A stretch of DNA of 64,000 nucleotides from Frigoriglobus tundricola (GTDB lineage: Bacteria; Planctomycetota; Planctomycetia; Gemmatales; Gemmataceae). Location of the stretch: NCBI RefSeq assembly GCF_013128195.2, contig NZ_CP053452.2, positions 8,990,001-9,054,000 on the forward strand, read 5' to 3'. The notes beneath the pieces were generated by a model, which saw nothing but the letters and a program-made list of their open reading frames with translations, was not told the origin of the DNA and did no database searches. Position 1 is the first letter of the stretch, and each line of letters begins with the position of its first letter. Of this stretch, positions 1 through 64,000 are shown piece by piece. Both the position numbers and the translations under genes were made by a program.

Positions 1-414
1 GGCCCGGTGGTGACGATGCAAACCGACCTCCGCGAAGCTGCGTTCCCGGACGGCAGCTTTGATGTGATTCTGGCGGCAGCGGTCCTGCACCACCTCCGAA
101 CGGACACCGAGTGGGAGACCGTGTTCGGCTCGTTCTACCGCTGGCTGCGGCCCGGCGGCTCGGTATGGGTTTTCGATCTGGTCGACAGCCCGTTGCCGGC
201 GGTTCGGGATCTCATTTGGCGGCGGTACGGCGATTACCTCGCCGGGTTGAAGGGACCCGCGTACCGCGACGAGGTGTTCGCCTACGTCGAGAAGGAGGAC
301 ACGCCCCGGCCCCTGGCGTACCAGTTGGGCCTACTCCAGAGTGCCGGGTTCAGGGGCATTGAGGTGCTACACAAGCACCTGTGCTTCGCGGCGTTCGGAG
401 GGGTCAAGGAGTGA
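1..414 (+). CDS. Class I SAM-dependent methyltransferase, C-terminal part (5' end outside window)
   Basis: The reading frame is open at the left edge, so only about 137 C-terminal residues are visible. The segment begins just before the DGSFDVILAAAVLHHL stretch, which is the typical post-motif-II/III region of Rossmann-fold methyltransferases (acidic residue, hydrophobic strand, then LHHL). It is followed by the WLRPGGSVWVFDL strand and loop common to Methyltransf_11/25 proteins. The SAM-binding glycine motif would lie upstream, outside the window. The gene converges on the next methyltransferase with about 30 bases between stops. The substrate cannot be read from the sequence. Confidence 0.8.
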   Translation, partial: GPVVTMQTDLREAAFPDGSFDVILAAAVLHHLRTDTEWETVFGSFYRWLRPGGSVWVFDLVDSPLPAVRDLIWRRYGDYLAGLKGPAYRDEVFAYVEKEDTPRPLAYQLGLLQSAGFRGIEVLHKHLCFAAFGGVKE

Positions 415-444
415 ACGCCGCTCGCTCCCGCACTTGACGGCACC

Positions 445-1458
445 TCACGCTTTGTAAGACACCACGGCTTGCTGGGTCGTGGGCGGCAGTGGATGCAACT
501 CGTTACGCGCGAACCCGGCCCGTGTGAAGATGCCGTCGTATTCCGCGAAGGTATATGCGTCACCGTGGGCCGTTGTGGCGAGCATCGTGAGGGCGAAGCG
601 GGCCGTCGCTGGCGGGGTGACGCGATCGGCCTCGGGGACGAACTCCAGTGTGAGCGCCCGTCCGCCGGGCACGAGTACGGCGCGCGCTCGTGCCGCCAGC
701 GTTTCGCAGGTCGAAACGTCGAAGTGGTGCAGAAAGTTGGTCAGGAGCACGAGGTCATACGGTCCGCCCCAATCGGTGTCGAACGCGCTTCCGGGCAGCA
801 GCGTGTGACGATCGGAAACGCCGGCGCGCCGCGCGTTCTCGCTCGCAACGGCCAGCACGTTCGGCCAATCGAGGGCCGTGATGCGGGCCTGGGGATAGCG
901 CTCCGCGAAGGCCAGGCCGAACAAGCCGTGGCCCGCGGCGACATCGAGGACGCGCAGCGGGTGCTGCCGATCCCCACCCGCCAGCTCTGCGAGGAGTTGG
1001 GCCGGTAGCTTCATCATCGGCGCCATCGCACGGGCGAACGCGACCCAGATCGGGTTGTCGTGCGAGACGGTCCCCTCCTCCGAGGTGGCCGTTCCCCCCT
1101 TCCGAACGGCATCAGCTAAGCGGCGGAAGCACCCCTCGATCTGCGGGGTCAACAGGAATTCCACTGCCCCACCGAGAAAGGCCGGCGAGGTACGTGTGAG
1201 GAACACCTCGGAATCGGGTGTGAGCAGGTAATCCCCGCCCTCCTTTCGGAGGAAACCAAGGATCGTGAGGTAGTCCGCCAGAATGCGCATGCCACGCGGG
1301 GACGCCTGACACGACTCCGCGATCTGTACGGCGGTGCGGCATCCCGTTCCGATAATCGTGAACAGATCGAGTACCAGCGCCGCGCGCAGCGCTTCGGTGC
1401 GTTCGTATCCGCTAATCGTATCGAAGAAGAGTGCGGGCGACGGGCCGTGCGCTGGCAT
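445..1458 (-). CDS. SAM-dependent methyltransferase with N-terminal winged-helix/dimerisation domain
   Basis: This is a protein of about 337 residues. Residues 1-100 look like the helical dimerisation/winged-helix domain of O-methyltransferase family 2 (ALRAALVLDLFTII, then a helix-turn-helix-like stretch). The Rossmann domain follows with motif I VLDVAAGHGLFG, an acidic ALDWPN loop and the LLTNFLHHF and LVPGGRALTLEF motifs. I chose the ATG at 1458 because GAGAGGAA lies just upstream. The frame is open to 1605, but that extension only translates a palindromic repeat. Family members methylate hydroxyl groups of small molecules, often in secondary metabolism; the substrate here is unknown. The ATP-grasp-like gene lies upstream on the same strand. 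Confidence 0.8.
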   Translation of the reverse strand: MPAHGPSPALFFDTISGYERTEALRAALVLDLFTIIGTGCRTAVQIAESCQASPRGMRILADYLTILGFLRKEGGDYLLTPDSEVFLTRTSPAFLGGAVEFLLTPQIEGCFRRLADAVRKGGTATSEEGTVSHDNPIWVAFARAMAPMMKLPAQLLAELAGGDRQHPLRVLDVAAGHGLFGLAFAERYPQARITALDWPNVLAVASENARRAGVSDRHTLLPGSAFDTDWGGPYDLVLLTNFLHHFDVSTCETLAARARAVLVPGGRALTLEFVPEADRVTPPATARFALTMLATTAHGDAYTFAEYDGIFTRAGFARNELHPLPPTTQQAVVSYKA

Positions 1459-1543
1459 CGGTGTTCCTCTCGGTGTGACCGCGAACGGGGCGCCCGCCCC
1501 GAGCGCTGAGGCATGAGCTGAGGAAACAATGGACCGTTCGTTC

Positions 1544-1605
1544 GTGTTGTGGTGCAGGCGTCTCGCCTGCCAAAGCGAGGCGGCGAGACGCCTGCACCAC
1601 AACAC
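1544..1605. repeat. Perfect 24-bp inverted repeat (palindromic repeat element)
   Basis: Arms at 1544-1567 and 1582-1605 are exact reverse complements (start GTGTTGTGGTGCAGGCGTCT), separated by a 14-base loop. It lies in the promoter or leader side of the methyltransferase gene and downstream of the ATP-grasp-like gene. Size, perfection and intergenic position fit a REP-like dispersed element; it would also fold as a strong hairpin. Whether copies exist elsewhere in the genome cannot be seen here. Confidence 0.85.
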
Positions 1606-1731
1606 AATTGAGCCTCAGCGGTCGAGCACTTTCCCGCTCCTGCCTTATTCTAGCCCGACAGGTCGGCCGATAACGTCCGGCCGTACATACCGACAGAACG
1701 ACTCGTCCTCGGTCTTTTGGTATCTTAACAA

Positions 1732-3165
1732 TCAGCCCCTGTCGGCGCCGAACTGTGCGTCAAGCTCCTTGGGGGAGCGATAGCCGACGAGTCCACCTTG
1801 TTTCAAAACGGACGGGTCGATCCGGCCGATTCCGAACTGGAACTCCAGGAAGTGGCATTCGGCCCGGTCCTTCTCGTCGTTCCAACACAAGCGCGAATCA
1901 ATTCCGAATTGGTGAACGTGTGCCCCGCGAGCCTCGACGAGTGGCACCAGCGCCGCTCGAATCTGGTCACCGGTCGCCAAAATCTCTTCGCAAGTTTGCT
2001 TCACGCGAGCCGTGAGATCATTGGCCGGGACCCGGCCACGGAGGAACCGCCCGAGCGAGTGCTCCAGATGATCCTCGCGGAAATCGCGAGCGACCGATGC
2101 CCCCACCGCAGTTTCGATCTCCTTGCAGATCGCGCCGAGTACGGCGAAAGCCCCGGGACCGTCGCTCGTGCGCTGAACAACGACCCGCGGTTCGAAGATC
2201 GCCCCTCCGGTGCGGTCCTGACGAATCTCGTCTTCCAAAATCGAAAAGTCCAGCAGTTGCTCCGGGACACCGGGTCCGGCACGATCGACGAATCGCGTGC
2301 GTTGGGTAGCGACGCCCGCGATCAGATCCCGGCCACATTGGGCGGGATCGCACGGGAAGTCCTCCAGATACTGGGCCGTGTCGGGACAGTCACTTTCGGC
2401 CGCGAGGCGGCCGTCCGCTCGACTCACGATACGAACCACACCAAACCCGTTGGATCCGAAACGGGGTTTCAAGATGTGCGCCCCCGATTGACTCAAAAGT
2501 GCGCTGCCGAGATCGCGGCCGGGGATCTGAGCCGCCTTCACGACCCCGACCGGAAGCGGGCGGGAACCCAGAGCGCGGACGAACTCGTCCCACTGCGCGA
2601 CGGGGAGCAATCGGTCGGAGCTACCGCCCAGAAGTCGCACGACGTGTGGGTTCTGCGACGCCACTCGAACGCCGCCCTCCACGAACACCGCGACAAATCC
2701 GACATCGACGCCTTCGACAAGGACGGCTGTAACGGGCGGCCCCGTTGAGCCCGTGAGTTCAGTAAGGGGTCGGCAATCTACGGTTTCAACGTAGATCCGA
2801 TCGGCGCCAGTGCGGGCTTCGATGCGGTCTCCGTTTACGGCCACGAAACCGGGTTGCGGGAGAACAGCCATCTGTTCCATCACGAGGCGCTGCCAGAGCT
2901 TGTCTCGGACGGCGGTGTCGGGCTTGAACCTCTGATCCAACAGTTCGTGGTGTTGAAAAACGAACGGGCCGGTCGCACCGAGCCGAACGAGGGGAACGTG
3001 TGGGTCTTCTGGGTCAGTTGCGGAAAAGTAACGCAGTCGGCGGGCCTTGTCACAGAGCATCGGCTCCCACGAGTCGCCCATGATCGACATCAGAATTCGT
3101 GGATCGGCGCGCCCGGGCACGGGCCATTCACGCAGGACTCCGAGTGTAATCTTCTTGTTGGTCAC
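1732..3165 (-). CDS. ATP-grasp-like protein of unknown substrate
   Basis: This is a 477-residue soluble protein starting with GTG at 3165. Around residues 230-245 it has HILKPRFGSNGFGVVRI, which resembles the ATP-grasp lysine/glycine-loop strand. Near the C-terminus a FGIDSRLCW segment followed by CHFLEFQFGIGRIDP resembles the metal-binding strand and acidic/asparagine loop of the fold. ATP-grasp enzymes ligate a carboxylate to an amine or thiol through an acyl-phosphate. I cannot place it in a named subfamily; a YheC/YheD or glutathione-synthetase-like relative is possible. There is no clear Shine-Dalgarno. It lies on the same strand as the downstream methyltransferase, with the 24-bp inverted repeat between them, so co-transcription is uncertain. 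Confidence 0.5.
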   Translation of the reverse strand: MTNKKITLGVLREWPVPGRADPRILMSIMGDSWEPMLCDKARRLRYFSATDPEDPHVPLVRLGATGPFVFQHHELLDQRFKPDTAVRDKLWQRLVMEQMAVLPQPGFVAVNGDRIEARTGADRIYVETVDCRPLTELTGSTGPPVTAVLVEGVDVGFVAVFVEGGVRVASQNPHVVRLLGGSSDRLLPVAQWDEFVRALGSRPLPVGVVKAAQIPGRDLGSALLSQSGAHILKPRFGSNGFGVVRIVSRADGRLAAESDCPDTAQYLEDFPCDPAQCGRDLIAGVATQRTRFVDRAGPGVPEQLLDFSILEDEIRQDRTGGAIFEPRVVVQRTSDGPGAFAVLGAICKEIETAVGASVARDFREDHLEHSLGRFLRGRVPANDLTARVKQTCEEILATGDQIRAALVPLVEARGAHVHQFGIDSRLCWNDEKDRAECHFLEFQFGIGRIDPSVLKQGGLVGYRSPKELDAQFGADRG

Positions 3166-3338
3166 GGCGGGGACGAGCCGTACGCGAAGTGTTAAACCGG
3201 CGACCGAACCGATCGCGGTCCGATCGGTCCATTGAGATCACACCCCCTTGAGGGCGCAGGCGAAATTCGATCACCCGCAGCGGCGCACAATGACCGGGTG
3301 CGCCGGACGGACGCACCCCATAACCGACTGACACTCGG

Positions 3339-3680
3339 TTACTTCTTACCGGCGACCTTTTTCTTGGTCTTCTTCACGGCCTTCGTCGCTGCGGCCGGGA
3401 ACGCCTCGGAAGATTTGGGGCGCACGGGTATATCGCACTCGCCGTATTCAGCGGCGTACTCGCCCCGTTCGGTCAGCGTATAGGTCGCGTCAAACGGCTC
3501 GGCGGCCGTTCCCGACACGCGGGTCAAAAGGCCCTGATCAACGAGTTCGGTCAAGAACGAACCGTCTTTTGTTCGACGGCTCGGGACGATCCGAAGCGAG
3601 CGGCCGGTCGGCGGCTTCTTACTTCGCTTCAGTGTCCGCAACACCTGCCAGGTGAAATGGGCGACGGGCAACACGGGCAT
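3339..3680 (-). CDS. Small winged-helix-like protein with lysine-rich tail
   Basis: This is a 113-residue protein. The frame extends upstream to 3974, but I chose the ATG at 3680 because GGAG precedes it by about 8 bases and the upstream translation is proline-rich and unlike a protein. Residues 5-85 contain FTWQVLRTLKRSK, then FLTELVDQGLLTRV and a TYTLTERGEYAAEYGE stretch, the pattern of a winged-helix domain (recognition helix plus beta-wing ending in LTERG). The tail is basic, TKAVKKTKKKVAGKK, like histone H1-type tails, suggesting non-specific DNA contact. It may be a nucleoid-associated or small regulatory protein; no partner is evident. Confidence 0.6.
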   Translation of the reverse strand: MPVLPVAHFTWQVLRTLKRSKKPPTGRSLRIVPSRRTKDGSFLTELVDQGLLTRVSGTAAEPFDATYTLTERGEYAAEYGECDIPVRPKSSEAFPAAATKAVKKTKKKVAGKK

Positions 3681-3995
3681 CGGACCGGCTCCAGTGCATT
3701 GGGCGAGGAAGAATAGTGAGATTAGGAGACTGGTATTGAAGCATTTCGCGCGGGGCAGAGCAAGGGTGTGCCCGCGCGGATGTGGCGGATTCTCTGTTGC
3801 GGGCGGCGGTTCGGTCGGCTGCGGTGGGAACGAACCCCCCGGTGCAATAACACGCGCCGCACAACGTACGTGCGAAAACGGGTGGACAGGAGCCAGAAAT
3901 GACTCCGCCCCGGCATCGTACCGGGGCGGTGAAACGGCGCTACGAACGTCGCCGAGGGCGGGTCGTGCGATCAACGGTCGCGGAACGGCCGGGGG
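3681..3995. other. 315-base stretch without a supported gene
   Basis: This is the leader side of the small winged-helix gene and the downstream side of the DUF1559 gene, both on the minus strand. An open frame continues across part of it on the minus strand, but it has no good start signal and low-complexity translation. I see no RNA gene or strong hairpin. Confidence 0.4.
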
Positions 3996-5012
3996 TTAGA
4001 AATCGCCGAGCACCTCGCCGCCCTGGGAGGTGCTCAACCCGCGCCAGGTGCCCAGATCGACCGCGTTGGAGACGAACTTCACGCTGCCGTCGCACAGCGA
4101 CGCGTTCACACCGTTCGTGTGCCGGCTCCGGGCCACCTGCATCCGGGGGCGCGACGCGGTCGAGGTGGTCGTGCAGGGCGCGTTCGGCGGGTTGCTGTCG
4201 CACCCGGCCCCGGTCAGCACGTCCGGGTCGCTGCTGTTGGGCTGACTGAACGCGGTGAACCCCGCCGCCCCGCCCCACCACGAGAACCCGCGGTAGTCGC
4301 CGCCGTCCTGCCCCTGGTTGACCTCCGACGCCATTAGCGTGTTGCTGGTCCCGTCGGTGATCTCCGCGATCCGGCGCGGCCGCCCGGCGAGCCCCGCCGC
4401 CGGGTCGCCGCTTGAGTAGCCCACAGGCGACGAGTCGCCGCCCGAGGACAACATCGCAGGATCTTCGTACCAGCCGAACGGCGCGCCGCCGAACGCGGTG
4501 CACGTGGTGCTGGTGACCGACCCGCCGGTGCAGCCGATCGGGAGGGCCGATTGGTAGAAGCTTGTGTTACCGGCGTTCAGCACGTAGTTGTGTTGCGTGA
4601 TCGACCCGATGGACGACGGGGTGTCGCTCGGACAGGTGAACGTCGGGACCCGCGTGCCGGCGACGGTCGCGTTCGATCCGCCCGCGTAGCGCGGCCCGGT
4701 GTCGTCGAGCCCGCCGAAGTTCGTGTAGAGCTGGAAGAGGTTCGTCTGCTCGATGTACGGCAGGATCGGCACCTGCCACGTGCCCCAGCAGCACCCCGTG
4801 CGGCTCACGCCCGGCAGGAACGTGCCGTTGGTGCTCTCGTAGTTCATGTTCGCGAGGGCGATCTGCTTGAGGTTGTTGCTGCACTTCATGCGCGCGGCGG
4901 CCTCGCGCACCTTCTGCACGGCCGGCAGGAGCAGGCCGATCAGGATCGCGATGATCGCGATCACCACCAGGAGTTCGATGAGCGTAAAACCCGAACGAAT
5001 TCGCGAGCACAT
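3996..5012 (-). CDS. DUF1559 family pseudopilin-like protein
   Basis: This is a protein of about 338 residues. The N-terminus has the type IV prepilin signal [20 protein letters not shown], cleaved after the glycine in the family, followed by [23 protein letters not shown], the DUF1559 hallmark. The C-terminus contains the family's [11 protein letters not shown]-like segment near [15 protein letters not shown] chose ATG at 5012 because AAAGGA precedes it; the frame is open to 5123. DUF1559 proteins are greatly expanded in planctomycetes and are thought to be envelope or surface pseudopilins; the exact role is unknown. It follows the small lipoprotein gene by about 118 bases, a pairing repeated at 43-44.5 kb. 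Confidence 0.93.
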
Positions 5013-5130
5013 AAACCCATCCTTTCCCATAACAAACGCCATAGTGAACAAGAGAATCCCGCACACGAGTGCGGGGATGAAGAGGCGCGGGCCGGGACAA
5101 AAACACGAACGCGAGGCCGGCATGGCCGGC

Positions 5131-5562
5131 TCAGGGGATGTCGAACTCGAAGCGATTCGACCCGTCCTTGGCGACGGTCCGCTCCTGATTGGATTTCACG
5201 TTCCAGTCGGCCGGGACGAGTTCCTTGGAGATGATGTTCGTGCTGCCACCGGGACCTGGGGGCTTGCTCGGGTCCACGGGGTTCACGGCCGTTTTGCCGT
5301 CCCCGGCCGAGATCCGGATCAGGTACTTCCCCGGAACCAGCCCGCTCGCCCGGGGAATGGAGTATGCGCCGGCGCTGACGATCGCCGTCGCCCGGCTGGG
5401 TTGGCCGTCCAGCGGCTCGAAGGATACGGTCCCGTCCTGGAGCGGTTGGCCCTTGAGCTTGACCGTGCCGTCAACTTTCACGCGGCCGCCATTCTGATCG
5501 GAGCAGCCCGTGAGACAAATCACACCGATTAAGACGGAAGGAAAGAAGTGTCGGAATTTCAT
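5131..5562 (-). CDS. Small lipoprotein with carboxypeptidase-regulatory-like fold
   Basis: This 143-residue protein has a lipoprotein signal peptide ([15 protein letters not shown], lipobox LTGC near residue 20). A beta-sandwich-type domain follows: [21 protein letters not shown] and then [11 protein letters not shown]. This pattern is the usual carboxypeptidase-regulatory-like/transthyretin-like planctomycete lipoprotein that accompanies DUF1559 genes. It is probably exported and membrane-anchored, and lies upstream of the DUF1559 gene in a likely two-gene operon. An AT-rich island immediately upstream is the likely promoter. Confidence 0.85.
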
Positions 5563-5589
5563 ATGGGTGGCCCCATTGCCGAATGGATA

Positions 5590-5720
5590 ATATTTGGGGA
5601 GGGAAATGACTTATCCCAAATCCACTCAGCGGGGTCAAGCGTAAATCAAAGGCTCCAATCCGAAAAATCGAGAATCAAAATATTTGATAATCTAATATTT
5701 TGTTAATATCTACTCTGCGG
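5590..5720 (-). promoter_or_regulatory. AT-rich upstream region of the lipoprotein/DUF1559 pair
   Basis: Bases 5640-5715 are strikingly AT-rich for this genome, with runs such as AATATTTGATAATCTAATAT, directly upstream of the lipoprotein start. This looks like a promoter or upstream-element region for the minus-strand pair. I could not fix a single -35/-10 pair. Confidence 0.45.
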
Positions 5721-5756
5721 CTTCGGTCGCCCGGCGCAGAGATGGGACAAAGGAAC

Positions 5757-5829
5757 GGCCCCGCGTGGTTCCACTACCTGAGAGTGGAACCGCGCGGGGC
5801 CTTACGCTCCGAACGCGTACCGCGTTCGG
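5757..5829 (-). terminator. Two consecutive hairpins downstream of the dipeptidyl peptidase gene
   Basis: Bases 5757-5775 pair with 5783-5801 in a 19-bp stem with one T-G pair (GGCCCCGCG then GGTTCCACT) and a 7-base loop. Bases 5809-5817 and 5821-5829 form a second perfect 9-bp stem (CCGAACGCG). Both lie between the peptidase stop at 5871 and the next gene, so they probably end the peptidase transcript. The T-run after the first stem is weak (TTCCTTTG on the minus strand). Confidence 0.6.
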
Positions 5830-5870
5830 CCGTCGGTCGTTTGATCTCTTGCTCGGCGGCTCCTTGAACG

Positions 5871-8111
5871 TTACGGTTTCGGACCGGACGGCAGGTTGTC
5901 GTTGAGGTATCGGGTGAGCAGGCCGTAGAGGTGCTGGGTCGTGTTCCTCCCCTCGTTAATCGAGTGGCTCCGGTTCGGGTAGGCCATCAGCGTGAACGGC
6001 TTGTTCAGCTCCACCAGCTTGTCCATGAGCTTCTCGGTGCCCTGGTAGTGCACGTTGTCGTCGCCGGTGCCGTGAACGAGCAACAGGTTCCCCTTCAGCC
6101 CCGCGGCGTGGGTGATCGGTGAGCCGCTCTTGTAGTCTTCGGCGTTGGTCTGCGGGAGCCCCATGTACCGCTCCTGATAGATGGTGTCGTACAATCGCAT
6201 GTCCGGCACCGGGGCGACCGCCATTCCCGTGCGGTACAGGTCGGGCGAGCGGAACAGCAGGTTCAGGGTCATCGACCCGCCGCCGCTCCAGCCCCACACC
6301 CCGACCCGCGCCGCGTCGAAATACGGCCGCTTGAGCACCTCCCGCGCGGCCGCGGCCTGATCTTCGGACGCCAGCGTGCCCACCCGCCGGTACGCGGCGC
6401 GGCGCCAGTCGCGGCCGCGCGGGCACGGCGTCCCGCGGTTGTCGATGCACGCCACCGCGTACCCCTGCTGGGTCAGCATCAGGTGCCACAGGTACTGGCC
6501 CCCGCCCCACCGGTCGGTCACGGACTGCCCGGCCGGTTCGCCGTACACGTGGAACACGAGCGGGTACTTCTTCGCGGGGTCGAAATTCGCCGGCTTCATC
6601 AGCCACCCGTCCAGTTGCACGCCGCCGCCGATGTCGGCGCGGAAGAACTCGGCCGGCGTTTGAGCCAATTTGCCCACGGTCTCGCGGAGCTTCTCGTTAG
6701 CAGCGATCACGCGGACGACTTTGTGATCGGGAACCGCCACCAGTTCCACCCGGGGCGGCTTCCCAAACGTGGAGTGCGTGTGGACCGCGACCGCGCCGTC
6801 CGGTGAAAAATCGTAGTCGTGCCAGCCCGGTTGATCGCCCGGTGTGAGCCGTTGGGGGGTGCCGCTGCCGTTCAGCGCGGCGCGGTAGAGGTAGTGCTGG
6901 GTCGGGTTATCGGGCGACGCCACGAAGTAGACACTGCCGGCTTTTTCGTCGATATGAAGGACGCGGATCACGTCGAACGCGCCGGACGTCACGCGCTTCA
7001 CCGTGGTCCCATCGCGGGACGCGAGGTACAGGTGCCGCCAGCCGTCGCGCTCACTGATCCAGGTGAAGGCGCTCCCCTTTTCGAGCCACGCCAGCGCGTC
7101 GTCGTGGACATCGACCCACGCCCCGTCGCGCTCGGTCAGCACCGTCCGGACCTTCCCCGTTGCCGCGTCCGCGATCATCACGTCCACCGCGTTCTGGAGC
7201 CGGTTGACGCGCTGGAGGACCAGTTCCTTCGGTCCGTTGGCCCATTCCATGCGCGGGATGTAGAAATCCGTGCGGGTGTCGCCGGGGACATCGACCCACC
7301 GCGTCGCGCCGCCGGTCGGCGCCACGACCCCGACCCGGCAGGCCGAGTTCCGTTCGCCGGTCTTGGGGTAGGCGAACGTCGTGAGGGTCGGGTACGTGCC
7401 CGTCGTGTTGTCGATCATCGTGAAGGTCTTCACGCCGCGCGTGTCGAGTTGCCAGTACGCGATCTGCTGGCCGTCGGGGCTCCACCGCCACCCGTCGCGG
7501 CAAAAAAACTCCTCCTCGTACACCCAGTCGAAGGTGCCGTTGATGACCTCGGGCGAACCGTCCGTCGTCAGGCGCGTCGCCGGGCCACCATCGACCGGCT
7601 CCACGTAGAGGTCGTTCTCCCGAACGTAGCCGACGCGGGTCCCCTCCGGCGAGAGCTTCGCGAACATCAGGGTCGAGGGCTTGGCGGCGCCGCCGAGCTT
7701 CGCGAGTTTGCCGGTCGAGCGGCGGAAGGTCCAGTAGTCGCCGCGCGTATTCTGCCGCCACACCCGCTGAGAGTTCGTGTAGACGAGGACCAGATCGAGG
7801 TTTTTCGACAGCTCGTAGCCGTGTACCGCGATCGGCTCTTTTGCTCCCGGCGGGATGAGTGCCGCTGCGGGAATGAGGACCTCGCTCTTGTCGGCGGCAT
7901 CGATACGCACCAGATCACTCGCGCCCTTGTGGGTCGTGGACGGTCGGAGTGTGGTATACGAGCCGCCATCGAGCCACTTCACGGTGGGGACGCGGTCCCC
8001 GCGGAAGTCGTCGGAGGCGAAGATGCGATCGAGCGTCAGTTTGGTCGGATCGGTTTGTGCCGAAACTGGCGCAACGGTGACGAACAGAAGCAGAAGTGAA
8101 AAGCCGCGCAT
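5871..8111 (-). CDS. Dipeptidyl peptidase IV family serine peptidase (S9B)
   Basis: This 746-residue exported enzyme has an N-terminal signal peptide (GFSLLLLFVTVAPVSAQ). An eight-bladed propeller-type domain follows (DPPIV_N; the WVYEEEFFCRDGW segment near residues 190-205 carries the Glu pair that binds the substrate N-terminus). The alpha/beta-hydrolase domain starts near residue 500. The nucleophile is Ser609 in VWGWSGGGS; the Asp is in VHGTGDDNVH and the His in NRSHSINEG. It releases N-terminal dipeptides, usually after proline, in the periplasm. The start ATG is preceded by GGAGAG. Length and motifs are normal for the family. It stands alone, with hairpins downstream. Confidence 0.95.
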   Translation of the reverse strand: MRGFSLLLLFVTVAPVSAQTDPTKLTLDRIFASDDFRGDRVPTVKWLDGGSYTTLRPSTTHKGASDLVRIDAADKSEVLIPAAALIPPGAKEPIAVHGYELSKNLDLVLVYTNSQRVWRQNTRGDYWTFRRSTGKLAKLGGAAKPSTLMFAKLSPEGTRVGYVRENDLYVEPVDGGPATRLTTDGSPEVINGTFDWVYEEEFFCRDGWRWSPDGQQIAYWQLDTRGVKTFTMIDNTTGTYPTLTTFAYPKTGERNSACRVGVVAPTGGATRWVDVPGDTRTDFYIPRMEWANGPKELVLQRVNRLQNAVDVMIADAATGKVRTVLTERDGAWVDVHDDALAWLEKGSAFTWISERDGWRHLYLASRDGTTVKRVTSGAFDVIRVLHIDEKAGSVYFVASPDNPTQHYLYRAALNGSGTPQRLTPGDQPGWHDYDFSPDGAVAVHTHSTFGKPPRVELVAVPDHKVVRVIAANEKLRETVGKLAQTPAEFFRADIGGGVQLDGWLMKPANFDPAKKYPLVFHVYGEPAGQSVTDRWGGGQYLWHLMLTQQGYAVACIDNRGTPCPRGRDWRRAAYRRVGTLASEDQAAAAREVLKRPYFDAARVGVWGWSGGGSMTLNLLFRSPDLYRTGMAVAPVPDMRLYDTIYQERYMGLPQTNAEDYKSGSPITHAAGLKGNLLLVHGTGDDNVHYQGTEKLMDKLVELNKPFTLMAYPNRSHSINEGRNTTQHLYGLLTRYLNDNLPSGPKP

Positions 8112-8344
8112 TGGCTCTCCGGGAAGGTGGGCGGGGGATTGGGTTCAACGTGCCATCGGGCGACGAGTTCGACAAGGAAGATCAGGCACACGGGGACGTT
8201 TTTGCCGATGTGTCAGGCTGCACAACCTGAACTGAGTTTTCCGGCTGAAGAACTCATACACGGTCCGGATGATACGTTGAAAACGACACGAGCCGCGAGC
8301 CCTTGGAAGAAGAGCGGCGCGGCCGTGTGGAGTGGGTACGAAGT

Positions 8345-9724
8345 TTACCCGCCCGGTCGAATCACAATGATCACGGGAACGGCGGTCGGCTTGCGGTCGC
8401 CGCGCTTGGAGAGGAAGTGTTTCAGTTCCGCTGACTGAGATGGGGCCGTCCGGGTCGCACCGGAAGCCACCTGCCATGTGAGCAGAACGGCGGGTTTTTC
8501 AGGCGCTTTACCCGGGGGATTAGTCAGCGCGTTCGTCACACTGTCGATGGTTCCGGCACTCACCGATTTGGGATCGCCGTACCTGTCCAGAGGAGCCTTT
8601 TCGAGGCCCGTTCCGATCGAGCCGGGACTCCCGGTACGGGGACGCTTGAACAGGCCGGCATCCATACCGAGCACGAGCTTGAGTTCGTTCTCGTCGGCAC
8701 GCGCCACGGGCGTCACGTGGAGGGAGTCGCAGACCCGCGGCGAGAACTTGCTGTCCTCGCCACAGATCTTCGTGAAAAGTTGGGTCAGTTCCTGGGCGCT
8801 CATGCACTCCGTGTAAATGACGACGGAATGCGCCTGTTTCTTGGTCAATTTCTCTACCGTGGCCGCGTCGGCGAACACGGTCAGACCGGCCGCCCTGGCC
8901 GCGTTCTGGAACACGTCCACGCCGCGAGCGGTGTCACGAACGAACAAATCGAGCCGGAACGAGGACGGGTCGCGACGGAGTTCGTCGGTCAGTTCCTGGC
9001 GGATGTCGTCGCGTTCGAGTTCGACGACCGTGCGGAGGAACGGGACGCGCAGGTGCGCGAATTCGAGCGGCGGGATCTTGGGGAGCGGGCGCGACCCGAG
9101 GAGGTCGTGGTACGCGGGCCGCGGGGCCGGGGCCACCGCGACCGCCTCCGGCACCACCGGGCGAGGCGGCGGAAGGGGCGGGACGGGGGACACATCGACG
9201 CGGACCACCACGGCCGGATCGGGCCGCGTCTCCCGCGGCGCGGTCGGTGAAGGAACGGCGGCCGGTGCATCAACCGGTGCCGGGAGCACGTTCGACCAGG
9301 GTTGTTTGGCGGCGTGGGGCTGGCTACCCGAATGGCTGTTGAAAAACGCGAACGAGGCCGCGGTGACGCTGAGCAACAGACTCGCGGCCACGGCAACGGG
9401 CACCCACCCGGAGTAATGGCGCGTAAAGGCCGGAACCGGCAGAGTGGACGGGTTCGTCTCCGGTTGTGCAATGCGGATGGGTTTTGCGGTGTGCGGTGCG
9501 GGCGTAGCCGACGCGATCCGAGAAAGAATCTTCGCCCGGAGATCGGCCGGCGGGGCGACCTGCGAGAGGCCGCGGACGCGGTCGCGATCGGCCTTGAGTT
9601 TCGCATACAAGGAGCGAGCGGCGGCGGAACTATCCAGCACGCGCCGCAGGGCACGGAGTTCCGGAGCGGACAGTTCCCCGTCCACGGCCGCGGTGATCAG
9701 TTCTTGGTGTTCGGCGGGTATCAT
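8345..9724 (-). CDS. Membrane anti-sigma factor with large periplasmic domain
   Basis: This 459-residue protein starts 12 bases after the ECF sigma stop. Residues 1-70 (ELITAAVDGELSAPELRAL, then LRAKILSRI) resemble the N-terminal anti-sigma helix bundle seen in RpoE-associated proteins, without an obvious HxxxCxxC zinc motif. One membrane segment follows at about 108-127 (GWVPVAVAASLLLSVTAASF), then a proline-rich linker (residues 150-220) and an extracytoplasmic domain of about 230 residues that I do not recognise. The inferred role is to hold the adjacent sigma factor at the membrane until an envelope signal arrives. Confidence 0.75.
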   Translation of the reverse strand: MIPAEHQELITAAVDGELSAPELRALRRVLDSSAAARSLYAKLKADRDRVRGLSQVAPPADLRAKILSRIASATPAPHTAKPIRIAQPETNPSTLPVPAFTRHYSGWVPVAVAASLLLSVTAASFAFFNSHSGSQPHAAKQPWSNVLPAPVDAPAAVPSPTAPRETRPDPAVVVRVDVSPVPPLPPPRPVVPEAVAVAPAPRPAYHDLLGSRPLPKIPPLEFAHLRVPFLRTVVELERDDIRQELTDELRRDPSSFRLDLFVRDTARGVDVFQNAARAAGLTVFADAATVEKLTKKQAHSVVIYTECMSAQELTQLFTKICGEDSKFSPRVCDSLHVTPVARADENELKLVLGMDAGLFKRPRTGSPGSIGTGLEKAPLDRYGDPKSVSAGTIDSVTNALTNPPGKAPEKPAVLLTWQVASGATRTAPSQSAELKHFLSKRGDRKPTAVPVIIVIRPGG

Positions 9725-9736
9725 GGTTCTTCGGTC

Positions 9737-10492
9737 TCAATCGCCCCGGCGGATCCAACGCGCCGGGTGAGGGGGCGGCGTGAGGGGTTCGGCTCCGTTC
9801 GGTGTGGTGGTCCCACCTCGCTCCTCGGGGTGGTCGCTGTTCTCCTGACTGCTGGCCCCGTGACTGTCTCGGAGGTCTCCTCGTTGTTCTCGCTCTCGTT
9901 TCGCTTCTTGTTCCGGCGTTCGTTCCGCGCCGTCTTCGTCAAAAGGGACGAGTAAGGCGCGGAGTTCCAACCGCGCCCGGTGCAGACGACTGCGGATCGT
10001 ACCAATTGGAACGCCCAACAGCTCTGCGATGTCCTCGTACTTCAGCCCCTCAATGTCCTTGAAAACAAGTACTTCGCGGTGTTCGGACGACAGTCGGGCG
10101 ATGGCCTCGGTCAGTTGTCGTTCGTCCTCGCTCCGTTCGAGCGCCGCGCCCGGTTTGACATACTCCGAGGGGTCGTTCGGGTCGATTCCGGTTTCACCCG
10201 ACTGTGCTTCCAAGCTGACGACCGGCCGCTTCTTACGTTTCAGGCTGATCGCGGTGTTGAACGCAATGCGGTACAGCCAGGTGAAGAACTCGGCGTCCCC
10301 CTTGAAGGCGTGTAGCGCCTGGTAGGCGCTCAGGAACGCGTCCTGAACGACATCCGCGGCATCATCGGGGCTTTGAACCAGTCGCAGCGCGGCGTTATAA
10401 AGCCTTGTCTGGTAGCGGGTTACCAATTCACCAAAGGCATCCCGTTTGCCGCCCAGACATTCCGCGATGAGCCGGCGATCGTCGTCGTTCAC
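9737..10492 (-). CDS. RpoE-like ECF sigma factor
   Basis: This 251-residue protein begins at a GTG preceded by GGAGGATC. Region 2 covers about residues 20-90 (ELVTRYQTRLYNAAL, DVVQDAFLSAY, FTWLYRIAFNTA). Region 4 covers 130-185 (LSSEHREVLVFKDIEGLKYE and GVPIGTIRSRLHRARLEL). A charged, low-complexity tail of about 60 residues after region 4 is unusual; it ends close to the next start and may be dispensable. It is a typical ECF pair with the anti-sigma gene downstream. Divergence from uvrA leaves a shared promoter region of about 270 bases. Confidence 0.9.
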   Translation of the reverse strand: MNDDDRRLIAECLGGKRDAFGELVTRYQTRLYNAALRLVQSPDDAADVVQDAFLSAYQALHAFKGDAEFFTWLYRIAFNTAISLKRKKRPVVSLEAQSGETGIDPNDPSEYVKPGAALERSEDERQLTEAIARLSSEHREVLVFKDIEGLKYEDIAELLGVPIGTIRSRLHRARLELRALLVPFDEDGAERTPEQEAKREREQRGDLRDSHGASSQENSDHPEERGGTTTPNGAEPLTPPPHPARWIRRGD

Positions 10493-10764
10493 GATCCTCC
10501 ACTGGTTGCGACGTTCCGTTAGCGATAGGAGTTCCCGGAAGCAGTCGAAAACTCATCCCGTGCGCTGATCGGAACTATACCACGGCATCCCGTCGATGAA
10601 GAGGAAATGAAAGCTCGCTCACCGGAGCCACATCTTGGCTCACTTTCCGAGTTCCGCTATTCTCCGCCGTTCGCCATCCGTATACTAGTCATCTGTACCC
10701 TTCTTTCGCTCGCCCGCCGCACGATCACAAGCAGTCGCGGTACTCAGGAGGAGTCTCCGAGCGC
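10493..10764. promoter_or_regulatory. Divergent promoter region between the ECF sigma gene and uvrA
   Basis: The uvrA ATG at 10765 follows a strong CAGGAGGAG at 10745-10753. A TATACT hexamer at 10681-10686 is a plausible -10 box for uvrA; I see no convincing -35 at 17 bases. I found no recognisable LexA-type operator, but planctomycete SOS boxes are not something I can read reliably. Confidence 0.35.
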
Positions 10765-13700
10765 ATGGACACCAAGAGCATCGTCGTGCGCGGGGCGCGC
10801 GAACACAACCTCCGAAACGTCAACCTCGAACTGCCGCGCAACAAGCTGATCGTCTTCACCGGCGTGAGCGGGAGCGGGAAATCGTCGCTCGCGTTCGACA
10901 CGATCTACGCCGAGGGCCAGCGCCGCTACGTCGAGAGCCTTTCCAGCTACGCCCGGCAGTTCCTCGGCCAGCTCCCGAAGCCGGACGTGGATTACATCGG
11001 CGGGCTGTCGCCGTCCGTGAGCATCCAGCAGAAGACCGCCGGCCGCAACCCGCGGAGCACCGTCGGCACCATCACTGAAGTGAGCGACTTCCTGCGGGTG
11101 TTGTACGCGCGGCTCGGCCTGGGGCACTGCGTGAAGTGCTCCCGGCCGATCACCGCCCAGACGCGCGAACAGATCATCGGCCGCATCCTCGCCCTGCCCG
11201 AAGGAACGCGGTTTCAGCTCCTGGCGCCGGTCGTGCGCGGGCAAAAGGGCGAGTTCAAGGACTTCTTCGCTGACATGGTGAAGCGCGGCTACGTCCGCGC
11301 CCGCGTCGACGGTCAGGTGGTCAAGCTGACCGACGACCTGAAGCTCGACAAGCGCATCAAGCACACGATCGAGATCGTCGTGGACCGCCTCAAGGCGGAC
11401 GCGAAGGGTCGGGTGCGCATCGCGGAAGCGGTGGAACAAGCGCTCGCGCTGGCGGAGGGCAACCTCATCATCTCGGTGGAACCGGTTGCCGAGGCGAGCG
11501 GGGGGCGTAAGCCCCCCGAGTCCACGAGTCGCACCGGTGCCGAGTTAAACGGCACGGGCTCCGAGGAACTGACGTCCGACAAAGCGACACGCTCCGCGGG
11601 GGGCTCACGCCCCCCGCTCGCCTCGGACATACTGCTCTCGGCTCACTACGCCTGTACGCACTGCAACATCAGTTACGTGCCGCCGACGCCGCAGTTGTTC
11701 AGCTTCAACAGCCCGCACGGCATGTGCCCCGCCTGTGACGGTCTGGGCACGCTCTACACCTTCGACGCCGACCTCCTCATCCCCGACCCGTCCCTGAGCG
11801 TGTACGAGGGCGCGATCCCGCTGATCGGTCCGCTCAAGGGCATGGGCCGGTGGCGGAAGCACATTTACGAGGGCGTCGGCAAGTCACTCGGCATCGACTT
11901 GAAGAAGCCGTGGCAGAATCTGCCCGAAGCGCAGCAGAACCTGCTGTTGCAGGGGAGCGGTGACGCGCACATCGTCTGGGAGTGGAAACAGCGCGGCGGG
12001 AAAGTGTGGAAGCACGGCGGCAAGTGGGAGGGGATCGTCCCGCAACTGATCGCGCAGTTCAAGAAGACCGCGGCCGGGCCGCGGCGCATGCAGCTCGAAA
12101 AGTACATGCGCGTCGTCCGCTGCCCCGCCTGCGACGGCCAGCGTTTGAACCCCCAAGCCCGCGCGGTTCGGGTCGGCGGGCGCACGCTGGTCGAGGTCGG
12201 GCACACGCCCATCGGCGACCTGATGCCGTGGTTCAACGAGTACGAGCGGACCATATCGGACAGCGCGAAAGTCGTGGCCGGTGAGCTGCTGAAGGAGATC
12301 CGCGCCCGGCTCGGGTTCCTGCTCAACGTCGGGCTCCACTACCTCACGCTCGACCGCTCGGCCCCGACCCTCTCCGGCGGCGAGGCGCAGCGCATCCGGC
12401 TCGCGTCACAGATCGGCAGCGGGCTGGTGGGCGTGCTGTACGTCCTCGACGAACCCAGCATCGGTCTGCACCCTCGCGACAACGCCCGCCTGCTCGCGAG
12501 CCTCGAGCGGCTCCGCGACATGGGAAACACGGTCCTTGTCGTGGAACACGACGAGGACACCATGCGGGCCGCGGACTACCTCGTGGACTTCGGTCCGGGT
12601 CCCGGCGTGCGCGGCGGCGAAGTCGTCGCCGCCGGGACTCCGGCCGAGGTGTTCGCCGAGCCGCGCAGCCTGACGGGCCAGTACCTCACGGGAACCAAGT
12701 CGATCGCGGTGCCGGCGGAGCGCCGCGCACCTAGTGGGAAGGCGCTCCGGATCGTCGGCGCGACACACAACAACCTCAAGGACGTGACGGCCGAGATTCC
12801 CCTCGGCGTATTCGTCGCCATCACCGGCGTGAGCGGGAGCGGCAAGTCGTCGCTGATTAACGATGTGCTCCGGACCGGACTGTCCCGCGCCCTGGCGAGC
12901 GGGGGGCGTAAGCCCCCCGAGTCCGACGATACCAGGTCCGACGATGGCGAATCCAACGGTCGGCGTAAGTCCTCCGGGTCGAAGACCGATGAGGAGACCG
13001 AGGACGAGACCGGCGACGTCCTCCTCGAACGCGAGACGAGCGCGCGGATCGAAGGCGCCGAGCACATCGACAAGGTGATCGACATCGACCAGACGCCGAT
13101 CGGCCGCACGCCGCGCTCGAACCCGGCGACGTACATCAAGCTCTGGGACGAGATCCGCACGCTCTACGCCGAGATGCCGGACGCGAAGGTGCGCGGGTAC
13201 CAACCGGGGCGGTTCAGCTTCAACAAGCCCGGCGGCCGGTGCGAGGCGTGCGAGGGCAACGGCGCCAACAAGCTCGAAATGGACTTCCTCGCGGACGTGT
13301 GGGTGCAGTGCCCCGTCTGCGAGGGCCGCCGGTTCAACCGCGAAACGCTCCAGGTGAAGTACCGCGGCAAGTCGATTCAAGACGTGCTCGAAATGGAGGT
13401 CGCGCAGGCGCTCGAGCACTTCGAGCACGTCCCGAAGGTGCGGGCGATGGTGCAGACGCTGCACGACGTCGGGCTCGACTACATCAAGCTCGGCCAGCCC
13501 TCGCCGACGCTCTCCGGCGGCGAGGCGCAGCGGATCAAACTCGCCAAGGAACTCGTTCGCAAGAGTACGGGCAAGACGCTCTACATCCTCGACGAGCCGA
13601 CGACCGGCCTCCACTTCGAGGACGTGCGCAAGCTGCTGGAGGTGTTGCACGGCTTCGTTCAGCAGGGCAACACCGTTCTCGTGATCGAACACGATCTGGA

Positions 13701-16700
13701 CGTGGTGAAGGCCGCCGACTGGGTGATCGACCTCGGCCCCGATGGCGGCGCCGGCGGCGGCACGATCGTAGCCGAGGGCACCCCGGAGGCGGTCGCGAAA
13801 GTCGCCGAGTCGTACACCGGGCAGGCGCTGGTCCCGCTGCTCGTCCCCGCGAAGAAGGCCGCGAGCGCCAAGAAGCGGGTGAAGCAGCAAGCGCCCGACT
13901 CGAAGCAAAGTTACATCACGCACCTCTGTGTGGAGGGGGCGTGCCAGCACAATTTGAAGAACGTGTCCGCACAGTTGCCGCGCGAGAAGATGACGGTGTT
14001 CTGCGGGCCGTCGGGGTCGGGTAAGTCGTCGCTCGCGCTCGACACGATCTACGCCGAGGGCCAGCGCCGCTACGTCGAGAGCCTTTCCAGTTACGCCCGG
14101 CAGTTCCTGGGGCAGGTGCAGAAGCCCAGGGTGGAGCACGTGACGGGCCTGTCGCCGGCCATCAGCATCGAGCAGAAGACGACGAGCAAGAGCCCACGCA
14201 GTACCGTGGGCACCGTTACCGAAATTTACGACTACCTCCGCATCCTCTATGCGCGCCTGGGGCAGCGCCACTGCTCGAACTGCGGGCGCCCGGTGGGCAC
14301 TCAAACGGCCGATCAGATTGTGGACAAGGTGCTGTCGCTCCCGGAGGGAACGAAGCTCTACATCATGGCCCCGCTGGAGCGCAAGGGGCAGGAAAAGTAC
14401 GACACGCTGTTCGACGAGATCCGCCGCGCGGGGTTCACGCGGATGCGCGTGGACGGGAAGAGTTACACCATCGACGCGCCGCCCGAAATCGACCACCGCC
14501 GCAAGCACAACGTCGAAATCGTGGTGGACCGCAACGTGGTCAAACCGGGCACGCGGACCCGGCTCGCGGAGGCCGTGGAGCAGTCGCTCGACCTGGGCCG
14601 CGGCGTGATGCGCATCGCCTACGTTGGGGCCGACGTCGATGAGCCGAAGTGGAAGGTCGAGACGTTCTCGCAGCACCTCGCGTGCGAGCACTGCAACTTG
14701 AGCTTCGAGCCCCTCAACCCGCACCACTACTCGTTCAACAGCCCGCTCGGCTGGTGCCCCACGTGCGAGGGGCTCGGCTTCCAGCGCGGCGCGAACGCGA
14801 ACCTGCTCCTCGGTGACACCCGGCTGTCGCTCCGGGCCGGTGCCGTGACCGCGTGGCCGGACCTTGGCGCCGGGGCGCCGTGGCTCCCGTTCGCGGAGGG
14901 GCTCGCCAGACACGTCGGGTTCTCGCTCGACACGCCGTTCGCCCAGCTCGACCCGGCCCACCAGCGGGCGGTCCTCCACGGCACCGGCGAAGCGTGGGTG
15001 GCGCTGAGCGCGGACCGCGGACCGCGGACCACGGACCCAAAAACTAAGGCGAAGAAGGCAAAAACGAGTGTCGACGCTCCGCGTTCCGACCCCCGCGCTT
15101 CGCGGTTCCAATACAAGGGGCTGTTCCCGGCAGTGGACGAGGCTTCGCGCGTGTCCTGGGTGTACCGTTCGCGGCTCGAACACCTTGTGGACGAGGTGCC
15201 CTGCACCGCCTGTCGCGGCGCGCGCATCCGCGCGGACGCCGCCGCCACGCGGTTCGCCGGCCTCTCGCTCGGCGAACTGTGCGCGAAATCACTCGGCGAC
15301 ACGCTCACGTTGTTCGAGGCACTCAAACTCTCGAAAACCGAACGACAGGTGGCGGGCGAAGTGCTGCGCGAGATCGCGGCGCGGCTCAAGTTCCTGGTCG
15401 ATGTCGGGCTGGACTACCTTTCGCTCAACCGCCAGGGGCCGACGCTCTCCGGTGGGGAAGCGCAGCGCATCCGGCTCGCGTCGCAGATCGGCAGCGGGCT
15501 CACGGGGGTGCTGTACGTCCTCGACGAGCCGACCATCGGCCTGCACCCGCGCGACAACGAGCGCCTCCTGCTCGCGCTCCAGCGCCTCCGCGACCTGGGC
15601 AACACGCTCGTGGTGGTCGAACACGACCGCGAGGTGATCGCGGCGGCCGACCACCTGCTCGACTTCGGTCCCGGTGCGGGCGATCACGGCGGCGAGATCA
15701 CAGCCAGCGGCACGCCGAAACAGGTGACCAAAAACCCCGACTCTCTGACCGGGAAGTACCTGAGCGGGAAACTCGCGATCCCGGTGCCCACGAACCGGCG
15801 CACGGGGGAGAAACCTCCCCCCCCGGCCCCCCTCCCTAAAGGGAAGGGGGAGAAAACCCGTCGACGTTCCGAACCATTGACGGAATCCAAGGAGGCAACG
15901 CACATCGTCACCCCCCTCCCTTCAGGGAGGGGGGCCGGGGGCGTGGGTCTTGAGAACGAGGCCCTCTCGGGCAACGTCCTCTCCATCCTCGGCGCGCGGC
16001 AGCACAACCTGAAGAACGTGGACGTTCACCTGCCGCTCGGCGCGTTCGTCGCCGTGACCGGGGTGAGCGGCTCGGGCAAGTCGTCGCTCATCAACGAGGT
16101 GCTCTACAACACGCTCGCGCGGAAGTTGCACCGCGCCCGCACGGCCGGCGCCGCGCACGACGACATTCAGGGCCTCGAACACATCGACAAGATCATCAAC
16201 GTCGATCAAGACCCGATCGGGAACTCGCCCTCCTCGAACCCCGCGACCTATACCGGCGTGTTCGACCTCGTCCGGGAACTGTTCGCGCGGCTGCCGGAGT
16301 CCAAGGTCCGCGGCTACCACCCCCGGCGCTTCAGTTTCAACCAGAAGGGCGGGCGCTGCGAGGCGTGCGAGGGGATGGGCCAGAAGGTGATCGAGATGCA
16401 CTTCCTCCCGGACGTGTGGGTGGAGTGCGACACGTGCCGCGGGTCGCGGTACAACCCCGAAACGCTCGCGGTGCGGTACCACGGCCGGAGCATCGCCGAC
16501 GTCCTCGCCATGCGCGTCGGTGAGGCGCTCGAACTGTTCAACAACATCCCCAAGATCCGGCACATCCTCCAGACGCTCGATGACGTGGGCCTGGGTTACA
16601 TGGCGCTCGGGCAATCGGCCCCGACCATGTCCGGCGGCGAGGCGCAGCGCGTCAAGCTCGCGGCCGAACTCGCGCGTCCGAGTACCGGCAAGACGCTGTA

Positions 16701-18039
16701 TTTGCTCGACGAGCCGACCACCGGACTCCACTTCGACGACATCCGCAAGTTACTGGAGGTCCTGCACCGGCTGGTCGATCTCGGCAACACGGTCATCACG
16801 GTCGAGCACAACCTGGACGTCATCAAGACCGCCGATTGGATCATCGACATGGGACCGGAGGCCGGGGCCGGGGGCGGGACGGTCGTCGCCCGCGGCACGC
16901 CGGAAGACGTTGTGCGACAGTTCGAAGGCGGTGCCAAAACGCACACCGGGCGCATCCTCAAGGGCGTTCTCGAAGCCGGCCCCCACGCCGAGCGCCCCAG
17001 GTTCGATCCCAACGCCGCTACGGCCAAGCGCGACGGCGACCTGGACATCTCGGAAGTCGGTAAGGACCAGTTGCTCCCGTGGCAGGCCAACGGCCCCCTG
17101 TGGCACACGCGCGAGCGGGTCACCACGACCGGCAAGCCGGCGAGGTGGGACGGCGACGCCCTCGCCTGGGTCATCGATCTCGTGAACGAACTCGGAACCT
17201 TCTCCGAGACGAACTGGAACCACCGGAGCATCGTCGAGATTCCACTCGCGAAGAAATCGGAGGGCTGGTTCCTGCACGCGATGACCGGTCACGAGGCCTA
17301 CTTCAAACTCGTGTTCCGCGTGCCCGGCCGGCCGTTCAAGTCGGAGGCACTCGAAGCGAAGCTCGCCCTCCGCCCGCTCTCCGACACCCCCGGGCTCGAA
17401 GGGTTCTCGCGCGACGACAACCGCGTCGAAGTCGCGAGCGTTCCCGGGGGACAACAGATCGTCGTTGTCGTTCACAAGAAGGACGAGATCGATACGCCGG
17501 CGTTCCGCGAGTTCCTCGCGCGGGCCGTCGAGGTCGTACAGGGCCGGAGCGCGACGACCGCGGCCGGCGTCGAAGGCAACATGCCCTGGAAGAAGGACGG
17601 CGAGAAGTGGCACCTGGGCGACAAGGGCTTCCCGCCCGGCCAGGGCGCGAAGTGGGACCGCGCGCTCCTACCAAGACTCGTGAAGCTGCTCCGGGACATC
17701 GACCCGGCCCTGGAGTTCAAGTGGGACGTGCGGGACGCCGTGACGGTCCGGCCGCCGGGCGCGTCGCGGTTCTGGGTGCGAATCAAGACGAAGGAGCGCG
17801 ACGCGCTGGAGGTCTGGTTCACGGGCCGGCGCGGGCAAGCGCGACCGGCACTGTTCGAGAACCTCGGCTCAGACACAGCCATTGAGGGCGATCGTGCGGA
17901 CGGCAGCGAGGTGCTGAAGCTCTGGTTCTCGACGGGCACGCAGCTCGACGCGGCCAAACTGAAGCCGCTGCTCGCGGACCACTTGAAGGCCTTCAAAAAG
18001 GCATTCGGAGAAGGTGCAAGCGGGAAGGAAGCGGGGTAA
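10765..18039 (+). CDS. uvrA: Tandem-duplicated excinuclease ABC subunit UvrA with C-terminal extension
   Basis: This protein of 2424 residues is over twice the usual ~940. It holds two complete UvrA units and so four ATPase modules. Walker A motifs (GVSGSGKSS or GPSGSGKSS) start near residues 33, 688, 1081 and 1766; LSGGEAQR-type signatures start near 536, 916, 1561 and 1955 (the last is MSGGEAQR). The zinc-finger cysteine pairs are intact in both halves (e.g. CTHC..CPAC; CEAC..CPVC). UvrA dimers find bulky DNA lesions and load UvrB; here one chain could form the pseudo-dimer. Fused UvrA is known in Chlamydiae. Residues from about 2088 form an unrecognised extension with two related halves. 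In-frame palindromic repeats interrupt four surface loops. No uvrB or uvrC is nearby. Confidence 0.95.
11489..11626. repeat. In-frame palindromic repeat pair inside uvrA, copy 1
   Basis: The arms 11489-11519 and 11597-11626 are near-perfect inverted copies (CCGAGGCGAGCGGGGGGCGT), and each is itself a hairpin (GGGGGGC..GCCCCCC). The segment is translated without a stop as about 46 residues including SGGRKPPES and GGSRPPLAS. It lies between the strand before the first zinc module and the CTHC cysteines, a place where ordinary UvrA has a short linker. Confidence 0.85.
12895..12990. repeat. In-frame palindromic repeat inside uvrA, copy 2 with a decayed partner
   Basis: GGCGAGCGGGGGGCGTAAGC recurs at 12895, identical to the core of copy 1, and is again read as SGGRKPPES. 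About 55 bases further a diverged direct copy encodes NGRRKSSGS. The insert sits after the second Walker A helix, in the variable loop before the conserved [11 protein letters not shown] stretch. Confidence 0.75.
15009..15036. repeat. Four tandem CGCGGAC heptamers inside uvrA
   Basis: Three exact CGCGGAC units and one variant (CACGGAC) lie in frame in the third module, read as ADRGPRTTD. The heptamer length is not a multiple of three, so gain or loss of a unit would shift the frame. The neighbouring codons give a lysine-rich linker ([10 protein letters not shown]). Confidence 0.7.
15820..15941. repeat. In-frame inverted repeat inside uvrA, CCCCCTCCCT type
   Basis: The arms 15820-15850 and 15911-15941 are near-perfect inverted copies built on CCCCCTCCCTnnAGGGA. 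The segment is translated as a proline/glycine-rich linker ([14 protein letters not shown] to [10 protein letters not shown]) between the third ATPase module and the start of the fourth. It is a different sequence class from the repeats at 11489 and 12895. Confidence 0.8.
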
Positions 18040-18065
18040 GGAGCGGTTGCATTCAAGACAGAAAG

Positions 18066-18139
18066 AGCCGCAGATGAACGCAGATCAGAAGCAGAACAAT
18101 TCATTCTGTTCTGTCACTAATCTGCGTTCACCCGCGGCT
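18066..18139. terminator. Inverted repeat between convergent genes
   Basis: AGCCGCAGATGAACGCAGAT at 18066-18085 pairs with 18120-18139 with two mismatches; an inner AGAACA/TGTTCT pair extends the fold. It lies between the uvrA stop and the stop of the minus-strand sugar isomerase-like gene, so it can serve as a bidirectional terminator. The sequence has the look of a dispersed repeat. Confidence 0.65.
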
Positions 18140-18155
18140 ACTTCTATTCTCGTCT

Positions 18156-19055
18156 TTACGGTTTCCACGTTCGGTAATCCGGCATCGTGCCCGCGTCCTT
18201 CCCCTCGAGCTGAGGGAGCAGCCACCGGAGGCCGTCGAGGTTGTCGGCCAGGCGCTCGGCGACATCGTCTTGCGTGTGCCCGATGATGCCGATGGGGCCG
18301 GTGTAGCCGCTGTCGCGGATCTGCCCGAGCAACTTCACATCGAGTTCGCCGGTGCCCAGCGGCATGATCTTCTTGCCGACCTTGTCCCCTCCCCTCACGC
18401 TGCCGTTCAAGTTGAGCGCGAGCAGGTGCGGTTTCATCCGCTTGAGCAGCTCGGGGAACGTGTCGAAGTGTTCGTGCCCGTGGTGCAGGTTGTAAACGAT
18501 GCCGACGTTTTTCAACTTGAGGGCTTCGATCATTGCGATCTGATTCTCGGGCTCCCCAAACCACCCGCCGTGGTTGTAGAGCGCGACCCGGCAACCGAGC
18601 TTCGCGGCCTCCTCGGCGATGGGTTTGATAGTCTTCGCGGCGGCTCGAACTTTTGCGGCGCGGTCCCCGCCCGCCGGCTCGCCGGAGGTCACCCACAGTT
18701 GCGGCTTCACGTCGTGCTTCTTGATCACCGCGAGCAGCGTCTGTGCGTCCGGGCCGAGGTCGGCCGGAAACCATACTGCGGTCAGCTCGATCTTTGCCTT
18801 CTTGAGAAGAGCAACTTCGGCGTCGAAAGTCGGCAGGTGTTCGCCGCGCCAGTCGTAGGCGTACTTCTTGAACCCCAGGGTCTGGAGCACCTCGACGCGC
18901 GCGGCGGGTCCGCGCTTCTTCGCGTCGAACGGGACGATGCACCACGCCACGAGGTTGTCCTGGGCAAAGAGTTTTGCAGGTGCTGGCGGGTCGGCCGGTC
19001 GCGCGATGGTGCTGAAAACGGCAACCACAAGCAGGGAGAGCATGGTTCGCGTCAT
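18156..19055 (-). CDS. Exported sugar phosphate isomerase/epimerase-like protein
   Basis: This is a protein of about 299 residues. I chose ATG 19055 because it begins a signal peptide (MLSLLVVAVFSTIARPADP); the frame is open to 19169 but that extension is not signal-like. The remainder has the xylose-isomerase-like TIM-barrel pattern: FKKYAYDW, ELTAVWFPADL, KPQLWVTSGEP, VALYNHGGWFGEPENQ, GIVYNLHHGHEHFD, LLALNLNG and GPIGIIGHTQDD. The Glu/His positions typical of metal sites in this fold are visible in NHGGW and HHGHE. The substrate is unknown. Planctomycetes carry many exported members, usually linked to sugar breakdown. There is no clear Shine-Dalgarno. Confidence 0.85.
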   Translation of the reverse strand: MTRTMLSLLVVAVFSTIARPADPPAPAKLFAQDNLVAWCIVPFDAKKRGPAARVEVLQTLGFKKYAYDWRGEHLPTFDAEVALLKKAKIELTAVWFPADLGPDAQTLLAVIKKHDVKPQLWVTSGEPAGGDRAAKVRAAAKTIKPIAEEAAKLGCRVALYNHGGWFGEPENQIAMIEALKLKNVGIVYNLHHGHEHFDTFPELLKRMKPHLLALNLNGSVRGGDKVGKKIMPLGTGELDVKLLGQIRDSGYTGPIGIIGHTQDDVAERLADNLDGLRWLLPQLEGKDAGTMPDYRTWKP

Positions 19056-19185
19056 GGCTGTCGGTGGTATGGGGGAGGGTGCGAGGGCCTTTCTTTTACC
19101 TACGCGCCGGGCGAGCCACGGACCATTTGGAAGTGACGACGGCGATTCGATACCGGCCACCCGCGCCACGGGCTACAATCGCGTT

Positions 19186-21054
19186 ATGAGCCACGCTTCG
19201 CGTCGGACCGTCGTTCTCGTCCAACTGCCGATCCCGCCCCTCGGTCCCGAACCGGTGCGTGGGAACGTGCCGCTCGCCGGCGCGTACCTCAAGCTCTGGG
19301 CCGAGAAGCAAGGACTCGGTGACGCTTACGACATTCAGGTGTTCCCGGGGCGCGACGCCAACACGCTCGGTGACCGCGCGCTCGTCGCAGAACTGGCCGC
19401 CCGCGCCCCCTGGATGGTCGGGTTCACTTGTTACGTCTGGAACATTGAACGCACGCTCTGGATCGCGGCCGAATTGAAGCGCCTCCGACCAGCGGTCAAG
19501 ATCGTTCTCGGCGGGCCTGAGATCACACCCGATAACGCCTGGGTGCTCGACACCCCGGACTACGATTTCGCCGTCATCGGTGAGGGCGAGCAGACGTTCG
19601 CCGCCCTGCTCGAATCCCTCCGCGAGACAACCACGGTCGGCCGGCGCTCGCTCCCGCTCCTCGGTGGGTCGGGCTTTGGCGCCATCGCGGGGCTCTACGT
19701 GCCGCCCTCTTCGGGGCCGCGGTATGATCCGGCCCTCCGCCCCGCGTTCCGCACTCCGCTCCCGGACCTGACCGCGCTCGGCTCACCGTACCTCGCGGGC
19801 ATCCTGGACGCCCGCGACGAACGGATGCTCCTGCTGGAGACCGCGCGCGGGTGTGTGTTCAAGTGCAAGTTCTGCTATTACCCCAAGAGCTACGACAAGC
19901 AGTACTACCTCGCGCCGGATCTCGTGCGCGCGGCCCTGCGACACGCCCGCGACCGCGGCGCGAAAGAGGTGTTCCTCCTCGATCCGACGCTCAACCAGCG
20001 CAAGGATTTTGCCGATTTCCTGCGCCTGCTCGGCGAGGAGAACCCGGGCCACGGCTTCAGCTACTTCGGGGAGTTGCGGGCGGAGGGCGTCACACCCGAA
20101 ACGGCCCGGTTGCTCCGCGCGGCCAACTTCACCGAGGTCGAGGTCGGGTTGCAGTCGATCGACCCGGACGCGATGCGCCTGATGGACCGGAAGAACAACC
20201 TGAAGGCGTTCGAACGCGGCATCCGCGCGATGCGCGACCAGGGCATCCGCGTGAAGGTCGATCTCATCGTCGGCCTGCCGGGCGACACGTCCGAATCCGT
20301 GATGCGCTCGTTCCGCTATCTGCGTGACGGCGACCTGTACAGCGACGTGCAGGTGTTCAACCTGGCGATCCTTCCGGGCACGGCGTTCCGACACGAGGCA
20401 GCCGAACTCGGTCTGCGGTTCCAGCCGCGCCCGCCGTATTACCTCCTCGAAACGCCGACGCTCAAGCGGACCCAGTTGTTCGAGCTGATGTACCAGGCCC
20501 AGGAGCTGTTCGCCGTCGAGTTCGACGCCGCGCCTCCACCCGCAGTGGAGTTCGACTCGAGCGACGGGGTGGAACGAGTCTGGCGCGTGGATCTCGATGC
20601 GACCAGGGAGCAGCGCCCACCCGCGGACCGCAGGGCTCAGGCGTTCACGATCTGGTTCACGGCCGCGTGCTTCGAGCGGCACACGGCCCGCGCCGCGGCG
20701 TGCGTTCGGCGCGTACTGACCGCCGATCCGTTCACCACGCTCCAGATCGTGTTCGACGCGTCCGCGACCGAGTGCGGTACGCTCGCGCAGAGCGTAACCT
20801 CGGGACTTTTGGAAGCGATCACGGCCACCGCGTTCGAGCGCCCAACGTACCTCGACAAGTATTACGCGCTCCAGTCGGGCCGCACCAACGGAGCAAAGCG
20901 GCTCGTGGTCGTCCTCTCGGCGGCGCACCGCGCTGAACTCGACCCGGACTGGTTGGACGCGATTGGCAGTGCGGCCGCCATCGTTTGGCGCGGGCTGCCC
21001 GCCGACGACCAGAACGCCGAGATGGAACCCTTCGAGTACGCCTGGCCCGTTTAA
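19186..21054 (+). CDS. B12-binding domain radical SAM protein
   Basis: This is a protein of 622 residues. Residues 8-140 resemble a cobalamin-binding Rossmann domain (VLVQLPIPPLGPEPV, VGFTCYVWNIERT, IVLGGPEIT). The radical SAM core follows near residue 210 with LETARGCVFKCKFCYYPK, which has the CX3CX2C cluster ligands. The core continues through FLLDPTLNQRKDF, EVGLQSIDPDAM and VDLIVGLPGD. A C-terminal region of about 170 residues has no motif I recognise. This class performs radical methylations or rearrangements; the substrate is unknown. The start was taken as ATG 19186; an in-frame upstream extension overlaps the divergent gene and is unlikely. It stands alone. Confidence 0.88.
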   Translation: MSHASRRTVVLVQLPIPPLGPEPVRGNVPLAGAYLKLWAEKQGLGDAYDIQVFPGRDANTLGDRALVAELAARAPWMVGFTCYVWNIERTLWIAAELKRLRPAVKIVLGGPEITPDNAWVLDTPDYDFAVIGEGEQTFAALLESLRETTTVGRRSLPLLGGSGFGAIAGLYVPPSSGPRYDPALRPAFRTPLPDLTALGSPYLAGILDARDERMLLLETARGCVFKCKFCYYPKSYDKQYYLAPDLVRAALRHARDRGAKEVFLLDPTLNQRKDFADFLRLLGEENPGHGFSYFGELRAEGVTPETARLLRAANFTEVEVGLQSIDPDAMRLMDRKNNLKAFERGIRAMRDQGIRVKVDLIVGLPGDTSESVMRSFRYLRDGDLYSDVQVFNLAILPGTAFRHEAAELGLRFQPRPPYYLLETPTLKRTQLFELMYQAQELFAVEFDAAPPPAVEFDSSDGVERVWRVDLDATREQRPPADRRAQAFTIWFTAACFERHTARAAACVRRVLTADPFTTLQIVFDASATECGTLAQSVTSGLLEAITATAFERPTYLDKYYALQSGRTNGAKRLVVVLSAAHRAELDPDWLDAIGSAAAIVWRGLPADDQNAEMEPFEYAWPV

Positions 21055-21086
21055 GCCCCTGGGGCTTTCGGCGCCCGACTCTACGA

Positions 21087-22400
21087 TCATCGGAACTCGG
21101 CGGCAGCCCGTTCGAGGGACGCGAGCCGCTCTCGCAGTTCGACCAGTTCGTGCTCCTCGAAGCGGGGCTCACAACCCGCGACGATCCGCCGCCCACGCGC
21201 CGCGAGAGCACGCCGCCACCCCGCGTCCGGGAGGGTCGAGACAATATCTGTGAGGGCCCGCATCATCCGCAAGTTGACCGCGAGGTCGGCCTTTGAGAAC
21301 AGTCGAATCTGCTCGAACGCCACGTCCACGAGGCGTAAGAAATCCGGCCACAACACGCTCACACTTGCCGCCGAAGCGCGGCCCCGGAGGACGGGCGGAG
21401 GCAGTTCGCGTGACGCGAACCGGATCAGAATCCGGCTGAGCTGATCGACGCAACTGATGGCGGTGCTCGGGTCGTTCACCGCCGGCGACACCGCCCGGAG
21501 CGCGATGTCAATGATTTGCAAGACGCCGAACTCCACGTCTTGTTCCATCGTCCGGCTCGGGCCGAACTCGAAGGCGGCGAGGACATCGTCCCCCGTTCGT
21601 GCCGCCGGGTGCGGTCCCGAAACGAGCACCAGGGGCACCCCCGCCGGAACAAAGTGCCCGACCCGCCGCAGCACCCGTATCGAACGTCCCGTCGCGGTCG
21701 CGAGGGCGACCAGACGGTCCGTGTCGACGTACCGGATGTACCCCGAAGCCCGGTTCAGGACCGGCACGCCCGGGGCCTCGGCCGGAACCGGCTCCTCCTC
21801 CCGGGACCCGGCCCGACGGGGGCTCGGCATCATCTCGTCGATCACCGCTTCCGTCTCCCAGGCGATTCGATCCACGATGTGGTTCACACTGATCGCCTGG
21901 GAAACGTGGTGGATGAAGAACAGGAGCCAGCCGACCGACGCGAGGGCCAGGATCATCGCGCCGAAGACGGTGGCGACCGGAACGAACGGGTACGGCAGCG
22001 AGCGGGTCGCGGGGAGCGCGGCGAGGCAGTAAGCGAAGGTGCCCAGGAACATCCCGAGCGTCTGCTGGGTCACACGGTCTTGAATGAAGCTCACGATGAT
22101 CCGCGGCGAGAACTGCATCGAGGCCAGTGTCAGGGTCATCAACAGGATGGCGAACACGATCGACACGATAGTCATCGTGGAGGTGGCAACGCACGCGAGA
22201 ATGACCTGCGCCACTTGGGGGTCGGACGACGACGGGAACAGCACCCGCGGGACGAGCCGGCCCACCGCCGGGACGGCCTCCTCGACCGCGGACAGGACCG
22301 CGCCGAACGCTCCGAGGCCGAGCGCGATCAGCACCGGCCGGACGAGGAACCCGCCGCGGAACCGGAACAAGAGGTGGTGTAAGGCGACGAGTCGGCGCAT
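21087..22400 (-). CDS. DUF2254 family inner-membrane protein
   Basis: This is a protein of about 437 residues from ATG 22400. Membrane segments lie near residues 18-38, 63-90 (VILACVATSTMTIVSIVFAI), 112-130 and 138-160, followed by a soluble region. The motifs LASMQFSPRIIVSFIQDRVTQQTLGMF and the ALRAVSPAVNDPSTAISC stretch are hallmarks of DUF2254. The function is not established. The frame is open much further upstream, but that part overlaps the divergent glycosyltransferase-like gene and is its shadow. It converges with the radical SAM gene. Confidence 0.88.
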   Translation of the reverse strand: MRRLVALHHLLFRFRGGFLVRPVLIALGLGAFGAVLSAVEEAVPAVGRLVPRVLFPSSSDPQVAQVILACVATSTMTIVSIVFAILLMTLTLASMQFSPRIIVSFIQDRVTQQTLGMFLGTFAYCLAALPATRSLPYPFVPVATVFGAMILALASVGWLLFFIHHVSQAISVNHIVDRIAWETEAVIDEMMPSPRRAGSREEEPVPAEAPGVPVLNRASGYIRYVDTDRLVALATATGRSIRVLRRVGHFVPAGVPLVLVSGPHPAARTGDDVLAAFEFGPSRTMEQDVEFGVLQIIDIALRAVSPAVNDPSTAISCVDQLSRILIRFASRELPPPVLRGRASAASVSVLWPDFLRLVDVAFEQIRLFSKADLAVNLRMMRALTDIVSTLPDAGWRRALAARGRRIVAGCEPRFEEHELVELRERLASLERAAAEFR

Positions 22401-22496
22401 GGCGGATCGAGTCCCCGTGGGCGAGTGGGTGGTTCTACCGCACAGCGTACGAGTAACCTCCTGGCGCCACGATACCGAGTCGTGCAAACTGCGCGG

Positions 22497-22512
22497 CACG
22501 TCGTGCGACGTG
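22497..22512. promoter_or_regulatory. Perfect 16-bp palindrome in a divergent promoter region
   Basis: CACGTCGTGCGACGTG has exact 7-base arms. It lies about 100 bases upstream of the DUF2254 start and 144 upstream of the glycosyltransferase-like start, a suitable place for a dimeric regulator. No regulator gene is adjacent. Confidence 0.35.
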
Positions 22513-22613
22513 AAGGATTTGCACAACATCAGAGTTTTGATAGCTAGTCGCAAAGTGTGATTGAGATGTGGGTTATGGCGGGGAAGACGTCTGAGGCACC
22601 GACTTTGCGTTAC

Positions 22614-22656
22614 TGAGGGGGACCGGCGCCATTTGGCCCGGTCAAGGAACCCCTCA
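22614..22656 (+). promoter_or_regulatory. 5'-leader hairpin enclosing the Shine-Dalgarno and start codon
   Basis: TGAGGGG (22614-22620) pairs exactly with CCCCTCA (22650-22656), whose last A is the first base of the ATG. GACCGG (22621-22626) pairs exactly with CCGGTC (22638-22643), and GCC/GGC close an ATTT loop. The only bulge on the 3' side is AAGGAA (22644-22649), the Shine-Dalgarno itself. Such a fold could limit ribosome access, as in RNA thermometers or translational riboswitches. No known riboswitch class was recognised. Confidence 0.5.
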
Positions 22657-24074
22657 TGAACGCCGCCGAACTGTATTTCGTGATCCCGACCTATCGACTC
22701 CGCGACGTGGGCGAGACGGTCGAAGCCTACGACGAACACTTCTGGCGCAACGGGCACGCGCCAAGAATCATCGTGTTCGACGATTCCAGCCCCGTTGCCC
22801 AGGAAAAGTACTACCCCCACCTCGAGCGGACGAAGACCCACAACCCCGTCTACTACGTCGGCCCGAAGGAGAAGGAGCAGTTCACCTCGTACCTGAGCGG
22901 CCGGCTCCGCGACAAGCGGCTCGACGGGCTGGTCAAGAACCTGTTCCGCCCGAGCTACGGCGGGAACCGCAACTTCACCCTCATGTACACGCTCGGCGGG
23001 CTCATGGTCTCCGCCGATGACGACATGCGGCCGTACGCCCTCATGGAACCGAGCCTGGAATCGCTCGACGACGGCGAGATCAGCCGCGGGCGGTTGCACC
23101 GGGCCGGCAACAACGGCTACGTCCGCAAGTCGTTCGACGTCCTCGGCTCGTTCCTCGACGTCCTCGGCAAGCCGATCGCGGAGCTACCTGCCAACTACGC
23201 GTCGGGCGAAGTGCTCGTGGACACGGCGATGGACCTGGAGACGAACGCCACGCGCGGCATGAGTCGCGAGAACTCCCTACTCCTTCAAAACGGCCCGGTG
23301 AAGCCGGACGCGACGGTGAAGATGGCCCAGACGTTCCGGTCGGGGACTAACGACATCGACGCCCTCGACTTCGCCGAGCTGTTCCTGACGAACGAGGAGC
23401 AGGTTGACCCGGACGCGCTGAACGAATTTTATGTCCTGGTCAACTTCCGACCGGCGGTGACCAAATTGAACTGGCGCATGGACTGCGGCGTGGCCGGCTA
23501 CGACAACACGTTCGGGCTGCCGCCGTTCTTCCCCACCCGCCTCCGCTTCGAGGACTACATCTACCGCCTCTGGGTGCGCCAGGACGGCATCGCGGCGGCG
23601 CACGTGGACTCGGCCCAGAACCACACCAAGTCGAACTACATGCGGAACCCGGTGGCCGCGGAAATCTTTAACGAGGAGGTCGCGAACCTCCTCAAGCGGA
23701 AGATCAAGGACACGCTCACGCGCACCGACGACCTGACCATCGCGTTCGACTACGACGGGCACGTGACGGCCGAGGACGCGAATGAGAGCCTCGACAAAGT
23801 CGCGACCATCTACGGGCGGGCGCTGGAGGCCGCGGAGCGGGCCACGAACCCCGGCCGCGCGGACGCCCTGCGACTCTTCGCGGCCAACTTGCAGAAAGCG
23901 TTCTACGCGTTCGAGCCCGACTTCTTTCAGCAGAACCTGCTGCGCATCGTGGACGACGTCCTCACAGTGATCAAAGGGTCGATCGAACTGTGGCCGACGC
24001 TCGTTGAGATCGCGTACTTCGAGAAGAGCCGCCACGGCCTGCCGCAAACGCACGTCAAAAACAACCCGCGCTGA
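22656..24074 (+). CDS. Glycosyltransferase-like (GT-A fold) protein
   Basis: This 472-residue soluble protein opens with LYFVIPTYRLRDVGETVEAY, followed by RIIVFDDSSP, the typical start of family 2-like GT-A transferases. GGLMVSADDDMRPYAL near residue 120 supplies a DDD metal-binding motif. LPPFFPTRLRFEDYIYRLWV near 290 resembles the acceptor-side ED motif. The C-terminal ~150 residues are helical and unassigned. The sugar donor and acceptor are unknown. The leader folds into a hairpin over the ribosome binding site. The gene is divergent from the DUF2254 gene and is followed by a separate sigma-factor operon. Confidence 0.7.
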   Translation: MNAAELYFVIPTYRLRDVGETVEAYDEHFWRNGHAPRIIVFDDSSPVAQEKYYPHLERTKTHNPVYYVGPKEKEQFTSYLSGRLRDKRLDGLVKNLFRPSYGGNRNFTLMYTLGGLMVSADDDMRPYALMEPSLESLDDGEISRGRLHRAGNNGYVRKSFDVLGSFLDVLGKPIAELPANYASGEVLVDTAMDLETNATRGMSRENSLLLQNGPVKPDATVKMAQTFRSGTNDIDALDFAELFLTNEEQVDPDALNEFYVLVNFRPAVTKLNWRMDCGVAGYDNTFGLPPFFPTRLRFEDYIYRLWVRQDGIAAAHVDSAQNHTKSNYMRNPVAAEIFNEEVANLLKRKIKDTLTRTDDLTIAFDYDGHVTAEDANESLDKVATIYGRALEAAERATNPGRADALRLFAANLQKAFYAFEPDFFQQNLLRIVDDVLTVIKGSIELWPTLVEIAYFEKSRHGLPQTHVKNNPR

Positions 24075-24275
24075 GGATTCTCGGATCGCGGGTCGCCAGA
24101 AGTCGCTCGCTACGACCCGGCGGTTTGCGAGAGCCTGTCGGCATCGAATGCGGCGTTCGTTCCCGTCGACCCGGTCCGGTTTCTGCGGCCGGTTTCTGCA
24201 ATCGCAAAAATTCGATGTCTCCCCGACCGGCATCGGGCACTATGGAGCGGAGTGCCGCTGGCGAGGAGACCCGTC

Positions 24276-27170
24276 ATGTTAGACCCGCGGAGAGGCACGG
24301 CCCTTTACCGCGCCGCAGAGTCGCTCGCCCGTTTGAAAGAGGCGACGAGCGACCGGGCCCTCCTCCACCGGTTCACCCGCGACCACGATCCAGCTGCATT
24401 CACCGAGTTACTCGCCCGTCACGGCCCGGCCGTTTGGGGCGTGTGCCGTCGGGTGACCCGCCACCATGCGGACGCCGAGGACGTGTTCCAGGCGACGTTT
24501 CTGGTTTTGGCGCGGCAGGCGGCGCGGGTGCAGAAAGCCGCCTCTGTCGGAAGTTGGCTCTACGGCGTCGCACTACGTATCGGCCGCAAGGTGCGGGCGA
24601 AGGGCGACCGGGTTCCGATTCCCGCTCGCCTCACGTCGCCCGCTGCGCCACTGGAGCCGCCGGTCGCCCTGAGCTGGAACGAGGTCCGTGGGGCGCTTGA
24701 TGAGGAACTCGCACGGCTCCCCGACCGCCTCCGCGCAGTCGTCTTGCTGTGCTACTTCCAGGGCATGACACAGGACGAGGCCGCGGCCGAACTGGGGTGG
24801 ACGGCGCGGACGGTCAAGGCCCGCGTCGCCCGCGCGCGGGAACTCTTGCGCGCCCGGCTCACCCGCCGCGGCATCGAGCTGTCCGCCGCCCTGGCGGTGC
24901 CGCTCCTCACTGCCGAACTCGTACCCGCAGTCCCGGGGCACCTGCTCACCGCACTCGCGGCATCGGCCGCCGGTCTGGCCCGGAGCGGCTCGCCCGGCAC
25001 GGATCTATCAGCGCGTGTGGTCGCACTCGCCCGAACGGAGGTTCCCACCGTGTCACTGTTCCGACTCGTCGTTCTGGTCACGACCGCCGCGGGCCTGCTC
25101 ACCGCCGGTTCACTCATCGGCCGTCCCGCGGACCCCGCCGCCGAACGGGATGTGCGGCTCGGCGCCGCGGCAGCCCCCCCGCCGACCGTGCCGGAGCCGA
25201 AGCTCCCTGCCACCGGCATACGCATCGGCACCAAAGAGTTCCGGCAGGTCGGGTGGCACACGCGGGTGTTCTTCACCGACGCCGGCAAGACTCTGATGAC
25301 CGCCGGCGAGCGCGGAACCGTCCGCTTCTGGGACGTGCAGCGCGGCGAAACGGTTCACGAGATCGATCTCAAGGGGAACCACCACGACGCAGCGGCCACT
25401 CCGGACGGCCGCCTCCTCGCGGTCGTGGGCTACCGATTACCCAAGGGCAATGACGACGCCGGCGGGGACGCCCTCTGGCTCATCGATGCTGTGGACCGAA
25501 AGGTTCGGCACTGCATCGGGATACCAGAGCGCTTGGGCGGCAATCATCAAAAGGTGTGTATCAGCGACGACGGCAAACGCGTGGTCGTCGAACACGAGGG
25601 GGACGTTCGGATCTTCGATACAAAATCCGGCGAGGAACTAATGCGGCACAAGGGCCGGATCAACGCCGGGACGCTCGCCTTGTCACGCGACGGCAAGCTG
25701 ATCGCGTTCGGGCGCTACGATTTGTACCTCTGGAAGTGGGACTCCGGAGAGGAACCGAAAAAATTCGTCCGTGTCGCCAGTTTTGGGGTCGAAACCGCGG
25801 GCTTTACGCCCGACGGCAAGGCCCTCCTCGCAGTGTCCTCCGGCGGCCGGGTGGCGTCGTTCGACGTTGCGACCGGGCGACAGACCGCGACGTTTGACCT
25901 CGGTGGTACGCCGTGGAAGTGGTCGTTCAATCCCGACGGGTTGGCACTCGCCATAGTTTTCATGGAATCCAGGGGTCAAGAAAGCCGTGGGGTGGTGCTG
26001 TGGGATCCGTCCACCGGCAAGGAAATCGGTCGGTTACCCGTCGGTCACTCGAATGCATCGCACGTCAGTTGGTCGGCAGACGGCACCCGGCTCGCGGCGG
26101 TCACGGACTACCGAATCTGGGCGTGGGACGTGGCGACACGGAAGCCGCTCGGCCCCTCCTCACCCGGCCACGAGGGGTACATCACCGCATTCGCTTTCGG
26201 GCCGGACGGTCAACTGTACAGTGCCAGCGACGACCACACCATCCGCTCGTGGAACCCGACCACCGGCAAGCCGGGTCAGGAACTGATTCACAAGGCCTGG
26301 GTGCGCGACCTGGCTGTCTCGGACGACGGTTCCTTGGTGGCCGGCTCGGCACTCGTCAACGACCTCCGCATCTGGGACGCCAAGAGCGGCACCGAGCGTT
26401 TCCGGCTTCTGGGTAACGGTGAAATGGGGGGCAAGCGGCGAGTACGGTTCACACCTGATGGCAAACAGCTCATCGCCTGGGGCGACGACCTCTTTCTGAG
26501 AGTGTGGGACATGAGTACCGGCAAGCTCCGTGCCGAGTACCGAACCTTGCCCGAGGGCGTGACCGAGGCCGAACTCGATGACGAGCGGTTGCTCGCCCTC
26601 AAGATGATGGGGTTCGCCCCCGTCGACATCAGTGCGGACGGCTCGACCTTCGCTTTCTGCCAGCACAAGGTCGTCCAGCTCTTCGATGTGGCCAGCGGTC
26701 GGGAGCGGTCGAAGCTCGAAGTCGATCCGAACGGGATCATCTCACTGGCCCTCTCACCGGACGGCAAGCGGATGATAGTCGGCGGGCGCGGCAAGCCGAC
26801 CGAGACGCGCCTTTCCAACGGGATGACGCGCCACTCCAGCGCCAAGCAGCACCAGACCGCCCTGTGGGACGTTGCTGCGAAGAAGGTGATCTGGGAAACG
26901 ACCTCGCCGGGTTCTTGGGCGATCCAGGTCGGGTTCTCGCCGGATGGCAAGCGGACCGCCGAGACCGTGTCGGACGAGGACGAGAAGACGCACGCGGTCC
27001 GGATCTGGGACACTGAGTCGGGGAAGGAGTTGGGCCGTATCGAATTGCCGTCGCGCGCCGGCCACTTCGCGTTCGACCGGACCGGCCAGAGGCTGGCCGT
27101 CGCCTACCAGGACACCACCGCCGCCTGCTTCGACCTGGGAACCGCACTCAAACCCGCCAACGACAAATAA
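24276..27170 (+). CDS. ECF sigma factor fused to a membrane segment and WD40 propeller
   Basis: This is a 964-residue protein. ATG 24276 follows GAGGAG. Residues 25-105 form sigma region 2 (LLHRFTRDHDPAAFTELLARH, DAEDVFQATFLVLARQ, GSWLYGVALRIGRK). Residues about 130-195 form region 4 (LPDRLRAVVLLCYFQGMTQDE, WTARTVKARVARARELL). A membrane helix near 262-285 (LVVLVTTAAGLLTAGSLI) is followed by many WD40 repeats to the end (e.g. VRFWDVQRGE, HTIRSWNPTTGK, LRIWDAKSG). Such WD40-tailed ECF factors are described in Gemmata and relatives. The sensor and sigma are on one chain, with the propeller presumably outside the membrane, so release would require cleavage or a conformational signal. It heads a three-gene operon. 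Confidence 0.92.
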   Translation: MLDPRRGTALYRAAESLARLKEATSDRALLHRFTRDHDPAAFTELLARHGPAVWGVCRRVTRHHADAEDVFQATFLVLARQAARVQKAASVGSWLYGVALRIGRKVRAKGDRVPIPARLTSPAAPLEPPVALSWNEVRGALDEELARLPDRLRAVVLLCYFQGMTQDEAAAELGWTARTVKARVARARELLRARLTRRGIELSAALAVPLLTAELVPAVPGHLLTALAASAAGLARSGSPGTDLSARVVALARTEVPTVSLFRLVVLVTTAAGLLTAGSLIGRPADPAAERDVRLGAAAAPPPTVPEPKLPATGIRIGTKEFRQVGWHTRVFFTDAGKTLMTAGERGTVRFWDVQRGETVHEIDLKGNHHDAAATPDGRLLAVVGYRLPKGNDDAGGDALWLIDAVDRKVRHCIGIPERLGGNHQKVCISDDGKRVVVEHEGDVRIFDTKSGEELMRHKGRINAGTLALSRDGKLIAFGRYDLYLWKWDSGEEPKKFVRVASFGVETAGFTPDGKALLAVSSGGRVASFDVATGRQTATFDLGGTPWKWSFNPDGLALAIVFMESRGQESRGVVLWDPSTGKEIGRLPVGHSNASHVSWSADGTRLAAVTDYRIWAWDVATRKPLGPSSPGHEGYITAFAFGPDGQLYSASDDHTIRSWNPTTGKPGQELIHKAWVRDLAVSDDGSLVAGSALVNDLRIWDAKSGTERFRLLGNGEMGGKRRVRFTPDGKQLIAWGDDLFLRVWDMSTGKLRAEYRTLPEGVTEAELDDERLLALKMMGFAPVDISADGSTFAFCQHKVVQLFDVASGRERSKLEVDPNGIISLALSPDGKRMIVGGRGKPTETRLSNGMTRHSSAKQHQTALWDVAAKKVIWETTSPGSWAIQVGFSPDGKRTAETVSDEDEKTHAVRIWDTESGKELGRIELPSRAGHFAFDRTGQRLAVAYQDTTAACFDLGTALKPANDK

Positions 27171-27181
27171 AGGGGTGCGTC

Positions 27182-28423
27182 ATGATCCCGTTCTTGCTCG
27201 TCTGGCTCCTATCCGTCACCGCTCCGGGGCCGCGACCGGCCGGACTCGCTCCGGACCTCGCCCCGCCGGTGCATATCACGGCGAATGGCAGGCCCATCGA
27301 CGTGGAGCGCAGCGGACACGCCGCACCCTTTGTCGGTGACATCGACGGCGACGGCAAGCCCGACTTACTGGTCGGGCAGTTCAGCGGCGGCCGGCTCCGG
27401 GTCTATCGCAACCTGGGAAGCGCGAGAGAACCGAAATTCGGCGAGTTCGAGTGGTTCAAGGCGAGTGACGCGCCGGGCACCATCGAACCGGGGTGAGACA
27501 TCGGCTTCTGTCCACAGTTGGTGGACCTCGACGGCGACGGAAAGACCGACATCATCTCCGGCTCGTGGCCCGGCCCGATCACCTGGTTCCGCCGGGATGG
27601 CGACAAGTTTACCGGGGGCGAGACGCTCAAACACGCCGACGGTAAGGCGATCAACTTTGCCAACGGCTCGCACCCGTTCGCCTTCGACTGGGACGGCGAC
27701 GGGAAGCTCGATCTGATCGTCGGCACCACGAACGGCGAGGTGCAGTTCCTGCCCAACGTCGGCACCCGAACAGCGCCGGTGTTCGGCGCGCCGCAACCGC
27801 TCGCGGCGGGTGGGAAGAACATTCAGATTCCTTCCGGATGTGCGGCTCCGGTGGTGGCGGACTGGGACAACGACGGGCGGCCGGACCTCATCGTCGGCGC
27901 GGAGGACGGCAGCGTCGTGTGGTTCCGCAACGACGGGACGCGGAAGGCCCCGCGGCTCGCGGCGGCGCAGACGCTCGTGCCGCCCAGTCCCTCTCCGTGG
28001 CGCGACGACAAATCCCGCCGGCCCGGGGAGTGGGGCGTGCGCGCCCGGCCGGCGGTGGTGGATTGGGACGGCGACGGCAAGCTGGACTTGTTGGTCGGCG
28101 ACCGGTGCGGCGGCTTCGAAGCCAGACCCGACGCCAACGCCGAGGATCGGGCTGAGGATCAGGACGCGACCGCGCAACTGCCGGCCCTGCGGAAGGAGTG
28201 GGCTGCCGCCTACAAGGAGTTCGCGACGCTCTCCGACACGCCGGAGCCGACCGGTGCGAAGGCGCTGGAAGCGCACCGGCTACAGGTCGCCCGGTTGCGG
28301 GGGCGCGTCACGCGACTGAAGGACGAAATCACCCGGCTCCAGGACGTGCGCGACCGCTACCAGAGCGGGTACATGACCCACGGCTACGTCTGGCTCTTCA
28401 AGCGAATCACCCCCGCCAAGTGA
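27182..28423 (+). CDS. Exported FG-GAP/VCBS repeat protein interrupted by an in-frame UGA (candidate selenoprotein or nonsense mutant)
   Basis: Reading through one UGA codon (27494-27496, codon 105) gives a single 413-residue protein with no frame change. There is a signal peptide (FLLVWLLSVTAPG), then repeated DxDGDGxxDL calcium-type motifs (VGDIDGDGKPDLLVGQ, VDLDGDGKTDIISGSWPG, FDWDGDGKLDLIVG, DWDNDGRPDLIVG, VDWDGDGKLDLLVG), and a C-terminal coiled coil. Both sides of the stop belong to one propeller, so the two halves are not independent genes; the second half lacks a start signal and would begin inside a repeat. AAAGGGG precedes the ATG. The gene starts 11 bases after the sigma-WD40 stop and ends 12 before the WD40 gene, in one operon. 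Confidence 0.75.
27494..27526 (+). promoter_or_regulatory. UGA codon followed by SECIS-like hairpin
   Basis: After UGA (27494-27496), GTCCAC (27510-27515) pairs perfectly with GTGGAC (27521-27526) around the loop AGTTG. A G is the second loop base (27517), with 20 bases between the UGA and that G. A short stem, small loop, early loop G and 16-37 base spacing are the features generally used for bacterial SECIS elements. The stem is short and could arise by chance. Confidence 0.4.
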
Positions 28424-28435
28424 AAGGGAGCGGAC

Positions 28436-29653
28436 ATGAAAGCGGTGCGCGTTCTGACAGCGTGCGGACTGATAACCGGCCTCGGTATCGGCTTTGGTCG
28501 TGCCTACGAGCCGCCCCCCAAAGGTGACGGGCCCCTGCACCCGCCGTCGGTCCGCGGGCTGGCCTACTCGCCGGACGGCTCGATCCTGATCGCCGCTGTG
28601 GGCAATCAGAACGAGCCCGGAGAGGCGGTCGCCTGGGACGCCACGACCCGCAAGCGCCTCTGGGTGCGGCGCGGGCCGAAAGGGTTCTCGTCGGTGTCGT
28701 TCGCGCCCGATGGCAAGTCGGTCGCAATGGCCCACGGAACCTCGAGCGCGTTGCGTCTCGACCCGCTCACGGGCGAGAAGTTGACTGAGATCGGGCCGCA
28801 CCCGAAAACGGTCCGCGCCTGTGTTCACCTGCCCGGCACGGGTCTACTCGCCACCGGCAGCGACGGCACAATTCGACTGTGGGATGTGAAGACCGGGAAA
28901 ACTACAAATGAGTTGAAGGGCGGGCACCCGGCGGAGGTCACTTCACTCGTCGCCTCGCCGAACGGCAAGTGGCTCATTTCAACCGGTCCGGACGGAACCC
29001 GGGGCTGGGACGTGGCCGCAGGGACCGAACTCAAGGAGGCGTTCAATCAGGACCGGGGGACCGCCTGGTACGGGGTCACGTTCGTTGCCCCGGATCGCAT
29101 CCTGTTCGGGGACAACTCGGCCACGCAGCGCATAATCGAACTCCCCTCCGGAAAGGAACTCCTCCGTTACAAGGGCTTCGGCGGCGGGATCGCGTACTCG
29201 TCGGGAGCGGGGGTGGCCGCGTTTCACTGGCACAGCCCCGACATCCGCATCATGGATTTGGCACTCCGCGCGCCGACCGCCACGGAACAGGCTCGTATCG
29301 AGAAGCTCCTGAAGGAGTTCGACGACGACTCGTACGTGGTTCGGGTGGCCGCCTCGAAGGCGATGCGGGAAGTCGGTTCTGTCGCCGAGCCGGCGCTGAG
29401 GAGTGCGATGGCGGGCGGGCCGAGCGCCGAGGTGCGGATGCGCGCCCGGGAGTCGCGTAAGGCGATTCTGGAGGAACCGCTCCGCACGCTCAAGGGACAC
29501 ACCGGAGAGGCCGGGCCGATGGCATTCTCACCCGACGGCAAGGTGCTCGCGACCGGAGCCGACGACGGGACCGTGCGCCTGTGGGACCCGCCCTCGGCTA
29601 GGGAACTGGCCCGCCTTATCGTTCCCGATCCTCATCGGAGTGATGATCCCTGA
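28436..29653 (+). CDS. Exported WD40 repeat protein with HEAT-like insert
   Basis: This 405-residue protein starts at ATG after GGGAGCGG. It has an N-terminal hydrophobic signal (VLTACGLITGLGIGFGRAY), then WD40-type blades (VRGLAYSPDGSILIAAV, GTIRLWDVKTGK, VTSLVASPNGKWLISTGPD). A helical HEAT-like segment of about 60 residues near 283-345 (IEKLLKEFDDDSYVVRVAAS) interrupts the propeller, and a final blade follows (GPMAFSPDGKVLATGADDG). It is the last gene of the sigma-WD40 operon and probably an extracytoplasmic partner of the sigma's own propeller. The function is unknown. Confidence 0.85.
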   Translation: MKAVRVLTACGLITGLGIGFGRAYEPPPKGDGPLHPPSVRGLAYSPDGSILIAAVGNQNEPGEAVAWDATTRKRLWVRRGPKGFSSVSFAPDGKSVAMAHGTSSALRLDPLTGEKLTEIGPHPKTVRACVHLPGTGLLATGSDGTIRLWDVKTGKTTNELKGGHPAEVTSLVASPNGKWLISTGPDGTRGWDVAAGTELKEAFNQDRGTAWYGVTFVAPDRILFGDNSATQRIIELPSGKELLRYKGFGGGIAYSSGAGVAAFHWHSPDIRIMDLALRAPTATEQARIEKLLKEFDDDSYVVRVAASKAMREVGSVAEPALRSAMAGGPSAEVRMRARESRKAILEEPLRTLKGHTGEAGPMAFSPDGKVLATGADDGTVRLWDPPSARELARLIVPDPHRSDDP

Positions 29654-29700
29654 GAAGCTGTGGCGTACCGAGCACATCAGAAGCGGAGCGAGTTCGGGAC

Positions 29701-29803
29701 CGTAGTCATCACGCTCCGCGTGATGTCCCCAACCCGATGCGGCTAAGACGGGAGCGACAGACCTCCGCCCACAGGAGTCATCACGCGGAGCGTGATGACT
29801 ACG
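29701..29803. repeat. Perfect 25-bp inverted repeat, each arm itself palindromic
   Basis: CGTAGTCATCACGCTCCGCG (29701-29725) is an exact reverse complement of 29779-29803, with a 53-base loop. Each arm contains CATCACGC-TCC-GCGTGATG. It lies between the convergent WD40 and kdpC genes and may end transcripts from both sides. The nested palindrome suggests a REP-like dispersed element. Confidence 0.85.
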
Positions 29804-29925
29804 ATGGAAGTCCTTCACACCCGCTGTTCCCGCCACCGCTTCTGAGTGAAATCGGCTGTGTCACTCCATGTCGCCCCTGCATAACCCCAGGCACCGCACG
29901 CGAGCGAGTGCCGGGGCGCGTCACC

Positions 29926-31005
29926 TCAACGACCGGCCGGCAGCGGGAACTGCTTGTCCAGCTCCGCGTTCAACTCCAGCACGTTGACGAGCAGCTCACC
30001 GATCAGGCCCGAAAGGGGCGAGAACGACTTGGCACGCGCCAGCTCGGCGATCCCCTGCTTCACGCGCTCGACGTCTGCGGGCGAAGCGGTCCGCTTCTGC
30101 GCGACGCGGTCGATCTGGTACACGCTCAGCGCGTTGCGAAGCGTGATGTGGGGGTCCAGCCCGGAGCCCGAGGCGGTCACCATGTCCACAGGAACAGGTT
30201 CCAGATCCGCGACCCGGTCCTTGTTCGCCGGGTCACTCAGCCACAGGTCGAAGAAGTTAGCATGGATGCCGGCGTCGGACGCCACTGGCTCGATGCGCTT
30301 CTCGGTCTTCCCCTCGGGCTGGTTCCCCCCCGGCCACTTCGCCGGATAGACTTTCGCAAAGCTCGCGAAGAAGAGCGCGACCAGGTCCTCGGGCTTCGGC
30401 TCGTCCGTCTTGTCGGGATTCGCCTTCTGCCACTCCTCCTTGACTTCGGGGTGCGCCTTGACCCACTCGGTGACGTAATCGCCTTGCAACCCGTACTTCT
30501 CCGGAGCGGTATCGGTCGCGGCGGCGTAATCGGTTTTCACCCAGTTCGCCGGGCCAACGGTCGCGTCCGCCGCCCACGTGGCGACCCGGTCCGGGACCGC
30601 CGCGAACCACGCTTCGATGTCCTGTTGCGGGGTGCGCGGGTCCGGTCCCGTACCCGCCGACCGGCTCCCCTTCTTGTACCGGATGATCGGCCCGAGCTGC
30701 TGGGACACGCGGTCGCGGAGCTTCGGGTTGTTCGCGCCCCAGTTGCTCCCACTGGAGGCGGTGGCGTTATACGACGCGGCCGAGGGACGGGGCCAGAAGT
30801 ACTCGTCGCTCGTGAACGGCTGGGCGATCAGGCGCGACCCCCGGGCGTCGGCCGTCGCGCTCTCACCCTTCTCGTTCACGAGGCTGCCGCCCGCGGCGGA
30901 CGGGAACACGAGACCGACCGCGAACAGCGCGAGCGGGTACAGGGCGCAGCAGATCACGACCGTCGATCCGATTAGCACGGCGTTAGCGCGAATGTGATTG
31001 CTCAT
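29926..31005 (-). CDS. kdpC: Potassium-transporting ATPase subunit C, enlarged
   Basis: KdpC is a single-span subunit that helps assemble the KdpFABC pump. Residues 1-110 match the family: one N-terminal membrane helix (IGSTVVICCALYPLALFAVGL), GSRLIAQPFTSDEYFWPRPS, and SYNATASSGSNWGANNPKLRD. The C-terminal part also matches (PVDMVTASGSGLDPHITLRNA to LNAELD). Between them lies an insert of about 150 residues (from roughly 115 to 265), making 359 residues against the usual ~190. The insert is charged, with WVKAHPEVKEEWQKANPDK and DPANKDRVADLEP-like segments. It is last in the kdp operon, 203 bases after kdpB with a hairpin between. Confidence 0.95.
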   Translation of the reverse strand: MSNHIRANAVLIGSTVVICCALYPLALFAVGLVFPSAAGGSLVNEKGESATADARGSRLIAQPFTSDEYFWPRPSAASYNATASSGSNWGANNPKLRDRVSQQLGPIIRYKKGSRSAGTGPDPRTPQQDIEAWFAAVPDRVATWAADATVGPANWVKTDYAAATDTAPEKYGLQGDYVTEWVKAHPEVKEEWQKANPDKTDEPKPEDLVALFFASFAKVYPAKWPGGNQPEGKTEKRIEPVASDAGIHANFFDLWLSDPANKDRVADLEPVPVDMVTASGSGLDPHITLRNALSVYQIDRVAQKRTASPADVERVKQGIAELARAKSFSPLSGLIGELLVNVLELNAELDKQFPLPAGR

Positions 31006-31185
31006 GAAATAGTATCCTGATTCTGATTGATTATACTGACAGTTTCACTCTGTGGCGAAACACGGGGCGCCCACTCGGGTGGGTCGCGGTTTCCAACAGC
31101 GACGGCGGCGGCGCGCAGGAACCTCCACCAGAACCGGATCGCACCACCCGGGGTGCGACCCCGACCGTCGGAGACAGTCGGCCAC

Positions 31186-31206
31186 CCGAAAGGAACCACC
31201 TTTCGG
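31186..31206 (-). terminator. Hairpin between kdpB and kdpC
   Basis: CCGAAAGG pairs exactly with CCTTTCGG around AACCA, directly after the kdpB stop. There is no T-run. It could lower kdpC expression relative to kdpAB or stabilise the upstream message. Confidence 0.4.
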
Positions 31207-31208
31207 TA

Positions 31209-33419
<2,211 letters not shown>

Positions 33420-33521
33420 ATGGATTCCAGGTGATTGAGAGTTCAAAACGGAGGGGACAGAACGGCGCCGATCGGGCCGGCGCCCCGCGTTCCGCACCCC
33501 CCGTTCGGCGTTCCATGGTGA

Positions 33522-35360
33522 CTAACGACCGAACGGCATCGGCCCCAAGTGTTCGGCGACCGGCCCGAGGGCCAGCGCGGGGAGGAACAGGAGCGAGCCG
33601 ACCAGCAGTACCGTACCGAGCAGCACGAAGCCGAAGGTGATCGTGTCGGTGCGGAGCGTGCCGCTCGTGAACGGCACCCGCTTCTTCGCCGCCAGACTGC
33701 CCGCGAGGGCGAGCGGGGCGATGATCGGCACGAACCGGCCGAGCAGCATGACCAGCCCGGTCGCGATGTCCCAGTGCGCGGCGAACGGCGCCGGGGCGCT
33801 GAGGTTCTTCTTCGCGTCGTTGAACCCGTGCGTGTCGCCCAGGCCCTCGAACCCGGACCCGTTGTTCGCGCTGGCGGAGCTGAACTCGTACAGGATCTCA
33901 CTGTACCCGTGCGCGCCCGGGTTGTTGGTGGCCTGCTTGCCCCAATCGAGGGCGGCGAACAGCCCGGTCGGCCCCAGGATCAACAGCGGGTGGATCAGCA
34001 GCGCGAGCATCGCCAGCTTCATCTCCCGCGCCTCGACCTTCTTGCCCAGGTACTCGGGCGTCCGGCCGACCATGAGGCCGGACAGGAACACGGCGGTCAC
34101 GAGGTACACCAGCATGTTGATGAGCCCGACCCCCTTCCCGCCGAACACGCAGTTCAGTTGCATCCCGACCAGCGGGGTCAGTCCGGCGAGCGGGTTCAGC
34201 GAGTCGTGCATACAGTTCACCGACCCGCACGTGACGGCGGTGGTGACGGCCGCGAACGTTGGCCCGGCCGACGGGCCGTAGCGGAGCTCCTTCCCTTCCG
34301 TGTTCCCGAGCCCCGTCGAGTCCACCGGGAGCGCGACGAGCGGCGCGATCACCTTCTCCGGTGCCCCGGGGACCGTCACTTTCGTTTCCGGGTGGGCGCC
34401 GAACGCGGGGTTCGGTTTGCCCGTATCGTGGTGAACCGCCCACACGATCATGGCGAGGAACATCGACATCATGACCGTGTAAATCACGGCCGCGTGCCGC
34501 GGCTGGTTGAGCATCCGGCCGAACATGACGACCAGCGAGAACGGGAAGATCAGGATGCTGACGCACTCGAGGACGTTGGTCCACGCGGTCGGGTTCTCGA
34601 ACGGGTGGGCCGAGTTGGCGCCGAAGAACCCGCCGCCGTTCGTCCCGAGGTGTTTGATCGGGAGGACCGCGGCGACCGGGCCGCGGGCGATCACCTGCGG
34701 CTTCGGCACCTCCTTGCCGTCAACGGTGTCCGTGCCCATCGCGCCGACCTGAACCGTCCGGACCTCCGCCGCCGGCTCGAGGGTCATCGGCACGCCGGCC
34801 GCCAACAGGAGAACGCCGGTCAGGAGCGAGAACGGAACGAAGACGTAGACCACCACGCGCCACATGTCGAGGTAGAAGTTCCCCATGTCGGGGTCGCCGC
34901 GCAGCCCGCGGATGACGGCCGCGAGGGCGCTGAACCCGACCGCGGCCGAGGCGAACATGTTCCACAGGACGAACACCAGTTGCGAGAAGTACGACAGGTG
35001 CTGCTCGCCCGAGTAGTGCTGGAGGTTGGTGTTGGTCAGGAACGAGGTGACCGTGTTGAAGATCGTGGTCGGGGACAGCATCCCCTTCCCATCGGGAAAC
35101 GCCGCGTCCCTCTGGTTGAGCGGCAGCACCGGCTGGAGCGCCAGCACCAGGTAGCCGAACACGAACATGAGCGTGTTGAACAGCAGCAGGCTGAACGCGT
35201 ACTCCTTCCAGTTCTGGGGGCCGGTGTTCAACAGGCGCTCGATCCGGGCCGCCCCGGGCGGCGGGGTGTACTTCCCGTCCAGGACCCGGGCGAGGAAGCG
35301 GCCCATCGGAACGGAGAGCGCGACGGTGGTCGCGACGATGAGTAACGGCAGCAGCCACAT
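33522..35360 (-). CDS. kdpA: Potassium-transporting ATPase subunit A
   Basis: This 612-residue channel-like subunit binds and transfers K+. It has multiple membrane helices and the family's selectivity-loop signatures: SFLTNTNLQHYSGEQ, LGTNGGGFFGANSAHPFENP, VNCMHDSLNPLAGLTPL and ASANNGSGFEGL. The N-terminus (LPLLIVATTVALSVPMGRF) is a normal KdpA start. No Shine-Dalgarno is apparent before the ATG, which is unusual in this operon. It lies between kdpF and kdpB. Confidence 0.97.
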   Translation of the reverse strand: MWLLPLLIVATTVALSVPMGRFLARVLDGKYTPPPGAARIERLLNTGPQNWKEYAFSLLLFNTLMFVFGYLVLALQPVLPLNQRDAAFPDGKGMLSPTTIFNTVTSFLTNTNLQHYSGEQHLSYFSQLVFVLWNMFASAAVGFSALAAVIRGLRGDPDMGNFYLDMWRVVVYVFVPFSLLTGVLLLAAGVPMTLEPAAEVRTVQVGAMGTDTVDGKEVPKPQVIARGPVAAVLPIKHLGTNGGGFFGANSAHPFENPTAWTNVLECVSILIFPFSLVVMFGRMLNQPRHAAVIYTVMMSMFLAMIVWAVHHDTGKPNPAFGAHPETKVTVPGAPEKVIAPLVALPVDSTGLGNTEGKELRYGPSAGPTFAAVTTAVTCGSVNCMHDSLNPLAGLTPLVGMQLNCVFGGKGVGLINMLVYLVTAVFLSGLMVGRTPEYLGKKVEAREMKLAMLALLIHPLLILGPTGLFAALDWGKQATNNPGAHGYSEILYEFSSASANNGSGFEGLGDTHGFNDAKKNLSAPAPFAAHWDIATGLVMLLGRFVPIIAPLALAGSLAAKKRVPFTSGTLRTDTITFGFVLLGTVLLVGSLLFLPALALGPVAEHLGPMPFGR

Positions 35361-35461
35361 GGGAGGAACTCAACATTCAGAGTGAAAGATGCGTACCCCA
35401 AATCGGAGCACCGGCGGCCGGTTCGTCCGGACCGCGCGCCCGGCGCCCCGCGGCCCGTGCC

Positions 35462-35542
35462 TCAGAACTTCTCCGGGCGCAACAGTGCGGCCAGGAGGTA
35501 CGCGAACAGGAACAGTGTCACGGTGACGGTGAGCCAGATCAT
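35462..35542 (-). CDS. kdpF: Potassium-transporting ATPase subunit F (26 residues)
   Basis: This is a 26-residue single-helix peptide, beginning MIWLTVTVTLFLFAYLL and ending LLRPEKF. That is the KdpF pattern (hydrophobic helix, then RPEKF-like end). KdpF packs against KdpA and stabilises the pump. It starts 9 bases after the stop of the upstream small membrane peptide, with AAAGG in the overlap region, and precedes kdpA by about 100 bases. Confidence 0.9.
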   Translation of the reverse strand: MIWLTVTVTLFLFAYLLAALLRPEKF

Positions 35543-35551
35543 GGTTGGGTC

Positions 35552-35647
35552 TCACACCTTTTCGCAGACTTTTAGAAAAATAAACATCAGTGCCATCGTC
35601 AGTAACCCGAGTCCGACGGTCGCGGGTATCCAAACGGTCAGGTCCAT
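35552..35647 (-). CDS. 31-residue single-span membrane peptide heading the kdp operon
   Basis: This peptide has one membrane helix (VWIPATVGLGLLTMALMFIF) and the end KVCEKV. Its ATG at 35647 has a strong GGAGGAGAGG. It is the first gene behind the sigma-54 promoter at 35691-35705 and directly precedes kdpF. I do not know a name for it; the position suggests an accessory subunit or regulator of the pump. A frame extends upstream of 35647 but lacks coding character. Confidence 0.65.
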   Translation of the reverse strand: MDLTVWIPATVGLGLLTMALMFIFLKVCEKV

Positions 35648-35690
35648 GGCCCTCTCCTCCCGGCTCTTTGGTTCGCGATGTGCGTATATT

Positions 35691-35705
35691 GCAATGGTGG
35701 TGCCA
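35691..35705 (-). promoter_or_regulatory. Sigma-54 (-24/-12) promoter of the kdp operon
   Basis: On the minus strand the bases read TGGCACC-ACCA-TTGC, against the sigma-54 consensus TGGCAC(G)-N4-TTGC. The GG and GC are separated by exactly 10 bases. The start point would be near 35679, about 32 bases before the first start codon of the operon. An NtrC-type activator is encoded divergently next door. Confidence 0.8.
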
Positions 35706-35717
35706 ACACGATTTGCG

Positions 35718-35815
35718 GTGCGAAACGCAGGAAAAGCGTCGCAATCGGGCAGTGAGCCCGAACGGGACCGGGCCGGCGTCGTGCAAAAGCCCGCAAGGAC
35801 CGTGCAAAACGCACG
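35718..35815. promoter_or_regulatory. Candidate activator sites upstream of the sigma-54 promoter
   Basis: Three related motifs occur: GTGCGAAACGCA at 35718-35729, CGTGCAAAA at 35780, and CGTGCAAAACGCACG (perfect 5-base arms) at 35801-35815. The last two start 21 bases apart, two helical turns. Distance from the promoter, about 75-110 bases for the pair, suits enhancer-bound sigma-54 activators. They also lie just upstream of the activator gene, allowing autoregulation. Confidence 0.5.
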
Positions 35816-35854
35816 CAGCAATCACGCCAACGTAGACCCGAAAGAGGGGACGGC

Positions 35855-37159
35855 ATGAAGATTCTTGTCGTCGATGACGAGTCCGCGCTCCGCCGGACGA
35901 TCCGGACCGCGCTGGAAAGCGCGGGGCACCGGGTGTCCGAGGCCGCGAACCAGACCCAGGCGACGCAGCAGGTCGAACTCGCCAAGCCGGACCTCGTGCT
36001 CCTCGACCTGCGCCTCGGCCGCGAGTCCGGGTTGGACGTGTTAGACGTGCTCCACAAGGTGTCGCCGGGTCTGGGTGTGATCGTCATCACCGCCCACGCG
36101 AGCATCGACACGGCCGTGGAAGCCATGCGGCGCGGCGCGCTCGATTACCTGCCCAAACCGTTCACCCCGAAACAGCTCACCGATCTGATCGTGCGGTGGG
36201 GCGGGCGGACCGCGGCCGAGGGTGACGGGGAAGCGGTTGTCCTCGACAGCACCGAGCCGGCCATGCGGCAGGCGCTGGAAACGGTCTTCACGGTCGCGAC
36301 CAGCGACGCCACCGTTCTGCTCCGCGGCGAGAGCGGCACCGGCAAGGGCGTGCTGGCGCGCGCCGTCCACGCCCGCAGCCGCCGGGCGGCCGGGCCGTTC
36401 GTGACGGTCCACTGCCCGAGCCTCTCTTCCGAGCTGTTGGAAAGCGAACTCTTCGGTCACTCCAGGGGCGCGTTCACCGGCGCGGTCCGCACAACGGAGG
36501 GGAAGGTGGCCGCGGCCGCCGGGGGGACCCTCTTTCTCGACGAAGTGGGCGACCTCCCCCTTCCCCTTCAACCCAAGTTGCTCCGGCTCGTTCAGGACCG
36601 CGCGTACGAGCGCGTCGGGGAGACCACCCCGCGCACGGCCGACGTGCGGATCGTCGCGGCGACGAACCGGAACCTCGAACAGGAGGTCGCGACGGGTCGG
36701 TTCCGCGAAGACCTGTTCTACCGGCTGAACGTGATCGAGGTCACCGTTCCCCCGCTCCGGGACCGGCGGGCCGACCTGCTGCCGCTGGCGGACCACCTGC
36801 TGGCCCAGTTCGCCGGCCGGGCGTACAAACCGGTGACCGGGTTCACACCGGCCGCCCGCGAGGCCCTGCTCCGGCACCGCTGGCCGGGGAACGTCCGCGA
36901 ACTGCGGAACGCGATCGAACGCGCCGTCCTGCTCTGCCGCGAGTCCGTCATCGACGTCAAGGACCTCCCGACCCCCGTCACGACCGCTCCGCCGGTGGCG
37001 TCCCAGGTGGCGATCGGCGAGGAGGTGCCCATTGGCGCGGTCGAGATCGAACACATCCGCCGGGTGCTGGCCGCGAGCCCGACCCTGGAAGACGCGGCCC
37101 GCACCCTCGGAATCGACCCGAGTACCCTGTACCGTAAACGCAAACGGTACGGTCTGTAA
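35855..37159 (+). CDS. Sigma-54-dependent response regulator (NtrC type)
   Basis: This 434-residue protein has a receiver domain at 1-115, with VVDDES acidic pair, phospho-Asp in LVLLDLRLG near residue 52, and Lys in LPKPF. An AAA+ domain follows with Walker [14 protein letters not shown] near 158-170 and the sigma-54 contact loop SRGAFTGAV. Walker [13 protein letters not shown], the NRNLEQ sensor and a Fis-type helix-turn-helix at the end ([21 protein letters not shown]) complete it. It lies divergent to kdp and 14 bases before the histidine kinase. Known Kdp systems use KdpE, an OmpR-type regulator; here an NtrC-type protein occupies that position and a matching promoter precedes kdp. Confidence 0.93.
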
Positions 37160-37173
37160 CAGAGACCTCGATC

Positions 37174-39048
37174 ATGTCGTTGCGCTATCGCCTGTGGCTC
37201 TCGTTCGCCCCGCTCGTTCTGTTGCTGACCGCGCTCGGTGGCGGGTTCATCTATTCCCTGGGGGTCGTCGGGAACCGGATCGAGGCCATCCTCCGCGAGA
37301 ACTACCGGAGCGTGGACGCCATGACCGGGCTGAACGAGGCGGCCGAGCGGATCGACTCCTCGTTCCAGTACGCCCTCGCCGGGCGCCCCGGCGCCAGAGC
37401 ACAATACGACGAGAACTGGGTCGCGTTTCGGAACCACTACGAGATCGAGCGGAACAACATCACCGAGCCCGGCGAACAGGAGATGGTGGACCGGCTGACC
37501 GTGTTGGCCGAGCGGTACCGCGCCCTCGGGGACCGGTTTTTCGGCCCGGCCCGCGCCCCCGCCGACCGCACCGCCGACTACTTCCTGCCGGACGGCCACC
37601 CGGGACCGCTGCTCGTCACGTTCCGCCAGATCAAGCAGGTCACGGGCGACATCCGCCGGCTGAACCAGGACAGCATGGAGGCGGCGAGCCACCACGCCCG
37701 TGAGGCGGCCGGGGTCGCCCGCTGGTGGACGTCTCTGGGCCTGCTCGCGGCCCTCGGGGCCACCGCCCTGCTCGCCTGGCGGACGGGGCGCGTGATCCTC
37801 CGCCCGGTCGAAGACCTGACCCGGTCGGCGCGGGCCGTCGGGGACGGTCGGTTCGACCAAATGGTGACCGCGCACACACAGGACGAGATCGGTGAACTGG
37901 TTTCCGCGTTCAACCGGATGACCGCGCAGCTCCGGGACCTGAGACAGTCCCACGCGGCGCGCCTGCTCCGCGCCCAACAGGCCAGTCAGGCGGCCATTGA
38001 TGCGTTCCCCGATGCGGTCCTGGTCGTGGACCGCGACGGGCGCGTCGAGATGGCTAACCCGGCCGCCCGCCGCGTCCTCGGCGTCGTCCCGGACGGCGAC
38101 CGAACGGGTCCGGCCTGGCAGCCCCCGGACAAGCTCCGCGGCCCACTGCGGGACGCCCTCCAGTCGCAGCAGGCGTTCCTCACCCAGTCGTTCGACCAGG
38201 CGGTGACCTACCGGACCGGGGACGAGGAGCGCACGTACATTCCCCAGGTGCTCCCGGTCCGCGACCCCTACGGCGGGACGCTCGGCGCCGCGGTGGTGCT
38301 GAACGACGTGACCCGGTTCCGGCTGCTGGACGAGTTCAAGAGCGACCTCGTGGCCACCGCGGGTCACGAGTTGAAGACGCCGCTCGCCGGGCTGCGGCTC
38401 GCGGTCCACCTGCTCCTCGAGGAGACCGTCGGCCCGCTCACCAACAAGCAGACCGAGTTACTGATCGACGCCCGCGACAACACCGAACGGCTGGTGCGGA
38501 TCGTTGATCACCTGCTCGCTCTGGCCCGCTTGGAGCACGGGCGCGACCAGCTCGCGGTCCGCCCGGAGGACGCGGGGCAGCTCTTGCGCGACGCCGCCGA
38601 CCGCGTGCAATCGGTCCTGACGGGCCGGCGGGTGGTGATCGACGTCCCGCCCGACCCGCTCCCCGCGGTCGCCGCCGATTCGCAACGTTTGGGGCAGGTG
38701 CTGGACAACCTGCTCGTCAACGCCGCGACCTACACCGACCCCGGCGGGCAGATCACCCTGTCCGCGCGGGCGGCGCCGAACGGCCGGCTCGAACTCGACG
38801 TGCGCGACAGCGGGGTGGGCATCCCGCCCCAGTACCTGCCCCACGTGTTCGACAAGTTTTTCCGCATCCCGGGACAGACGCGGGGCCAGGGCACGGGGCT
38901 GGGGCTGGCGATCGTCCGGGAGATCGTCACCGCCCACGGCGGCGACGTCGCGTGTGAGAGCGAGCCGGGCAAGGGCACCGTGTTCCGGTTGTCCCTGCCG
39001 GTGTGGGCCGGGACGAAAACGGAACCGCCCACGGGAGGCACGTCGTGA
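37174..39048 (+). CDS. Membrane sensor histidine kinase
   Basis: This is a 624-residue protein. Transmembrane helices lie near 9-31 and 188-207, enclosing a helical extracytoplasmic region of about 155 residues. HAMP follows (208-262, RPVEDLTRSARAVGDGRFD), then a PAS-type domain (about 273-380, AFPDAVLVVDRDGRVEMANPA). HisKA follows with phospho-acceptor His398 in ATAGHELKTPLAGL. The HATPase domain has NLLVNAATY, DVRDSGVGIPPQYLP and GQGTGLGLAIVREI. It presumably phosphorylates the upstream regulator. Its stop overlaps the GTG of the KdpD-like gene (GTGA), so the three genes form one operon. Confidence 0.93.
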   Translation: MSLRYRLWLSFAPLVLLLTALGGGFIYSLGVVGNRIEAILRENYRSVDAMTGLNEAAERIDSSFQYALAGRPGARAQYDENWVAFRNHYEIERNNITEPGEQEMVDRLTVLAERYRALGDRFFGPARAPADRTADYFLPDGHPGPLLVTFRQIKQVTGDIRRLNQDSMEAASHHAREAAGVARWWTSLGLLAALGATALLAWRTGRVILRPVEDLTRSARAVGDGRFDQMVTAHTQDEIGELVSAFNRMTAQLRDLRQSHAARLLRAQQASQAAIDAFPDAVLVVDRDGRVEMANPAARRVLGVVPDGDRTGPAWQPPDKLRGPLRDALQSQQAFLTQSFDQAVTYRTGDEERTYIPQVLPVRDPYGGTLGAAVVLNDVTRFRLLDEFKSDLVATAGHELKTPLAGLRLAVHLLLEETVGPLTNKQTELLIDARDNTERLVRIVDHLLALARLEHGRDQLAVRPEDAGQLLRDAADRVQSVLTGRRVVIDVPPDPLPAVAADSQRLGQVLDNLLVNAATYTDPGGQITLSARAAPNGRLELDVRDSGVGIPPQYLPHVFDKFFRIPGQTRGQGTGLGLAIVREIVTAHGGDVACESEPGKGTVFRLSLPVWAGTKTEPPTGGTS

Positions 39049-40184
39049 ACACGCCGAACGAAACGCGCGGCCGCCCCGAGCAGTTCCTCGCGCTCATCCG
39101 CCAGCAGCAGCGGGGCCGGCTGAAGGTGTACCTGGGGTTCGCCCCCGGCGTGGGTAAAACGTACGAGATGCTTCAGGGGGCGCACAGCCTCAAGAAGCAG
39201 GGGGTGGACGTCGTGATCGGCGTCGTCGAGACGCACGGCCGCGCCGAGACGGCCGCGCTCGTGGAGGGGCTGGAACAGGTGAGCCGGCGGAAGATCGAGT
39301 ACCGCGGGATCGTGCTCGAAGAGATGGACGTGGACGCGATCCTGGCCCGGCGCCCGACCGTCGTGCTCGTGGACGAGTTGGCCCACACGAACGCGCCCGG
39401 GAGCCGACACGGCAAGCGCTACGAGGACGTGGACGAGCTGCTCCGGGCCGGGATCAACGTCATCAGCACGCTCAACATCCAGCACCTCGAGAGCCTGTAC
39501 GACACCGTCGAGCGGTTCACCGGCGTGCGGCAGAAGGAGCGGGTGCCGGACTTCGTGCTCCAGCAGGCCGACCAGGTCGTGAACGTGGACCTCCCCGCGG
39601 AGGACCTTCAGGAGCGGCTCCGGCAGGGGAAGGTGTACCCGGCCGAGCGCGCGGAACGGGCGCTGGAGGGGTACTTCACCGGCGCGAACCTGGAGCAGCT
39701 CCGCGAGATCGCCCTGGAGCACCTCGCGCACCTGCTCGACCGGCGGCGGCGCGAGCGGGAGATGACCGCGAGCGGGCTGCCCGGCGGCTCCGAGCGCGTC
39801 ATGGTGTGCGTCAGCTCCGGCAGCCCCGGCGCGCCGAAGCTGCTCCGCCACGGGGCGCGGCTCGCGGACCGGCTCGGGGCCCCGTGGTACGCGGTGTACG
39901 TTCAAACGCCCAACGAGCGCGTCGAGCGCGTGGACGCCGCCACCCAGCGGCGCGTCACCGACAGTTTGACCCTGGCCCAGCAGTTGAACGGCGTGCCGAT
40001 GCAGTTCTCCGGGGAGAACGTGGCGGCGGCGATCGCCGCGTTCGCGCGGGAGTACGGGATCACCCACATCGTACTCGGCCGCAGCGTCCGGCCCTGGTAC
40101 GCCCGGCTGCTCGGCCCGAGCGTGCTGGAGGGCGTCCTCCGGGCCATCCCGGAAGCGGACGTGATCGTCGTCGGCCGGAGCTAG
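39045..40184 (+). CDS. Stand-alone KdpD sensor domain with universal stress protein domain, no kinase
   Basis: This is a protein of about 379 residues. GTG 39045 overlaps the kinase stop and is preceded by GGGAGG. Residues 15-225 match the KdpD N-terminal domain: a Walker A-like GFAPGVGKTYEMLQGA, VVIGVVETHGR, LVDELAHTNAPGSRHGKRYEDV and STLNIQHLESLYD. Residues about 245-379 are a USP-like domain (RVMVCVSSGSPGAPKLLRH, ending ITHIVLGRS and ADVIVVGRS). The membrane, HisKA and HATPase parts of KdpD are absent. Such short KdpD proteins are known to act with a separate kinase. It probably senses potassium or nucleotide state and signals to the histidine kinase upstream. Confidence 0.93.
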   Translation: MNTPNETRGRPEQFLALIRQQQRGRLKVYLGFAPGVGKTYEMLQGAHSLKKQGVDVVIGVVETHGRAETAALVEGLEQVSRRKIEYRGIVLEEMDVDAILARRPTVVLVDELAHTNAPGSRHGKRYEDVDELLRAGINVISTLNIQHLESLYDTVERFTGVRQKERVPDFVLQQADQVVNVDLPAEDLQERLRQGKVYPAERAERALEGYFTGANLEQLREIALEHLAHLLDRRRREREMTASGLPGGSERVMVCVSSGSPGAPKLLRHGARLADRLGAPWYAVYVQTPNERVERVDAATQRRVTDSLTLAQQLNGVPMQFSGENVAAAIAAFAREYGITHIVLGRSVRPWYARLLGPSVLEGVLRAIPEADVIVVGRS

Positions 40185-41847
40185 TTCCGGCGGGTCCAGA
40201 CGTTGACCTTGAACTCCTTGACCAAAATGGTCCGCGGGATGTTCCGCCAGGGGGTGGCCCCAAACAGGCCGACGTACAGGTCCCGTTCGCCATCAAGAAA
40301 TTCCGGGTGCCGGATGGTGAGGGCCGTCGATTCGCCCGAGGTCCGGTTCTCGATCATCAGCGAGTACTTCCCGCGCACCCGTTCCAGCTGGAGAACCAGA
40401 TCGACGCCCGTGGCAACCACTCCCACCATGTGCAGGTTGGCGTCGTCCCCGCCGTTGTTCCCGACGAAGAACTGGGTCGATGGCCCCACTCCCCGATTGC
40501 CCCCCGGTCGCATCAGACCGCCGCGGATGTGACGATCGCTTCGGACGCCCGCGTAGAGGCCGAGCTGATCGACCTCGCCGAGGACCGGCGAATTCGGAAT
40601 GACGGCCGAGACGGCGAAGTCCTCCACCCCGGTGAAACCGAAGTCGGAGAGCCGGACGCCCACGTACTCACCCCGGTCGATCTTGACCTGCCCGTTGAGG
40701 TCGTTTTCGGTCGTGGTCAGTTGGAGCAACCCGACCGCGGGGGCGAGCACCAGGTTGGGATCGTGAGCGGGTAAGAGCTTCCCGGTGCCCGGCAACCGGT
40801 GGGTCAAGCCGGTGCCCCGGCCGGCCTTGTCCAGGAGGGTGCCCCCGACCGCACCGCGGAAGTCGAACGACCGCGACCGCAAATCGAAGTGCACGGGCGG
40901 GACGATCTGGCGCACGAACCCGGCCGCTCCGGGGTTCTGCGGTTGCAGGGAAACGCCTTCCGCGCCGATCCGGGCGGACTGCTGCTCCCGGACGCTGATC
41001 GGGGTGGCGGCCCCACGCCCGGCCGCGTGGGCGAGGACCTCGCCGCGGAAAACGACCACCTGGGCGGAGCCGTCGGCCGCCACGCTGACGCCGAACTCCG
41101 TTCCCAGGTCTACGACCTTGCCTTCCTGAGAAAGGACCTCGAACCCACGGGCCGCTTCGGGCACGCGCGCCGTTAATCGGCCGCGCACCAGACGCACGCT
41201 ACTGGGGGCGAGAAGTTCCAGGGTCGCCGGCCCCTGAAGAACGACAACGGCCCCGGTCGGAAAACAGATCTCGGCAAGGCCCTTTTCGAGTTGGAGCACT
41301 TTGCCGGGGCTGAGTCCCCCGACGGGGGTCCCGTGCTCCGCCCATTCGCAGTCCTGGGCGTTGTTGAGCCACGCGACGTCCGGGCCGAGCGGCTTCGCGC
41401 CCCCGAAGGGGTCCGCGCGCGCGCGAGCCACCAGACGCCGCCGACGAGCGACACGGCGACGGCCGCCCAGAACGCCGGCCGCCGCCAGGCGGGGCGGCCC
41501 TTGGGCCGAGTGTCGTCCGGCGGTGTCGCGGCCGGTGTCGGGCCGGTGATGCCGTCGGCCGCCGGGAGCTGTTCGAGGACGGCCCGGGTGAAAGCGTCTC
41601 CGCTCTCCTCGGCGGTCAGCCGCGTCTGGACCGCGGCGGCAAATGCGTCGGGGTCCGGCTCGTGCGCCTGGCGGAGGAGGTCGTCGATCGCGAACAGCCG
41701 ATTGACTTCCCTCGCGAAGTGTTGGTCCTGCCGCATGGCCGCGGCGAGCGCCTCCGCGTCGCCCGGCTCGGCCTCGCCCTCAAGAACGCGGCTCAGGCAC
41801 TCGTCGAGCCGTGAGCGGTCCACCGGTGGTTCGTTCCCCGAGGACAT
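40181..41847 (-). pseudogene. FecR-type membrane anti-sigma factor, frameshifted at a CG dinucleotide run
   Basis: Two frames join at 41414-41425 to give one protein. Removing one CG unit restores a continuous 554-residue reading frame. N-part: MSSGNEPPVDRSRLDE, an anti-sigma-like helical region (DECLSRVLEGEAEPGDAEAL), and a membrane helix (AFWAAVAVSLVGGVWWLA). C-part: FecR-like strand region (LEKGLAEICFPTGAVVVLQG, FEVLSQEGKVVDLGTEFGVS) and a concanavalin-type C-terminal domain. It starts 5 bases after the ECF sigma stop, so the pair is an operon. As sequenced, the protein would lose everything past the membrane helix. This may be a sequencing or assembly error, a true mutation or phase variation. 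Its stop overlaps the KdpD-like stop in CTAG. Confidence 0.75.
41414..41425. repeat. (CG)6 run at the frameshift
   Basis: Six CG dinucleotides coincide exactly with the junction of the two frames of the anti-sigma gene. A 5-unit run would give TGGCTCGCGCGCGCGGACCC, which keeps W-L-A-R-A-D-P in one frame. Confidence 0.8.
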
Positions 41848-41852
41848 GGGTG

Positions 41853-42395
41853 TCACCCTCCCTCGCTCTGGAGCCGGCGCTCGAGGCACTCCGACAACAG
41901 CCGCCTGAGGCGCAGCAGGCTCTGGCGCACATAGTTCGACGACCGACCCAGGTGGCCCGCGATCGCTCCGGGCGAGAGCTGCTCGAAGTACCGCCACCGG
42001 ATCATTTCCCGGGCCTTCGGTTGCAACTCCCCCAGACACGCTTGGAGGGCCGACAGGGTCTCGGCCCGCTCCAGATCCGTCAGCGGGCCGTCGGCCGTTT
42101 GCGCGAGTTGCAACATCAGGTCGGTCACTTCTCCGGCCAGGATCCGGCTGCGGCGGCTGTCCTTGCGCCGCTCGTTGGCGACCAGTCGGCGGGCGATCTG
42201 CACCACCCACACCCCGAACTCCCCGGCCGGGTCGAATTCGGCACGCTTCTGCCAGGCGAGAAAGAGAGCGTCTTGGGCGAAGTCGTCCACCGCTTCGGCC
42301 CGGACCCCGAGCGCGCGGATCGAGGCCCTCAGACGGGCCTGATGTTTGCGGACCTGGTCGATGAACCACGCACGCTCCTGCGCCGACAGATCCAT
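41853..42395 (-). CDS. ECF sigma factor
   Basis: This is a protein of about 180 residues. I chose ATG 42395 (MDLSAQERAW) because GAGAG precedes it by about 10 bases; the frame is open to 42446. Region 2 has RASIRALGVRAEAVDDFAQD and FGVWVVQIARRL; region 4 has QPKAREMIRWRYFEQLSPG and GRSSNYVRQSLLRLRRLL. It fits planctomycete-type short ECF factors with a FecR-domain anti-sigma downstream. The next gene is 5 bases away. Confidence 0.88.
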   Translation of the reverse strand: MDLSAQERAWFIDQVRKHQARLRASIRALGVRAEAVDDFAQDALFLAWQKRAEFDPAGEFGVWVVQIARRLVANERRKDSRRSRILAGEVTDLMLQLAQTADGPLTDLERAETLSALQACLGELQPKAREMIRWRYFEQLSPGAIAGHLGRSSNYVRQSLLRLRRLLSECLERRLQSEGG

Positions 42396-43033
42396 CAGTC
42401 GTTTCTCTCGTAGACCTGGGAGGGCGAGGGTGCCGAACCAGGGCACCGATCCGCCCGACCGAACACAACTCCCGGCCGCAACGTTCGAAACGCAGTAGCT
42501 CCCTTAATCCGACAACTCGAGCGAACTCTCGGGCCTAATTCCTGAACCCGTTGAAGTTGGCCCGTTGGGCGCGTGCCCGCCGCTGGGATTAGGGAGCACT
42601 AGCCCCTGGCCGTCCGGAAAACGCAAACGCATCACCGGGTTCGTGTGCCAGAGGCTATGTTGCGAACCGCGCTCCCGTTACGTGCCGGGTGCCGTTTTCT
42701 CACAAGCCCGGGGGTCGCGTCACGGACTATCCGGAATGTATGCGAAACCAGGAAGGTCGGGTGAAAAAAATGTGTAACACATCGCGTGGTGGCGACATTT
42801 CACCTCTTAGGCGTTCTTCGCACCGGGTCCGGCGGGCGAGCACTGCCCGCTTCTTCTCCTGAAACTCCCACTGCACCCGTCGTGGGCGTGGTGACAGGCA
42901 CGGACCCGAATCGCGATCGTTTACGTACTGACAACTCCCGGACACGCTCGGAACTCTGGTGTTCGCCCCACGTTTCCCGTCGATGTGTGATTTGTCCGGG
43001 GGTTCTTACCGTCCCATTCCTACGGAGCTGTCC
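42396..43033. other. 638-base stretch without a gene; contains a 13-bp palindrome
   Basis: This is the divergent region between the ECF sigma gene and the second DUF1559 gene. The only structure I see is ATGTGT-A-ACACAT at 42770-42782, a perfect 6-base inverted repeat after an A-run, which could be an operator. No RNA gene or credible small ORF was found. Confidence 0.45.
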
Positions 43034-43957
43034 ATGCCTCGCGCCATCTCCCATCGGCGTGCGTTCACGCTGATCGAGTTGCTGGTCGTCATCGCCATCA
43101 TCGCCATCCTCATCGGGCTGTTACTCCCCGCCGTCCAGAAGGTCCGCGATGCCGCCGCCCGGATGCAGTCACAGAACAACCTGAAACAGGTCGGTTTGGC
43201 GTGTCACTCGGCGAACGATACCTACGGGACGCTCCCGATCGAGTGGAGCCCGTCCTGGGGCTCATACCGGGGACCGTACCGCGACACCAATGTGGACGTC
43301 ACCGCTCACATCTTGCTCCTCCCGTACCTCGAACAGAACGCCCTCCGCCAGCAGATCGAACAGTACGGCATGTGGAGCGGACCGGCGGGCGGGACGATCA
43401 ACCAGGCCCAGGTTCTCAAGACGTACATCGCCCCCTCCGATGCGGGTTCCGGGACCCAGACGTACACGTCTCAGATCTACAGTTGGATGCCCACGACAAC
43501 CTTTGCCGTGACCAATTATGCCCTGAACATTCAGGTGTTCGGCAACCCCAGCAACGTGGCGAGTGACGTGTGGGACGGGTGGAACCAGAACAAAACCAGT
43601 CGGGCTCTCTCGGTCCAGGGAATTACGGACGGGACGTCGAACACGGTGTTATGGGCCGAGCGCCGATCGAACTGCCCGTACAGCTCAAACCCCGGCGGCT
43701 TAGCGATTACGGAATGGGTCGGCTGCCCCTACGAATACCCGAACAACCCGGTGTTCCACGGCGCGGCCGGGCTCCCGCAATTCGGGACCACTCAAACCAA
43801 CTGTGACCCGACCCGGCTCCAGGCGCTCTCCACCGGGGTGATGAACGCCGGGCTCGGGGACGGGAGCGTTCGCGGGATCACGGCCGGGATGAGCGCCAAC
43901 ACCTGGATGTACGCCTGTAACCCGCAGGACGGGCAAGTCCTCAGCAGCGATTGGTAA
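43034..43957 (+). CDS. DUF1559 family pseudopilin-like protein, second copy
   Basis: This is a protein of about 307 residues from ATG 43034, with GGAG upstream; the frame extends back to 42959. It has the prepilin signal [20 protein letters not shown] and [23 protein letters not shown], then the variable domain. The end has the DUF1559 pattern GLGDGSVRGITAGMSANTW. It lies before a small lipoprotein gene, the reverse order of the pair at 4-5.5 kb. Exported surface role inferred; function unknown. Confidence 0.92.
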   Translation: MPRAISHRRAFTLIELLVVIAIIAILIGLLLPAVQKVRDAAARMQSQNNLKQVGLACHSANDTYGTLPIEWSPSWGSYRGPYRDTNVDVTAHILLLPYLEQNALRQQIEQYGMWSGPAGGTINQAQVLKTYIAPSDAGSGTQTYTSQIYSWMPTTTFAVTNYALNIQVFGNPSNVASDVWDGWNQNKTSRALSVQGITDGTSNTVLWAERRSNCPYSSNPGGLAITEWVGCPYEYPNNPVFHGAAGLPQFGTTQTNCDPTRLQALSTGVMNAGLGDGSVRGITAGMSANTWMYACNPQDGQVLSSDW

Positions 43958-44025
43958 CCTCGTTCGCGCCCCCCGCCCGCGGCGGGGGGTCTTCCGTTCG
44001 TCACCCCTCCCAACTCCGGTTTCTG

Positions 44026-44472
44026 ATGAGACTCTCCACGATGCGACGTGCCTCCACCGGCCCCTGGGTTCCCGGGGCTCTGTTCGGCGCCTTGATTTCT
44101 CTACTTCTCGCCGGGTGCAGCGAAACACCCGGCATCGGTGACGCCCGCGGAAATGTGACCCACGGCGGGAAGCTCGTCACGGCGGGCGTGGTCAAATTCT
44201 TCCCCGTATCCGGAGGGCCGGCGGTCGCCGGGGCGATCAGCCCGGACGGAACCTACCGGGCGTCCGGGGTTCCGACCGGGCGGTGCAAGGTGGCGGTCGA
44301 GACGCTCGAATTCAAACACATGAGCGCCCCGCCGAAGGAACTCGCCAAGCAGATCCTCGTGGCCCGTCCCGTGTACGTCCCGATCCCCTCCAAATACGAG
44401 AAGCCGGACTCTTCGGGGATCGAAGTCGAGATCAAGAAGGGCGATAACCTGTTCGAACTCGCGGTCGATTGA
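44026..44472 (+). CDS. Small lipoprotein, DUF1559 partner
   Basis: This is a protein of about 148 residues from ATG 44026. The lipobox is LLLAGCSE near residue 30. A transthyretin/carboxypeptidase-regulatory-like core follows (ARGNVTHGGKLVTAGVVKFF, ISPDGTYRASGVPTGRCKV, ending DNLFELAVD). An alternative start at 44041 also precedes the signal peptide. It is 68 bases after the DUF1559 stop and probably co-transcribed. Confidence 0.8.
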   Translation: MRLSTMRRASTGPWVPGALFGALISLLLAGCSETPGIGDARGNVTHGGKLVTAGVVKFFPVSGGPAVAGAISPDGTYRASGVPTGRCKVAVETLEFKHMSAPPKELAKQILVARPVYVPIPSKYEKPDSSGIEVEIKKGDNLFELAVD

Positions 44473-44535
44473 CGGCAGTGCGGACGGCGTGGTGCTGACC
44501 CGCCCGAGCTCGAGACCGTTGCGCTCCGGCGCGGC

Positions 44536-46590
44536 TCACCCGGCCTTCGCCTTGCGCTTGGTCCCCTTCCCCTCGCTCGGCGGCACTTCTTCGCCGTCGA
44601 TGAAGCGCTTCGCGTCGGGCAGCGCGTCGAGGAACACTTTGCCGTAGGGTTTCGTCAGCACGCGCGGGTCGAACAGGACCACGATCCCGCTATCGGTGGA
44701 GGTGCGGATCAGCCGGCCGAAGCCCTGCTTCAATTTGATCGCCGCCTGGGGCACCTGGTAATCCATGAACGCGTTCCCGCCGTCCGCCGCGATCGCCTCC
44801 AGGCGCGCCTCGGTGAGCGGGCGGTCCGGGACGGCGAACGGTAACTTCGTGATGATGACGTTGCCCAGCGCCTCGCCGCGCACGTCCACGCCCTGCCAGA
44901 AGCTGTCCACGCCGAACAGGACTGCTTTTTTCGTTTCGCGGAACTGCTCGAGGAGCTTGGGCGTCGGCAGCCCGCTGCCCTGCACCAGCAGCGTGTAGCC
45001 GTTCTTCGCGAACCACGGACCGAGGTGCGCGGCGGCGCGGTTCAGGAACCCGTAGCTGGTGAACAGCACGAACGCCCGGCCCTGAGTTTTTGCGACGTAA
45101 TCCGGGACACGTTTCAGCACCTCGTCCTCGTACCGCGCCGCCATTGCGGACGGATCGGGCATGGTCTTGAAGAGGTGCAGTTCGGCCTGTTTCGGGAAGT
45201 CGAACGGGCTGCCGAGCAGGCGCGTTTCCGAGCCGTCGAGGCCGAGCCGCTTCTGGAACAGGTGGAACCCGTCCGCACCGCCGACCGAGAGCGTGGCGCT
45301 GGCGAGGATCACGCTCGGCACCTTGTCGTAGAGCTGGGCCTTGAGCGCCGGGCCGACCTCGATGGGCGCGCTGGCGAGCGACACCCGCGGCACGCGGCCG
45401 GGCTTCACGTCCACCCAGTACACCTGACCGTCCAGGTCCTGGTTGAGCCACTCCTTCACGCTCTTCGACATCGCGTACAGGCGGTCGCCGCGGCTGGTCA
45501 GCTCCATCCGCTCCTCCTCGGCGTCGCGGCCCTTCGCGAGTTCGTGGAGCGTGTCCCCGAGCTTCGTGAGTTCCCCGCTGAGCGCGTCCGGGACGACCTT
45601 CGGCTCGCGCACCCGGCCGCTCCCCGACGTCGCGTTCGAACCGTTCCCGCCGGAAAATGAGCCCCCCCTCCTGTCGGGCTGTGCGATCTGCCACTGGTAC
45701 ACGCTCAGGAAGAACGCCTCGGTGGCCCGGCGCGTCGCTTCGAGTTGCGCGACGGCGTCGCCGTCGCCCAGGGTGGCCAGGATGCCTTTGTGCGTGCGCG
45801 GGGCGAGGAGCTGACTCAGCAGGTACTCGACGCCGCCCTGCGACAGCCCGATGCCCAGGTGGTCCGCGGCGACGTCTTCGAGCGTGTGGGCCTCGTCAAA
45901 AATCACCGCCTGGTAGTCGGGGAGGACTCCGCCGCCCGACCGTCGGAGGGCGAGGTCGGCGAAAAAGAGCGCGTGGTTGACCACGAGGATGTTGGCCCCG
46001 AAAACGCGCTTCCGGGCCTGGAAGTAGAAACAATCCGCATTGTGCGGGCACTTGCGGCCGAGGCAGTTGCCGCTGTCGCTCTGCACCAGGTCCCACACCG
46101 GTTCGTAGGGCTGTACGGGCAGGTCGGACTTGCTGCCGTCCTGGGTCTGGCGCGACCACCGGCCGATCTGGATCAGTTGGTCGATCGCGCCGGGCGTGTC
46201 GAGGAGCGAACTCGCTTTAGTCTGCGCGGCCCGGAGGCGGCGGAGGCTGAGGTAGTTCCCCCGGCCCTTCACCAGCACCGGCCGGTAGTCGCCGGGCAGC
46301 ACCGATTGCAGGAACGGCAGGTCCTTGCGGATGAGCTGCTCTTGCAGGCTGATCGTGTGGGTCGAAATGACGACCTTGAAATCCTTCCGGGCGCTCGCCG
46401 CCAGGATCGCGGGCACGAGGTACGCGAACGATTTCCCCACCCCCGTGCCGGCCTCGACCAGAAGTTGCCGCTTGCGGGCGAGCGCGTCGGCCACGGCATC
46501 GGCCATGTCGAGTTGCTGGGGCCGCGACTCGAAGCCGGCAAACTTCTTCGCGATCAGCCCGTCCGGGCCGAGAATTTTACGTGCGTCCAT
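44536..46590 (-). CDS. DinG/XPD-family ATP-dependent DNA helicase
   Basis: This is a protein of about 684 residues from ATG 46590; the upstream open frame only translates repeats. Motif I is LLVEAGTGVGKSFAYLVPA; the DEAH box is VIFDEAHTLEDVA; motif Ia-like STHTISLQEQL and the C-terminal VLFGVDSFWQGVDVRGEALG and QGFGRLIR box complete the superfamily 2 fold. The Fe-S domain has CLGRKCPHNADCF (CX4CX5C, as in DinG), but the first ligand position, usually Cys after KGRxNYL, is Ser (KGRGNYLSLRRL). The family unwinds 5'-tailed DNA, R-loops or D-loops during repair. It lies alone, next to a repeat-rich region. Confidence 0.88.
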   Translation of the reverse strand: MDARKILGPDGLIAKKFAGFESRPQQLDMADAVADALARKRQLLVEAGTGVGKSFAYLVPAILAASARKDFKVVISTHTISLQEQLIRKDLPFLQSVLPGDYRPVLVKGRGNYLSLRRLRAAQTKASSLLDTPGAIDQLIQIGRWSRQTQDGSKSDLPVQPYEPVWDLVQSDSGNCLGRKCPHNADCFYFQARKRVFGANILVVNHALFFADLALRRSGGGVLPDYQAVIFDEAHTLEDVAADHLGIGLSQGGVEYLLSQLLAPRTHKGILATLGDGDAVAQLEATRRATEAFFLSVYQWQIAQPDRRGGSFSGGNGSNATSGSGRVREPKVVPDALSGELTKLGDTLHELAKGRDAEEERMELTSRGDRLYAMSKSVKEWLNQDLDGQVYWVDVKPGRVPRVSLASAPIEVGPALKAQLYDKVPSVILASATLSVGGADGFHLFQKRLGLDGSETRLLGSPFDFPKQAELHLFKTMPDPSAMAARYEDEVLKRVPDYVAKTQGRAFVLFTSYGFLNRAAAHLGPWFAKNGYTLLVQGSGLPTPKLLEQFRETKKAVLFGVDSFWQGVDVRGEALGNVIITKLPFAVPDRPLTEARLEAIAADGGNAFMDYQVPQAAIKLKQGFGRLIRTSTDSGIVVLFDPRVLTKPYGKVFLDALPDAKRFIDGEEVPPSEGKGTKRKAKAG

Positions 46591-46637
46591 GTGGGAATTG
46601 TTGCCGAACGGGCGCGCGGTGAAAAGGCCGGTTGCTG

Positions 46638-46815
46638 AATGAGTGGGCAGTAAGCAGGGGGGAGTGGGCAGTGGCAGAGTAAAGCGGGCAGAGAGCCGTC
46701 GGCCGAACAGAAAAAGGCAGCAGACAGTCTTTGACTGCCCACTGCCCACTGCAGCAGACAGTCTTTGACTGCCCACTGCCCACTGCCCACTGCTTACTAC
46801 CCACTGCCCACTCTC
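46638..46815. repeat. CACTGCC-rich imperfect inverted repeat with a 34-bp tandem duplication
   Basis: GAGTGGGCAGTAAGCAG near 46641 is matched in inverted form by CTGCTTACTACCCACTGCCC near 46790. Inside, 46717-46750 and 46751-46784 are identical 34-base units beginning GCAGCAGACAGTCTTTGACT. The region lies between the start of the helicase gene and the stop of the BON gene. It is not a CRISPR: there are no unique spacers. Confidence 0.85.
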
Positions 46816-46818
46816 AAA

Positions 46819-47562
46819 TCACCAGAACTTGACGCGCCAGTAGTCGTGCGGGGCGGAGGTACGACCCAGGTACCAGTGCCCGTCCTCCCACTCCAGCGTC
46901 ACCTTCCGCCAGCCGAGGGGCACCTTCGGGAACGGGTAGTACGGGCCGATGAACGGGAAGGCGTTGTACGGGTACGCCTGCGGGTACGCCACGCGGCTCA
47001 AGTTGTTGTGCGGGGCGTAGGTCGGCCACGCGTAGGGCGGCAGGTTCGGAGCTTGCAGGTCCGGGGCCGCTTGCCCGGGGAAGCCGAGCGGGGTGGGCTC
47101 GACGATCGGGTTGAGCGGTGCGCCACTCGCCGGCGGGGCCAGCGGAGCAGCGAGGTTCGGACCCGCCATCGGGGCACCGGTCGGGCCGAGCGGGGTCGGA
47201 GCGATCGGGGCCAGCCCGATCGGTGGGTCTTGCACCTGCACCACACCGGCACTCAGCGTCCGGACGTTGTCACGGACGACGACCACGCCGTTGACGCTCT
47301 TGACGTCGGCGACGATGCGGGCCTTTTGGGCCGCGTCCTTCGCGGTCCCGCCGAGGGTGACGATCCCCTCTTGTGCCACGATGGACACATCGGCCCCGCC
47401 CGCGTTCCCGGTGGAGCGGAGGCGGTAGGCGACGTCGTCGGCGAGCGTCTGGTTGGGGTTCGGGCTGGTGGCCGACACCGGCAGTGCGGCGGGCGGGTTG
47501 GCGAACGCCGGACCGCTGATACCAGCAGCAACGGCGAAAGAGAACAGGGCGCGCACTTTCAC
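46819..47562 (-). CDS. Exported BON-domain protein with proline-rich tail
   Basis: This is a protein of about 247 residues. I chose GTG 47562, which follows AAGGAGGT by 5 bases; the frame is open to 47697. It has a signal peptide (VRALFSFAVAAGISGPAFA), then a BON domain at about 38-95 (LADDVAYRLRSTGNAGGADV, EGIVTLGGTAKDAAQKARIV, VNGVVVVRDNV). Residues 110-200 are proline/alanine-rich. The end is tyrosine-rich with LGWRKVTLEWEDGHWYLGRT. BON domains bind membranes or polymers in the periplasm (OsmY-type). No partner is evident. Confidence 0.85.
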   Translation of the reverse strand: MKVRALFSFAVAAGISGPAFANPPAALPVSATSPNPNQTLADDVAYRLRSTGNAGGADVSIVAQEGIVTLGGTAKDAAQKARIVADVKSVNGVVVVRDNVRTLSAGVVQVQDPPIGLAPIAPTPLGPTGAPMAGPNLAAPLAPPASGAPLNPIVEPTPLGFPGQAAPDLQAPNLPPYAWPTYAPHNNLSRVAYPQAYPYNAFPFIGPYYPFPKVPLGWRKVTLEWEDGHWYLGRTSAPHDYWRVKFW

Positions 47563-47921
47563 GACGGACCTCCTTGTACGGTAGAAGTGCGTGGCACTTG
47601 TAACCAAAGGGATCATGCACCCCATTCGCGTTGCGGTCAAACGCCGTGGGCGGCGGATAAAGAAATCGGATCCCCAGCGCAGCCGCCCGTCAGGCACAAC
47701 CGCCGGAAGGGCTACATTTGGCCGAATACGACCCGATTTCGGTGCAAAAGCGGACAGGTAAAAGGGAATGATTCAAGTCGGTGCCGGGCCGGAGTTGGTA
47801 GGTCGCGAGTGGGTGTCGGCCACCGCGGCACCCGCCGCCCCGGACGTACTGGGCGGCGCGAACGGGGCCGGGAACGAGCCACTCACGCCGCTCCCCTCAG
47901 CTTCGTGTGCCGTCTGCTGAC
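47563..47921. other. 359-base stretch without a gene
   Basis: This is the upstream region of the BON gene and downstream side of the cupin gene (both minus strand). It presumably holds the BON promoter. I see no gene, RNA or strong repeat. Confidence 0.4.
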
Positions 47922-48317
47922 TCAGCCCCGGTACTGCTCGTCGGTGACGTGTTCCATCCAGTCAACCACTTTGCCGTCGTGTTCTTCCTGAATGGCGATG
48001 TGCGTCATTGCTGTGGCGGGCGCGGCGCCGTGCCAGTGCTTCTCGCCCGGCGGGAACCAGATTACGTCCCCGGGTCGGATCTCCTCGACCGGACCGCCCC
48101 AGCGCTGCACGCGGCCACAGCCGGAGACCACGATGAGCGTCTGGCCCAGTGGGTGCGTGTGCCAGGCCGTCCGGGCGCCGGGCTCGAACGTCACGTTGGC
48201 CCCCTGCACCCGCGCGGGGGCGGGGGCCTTGAACAGCGGATCGACGCGGACGGTGCCGGTGAACCACTCCGCCGGCCCCTTGCCGGACGGTTGCGAGCCC
48301 GCTCGTTTGATGTCCAT
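47922..48317 (-). CDS. Small single-domain cupin
   Basis: This 131-residue protein has one cupin barrel. Motif 1 is [19 protein letters not shown] (His-x-His and Gln in place of Glu), and motif 2 is [16 protein letters not shown], with HWH. The GRRAWHTHP-type start and the GEKHWHG end resemble manganese cupins of the hydroxynitrile-lyase/carboxymuconolactone-associated group. The reaction is unknown. It lies 31 bases after the stop of the CotH gene on the same strand and may be co-transcribed. Confidence 0.8.
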
Positions 48318-48348
48318 TATGAACTCCAGTCGTTCGAGCCGAAGGGCG

Positions 48349-50406
48349 CTATTTCAGGTCCTTCGGGTCGTACTTGCCGGCCCTCTTGATCTCGTCCTGC
48401 TTCAGCAGGAATTCGCGGCGCTTGACGAGGTGCGTGCGGAGCGAGTCCAGGTTCTTTCGGAAGTGCTCCACCGCCCGTTTCGGGTCCTCGTGCCGGACCT
48501 CGGCGCGGTACTTCACCTCGTCCTCCAGCCGTTCGCCCAGGGCCTTGATGACCGGGCCGAACGCCTCCGCCGTGTACACCGTCTCCAGAAGGTCCTTGGT
48601 GCGGGCGAGGAAGTGCTTGCGGAACGTCGCGTTCGCGAGCAGCGGGCGGGAGAGGTCGCCGCCCGGGCGCCACCAGATCTCGCTCCCGCGCGGCGGGCGG
48701 TCGCCCTCCATCCCGAACGTGATCGGCAGGTCCGCAAACACGCCGTACCCGTTGATCCCGTCGTGGTACCCCCACGTCTTGTCCTGGTCCCAGGGGAACA
48801 TCGCCCACTTTCCCGTCCTCGCGGCGTCGTGGTACAGGTAGTAGTTGTTGAAGAACCCGTCCCAGTCCGAAAGAATCATCCGCGTCGCGTACAGGTTGAC
48901 CATCTCCTCGGTATCGAAGTTCTTCTTAATGACCGCCCACTGGTCGGCGCCCTTCGCCCGGAGCAGTTGGTTCATCAGCTCGATCAGGTCCTCGTGGCCG
49001 GTGTGGGTGTGCGTCTTCTTCTCGTGCCGCTGCACGAGCGTCCCGCCGGTCCACTGGGCCTTGTACAGGGTTCCGCCGGCGTCGTAGTTGTTGTGCCGCA
49101 GGAACGCTTTGTTCGGCTGCTCCAGCAGGAGCTGGAACCCGATCGGCCGGCCGTCGATCCAGGTGCGCACGAAGTCGGCGCGGGGGCACGGCACCCCGGC
49201 CTTGCGGTACACCTCGTAGGCCAAGAACTCCGCGAGCGGGAACCGGTCCGCGTACTCGTACATCAGCGCCACGGTGGTCATGCCGCGAAGGGTGTGGTCC
49301 TTGTGAAAGCGGATCTTCCGCCCGCCGGACCGCGGGACCACGCTGACGAAATCGAACAGCTCCGGTTCGGCCGTTTTGGGGTCCACGAACACGAACGCCG
49401 AGTTGCCGCGGGCCGGCGGCGTGGGGACCGGGGGCCGGCCGTTCGATGGCCCCGGGTCGATCTGGGCGTTTCGGACCTCCGTCCGTCCGACGCTCACCAG
49501 GTACCCGAGCGGGATCGGCCCCGGCTCGAACTTGTCGTGGACGTACACGGAGAGGCTCGGGCGCACTTCGTTCGGGTGCGGATAGGTCCGGTCCCCGTCC
49601 TGCGCGTCGATCGCACGGACCCGGAGGCGGACGATCTCCCCCGCTTTCTGGGCCGGAATCGTGGCGGTGTACGTGTTGCCGTCACCCGCCATCGGCAGGA
49701 TGACGTCCCCCGATTCCAAGCCCGACCGGACGACGCGGTACCGGAGCTCGACGGTTTTGACCGCCGCGGCGGCCCGGACCTCCGCGGTCACCTTGATGTC
49801 CTGGGCGGGCGTGGCGCGCGGGGGGGTCGCGGTCACGTTGGAGATCACGGGCGGGAGCGCGGCGGCGTAGACGGCGTTCTTCTTGCCCGGCGTGCCCATC
49901 GGTTTCGGGGTTCCGGACGCGAGCGGGGACGGCGCCCAGTTCTCCGGCACGTCGCCGGGGGACGTGGGGCAGATGCGTTCCAGGGCCGACGATTCGCCGT
50001 CCGGGGCCAGCGGCCACGGGGCGCGGGTCTTGTACTTGAGGCCGTCGATCTTCTTCCCCGTTGCGTCGAGCAGGTCGACCTGTTCGCCACTGTGGCTGAG
50101 GGCGCCCCTGAACTCGCCCGCCGCATCGAACCCGTAAACGCGCTTGAAGTCCTTCAGGCTCTTGCAGACGACCAGATAGCCGCCGGCCTCGATCGCCGTG
50201 CCGGCCGGGAACTCGTGCTTGGCGCCCTTGATCCTCCAGCGGGACAGATCGACCGGCTTGTCGCCGGTGTTGAACAGCTCGATGTACTGGAGATCGTCCA
50301 GGTCGTCGGGCGCGTGGTACATGATTTCGTTGATGACCACATCCGCTCGGACCGAGGGTGTAAGAACGAGCGCGAGCAACAGGGCGGCCGGGCGGGCGGA
50401 CCTCAT
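48349..50406 (-). CDS. Exported lamin-tail / CotH kinase-like protein
   Basis: This is a 685-residue protein. It has a signal peptide ([18 protein letters not shown]), then a lamin-tail domain at about 20-125 ([37 protein letters not shown]). A beta region is followed by the CotH kinase-like domain from about 330 to 680. The CotH landmarks are [38 protein letters not shown] and [14 protein letters not shown], the last carrying the Asp pair typical of the active site. CotH phosphorylates spore-coat proteins in Bacillus; in planctomycetes the target is unknown and the domain is extracytoplasmic. Confidence 0.88.
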
Positions 50407-50632
50407 GGCGACTCCGGGGTGACGTGTGCCCGAGCGAACGTGCCATCACAACACGAATGAGTGTCTCTAGCACGGACCCGCCAGTCAAGTCGTGGCGCCA
50501 CATGATGCGGAAACTAAAAAATTCGCAAACTAAGCCCCCTCGGCCGCGAACCCGAAAGCCCGAGCGGGTGCGGTTCCGAGGCCACGACCCGCGACCGACG
50601 CCAGAGCCTCTTATGAGATGCCCGCCTTGCGA

Positions 50633-51904
50633 CTACCATTCCACGCCGCGCGACCGAAGGAGGTCGCGATAAATCTCCGCCACCTGTTGGGCCTTTGCGT
50701 CCCAGGTGAAGCGCTCGCTGACCCGCTGGACGGCGGCGTTTCCCAACCGCCGGCACTCGTCCGTGTTCCCCGCGAGCCGTTCCATCGCGGCCCGGAGGTC
50801 CGCAACCAGTTCGGCCCGCGGGCGCAGCGGCAGGCGCACTCCCGCATCCCCGACCAGTTCGGCGGGACCGCCGTAGTCGACGACGATCGGGACCAGCCCA
50901 CACGCCATCGCCTCGAGAACCACCCCGCCCCCGAACTCCCGCAGGCTCGGGAACGGAAACGCCTGTGCCGCTGCCAAGGCCCGCCCGACGGCCACTTGGT
51001 CGAGCCAGCCCGCGAATTCGACATTAGTGAGGTTGGCCCGCGCGGCGCTGGCCGTGAGGTTCTGGCGCTCGGGGCCGTCGCCGATGACGACCAACCGGCA
51101 CGCGCGCAGCTTCTCGGACCCGGCCACGGCTTCGATCACCAGGTCGAAACCCTTGTACGGCACGAGCCGGCCGACGGTCACGAACGTGAACGGGCCTTCG
51201 GGTTCGCGCCAGCCGGGGGCCAACGGGAACCGCTGCGGATCGATGCCGTTTTCGGGCATGTAGTACCGGCGCCCCTTGAACCAGGACGGGATTTCCGTTG
51301 CGGTGTGGTGGCTGCCGGCGATCACGCCCGCGAGCCGGCGGTACGTCGAGCGGAAATACGGAAGCACGCGGTACGCCCGGCGGAGCGGGACCAGCCACTC
51401 CCGCTCACGGCGCCGGAGTTCGGGGTACTCTTTGGGCCAGGGTAAGCCCCCGTTGAGTGGCCCCACCAGCATCGGAACGCGGGTCCGGCTGGCGAGCGGA
51501 CTGGGGTACGTCGGGGTCAGCGGCGTGACGCGGTGGATCAGATCGAAGCGGCCCCGGCGCAGGTCGTCCGCGAACCGCTGGTACAGTTGCAACTCGAAGG
51601 CGATGTACGACGGCCATTCGGTCGCCATCGCCGTCGTCCACCCCCCTCCCTTGCCGCCACGCAGGAGCCGACCCAGACGGTGCAACGGGGCCGCCACCCA
51701 TTCGTTATCGATGTAAACGACTTCGGCCTTACGGGAGAGCGGATCGGCATCGAGCGCGGCCCGGTTGCGCGGGTTGGTACACACGGTGACGTTCAGGTCG
51801 CTCCGCTCGGCCAACGCGCGGGCGAAGTTGTAACCGACCAGCGGGACGCTGCTCCATGTGGGGTTACACGCTTCAGCGATCAGGAGGATATTGCGGGTCG
51901 GCAT
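50633..51904 (-). CDS. Family 4 glycosyltransferase
   Basis: This is a protein of about 423 residues from ATG 51904; the much longer open frame upstream is not coding in character. It has GT-B fold segments: NILLIAEACNPTWSSVPLVG, VTVCTNPRNRAALDA, FDLIHRVTPLTPTYPSP, then PFTFVTVGRLVPYKGFDLVI, FPSLREFGGGVVLEAMACGL and VPIVVDYGGPAELVG. The EX7E-type motif lies in the REFGGGVVLEAMA loop. It probably adds a sugar to a lipid-linked or surface glycan. Divergent to it is a hexapeptide acetyltransferase, a common partner in polysaccharide synthesis. Confidence 0.88.
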   Translation of the reverse strand: MPTRNILLIAEACNPTWSSVPLVGYNFARALAERSDLNVTVCTNPRNRAALDADPLSRKAEVVYIDNEWVAAPLHRLGRLLRGGKGGGWTTAMATEWPSYIAFELQLYQRFADDLRRGRFDLIHRVTPLTPTYPSPLASRTRVPMLVGPLNGGLPWPKEYPELRRREREWLVPLRRAYRVLPYFRSTYRRLAGVIAGSHHTATEIPSWFKGRRYYMPENGIDPQRFPLAPGWREPEGPFTFVTVGRLVPYKGFDLVIEAVAGSEKLRACRLVVIGDGPERQNLTASAARANLTNVEFAGWLDQVAVGRALAAAQAFPFPSLREFGGGVVLEAMACGLVPIVVDYGGPAELVGDAGVRLPLRPRAELVADLRAAMERLAGNTDECRRLGNAAVQRVSERFTWDAKAQQVAEIYRDLLRSRGVEW

Positions 51905-52279
51905 CGGCGCGCTTTCTTGTGAGTGCGAAATCGCCTCGGATACTTCACTCTGCGTCCCGGGAAGGACAAAATAGCCGCCCGACGCACTGCCGACAGAGGT
52001 CGTTTGCGGAGAAAAGCACGAAGTCATTGTGCTCGTGTCCGGTGCGGATCTCGTCGTATTCAAAGTCCGGCCTAACCGCAGCCGGTTCGGGGGCATCGAC
52101 TCACACAAGACGCCCCCTCCACACCGGCCGCCCGCCAAAGGCGACCGACCGGCGCGTGGCGACAACACGGCCCTCTTGAGCGCCCCGGATTTGAACCGCA
52201 CTTCTCTTCGATAAAACGATGTGCACTGGTACCCGCTCACTGTGGGTCGGCGGAACGGTATCCACGCGGAGGCGGTCGG
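51905..52279. other. 375-base divergent region between glycosyltransferase and acetyltransferase
   Basis: This region presumably holds promoters for both genes. On the minus strand it contains GGTTCAAATCC (near 52184-52194), a T-arm-like motif, flanked by TGAGCG/CGCTCA 63 bases apart, but I do not call a tRNA (see rejected items). Confidence 0.35.
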
Positions 52280-52804
52280 ATGAGTCAAGCCCGTGTCTCG
52301 GCCACGGAGCCGGATTGGGCGCGGGAGCGGTGCCACGGGTTCTGGGACCCCAGCCGTCGGTTGCTCCGCTCCATCCGGCGCTTTCAATCGTGGCGGGCCA
52401 AGGGCATCCCACTTCGTTGGCTGAAAGGCTACTGGGTCCTCCAGCACCGCTTCTGGAGCGCCATCACCGGGGCCGACATTCCCCTGAACGCCCGGGTCGG
52501 CGGCGGCCTGGTGCTCCCCCATCCCAATGGTATCGTCATCCACCCCGGTGCGGTGCTCGGCCCCAACTGCATGATCTTTCAGCAGGTCACGATCGGTGCG
52601 GGCGGCTCCAAACCCGGCGTTCCGACGATCGGGGGCCATGTCGACGTGGGAGCCGGGGCCAAAATTCTCGGTGGCATCACCATTGGAGATCACGCGCGCA
52701 TTGGCGCGAACGCGGTCGTACTCATCGACGTCCCACCGGGTGCGACTGCTGTGGGTGTGCCGGCGCGCGTGCTGGCGAAATCCGCGGACCAGAACTCGTC
52801 TTGA
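52280..52804 (+). CDS. Hexapeptide-repeat acetyltransferase (serine acetyltransferase-like)
   Basis: This 174-residue protein has a left-handed beta-helix pattern (VGGGLVLPHPNGIVIHPGAVLGP, IFQQVTIGAGGS, VPTIGGHVDVGAGAKILGGI, ARIGANAVVLIDVPPGATAVG), as in CysE/colanic-acid acetyltransferases. The HPNGIVIHP histidines match the usual catalytic site. It may acetylate a sugar or serine. Divergent to the family 4 glycosyltransferase, which favours a glycan-decorating role. Confidence 0.85.
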   Translation: MSQARVSATEPDWARERCHGFWDPSRRLLRSIRRFQSWRAKGIPLRWLKGYWVLQHRFWSAITGADIPLNARVGGGLVLPHPNGIVIHPGAVLGPNCMIFQQVTIGAGGSKPGVPTIGGHVDVGAGAKILGGITIGDHARIGANAVVLIDVPPGATAVGVPARVLAKSADQNSS

Positions 52805-52937
52805 ATCGCAGCCGAGTCGGGCGGTGGTCAACACGCTTCTCGAGCGTCTGGAACTCAGTGCGGGATGGGAGGCGGCCACGAACGAACAAATGCACCCGTT
52901 TCGACCACAGGTTGCTCACCAGGGGCGGAGTTGGCTC

Positions 52938-53498
52938 ATGGATACACTTGATGCTTTCATCCGCGAGAACGGGATGACCCTGCGCTGGGTCGCTACGGTC
53001 GCGTGGTTCGCCGCCGCTTTGGGGGCAGTTCGTCTGGTACTGGGTCCGTGCGGTCGCTCACGTCGAACGTGGCTCGTGATCGCTGCCGCCACCCTCGGAT
53101 TCGCTGTCGAAACGGCCTGCCATTTGCGATTTGAGGGGACCGAACTGTTCCGCGCCGTACTTCGTGACCTCGGCGGAACCGACGCGTACGGAAACCGGCG
53201 CCTGCTCCAAGCCGCGGTCATCCTCGGTTGTGTACTCCCCGTCGCCGCGTTCCTCGTAGTGCGGACCGCTCGAGCCCGATTCCTCACTCCGGCTGCTAAA
53301 GTCGCAGCGCTGGGCACCGGTTGCGCGTCTGTGGGGTTCGTACTGGAAACGATCTCCTTGCACCAACTGGATCAGATCCCGTTCCTGTACCAGGCGTGCC
53401 GATTTGGGGGGCTCGGGCTGGTGCTCCTCGGCGTCGGAACGGACTGGCTTCGTGCTCGATCCGCCCACGGCGTTCCTCAAGCCGAACGACCAACCTGA
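52938..53498 (+). CDS. Small multi-pass membrane protein, unknown function
   Basis: This is a protein of about 186 residues from ATG 52938 (an earlier in-frame start near 52890 is possible). It has about five hydrophobic segments: VATVAWFAAALGAVRLVLG, WLVIAAATLGFAVETAC, AAVILGCVLPVAAFLVV, VAALGTGCASVGFVLETISL and FGGLGLVLLGVGTDWL. I see no motif. It lies 133 bases downstream of the acetyltransferase. Confidence 0.6.
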   Translation: MDTLDAFIRENGMTLRWVATVAWFAAALGAVRLVLGPCGRSRRTWLVIAAATLGFAVETACHLRFEGTELFRAVLRDLGGTDAYGNRRLLQAAVILGCVLPVAAFLVVRTARARFLTPAAKVAALGTGCASVGFVLETISLHQLDQIPFLYQACRFGGLGLVLLGVGTDWLRARSAHGVPQAERPT

Positions 53499-53549
53499 TC
53501 CGGAGCACGAGTTCATGTGGCGCGGGGGGGCACTCGACACCGTGCGGAC

Positions 53550-55076
53550 TCAAGTCGGGCGCGTGAGTGCCGCAGCGTCGTGAGCCAGCCGGCGCAGGCG
53601 CAAGCCGAACGCCGTGAGGATCACCGCCCACGTTACACCGAACATCAGCGGCGCGTAGGACATCGCGGCGGCCATCAGGGCGGCGACACACAGGAACAGC
53701 ACGCCGAACCCGTAACACCAGCCCCAGAACATGCTCCCGAGCGAAAAGAACGTGAGTGCGGCGAGAACGGCGAAGAGCTGGTACATCACCGGTTCGACGC
53801 TCCCATCCGCGCCCCACCCGAGGCTCAGACGAAGGGACAGCGACCCGCCGAAGCAGGCGACCGCGTACCCACAGGTGATCGACCACAACTGCCGCTCGGC
53901 GGCCGTTCGCGGCAGCAACTCGCCGCGCCGGGCGACCCCGACGATCGCGGCGTACAGCACCAGCCGAGTATACTGTGCCCCGACCCCGACCCATTGCGAG
54001 ATGTGCCCGAGCGTGGAACACGTCTGAAGGCCGTCTGCCAGCAGCGTGACGACCGCAAACCCAAACAGGACGGAGGCGTAGGACGTGAACTCGGCGTCCT
54101 TCCCGCTGCGGTCGAGCGCGCCGACCATCTTGCCGAACACGCCCGTGGAGCGGGCCGCGACGGGTTCGCCGTTGAGGAACCGTCGGAGGTCGGCGGCGAG
54201 GTCCTCCGCGGTCGCGTACCGGGCGTGCGGCTCCTTCTGCAAGCACTTCATGCAGATGGCTTCCAGGTCGCGGTGCACGGTGGGGACCAGTTTCCGGACC
54301 GCGGGCGGGTCGTCCTCGACCACGCGGACGAGGAGCCGCACCGTGTCCTCCGCAACGAACGGCGGCCGGCCGGTCAGGCACTCGAACAGGATCACGCCGA
54401 GCGCGTAGACGTCGGCGGCCGGCCCGACGAATTTGGTCTTCCCCGCGGCCTGCTCGGGCGCCATGTAGTGGGGGGTGCCCATCACCGCACCGGTCCGCGT
54501 GAGATCGGCCCGCCCGCCGCGCTTCGCCAGTCCGAAGTCCGCGACCTTCGGCTCGCCGTCGTCGTCCAGGAGCACGTTGGCCGGCTTGAGGTCGCGGTGA
54601 ACGATGCCCAGGTCGTGAACGGATTGGACCCCGTTGGCGATCTTCTCGACCAGCGAAGCGGCGTCCGCGGGCGGGAGCCGGCCCGACGTGCGGATCCGCT
54701 CGACCAGCGACCCGCCGCCGAGGTACTCCATCGCGAAGAACGGGCGCGCGTCGCACTGTCCGAACTCGTACACCTGAACGACGTGCGGGTGGCGCACCGC
54801 CGCGACCAGTTCCGCCTCGGCGAGGAAGCGGGTCCGCTCGTGAGATTCCGCGAACGTACCACCCGGCAGCATCTTGAGCGCCACGGTCCGGTTGAGGCTG
54901 AGCTGCCGGGCCTTGTAAACGACGCCCATCCCCCCGCGACCGAGTTCGGAGACGATGTCGTAACCCGCCACGTCCGGTACACCCAGGAGCTGTGCCGGGG
55001 CAGCGGACTGGAGCAACGTCGCGTCGTTGTTCGGCGGGGCGACAGCGGTCCGCGCGGGATCGGGCGATGGTGTCAT
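53550..55076 (-). CDS. PknB-type Ser/Thr protein kinase with multi-pass membrane tail
   Basis: This is a protein of about 508 residues from ATG 55076. The kinase domain at about 40-300 has the P-loop LGRGGMGVVYKARQL, VALKML lysine, VHRDLKPANVLL catalytic loop, and KVADFGLAKRGG. The APE motif is YMAPEQAAGK. The linker carries the substrate-side CMKCLQKEPHARYATAEDL typical of planctomycete kinases. The C-terminal ~190 residues hold several membrane helices (SVLFGFAVVTLLADGLQT, VLAALTFFSLGSMFWGWC, MLFGVTWAVILTAFGLRL), in place of the usual single helix plus sensor. A sensor role of the membrane part is inferred. 233 bases separate it from the upstream NtrC-type gene. Confidence 0.9.
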   Translation of the reverse strand: MTPSPDPARTAVAPPNNDATLLQSAAPAQLLGVPDVAGYDIVSELGRGGMGVVYKARQLSLNRTVALKMLPGGTFAESHERTRFLAEAELVAAVRHPHVVQVYEFGQCDARPFFAMEYLGGGSLVERIRTSGRLPPADAASLVEKIANGVQSVHDLGIVHRDLKPANVLLDDDGEPKVADFGLAKRGGRADLTRTGAVMGTPHYMAPEQAAGKTKFVGPAADVYALGVILFECLTGRPPFVAEDTVRLLVRVVEDDPPAVRKLVPTVHRDLEAICMKCLQKEPHARYATAEDLAADLRRFLNGEPVAARSTGVFGKMVGALDRSGKDAEFTSYASVLFGFAVVTLLADGLQTCSTLGHISQWVGVGAQYTRLVLYAAIVGVARRGELLPRTAAERQLWSITCGYAVACFGGSLSLRLSLGWGADGSVEPVMYQLFAVLAALTFFSLGSMFWGWCYGFGVLFLCVAALMAAAMSYAPLMFGVTWAVILTAFGLRLRRLAHDAAALTRPT

Positions 55077-55309
55077 GGTAATTGCGGAATGAGCGATCGA
55101 GCGGTGCGCCGCGGTCCGCCCGCGAACGGCCCCAGTCTGAACACGGTTGTCCGACGGAGTGTGGGTAGTGTAGGCGCCCGCTCCGTGGCCGGGGCACGTC
55201 CCCGCGCGGACGGGTCCGGTCGCCGCGGACCGCGGCCTCGTATCCGCGGCGTCCGGGCGGGCGGGCGGACCGCCCGACCAGCGTTCGATACCGCGATGCA
55301 ATGAGCGGA

Positions 55310-56752
55310 TCAAGCGTCGGTCGGGTCATCGTGCTCCGCGACCACGCGGTCCAGCACGATCCCCATCTCCCGGAGTTTGTACCGCAGGGTCGCCCGGCTG
55401 ATTCCCAACAGGTCACTGGCCTGGGCCTGGTGCCCGTGCGTGAGACGGAGGGCACGCGTCAACAGTTCCCGCTCCACCCGCCCGACCACCCGCCCGTAAA
55501 CGTTCTTTCCCCCGTCACGCAGCATCGCCTCGATCGTCCCCACAAGATCGAATGTTGTGGGCGGCAGGGCGGCCGGAGTTGCCGGAGCCGTCCCGGGCGA
55601 CGAGAACGCGGGCAGATCGTCGGGCAGTATCACCCCACCAGTGGACTGATAGGCCGCGGCGCGCACCGTGTTCTGCAACTCGCGCACGTTGCCGGGCCAG
55701 TCGAAGCGCTGGAGCCGCTCGAGTGCCTCGGGAGAGAACCCGCGGATGTCGCGCACGGCCTCTCGCGCGTAGCGGAAGAGAAAATGGTGGGCCAGTTCGG
55801 GGACGTCCGCCCGCCGGTCGCGCAGCGCCGGCACCCGAATGGTGACCACCTTGAGCCGGTAGTAAAGGTCGTTGCGGAACCGTCCGTCGGCGATCAGTTG
55901 CTCCAGATTCTGATTGGTCGCCGCGAGGACACGCACCCGCGTCGCGACCGGCTGGTTCCCGCCGATCCGCTCGAACGTCTGGTCCTGAAGGAGCCGGAGC
56001 ATCTTCGCCTGCGCGGCGAGGGGCATGTCGCCGATCTCGTCGAGCAACAGGGTGCCGTCGCCGCACTGTTCGAACTTGCCCACCCGCCGGCGGTCGGCAC
56101 CGGTGAACGCGCCCTGCTCGTGGCCGAACAGTTCGCTCTCCACCAGCGCCTCCGGGATGGCGGCGCAGTTGATCGCGAGGAACGGCCGGTCGGACCGGCG
56201 GCTGTGCGAGTAGAGCGCGCGGGCGACCAGTTCCTTACCGGTCCCGCTCTCGCCGACGATCAGCACGTTCGCGTCCTGCGGGGCGATGCGCCCGATCAGC
56301 TTGCCCATCTCCCGCATGACCTGCGAGTGCCCGATGATCCGGTCGCCAACGGGGTCGTCGGGCAGTGCGGCCGGCTCGTGCATCAGCCGGGCGGCCTCGA
56401 ACGCGCGGCCCAGGAGGCCGCTCATGTGCTCCAGATCGAGCGGCTTCGTGAGGTAGTCGAAGGCCCCGCGCTTCATGGCCTCGATCGTCGTCTCCATCGT
56501 GCCGTGCGCCGTGAGGAAGACGACCGGTCGTTTGGGGTCGGCCGCGCGCACGCGCTCGAACAGCTCCAGCCCGCTGCCGTCGGGAAGTTGGAGGTCCAGA
56601 ACGATCACGTCCGGCCGGTCGCGCTCGACCCGGCGCCACCCCTCGGCCACCGTCCCCGCCGTAATCACCTCGACCTCGGGCGTGGAGAACACGCGGCGGA
56701 ACGAGTGGCAGATGATCGATTCGTCGTCAACGAGCAGCAGCTTCGGCACCAC
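55310..56752 (-). CDS. Sigma-54-dependent response regulator (NtrC type), second
   Basis: This is a protein of about 480 residues. GTG 56752 is chosen because it starts the receiver (VVPKLLLVDDESIICHS); the frame extends further only inside the upstream kinase. The phospho-Asp is in VIVLDLQLPDG. The AAA+ domain has GESGTGKELVARAL, the GAFTGA loop (QGAFTGADRR), the Walker B DGTLLLDEIGD and sensor residues. A Fis-type helix-turn-helix ends the protein (SDLLGISRATLRYKLREMG). It overlaps the histidine kinase gene by 26 bases, indicating one operon. It is distinct from the kdp-linked regulator. Confidence 0.93.
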   Translation of the reverse strand: MVPKLLLVDDESIICHSFRRVFSTPEVEVITAGTVAEGWRRVERDRPDVIVLDLQLPDGSGLELFERVRAADPKRPVVFLTAHGTMETTIEAMKRGAFDYLTKPLDLEHMSGLLGRAFEAARLMHEPAALPDDPVGDRIIGHSQVMREMGKLIGRIAPQDANVLIVGESGTGKELVARALYSHSRRSDRPFLAINCAAIPEALVESELFGHEQGAFTGADRRRVGKFEQCGDGTLLLDEIGDMPLAAQAKMLRLLQDQTFERIGGNQPVATRVRVLAATNQNLEQLIADGRFRNDLYYRLKVVTIRVPALRDRRADVPELAHHFLFRYAREAVRDIRGFSPEALERLQRFDWPGNVRELQNTVRAAAYQSTGGVILPDDLPAFSSPGTAPATPAALPPTTFDLVGTIEAMLRDGGKNVYGRVVGRVERELLTRALRLTHGHQAQASDLLGISRATLRYKLREMGIVLDRVVAEHDDPTDA

Positions 56753-58220
56753 GCGCCTCCGTCGTGGGGAGTGTGAGCAGGAACGCGGCCCCGCCGGCCT
56801 CGCGGTTGGCGGCCGTGAGGGCGCCACCGTGGTCCGTTGCGACGCGACGGGCGACCGTCAGACCGAGCCCCGTACCGGTCGGCTTGGTGGTGACGAACGG
56901 CGTGAACAGGCGGTCGGCCATGTTCGGATCGATGCCCGGACCGGTGTCGGCCACTTCCACGGTTAGTGTACCGTTCGGAGTGGCACGCGTGCGAACGAAG
57001 ACGCTCCCTCGTGGCGGCGTGGCATCGACCGCGTTGAACAGCAGGTTCGTCAGGAGCGAGAGCATCTGGTCGCGATCAACTGTCACCGCGATCGGGGCCG
57101 GGGGCGTATCGACCGTGAGCGAGACGGCCTTGGCGTCGGCGCGGCCGCGGGCGATCCCGACGGCCTCGGTGACTAACTGGCCCAGGTCGTGCGGGCGGCG
57201 ATCCAGGGGCGGCCGGCGCGCGAAATCGAGCAGCCCCTGCACCGTCCGCTCGATCCGCACCACCTCGGTTCGGATCAGCCGTAAATCTTCTCCCGTCAGC
57301 GGGACCGGGTTCGTGGTCCGCAGCGCGCCCTCGATCAGGAATTTGATCCCGGTGAGCGGGTTGCGCACCTCATGTGCCACCCCGGCCGCGAGGTGCCCGA
57401 CCGCGGCCAACTGTTCAGCCCGAAGTAGATCCCGTTCTTGCTCCTGAAGCCGCTGGCACACGTCTTTCACGCGCCCGACGACCCGGTCGAGTTCCGCGTC
57501 GAGATCCCCAAGGCGGGCCGGCCCTTCGACGGTCAACGCGCCCACATCCTGATCCAGATGAGCTTGGACCGCCCGGACCCGGACGGACAGTTGGGCGGCC
57601 CGACGGGTCAGCCCGCGGGCGGTGGCGTAACCGGTGAGGACGCCCCCGAAGGCACCGACGAGCCCGAACGCGAAGAGCAACCGGCCCGCCCAGGTGGTTT
57701 GGGCGTCACTTCTCAAAACGCTCTGGGCCATCCGGTCGCTTTGCCTGTCGGCCAGCTCACGACACGGCTGGAGGAGCCCCTGAACCGGGTGCGCGTCGGC
57801 CCAGTGGATCAGATCGCGGCCCGTCAGCCCGGTGGTCGCAACGGCACGGGTGACCAGTGAGGCCTCGTATTCTTGGTAGGCGTCATCGATAACCGCGAGC
57901 AGGCGGAGGTCGTCTCCGGCGTCGCACTCCCGCCGGACGTCTTCGAGTGCCGCCAGCACAAGCTCCCGGTCATCGGCCATGACGCGCTTGCGGGAACCGG
58001 ACGGGTCGGCGGCGACCATCAGGGAGTGGAACCGGAGCTGCCGGAGCCGGATCTGGAGCTCGCCCGCGGCCCGCATCCGGGCGGCATCGTGGCGCACCGC
58101 ACGAGCCAGGTCCGCCTGGAGCCGGTTGATGTACCACGTACTCGTCAGGCACGCGATCGCGACGAACCCGCCCAGAGTCATGTACGGGACCGAGTGCCGG
58201 GCGAACAGGAACGGATTCAT
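56727..58220 (-). CDS. NtrB-like membrane histidine kinase
   Basis: This is a 497-residue protein from ATG 58220, with GAGGTGGG upstream. It has membrane helices near 12-31 and about 178-200 (RLLFAFGLVGAFGGVLTGYA), enclosing a helical sensing region. A linker/HAMP-like segment follows, then HisKA with GVAHEVRNPLTGIKFLIEGA and HATPase (LLTNLLFNAVDATPPRG, EVADTGPGIDPNM, GTGLGLTVARRVATDHGG). The phospho-acceptor His lies about residue 284. It pairs with the overlapping NtrC-type regulator. Confidence 0.93.
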   Translation of the reverse strand: MNPFLFARHSVPYMTLGGFVAIACLTSTWYINRLQADLARAVRHDAARMRAAGELQIRLRQLRFHSLMVAADPSGSRKRVMADDRELVLAALEDVRRECDAGDDLRLLAVIDDAYQEYEASLVTRAVATTGLTGRDLIHWADAHPVQGLLQPCRELADRQSDRMAQSVLRSDAQTTWAGRLLFAFGLVGAFGGVLTGYATARGLTRRAAQLSVRVRAVQAHLDQDVGALTVEGPARLGDLDAELDRVVGRVKDVCQRLQEQERDLLRAEQLAAVGHLAAGVAHEVRNPLTGIKFLIEGALRTTNPVPLTGEDLRLIRTEVVRIERTVQGLLDFARRPPLDRRPHDLGQLVTEAVGIARGRADAKAVSLTVDTPPAPIAVTVDRDQMLSLLTNLLFNAVDATPPRGSVFVRTRATPNGTLTVEVADTGPGIDPNMADRLFTPFVTTKPTGTGLGLTVARRVATDHGGALTAANREAGGAAFLLTLPTTEARGAEAAAR

Positions 58221-58473
58221 CGTCCCACCTCACTGAGCAAACGGGCGGCGCGTCCGTCAGGGCGCTCAATTTATGGTAGCCGTCGCGCCCGCCGTGAGGC
58301 ACGGCGGGCGAAACTTCCTCTCGGGACGGAACGCTGCGACCATGCTCGGGAGCGACCCGTCCCGCGCGGAGATTTTCTTTTCCAATCCGGGCGCGCGGTG
58401 TCAACTAAGAAGCGAACGCGGACGCGATCCGTTCACGACCCGGAATTCGACACGCTCAATGAGGGTTCCGTTC

Positions 58474-59067
58474 ATGGCAGTGAATGCCGACCTGGGGTCG
58501 GCTTCGCCCTCGGCACCGCCGGACGAAGCCGTCCCCCCGCCCCCGGACAAGAACAAGGTGTTCCTCCGCCTCTTTCTCCAGAACGAGCGGCGGTTGTACG
58601 CCTACATCTTCGCGCTGCTCCCGAACCGGGCGGACGCGGACGACGTGCTCCAGGAAACGAGCATGACGATGTGGGACCGCTTCGACGCGGACGCGCCCCC
58701 GACCGAATTCGTCGCCTGGGGCAAACGGATCGCGTACCACAAGGTACTCGATTTTTACAAGAAGTCGCAGCGCGCCCAGGCCCGACTGAGTCTCATATTC
58801 CTCAAACGAATCGCCGAAACCGCGGCCGGGCAGGCTGACGAATTGCAGCTCGACGCCCGCCGCGACGCGCTGACCGAGTGCGTCGAAAAGCTCCCGGCGC
58901 GTGACCGCGAACTCCTGACCCATCGGTTCGCCGACGGCGCCACCACGCAATCCGCTTCACAACAACTCGGCCGCTCCGTGGACGCCGTTTACAAGGCGCT
59001 GGCCAAACTCCGCGAAGCGCTGTTCCAGTGCGTTCAAAACACACTCACACGGGAGGGCCACGCGTGA
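58474..59067 (+). CDS. ECF sigma factor overlapping the alpha-2-macroglobulin gene
   Basis: This is a protein of about 197 residues. ATG 58474 follows GAGGG by 8 bases; the frame is open to 58273. Region 2 has FLQNERRLYAYIFALLPN, ADDVLQETSMTMWDRFD and FVAWGKRIAYHKV; region 4 has LPARDRELLTHRFADGATT and LGRSVDAVYKALAKLREAL. Its stop TGA overlaps the GTG of the next gene (GTGA), the usual arrangement for a sigma and its anti-sigma. The region upstream is shared with the divergent histidine kinase. Confidence 0.9.
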   Translation: MAVNADLGSASPSAPPDEAVPPPPDKNKVFLRLFLQNERRLYAYIFALLPNRADADDVLQETSMTMWDRFDADAPPTEFVAWGKRIAYHKVLDFYKKSQRAQARLSLIFLKRIAETAAGQADELQLDARRDALTECVEKLPARDRELLTHRFADGATTQSASQQLGRSVDAVYKALAKLREALFQCVQNTLTREGHA

Positions 59068-62000
59068 CCCCCGCTTCACCGGTCATCACCGAGCTGCAAC
59101 CGCTTCTCGACGCCCTGGCGGAAGAGAACATCACCCCGGACCAACTCCGGCGACTGGAAGAACTCGTTCTCATGCACCCCGAGGCCGAGGCGCACTACAT
59201 TCGGTTCATGAGCTTCTGCGCCGATCTGATCGGCCACGTTGCCGGATTACCCGAACCGAAACAGGTCGCAACGACCGCCCTTCCCCCGATCGCGCCAACT
59301 CAGGACCCGCCGCACCCTCGCCTCGAACCGGCTCGCCCCTCGCCCGTGGCCCCTCGAGCCGACAGGAGGACGAGCCGCGCGCGCAAGCTGATCGCGTGGC
59401 TGCTCGTGGCCGGGACGGTCAGCAGCGTGATCGGGTCGCAGCTCTATACCTGGCGCGAACGCGCACGGACGGTTCGCGATGCGGAAGTCGCTGTGGCGAC
59501 AGCCCAGCGCGAACTTGCCCGTGTGAAAGCCGCACAGGATGCCGCTCTGGAGGAAAGTCGCAAGCCCGTCGAAGCCGCGCTCGTCGCGGAACGCGAACTC
59601 CTCGAGCGGTATCGTGCGGCGCAAACGAGTGCCCGCAAGGCGATCGAGGAAAAGGACTTCGTCGTCCGCCTCACCGGCCCGGAACACGTTCAGCCCGGCG
59701 CTCCGAACAAGTGGCAGATCGAAACGCTCCGCCACGGGGCCATCGGCCGGCCTCAGAAGCTGGATGTCGTCGTCAAGGACGCGAAAGATACCGAACTCCT
59801 GCGCCAGACGCACGAGAAGCCCGTCGGCGCGGCCACACTCGAACTCACGGCCGCGTTCTGGGAGAAGGTGAAACCAGGCTCCGACCTGTTCCTCGAAGTC
59901 GTGGCGCACACCGAGGATCGCAAGAGCGTGTTGGCCGAGCGGCTGCCGCTCGCGCGGCCAGTGTATGTGACGCACCTCGTCACCGACAAGCCGCTGTACA
60001 AGCCCGGCGAAACGGTGCGCTTCCGCTCGCTCACCCTCGACCGCAGCAGCCTGCGTCCGCCGGAACACGACCTTCACCTGATCTTCAAACTCCGCGATCC
60101 GAGCGACACCGTCGTTCCGCTCGACGAGGGGAACGGCCGGTTGCTCCGCGCCCTCCAACCGGTCGTGGACGCCAATCGCAAGCACATTCGCGGCATCGGC
60201 GTCGGTGAGTACGCACTCAGCGCGGACGCCCCTGGCGGCGAATACAAGCTCGACCTCTTCGAGAAACTAGCCGGCACCGGCAAAGAAGTGCTACTCGAAA
60301 CGCGCAAGTTCATCGTGAACAGGTACGTCCCGGACACCTTCGAGAAGAAGCTCGAATTCGACGGCAAGAGCTACGGCCCGGGCGAAACCGTCCAGGCCCG
60401 GATCGAGGTCTCGCGGACCGCCGGCGGGCCGATGAAAAACGCGAAGGCCACCGTCGTCGCCTCAACGGTACGAACGATCTTGTACGAGCAGAAGGACGCG
60501 AAATTCACCACCCTGACCAGCGGCGGAGTCACAAAGACCTTTCTAAACGTGCGATTCGTGCTGCCCCCGAGCATCTTCGAGAAGGCCCCATCGAACGCGC
60601 CACCGTCCGCGACTCTGAGCGTGAACATTCAGGACGGGAGCGATACTGAAGCCATCGTTAGGCCGATTCCGCTCGTGTCGAAGACCCTCGGCATCGGGTT
60701 CTTCCCCGAGGGCGGCGAGATGATCGCCGGCGTGCCCGGCCGCGTGTACTTCATGGTCCGGATGCCCATCGTGGGGGGTTCGAAACCCGCCGACCTGAAG
60801 GGCTATATCACCGACGGCACGAACACCATCACCGAAGTCAGCACGCTCACGGACGCCGAAAACCCCGGCGTGAACCGCGGGCACGGCGCCTTCACACTCA
60901 CGCCGAAGGCCGGCACAAAATACTTCCTCAAGCTTCTGACGCCGATTGGAATCACGGAACCGACTCGGGACGGGTTCCCACTTCCCGTCGCGAAGGCGGA
61001 TGGCGTCGCGCTCACGGCCCTTGACGCCGTGACCGAACGGGGCGGCGCGATCCGCGTGCGGTTGCAAACCGCGCAGGGACCGAAGACGTTGCACGTCGGG
61101 GCGTATGTTCGCGAGCGACTCGTCGCGCAACAGAAGGTCGAACTGGAAGCGAACAAGCCCGTCGAGGTCTCCCTCAAGGGAGACGAGCCGGCGGGCGGCG
61201 TGACGCGCGTGACCGTGTTCGAGGAACGGAAGGGCGATGCCCCCGACCTGACGGCTCTCACTCCACGGGCGGAGCGACTCGTGTTCCGGGGATCGGCTGA
61301 ACACCTCGTCCTGAAGGCGAACCCGGACAAGACTCGGTATTCGCCGTCCGACCGGGTGCGGCTCGATCTGTCCGCGGTCACGGAGAGCGGCGCGCCGACG
61401 CCCGCCGTGCTGCTCGTCGGCGTGGTGAACCGCAGTGTGATCACGATGGCCGACAATAAGAACGATCGGTTGCTACCGACACACTTCCTCCTTTCGGGCG
61501 AGGTGAAGAACTCGGCGGAACTGGAACACGCCGACTTCCTGCTAACGGACCACCCGAAGGCCGGCGTCGCGCTCGATCTGCTCCTGGGCACGCAAGGCTG
61601 GCGCCGGTTCGCTGAGCAGGACATCGCCCCGTCGAACCCGACCGACCGACCAGACGTGGACAAGATGCTCGTCGCCCACGGTCAGCGCCCCACCGCACCG
61701 CTGGAGTTGTTCAAGCTCGAAGAGCAGCGCCTCAGAGCTGAATTCCAGCCACAACTGGAGCAGGCGCGGCTGCGCAGTGCGGCCAAGGAGGCCCAGTGGA
61801 ATGCGATACCCGCCGCACGGCTCGCTCAGATGATGAATGTGCAAACGGCCGTTTCTGTCGCCACGGCTCAAGTGAGAGACGCACGGGAGGCACTAGACGA
61901 CTTCGAGGAGCGCTACGAGCAGCTCGTTCCGTCACTCCCTTCGCTGCTGGCCTTCCTGGCGGTTCTGGGTACCCTCACCCTCCTCTTCATGGTCATGCGA

Positions 62001-64000
62001 GAGGCAACCGCCACCAAACCAGCCGGAAAGGGGCGCCCGTACATCGCAGGTGCGGGCGCGCTGATCGTCTGTGGTCTGCTGGCCGTGACGATGAAGAATA
62101 TGGGGACTAACGCGAACAGCACCTTCTCTTTTGTGGGGAGTTCGATCAAACCACCGGGTTCAAGGAGTCGAGGTGCGGTTGATGAGCGTCCGGACATGGC
62201 AGTGGCGGGGAGCATAAGAAACGAGGGTATCGATCGGTCCGGGAGTATGCCCGCCCCCACGGAACCACCCAGCTTCCCCCGCGTCCCGTCCGGCCCGCCG
62301 GCAGCGCCTCCCAAAGCACCAACTCGTAACGTGGAGGGAAAGAGCGTAGCCAACGGGCTACCGGGCAACACGAAGGACGCGCGCTCGAACCGAAGCGCCC
62401 CATCGGTCAGCAATCGGTCCGACCTGGGAGCCGAAAAGACCCGCGTAGCTTCCGCGTTCAACCCAAATCAGATCCCTGAAGCGTTGAAGGGACACGGTTT
62501 GGCGAGGGGAATGTACTCGACTATTGAGTCGCTCACCGCGCCCTTCGTCGTACGCGAGTACGCCCACCAGCGCGACCCGGCACTCGGCGAGGTCCGTTCG
62601 GACTTCACCGAAACGGTGTACTGGCACCCGGTTCTTGTGATGCCCGCGACCGGTCAGGCGACCGTCGAGTTTCAGCTCTCCGACGACATCGCCCGGTATC
62701 AGGTTCTCGTTGCGGGACACACGACCGATGGTCGCATCGGTGCCATCACGACAACGATCGAAGCCCGCAAGCCGTTCAGCATTGATCCGAAGTTGCCCCT
62801 GGAAATCGCGCACACGGACACCATCGACGCACCCATCCGCGTGACCAACGATAGCAACGTGCGGCGTAACGTGGCGTTCACCGCAACGCCGAACGGCCTC
62901 AAGACCACCGGCCTGTTGCAAGACGTGATTGACCTCGAACCGAACGGCAAGGGCCGCAAGATTCTTCGTCTCAACGCGGACAAGCTCGAAGGTGAAGCGA
63001 GCCTTTCCATCGAGGGCACGAGCATCCCAGCTGAGAAGGACGCGATCTTCCGCACGATCCGCATTGTCCCCGATGGCTTCCCCGGCGTCGGGTCGTTCAG
63101 CGACATGCTGGAGAACGGCCGCGCTCGCGGCGGGATCACATTACCGAAGGATGTGGTTCCGGGTTCACTCCAGGTCCGGCTCGAAGTCTACCCCACCTCG
63201 ATGGCCGATCTCGTGAAGGGGCTGGACGGCCTCTTGCGCGAGCCGTCCGGGTGCTTCGAGCAGACCTCGACCACGAACTACCCGAACACGCTGATCCTCG
63301 ACTACATGAACCAGACCAACCAGGTGAACCCCGGGGCCGCGAAGCGCGCGAAGGAGTTGCTGGCACGCGGCTACGGACGGCTGACCTCGTTCGAATGCCC
63401 CGACACGCCGCTGGCGACGAGGCAGGGTTTTGAGTGGTTCGGCGCGGCCGACCGCCAGCACGAAGCGCTCACCGCCTACGGACTGCTCCAGTTCAAGGAC
63501 ATGAGCCGCGTTCACCCGGTCGACCCGCAACTCATTAAACGGACACAGGGGTTCCTGCTGTCCCGCAAAGATGGGACCGGCGGGTTTAAACGAAATGCGC
63601 GGGCACTGGACGGATTCGGCGGCGCACCGAAACACACGACCGACGTCTACATCGTTTGGGCTCTTGTTGAGAGCGACCCGGACGACACCGAACGGCTCGA
63701 TCTCAAAACCGAAATTGCGTCACTCAAAGCCGAAGCGCTCAACGCGAACTCGGTTGGCGGCAGGGATGCCTACTTCGTCGCGCTCGTCGCGAACGTCGTG
63801 CTCCAGCGCGGCGACCGCGAAACCGCCCATAAGCTGCTCGATCGCCTGAAGGACAAGCACGTCAAAGCGGGCGCCGTTACGGGGGCCGTCACGAGCATCA
63901 CCCGCTCCGGTGGCCGCGATCTGGAGATCGAAACCACCGCTCTCGCGCTTCTCGGATGGCTGCGAGCGAACGACCCGAGCTACGCGCTGACCATTAAAGC
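59064..64000 (+). CDS. Anti-sigma-like domain fused to a thioester alpha-2-macroglobulin (3' end outside window)
   Basis: At least 1645 codons from GTG 59064 without a stop. GGAGGG precedes the start. Residues 1-60 (TELQPLLDALAEENITPDQL, LEELVLMHPEAEAHYIRFM) match the helical N-terminal region of planctomycete FecR-type anti-sigma factors. A membrane helix follows at 109-128, then a coiled coil and MG-type beta domains (DKPLYKPGETVRFRSLTLD). Two further helices lie near 955-1010. Then DFTETVYWHPVLVMPATG and the thioester GCFEQ (Cys1397, Gln1400), with a helical thioester-domain tail. Alpha-2-macroglobulins trap proteases when a bait region is cut. The overlap with the sigma gene suggests that cleavage or binding could be signalled to transcription; this link is inference. 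Confidence 0.85.
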   Translation, partial: MTPASPVITELQPLLDALAEENITPDQLRRLEELVLMHPEAEAHYIRFMSFCADLIGHVAGLPEPKQVATTALPPIAPTQDPPHPRLEPARPSPVAPRADRRTSRARKLIAWLLVAGTVSSVIGSQLYTWRERARTVRDAEVAVATAQRELARVKAAQDAALEESRKPVEAALVAERELLERYRAAQTSARKAIEEKDFVVRLTGPEHVQPGAPNKWQIETLRHGAIGRPQKLDVVVKDAKDTELLRQTHEKPVGAATLELTAAFWEKVKPGSDLFLEVVAHTEDRKSVLAERLPLARPVYVTHLVTDKPLYKPGETVRFRSLTLDRSSLRPPEHDLHLIFKLRDPSDTVVPLDEGNGRLLRALQPVVDANRKHIRGIGVGEYALSADAPGGEYKLDLFEKLAGTGKEVLLETRKFIVNRYVPDTFEKKLEFDGKSYGPGETVQARIEVSRTAGGPMKNAKATVVASTVRTILYEQKDAKFTTLTSGGVTKTFLNVRFVLPPSIFEKAPSNAPPSATLSVNIQDGSDTEAIVRPIPLVSKTLGIGFFPEGGEMIAGVPGRVYFMVRMPIVGGSKPADLKGYITDGTNTITEVSTLTDAENPGVNRGHGAFTLTPKAGTKYFLKLLTPIGITEPTRDGFPLPVAKADGVALTALDAVTERGGAIRVRLQTAQGPKTLHVGAYVRERLVAQQKVELEANKPVEVSLKGDEPAGGVTRVTVFEERKGDAPDLTALTPRAERLVFRGSAEHLVLKANPDKTRYSPSDRVRLDLSAVTESGAPTPAVLLVGVVNRSVITMADNKNDRLLPTHFLLSGEVKNSAELEHADFLLTDHPKAGVALDLLLGTQGWRRFAEQDIAPSNPTDRPDVDKMLVAHGQRPTAPLELFKLEEQRLRAEFQPQLEQARLRSAAKEAQWNAIPAARLAQMMNVQTAVSVATAQVRDAREALDDFEERYEQLVPSLPSLLAFLAVLGTLTLLFMVMREATATKPAGKGRPYIAGAGALIVCGLLAVTMKNMGTNANSTFSFVGSSIKPPGSRSRGAVDERPDMAVAGSIRNEGIDRSGSMPAPTEPPSFPRVPSGPPAAPPKAPTRNVEGKSVANGLPGNTKDARSNRSAPSVSNRSDLGAEKTRVASAFNPNQIPEALKGHGLARGMYSTIESLTAPFVVREYAHQRDPALGEVRSDFTETVYWHPVLVMPATGQATVEFQLSDDIARYQVLVAGHTTDGRIGAITTTIEARKPFSIDPKLPLEIAHTDTIDAPIRVTNDSNVRRNVAFTATPNGLKTTGLLQDVIDLEPNGKGRKILRLNADKLEGEASLSIEGTSIPAEKDAIFRTIRIVPDGFPGVGSFSDMLENGRARGGITLPKDVVPGSLQVRLEVYPTSMADLVKGLDGLLREPSGCFEQTSTTNYPNTLILDYMNQTNQVNPGAAKRAKELLARGYGRLTSFECPDTPLATRQGFEWFGAADRQHEALTAYGLLQFKDMSRVHPVDPQLIKRTQGFLLSRKDGTGGFKRNARALDGFGGAPKHTTDVYIVWALVESDPDDTERLDLKTEIASLKAEALNANSVGGRDAYFVALVANVVLQRGDRETAHKLLDRLKDKHVKAGAVTGAVTSITRSGGRDLEIETTALALLGWLRANDPSYALTIK

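What the first reader, a model, noticed from the sequence alone, without database searches (positions are those of the whole stretch)
58474..64000. ECF sigma gene overlapping an anti-sigma/alpha-2-macroglobulin fusion
The GTGA overlap ties a sigma factor to a giant protein whose N-terminus resembles an anti-sigma domain, followed by a membrane helix and a thioester macroglobulin (GCFEQ). Macroglobulins change shape when proteases cut their bait. A protein that is both trap and sigma anchor could report protease attack directly to RNA polymerase. I do not know this fusion as a described system.
Basis: inference. Interest (0 to 1): 0.75.

Follow-up and report, generated by a model that had tools for sequence, protein, structure and literature searches.

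The report
Protease trap wired to its sigma
In this planctomycete bacterium a complement-like protease trap carries, on its inner end, the kind of domain that holds a gene switch in check, and the switch's one clear promoter is the one that makes more switch and more trap; in relatives the switch, its holder and the promoter are swapped or lost together.

Summary
A sigma gene (58474-59067) overlaps by GTGA a 1,899-aa macroglobulin gene (59064 to 64763, 763 bases past the window). Its N-terminus matches a profile of 32 partners of related sigmas (34.9 bits; best of 2,000 shuffles 6.0). Predicted order: three-helix domain, membrane helix, C3-like ring, membrane hairpin, disordered linker at the bait position, thioester domain with GCFEQ.

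The fusion is an old planctomycete family. Of 72 loci read, 62 have a sigma upstream; nine without the N-terminal domain also lack the sigma, one is unreadable. Most others use a zinc-finger anti-sigma and another sigma clade. On the window's branch sigma, anti-sigma domain and promoter were all exchanged. The promoter motif occurs once in each of the 10 of 95 family genomes that hold this sigma, and in none of the other 85.

Most likely: a membrane-held protease trap that keeps a private sigma silent and restocks itself when spent. Binding, direction of regulation and protease triggering are inferred. Relatives with sigma but no thioester domain, and with thioester domain but no sigma, show that sensing and trapping are separable.

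The parts
58380..58409 (+). Putative own promoter TTCCAAT-N13-GTCAACTAAG (-35/-10 roles inferred)
   Evidence: Aligned in 9 of 10 window-type loci, found 1.35 kb upstream in the tenth; once in each of 10 genomes that hold this sigma, 0 of 85 others; 0 in 100 window shuffles
58474..59067 (+). ECF sigma factor, TIGR02989, 197 aa
   Evidence: 136.6 bits, cut-off 124.55
59064..59067 (+). GTGA overlap: start of the macroglobulin gene and stop of the sigma gene
59064..64000 (+). Anti-sigma/macroglobulin fusion gene, continues to 64763 (1,899 aa)
59064..59243 (+). Anti-sigma domain, residues 1-60, predicted three-helix bundle
   Evidence: profile match 34.9 bits; hhalign 97% with partners of TIGR02989-type sigmas; helices 6-19, 25-37, 39-59
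59388..59444 (+). Membrane helix 1, residues 109-127, basic residues before it
   Evidence: hydropathy 1.69; one long helix 120-196 follows in the model
59661..61343 (+). Macroglobulin ring, residues 200-760
   Evidence: Foldseek best match complement C3, E 3.2e-20, TMq 0.41
61941..62093 (+). Membrane hairpin, residues 960-978 and 992-1010, basic loop between
   Evidence: hydropathy 2.39 and 1.87; both helices over threshold in 37 of 43 full-length relatives, one only in 6
62100..62555 (+). Disordered Ser/Pro/Ala-rich linker, residues 1013-1164, at the bait position
   Evidence: pLDDT under 50; lies directly before the block aligned with human A2M
63249..63263 (+). Thioester motif GCFEQ in the TED domain
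   Evidence: present in 39 of 43 full-length relatives

Best explanation
A one-operon sense-and-restock device. The macroglobulin is a membrane-anchored, thioester-bearing protease trap on the outer face; its cytoplasmic N-terminus is an anti-sigma domain that holds the co-made ECF sigma. When the trap is cut in its disordered linker, or otherwise changes shape, the sigma is let go and reads essentially one promoter, its own, making more sigma and more trap; fresh trap refills the stock and silences the sigma again. Shown by sequence and prediction: gene overlap, families of sigma and anti-sigma domain, membrane segments, macroglobulin and thioester domains, joint loss and joint exchange of sigma and anti-sigma domain, and a promoter motif found once per genome and only with this sigma. 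Inferred: physical binding, direction of regulation, that cleavage is the signal, how it crosses the membrane, and that weaker promoters elsewhere do not matter.
For: N-terminal profile match, hhalign and three-helix prediction. Sigma present in 62 of 72 loci and absent from the nine that lack the domain, with at least 3 changes on the tree. Sigma tree and NCBIfam show that the window-type sigma is of another clade than that of the other macroglobulins. Motif and sigma coincide in the same 10 of 95 genomes. Ring like C3, C-terminal part like native A2ML1, Z 34.9, rmsd 6.2, 714 residues, disordered linker at the bait position, GCFEQ.
Against: No binding or activity data. Four of 43 full-length relatives keep sigma without the thioester domain; seven sigma-less paralogues read in full keep the thioester, so the two functions part easily. 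A2M_BRD is under its cut-off. At one mismatch G000 has three further motif sites, and the strict motif was derived from the sigma's own promoter, so degenerate targets could be missed.
Confidence: 0.5

Rival explanations
1. The macroglobulin ring is an envelope or ligand sensor. The protein is a membrane anti-sigma factor whose large outer part senses something other than proteolysis; sigma is freed by a membrane protease cascade as for RseA, and the thioester serves covalent attachment to surfaces, as in C3, rather than trapping.
For: Thioester-less relatives keep anti-sigma domain, membrane segments and sigma. The same anti-sigma domain sits on FecR-like and PSCyt2/PSD1 proteins elsewhere. 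The ring resembles C3/C5.
Against: The one clear promoter makes the macroglobulin itself, which fits a consumable better than a pure sensor; GCFEQ is kept in 39 of 43.
Confidence: 0.33
2. The sigma only drives its own operon and the N-terminal domain acts as a FecR-like partner needed for sigma activity rather than as an inhibitor.
For: Two of five scanned partner proteins with this N-terminal domain match FecR, one of them over its cut-off; FecR of E. coli needs its N-terminus for sigma activity (PMC7406223, passages).
Against: The macroglobulin itself has no FecR match; the predicted three-helix form and the zinc-finger domains of relatives are of the class I anti-sigma kind.
Confidence: 0.12
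3. The sigma neighbour and the N-terminal likeness are chance or hitch-hiking.
For: No curated family over its cut-off names the N-terminus.
Against: Profile match, joint losses, joint exchange and matching promoter distribution.
Confidence: 0.03

Closest known systems
Membrane-anchored class I anti-sigma factors with ECF sigmas (RseA/RpoE, RsiW/SigW, RskA/SigK)
   Same: Cytoplasmic helical anti-sigma domain, membrane helix, outer sensor part, sigma co-encoded and probably self-regulated (PMC7406223 and PMC8103513, passages)
   Different: The outer part is a whole macroglobulin with thioester domain; a membrane hairpin lies inside the protein; the clear promoter is only its own
TIGR02989 (Rhodopirellula/Verrucomicrobium) sigmas and their partners in planctomycetes
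   Same: Sigma family and the N-terminal domain of the partner
   Different: Partners scanned carry FecR, PSCyt2/PSD1 or no named domain (5 of 32 scanned), not a macroglobulin
Type I bacterial alpha-2-macroglobulin (ECAM/YfhM)
   Same: Macroglobulin domains, disordered region at the bait position, CXEQ thioester, anchored in the inner membrane (PMC4498604, passages)
   Different: Anti-sigma N-terminus and sigma neighbour instead of a secreted N-terminus; hairpin at the bait position
Pseudomonas MagD (type II alpha-2-macroglobulin)
   Same: Macroglobulin working with co-encoded membrane partners; traps without a thioester (PMC5764988, passages)
   Different: No sigma or anti-sigma part appears in the passages read

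Membership tests
ECF sigma, TIGR02989 | Score over the family's cut-off | tested here: met
   136.6 bits against 124.55; 10 of 10 window-type sigmas match, best E 1.1e-42. The 52 other sigmas also match at E 1e-10 or better, but weaker (best 3.5e-19) than other models
ECF sigma, TIGR02989 | Co-encoded partner with the shared N-terminal domain | tested here: met
Class I anti-sigma factor | N-terminal helical bundle, three helices plus a fourth | tested here: inconclusive
   Three helices predicted with high confidence; residues 61-121 disordered, a fourth binding helix not identified
Class I anti-sigma factor | Binds and inhibits its sigma | not testable with these tools
   needs a binding and activity assay
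Class I anti-sigma factor | Hx3Cx2C zinc motif (in about half of that class) | tested here: not met
   Absent in the window's protein; not a defining feature (PMC7406223 passages). Present in 39 of 47 relatives outside the window's clade
Type I alpha-2-macroglobulin | Macroglobulin ring and TED fold | tested here: met
Type I alpha-2-macroglobulin | CXEQ thioester motif | tested here: met
   GCFEQ
Type I alpha-2-macroglobulin | Disordered bait region | tested here: inconclusive
   Disordered linker at the right place, but A2M_BRD under its cut-off and cleavage untested
Type I alpha-2-macroglobulin | Traps proteases | not testable with these tools
   needs biochemistry
E. coli-type A2M operon | Secreted N-terminus | tested here: not met
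   The N-terminus is the anti-sigma-type domain
E. coli-type A2M operon | PBP1c neighbour | not tested
   Downstream ORFs were listed but not scanned for it
FecR | FecR domain (PF04773) | tested here: not met
   No match at E 1 in the part of the protein within the window, residues 2-1645

The most novel reading that the evidence does not exclude
A self-restocking mousetrap: cleavage of a complement-like, membrane-hairpinned thioester trap releases a private sigma whose only promoter rebuilds the trap. A protease-immunity circuit written in two overlapping genes, whose sigma/anti-sigma/promoter cassette was exchanged as one unit in evolution.
Probability: 0.38. Interest if true: 0.9.

Novelty: new variant of a known kind. 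Interest (0 to 1): 0.75.

Why it matters
A conserved anti-sigma/macroglobulin fusion with a dedicated, self-directed sigma would join innate-immunity-like protease trapping to transcription in one protein, and would make the question of what bacterial macroglobulins respond to testable with a one-promoter reporter. It also offers a clear natural case in which sigma, anti-sigma domain and promoter were replaced on a kept sensor, and in which sigma and anti-sigma domain were lost together several times, useful for work on how sigma/anti-sigma pairs co-evolve.

Tried and rejected
Rejected: that the link is chance. Rejected: that the histidine-kinase gene upstream (56727-58220) belongs to the system; phmmer found no homologue in the 13 related loci searched. 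Rejected: that the window-type domain drifted from the older zinc type; hhalign gives 97% with the partners of TIGR02989-type sigmas, 10% with the zincless and 0.3% with the zinc domains of the family. Rejected for want of evidence: plasmid carriage; no match of 58474-60000 in 72,556 plasmid records.

Led nowhere: a relaxed form of the motif near the 32 other TIGR02989-type sigmas gave 0; the main ECF classification paper is not held; the two extra exact sites of the short motif, in G005 and G112, have no AAG extension and no sigma or macroglobulin ORF beside them.

Limits of the counts. The 72 loci are L004, L005 and 70 places that I chose from the long list (that list was itself cut); split second halves, cut contigs and most weak, shorter relatives were left out. 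L069 gave no readable N-terminus. L098, with a shifted frame, was put among 'other'; both were left out of the Fisher test (61 and 9 loci, p 1.5e-11), which ignores relatedness. The macroglobulin tree has 70 rows, without L053 and L069, and is rooted at its midpoint, so 'older' rests on that root. The sigma tree is quick, with SH-aLRT only and a warning that long branches meet. In one search eight of the nine domain-less paralogues were tested (L053 gave no sequence), and two of the 32 partner loci (L108, L109) belong to sigmas under the TIGR02989 cut-off. The second promoter motif was found and counted on the same 52 regions: the best dyad there reached 35, the best in three shuffled sets 5 to 8. 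The 20 places outside the family were chosen by me, anti-sigma likeness there was judged by eye, and L241 has only some 240 bases upstream.

Full report
What is there. The window is part of a 9.86-Mb genome; the best named match to its macroglobulin in the genome collection is from Gemmata sp. IIL30 (69% identity). An ECF sigma gene (58474-59067) overlaps by four bases the start of a macroglobulin gene (59064 to 64763 in window numbering). The sigma is of family TIGR02989, over its cut-off. The large protein has MG2, A2M and TED domains over their cut-offs and the thioester motif GCFEQ.

The N-terminus is of an anti-sigma kind. No curated family over its cut-off names it. I therefore took the genes next to 32 other TIGR02989-type sigmas: 29 loci from 59 planctomycete genomes and three of this genome, two of these under the family's cut-off. 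None lies at a macroglobulin locus of this family. A profile of their first 78 residues finds all 10 macroglobulin N-termini of the window's type at E 1.8e-13 to 1e-9 (database size set to 1,000); the window scores 34.9 bits, the best of 2,000 shuffles 6.0, and none of eight domain-less paralogues is over the inclusion threshold. Four zincless relatives also match, more weakly (E 5e-5 to 6e-3), in keeping with a shared fold. The structure prediction gives three helices at residues 6-59, the form described for class I anti-sigma domains (PMC7406223, passages); the fourth helix described there was not identified.

The outer part. Residues 200-760 resemble the C3 and C5 beta chains (Foldseek E 3.2e-20, TMq 0.41, rmsd 11.5 over 612 columns). 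Residues 700-1899 match native A2ML1 (Z 34.9, rmsd 6.2, 714 residues) and native A2M (Z 33.8, rmsd 6.5, 723 residues); that model has mean pLDDT 71.7. A membrane hairpin (960-978 and 992-1010) and then a disordered linker (1013-1164) lie directly before the block that aligns with human A2M. In human A2M the bait region lies just before that block (recalled), so hairpin and linker sit at the bait position. Basic residues before the first membrane helix and between the hairpin helices fit a topology with anti-sigma domain and hairpin loop inside, ring and linker outside (inference).

The family. Of 95 Gemmataceae genomes 88 hold a relative at E 1e-10. In 72 loci that I read a sigma lies upstream on the same strand in 62. 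Nine loci without the anti-sigma domain have no sigma in the 883 or more bases held upstream; the tenth sigma-less locus (L069) has no readable N-terminus. Outside the window's clade the N-terminal domains are mostly zinc-finger anti-sigma domains: zf-HC2 matched 35 of 47 at E 0.01 and 39 of 47 have HxxxCxxC. In a sample of 294 genomes of the phylum 39 had a relative, G000 included. Of 20 such places that I read, 10 have a sigma beside an anti-sigma-like N-terminus, 2 have such an N-terminus at a contig end, and 8 have neither.

Exchange and loss. On the midpoint-rooted macroglobulin tree zincless forms branch off before one clade (18 rows, support 100/100) that holds all 10 window-type proteins and 8 domain-less ones; the domain-less state needs at least 3 changes. 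On the sigma tree the 52 sigmas of the other macroglobulins form one clade (SH-aLRT 98), and the 10 of the window type form another (100) inside the TIGR02989-type sigmas. NCBIfam agrees in strength though not in exclusiveness: TIGR02989 matches 10 of 10 window-type sigmas (best E 1.1e-42, next family 2.7e-21) and also 52 of 52 others, but there at best 3.5e-19 while other models reach 2.9e-29. So on one branch sigma and anti-sigma domain were exchanged while the macroglobulin stayed.

Promoter. Upstream of the window-type sigmas nine of ten loci align on TTCCAAT-N12/13-GTCAACT. In the tenth, G002, the motif lies some 1.35 kb upstream, with two ORFs between that look by eye like IS3-type transposase genes. 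Across 95 family genomes the motif with its NAG extension occurs once in each of 10 genomes and in none of 85; the sigma orthologue (E at most 1e-50) occurs once in each of the same 10 and in none of 85. With up to two mismatches in the 17-base form each of 8 such genomes has one site, its own, and 5 other genomes none; the backward control pattern had 7 chance hits in the 13 genomes. With one mismatch in the shorter form four of five genomes have one site, while G000 has four (its own, one single site and an inverted pair), and two control genomes none. The other sigma clade has another motif, CAATC-N16/18-CGTC, in 34 of 52 upstream regions (shuffled regions: mean 0.13, maximum 2 in 1,000 trials) and in 0 of 10 window-type regions. 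Promoter, sigma and anti-sigma domain thus changed on the same branch.

How it most likely works. If the sigma reads essentially its own operon, the only product besides sigma is the macroglobulin, so the answer to the signal is more trap. That logic, the linker at the bait position and the thioester make protease attack the most economical signal. It is not shown. Four of 43 full-length relatives lack the thioester domain but keep the sigma, and the seven sigma-less paralogues read in full keep GCFEQ (two of the nine were not fetched in full), so sensing and trapping are separable modules.

Novelty. Searches of the held library for macroglobulin with anti-sigma (3 papers, none on this by title and abstract start), with planctomycetes (10 papers; passages of one read, not this), with bacterial macroglobulin terms and for planctomycetes with ECF and anti-sigma terms showed no description of such a fusion. 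Passages of five further papers were read; none was read whole. The library holds only open-licence papers and lacks the main ECF classification paper, so the pairing may be listed in data that I could not see. I rate it a new variant of a known kind: an ECF sigma/anti-sigma pair with a macroglobulin as its outer part.

Noticed in passing
L098 (G000:C1:2611000-2620231): This genome's own thioester-less relative has a zinc-type anti-sigma domain in another frame than the macroglobulin part, and a second frame change near its C-terminus: decayed gene or sequencing error.
   Followed up: partly
L208 1501-2881 (G002): Two transposase-like ORFs (IS3 type by eye) separate the promoter motif from the sigma gene by about 1.35 kb in this one genome.
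   Followed up: partly
window 41883-42365 (-), 24396-24851 (+), 9959-10438 (-): Three further ECF sigma matches in the window; the second lies in an open frame of 1,031 aa. The genome gave 150 matches to TIGR02989 at E 0.001, the number that the search scored.
   Followed up: no
L152, L160: The same type of anti-sigma N-terminus is fused to PSCyt2/PSD1 proteins next to TIGR02989 sigmas: the domain seems to be a portable plug on varied outer proteins.
   Followed up: partly
L099, L201, L202, L203: Thioester-less macroglobulins of 1,343-1,453 aa that end soon after the first A2M block but keep anti-sigma domain, membrane segments and upstream sigma.
   Followed up: partly
L038, L040: Two sigma-less relatives carry another, unidentified N-terminal stretch (beginning MSTDKP) before the membrane helix.
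   Followed up: no
G000:C1:5940006-5940105: An inverted pair of one-mismatch promoter-like sites in this genome, function unknown.
   Followed up: no
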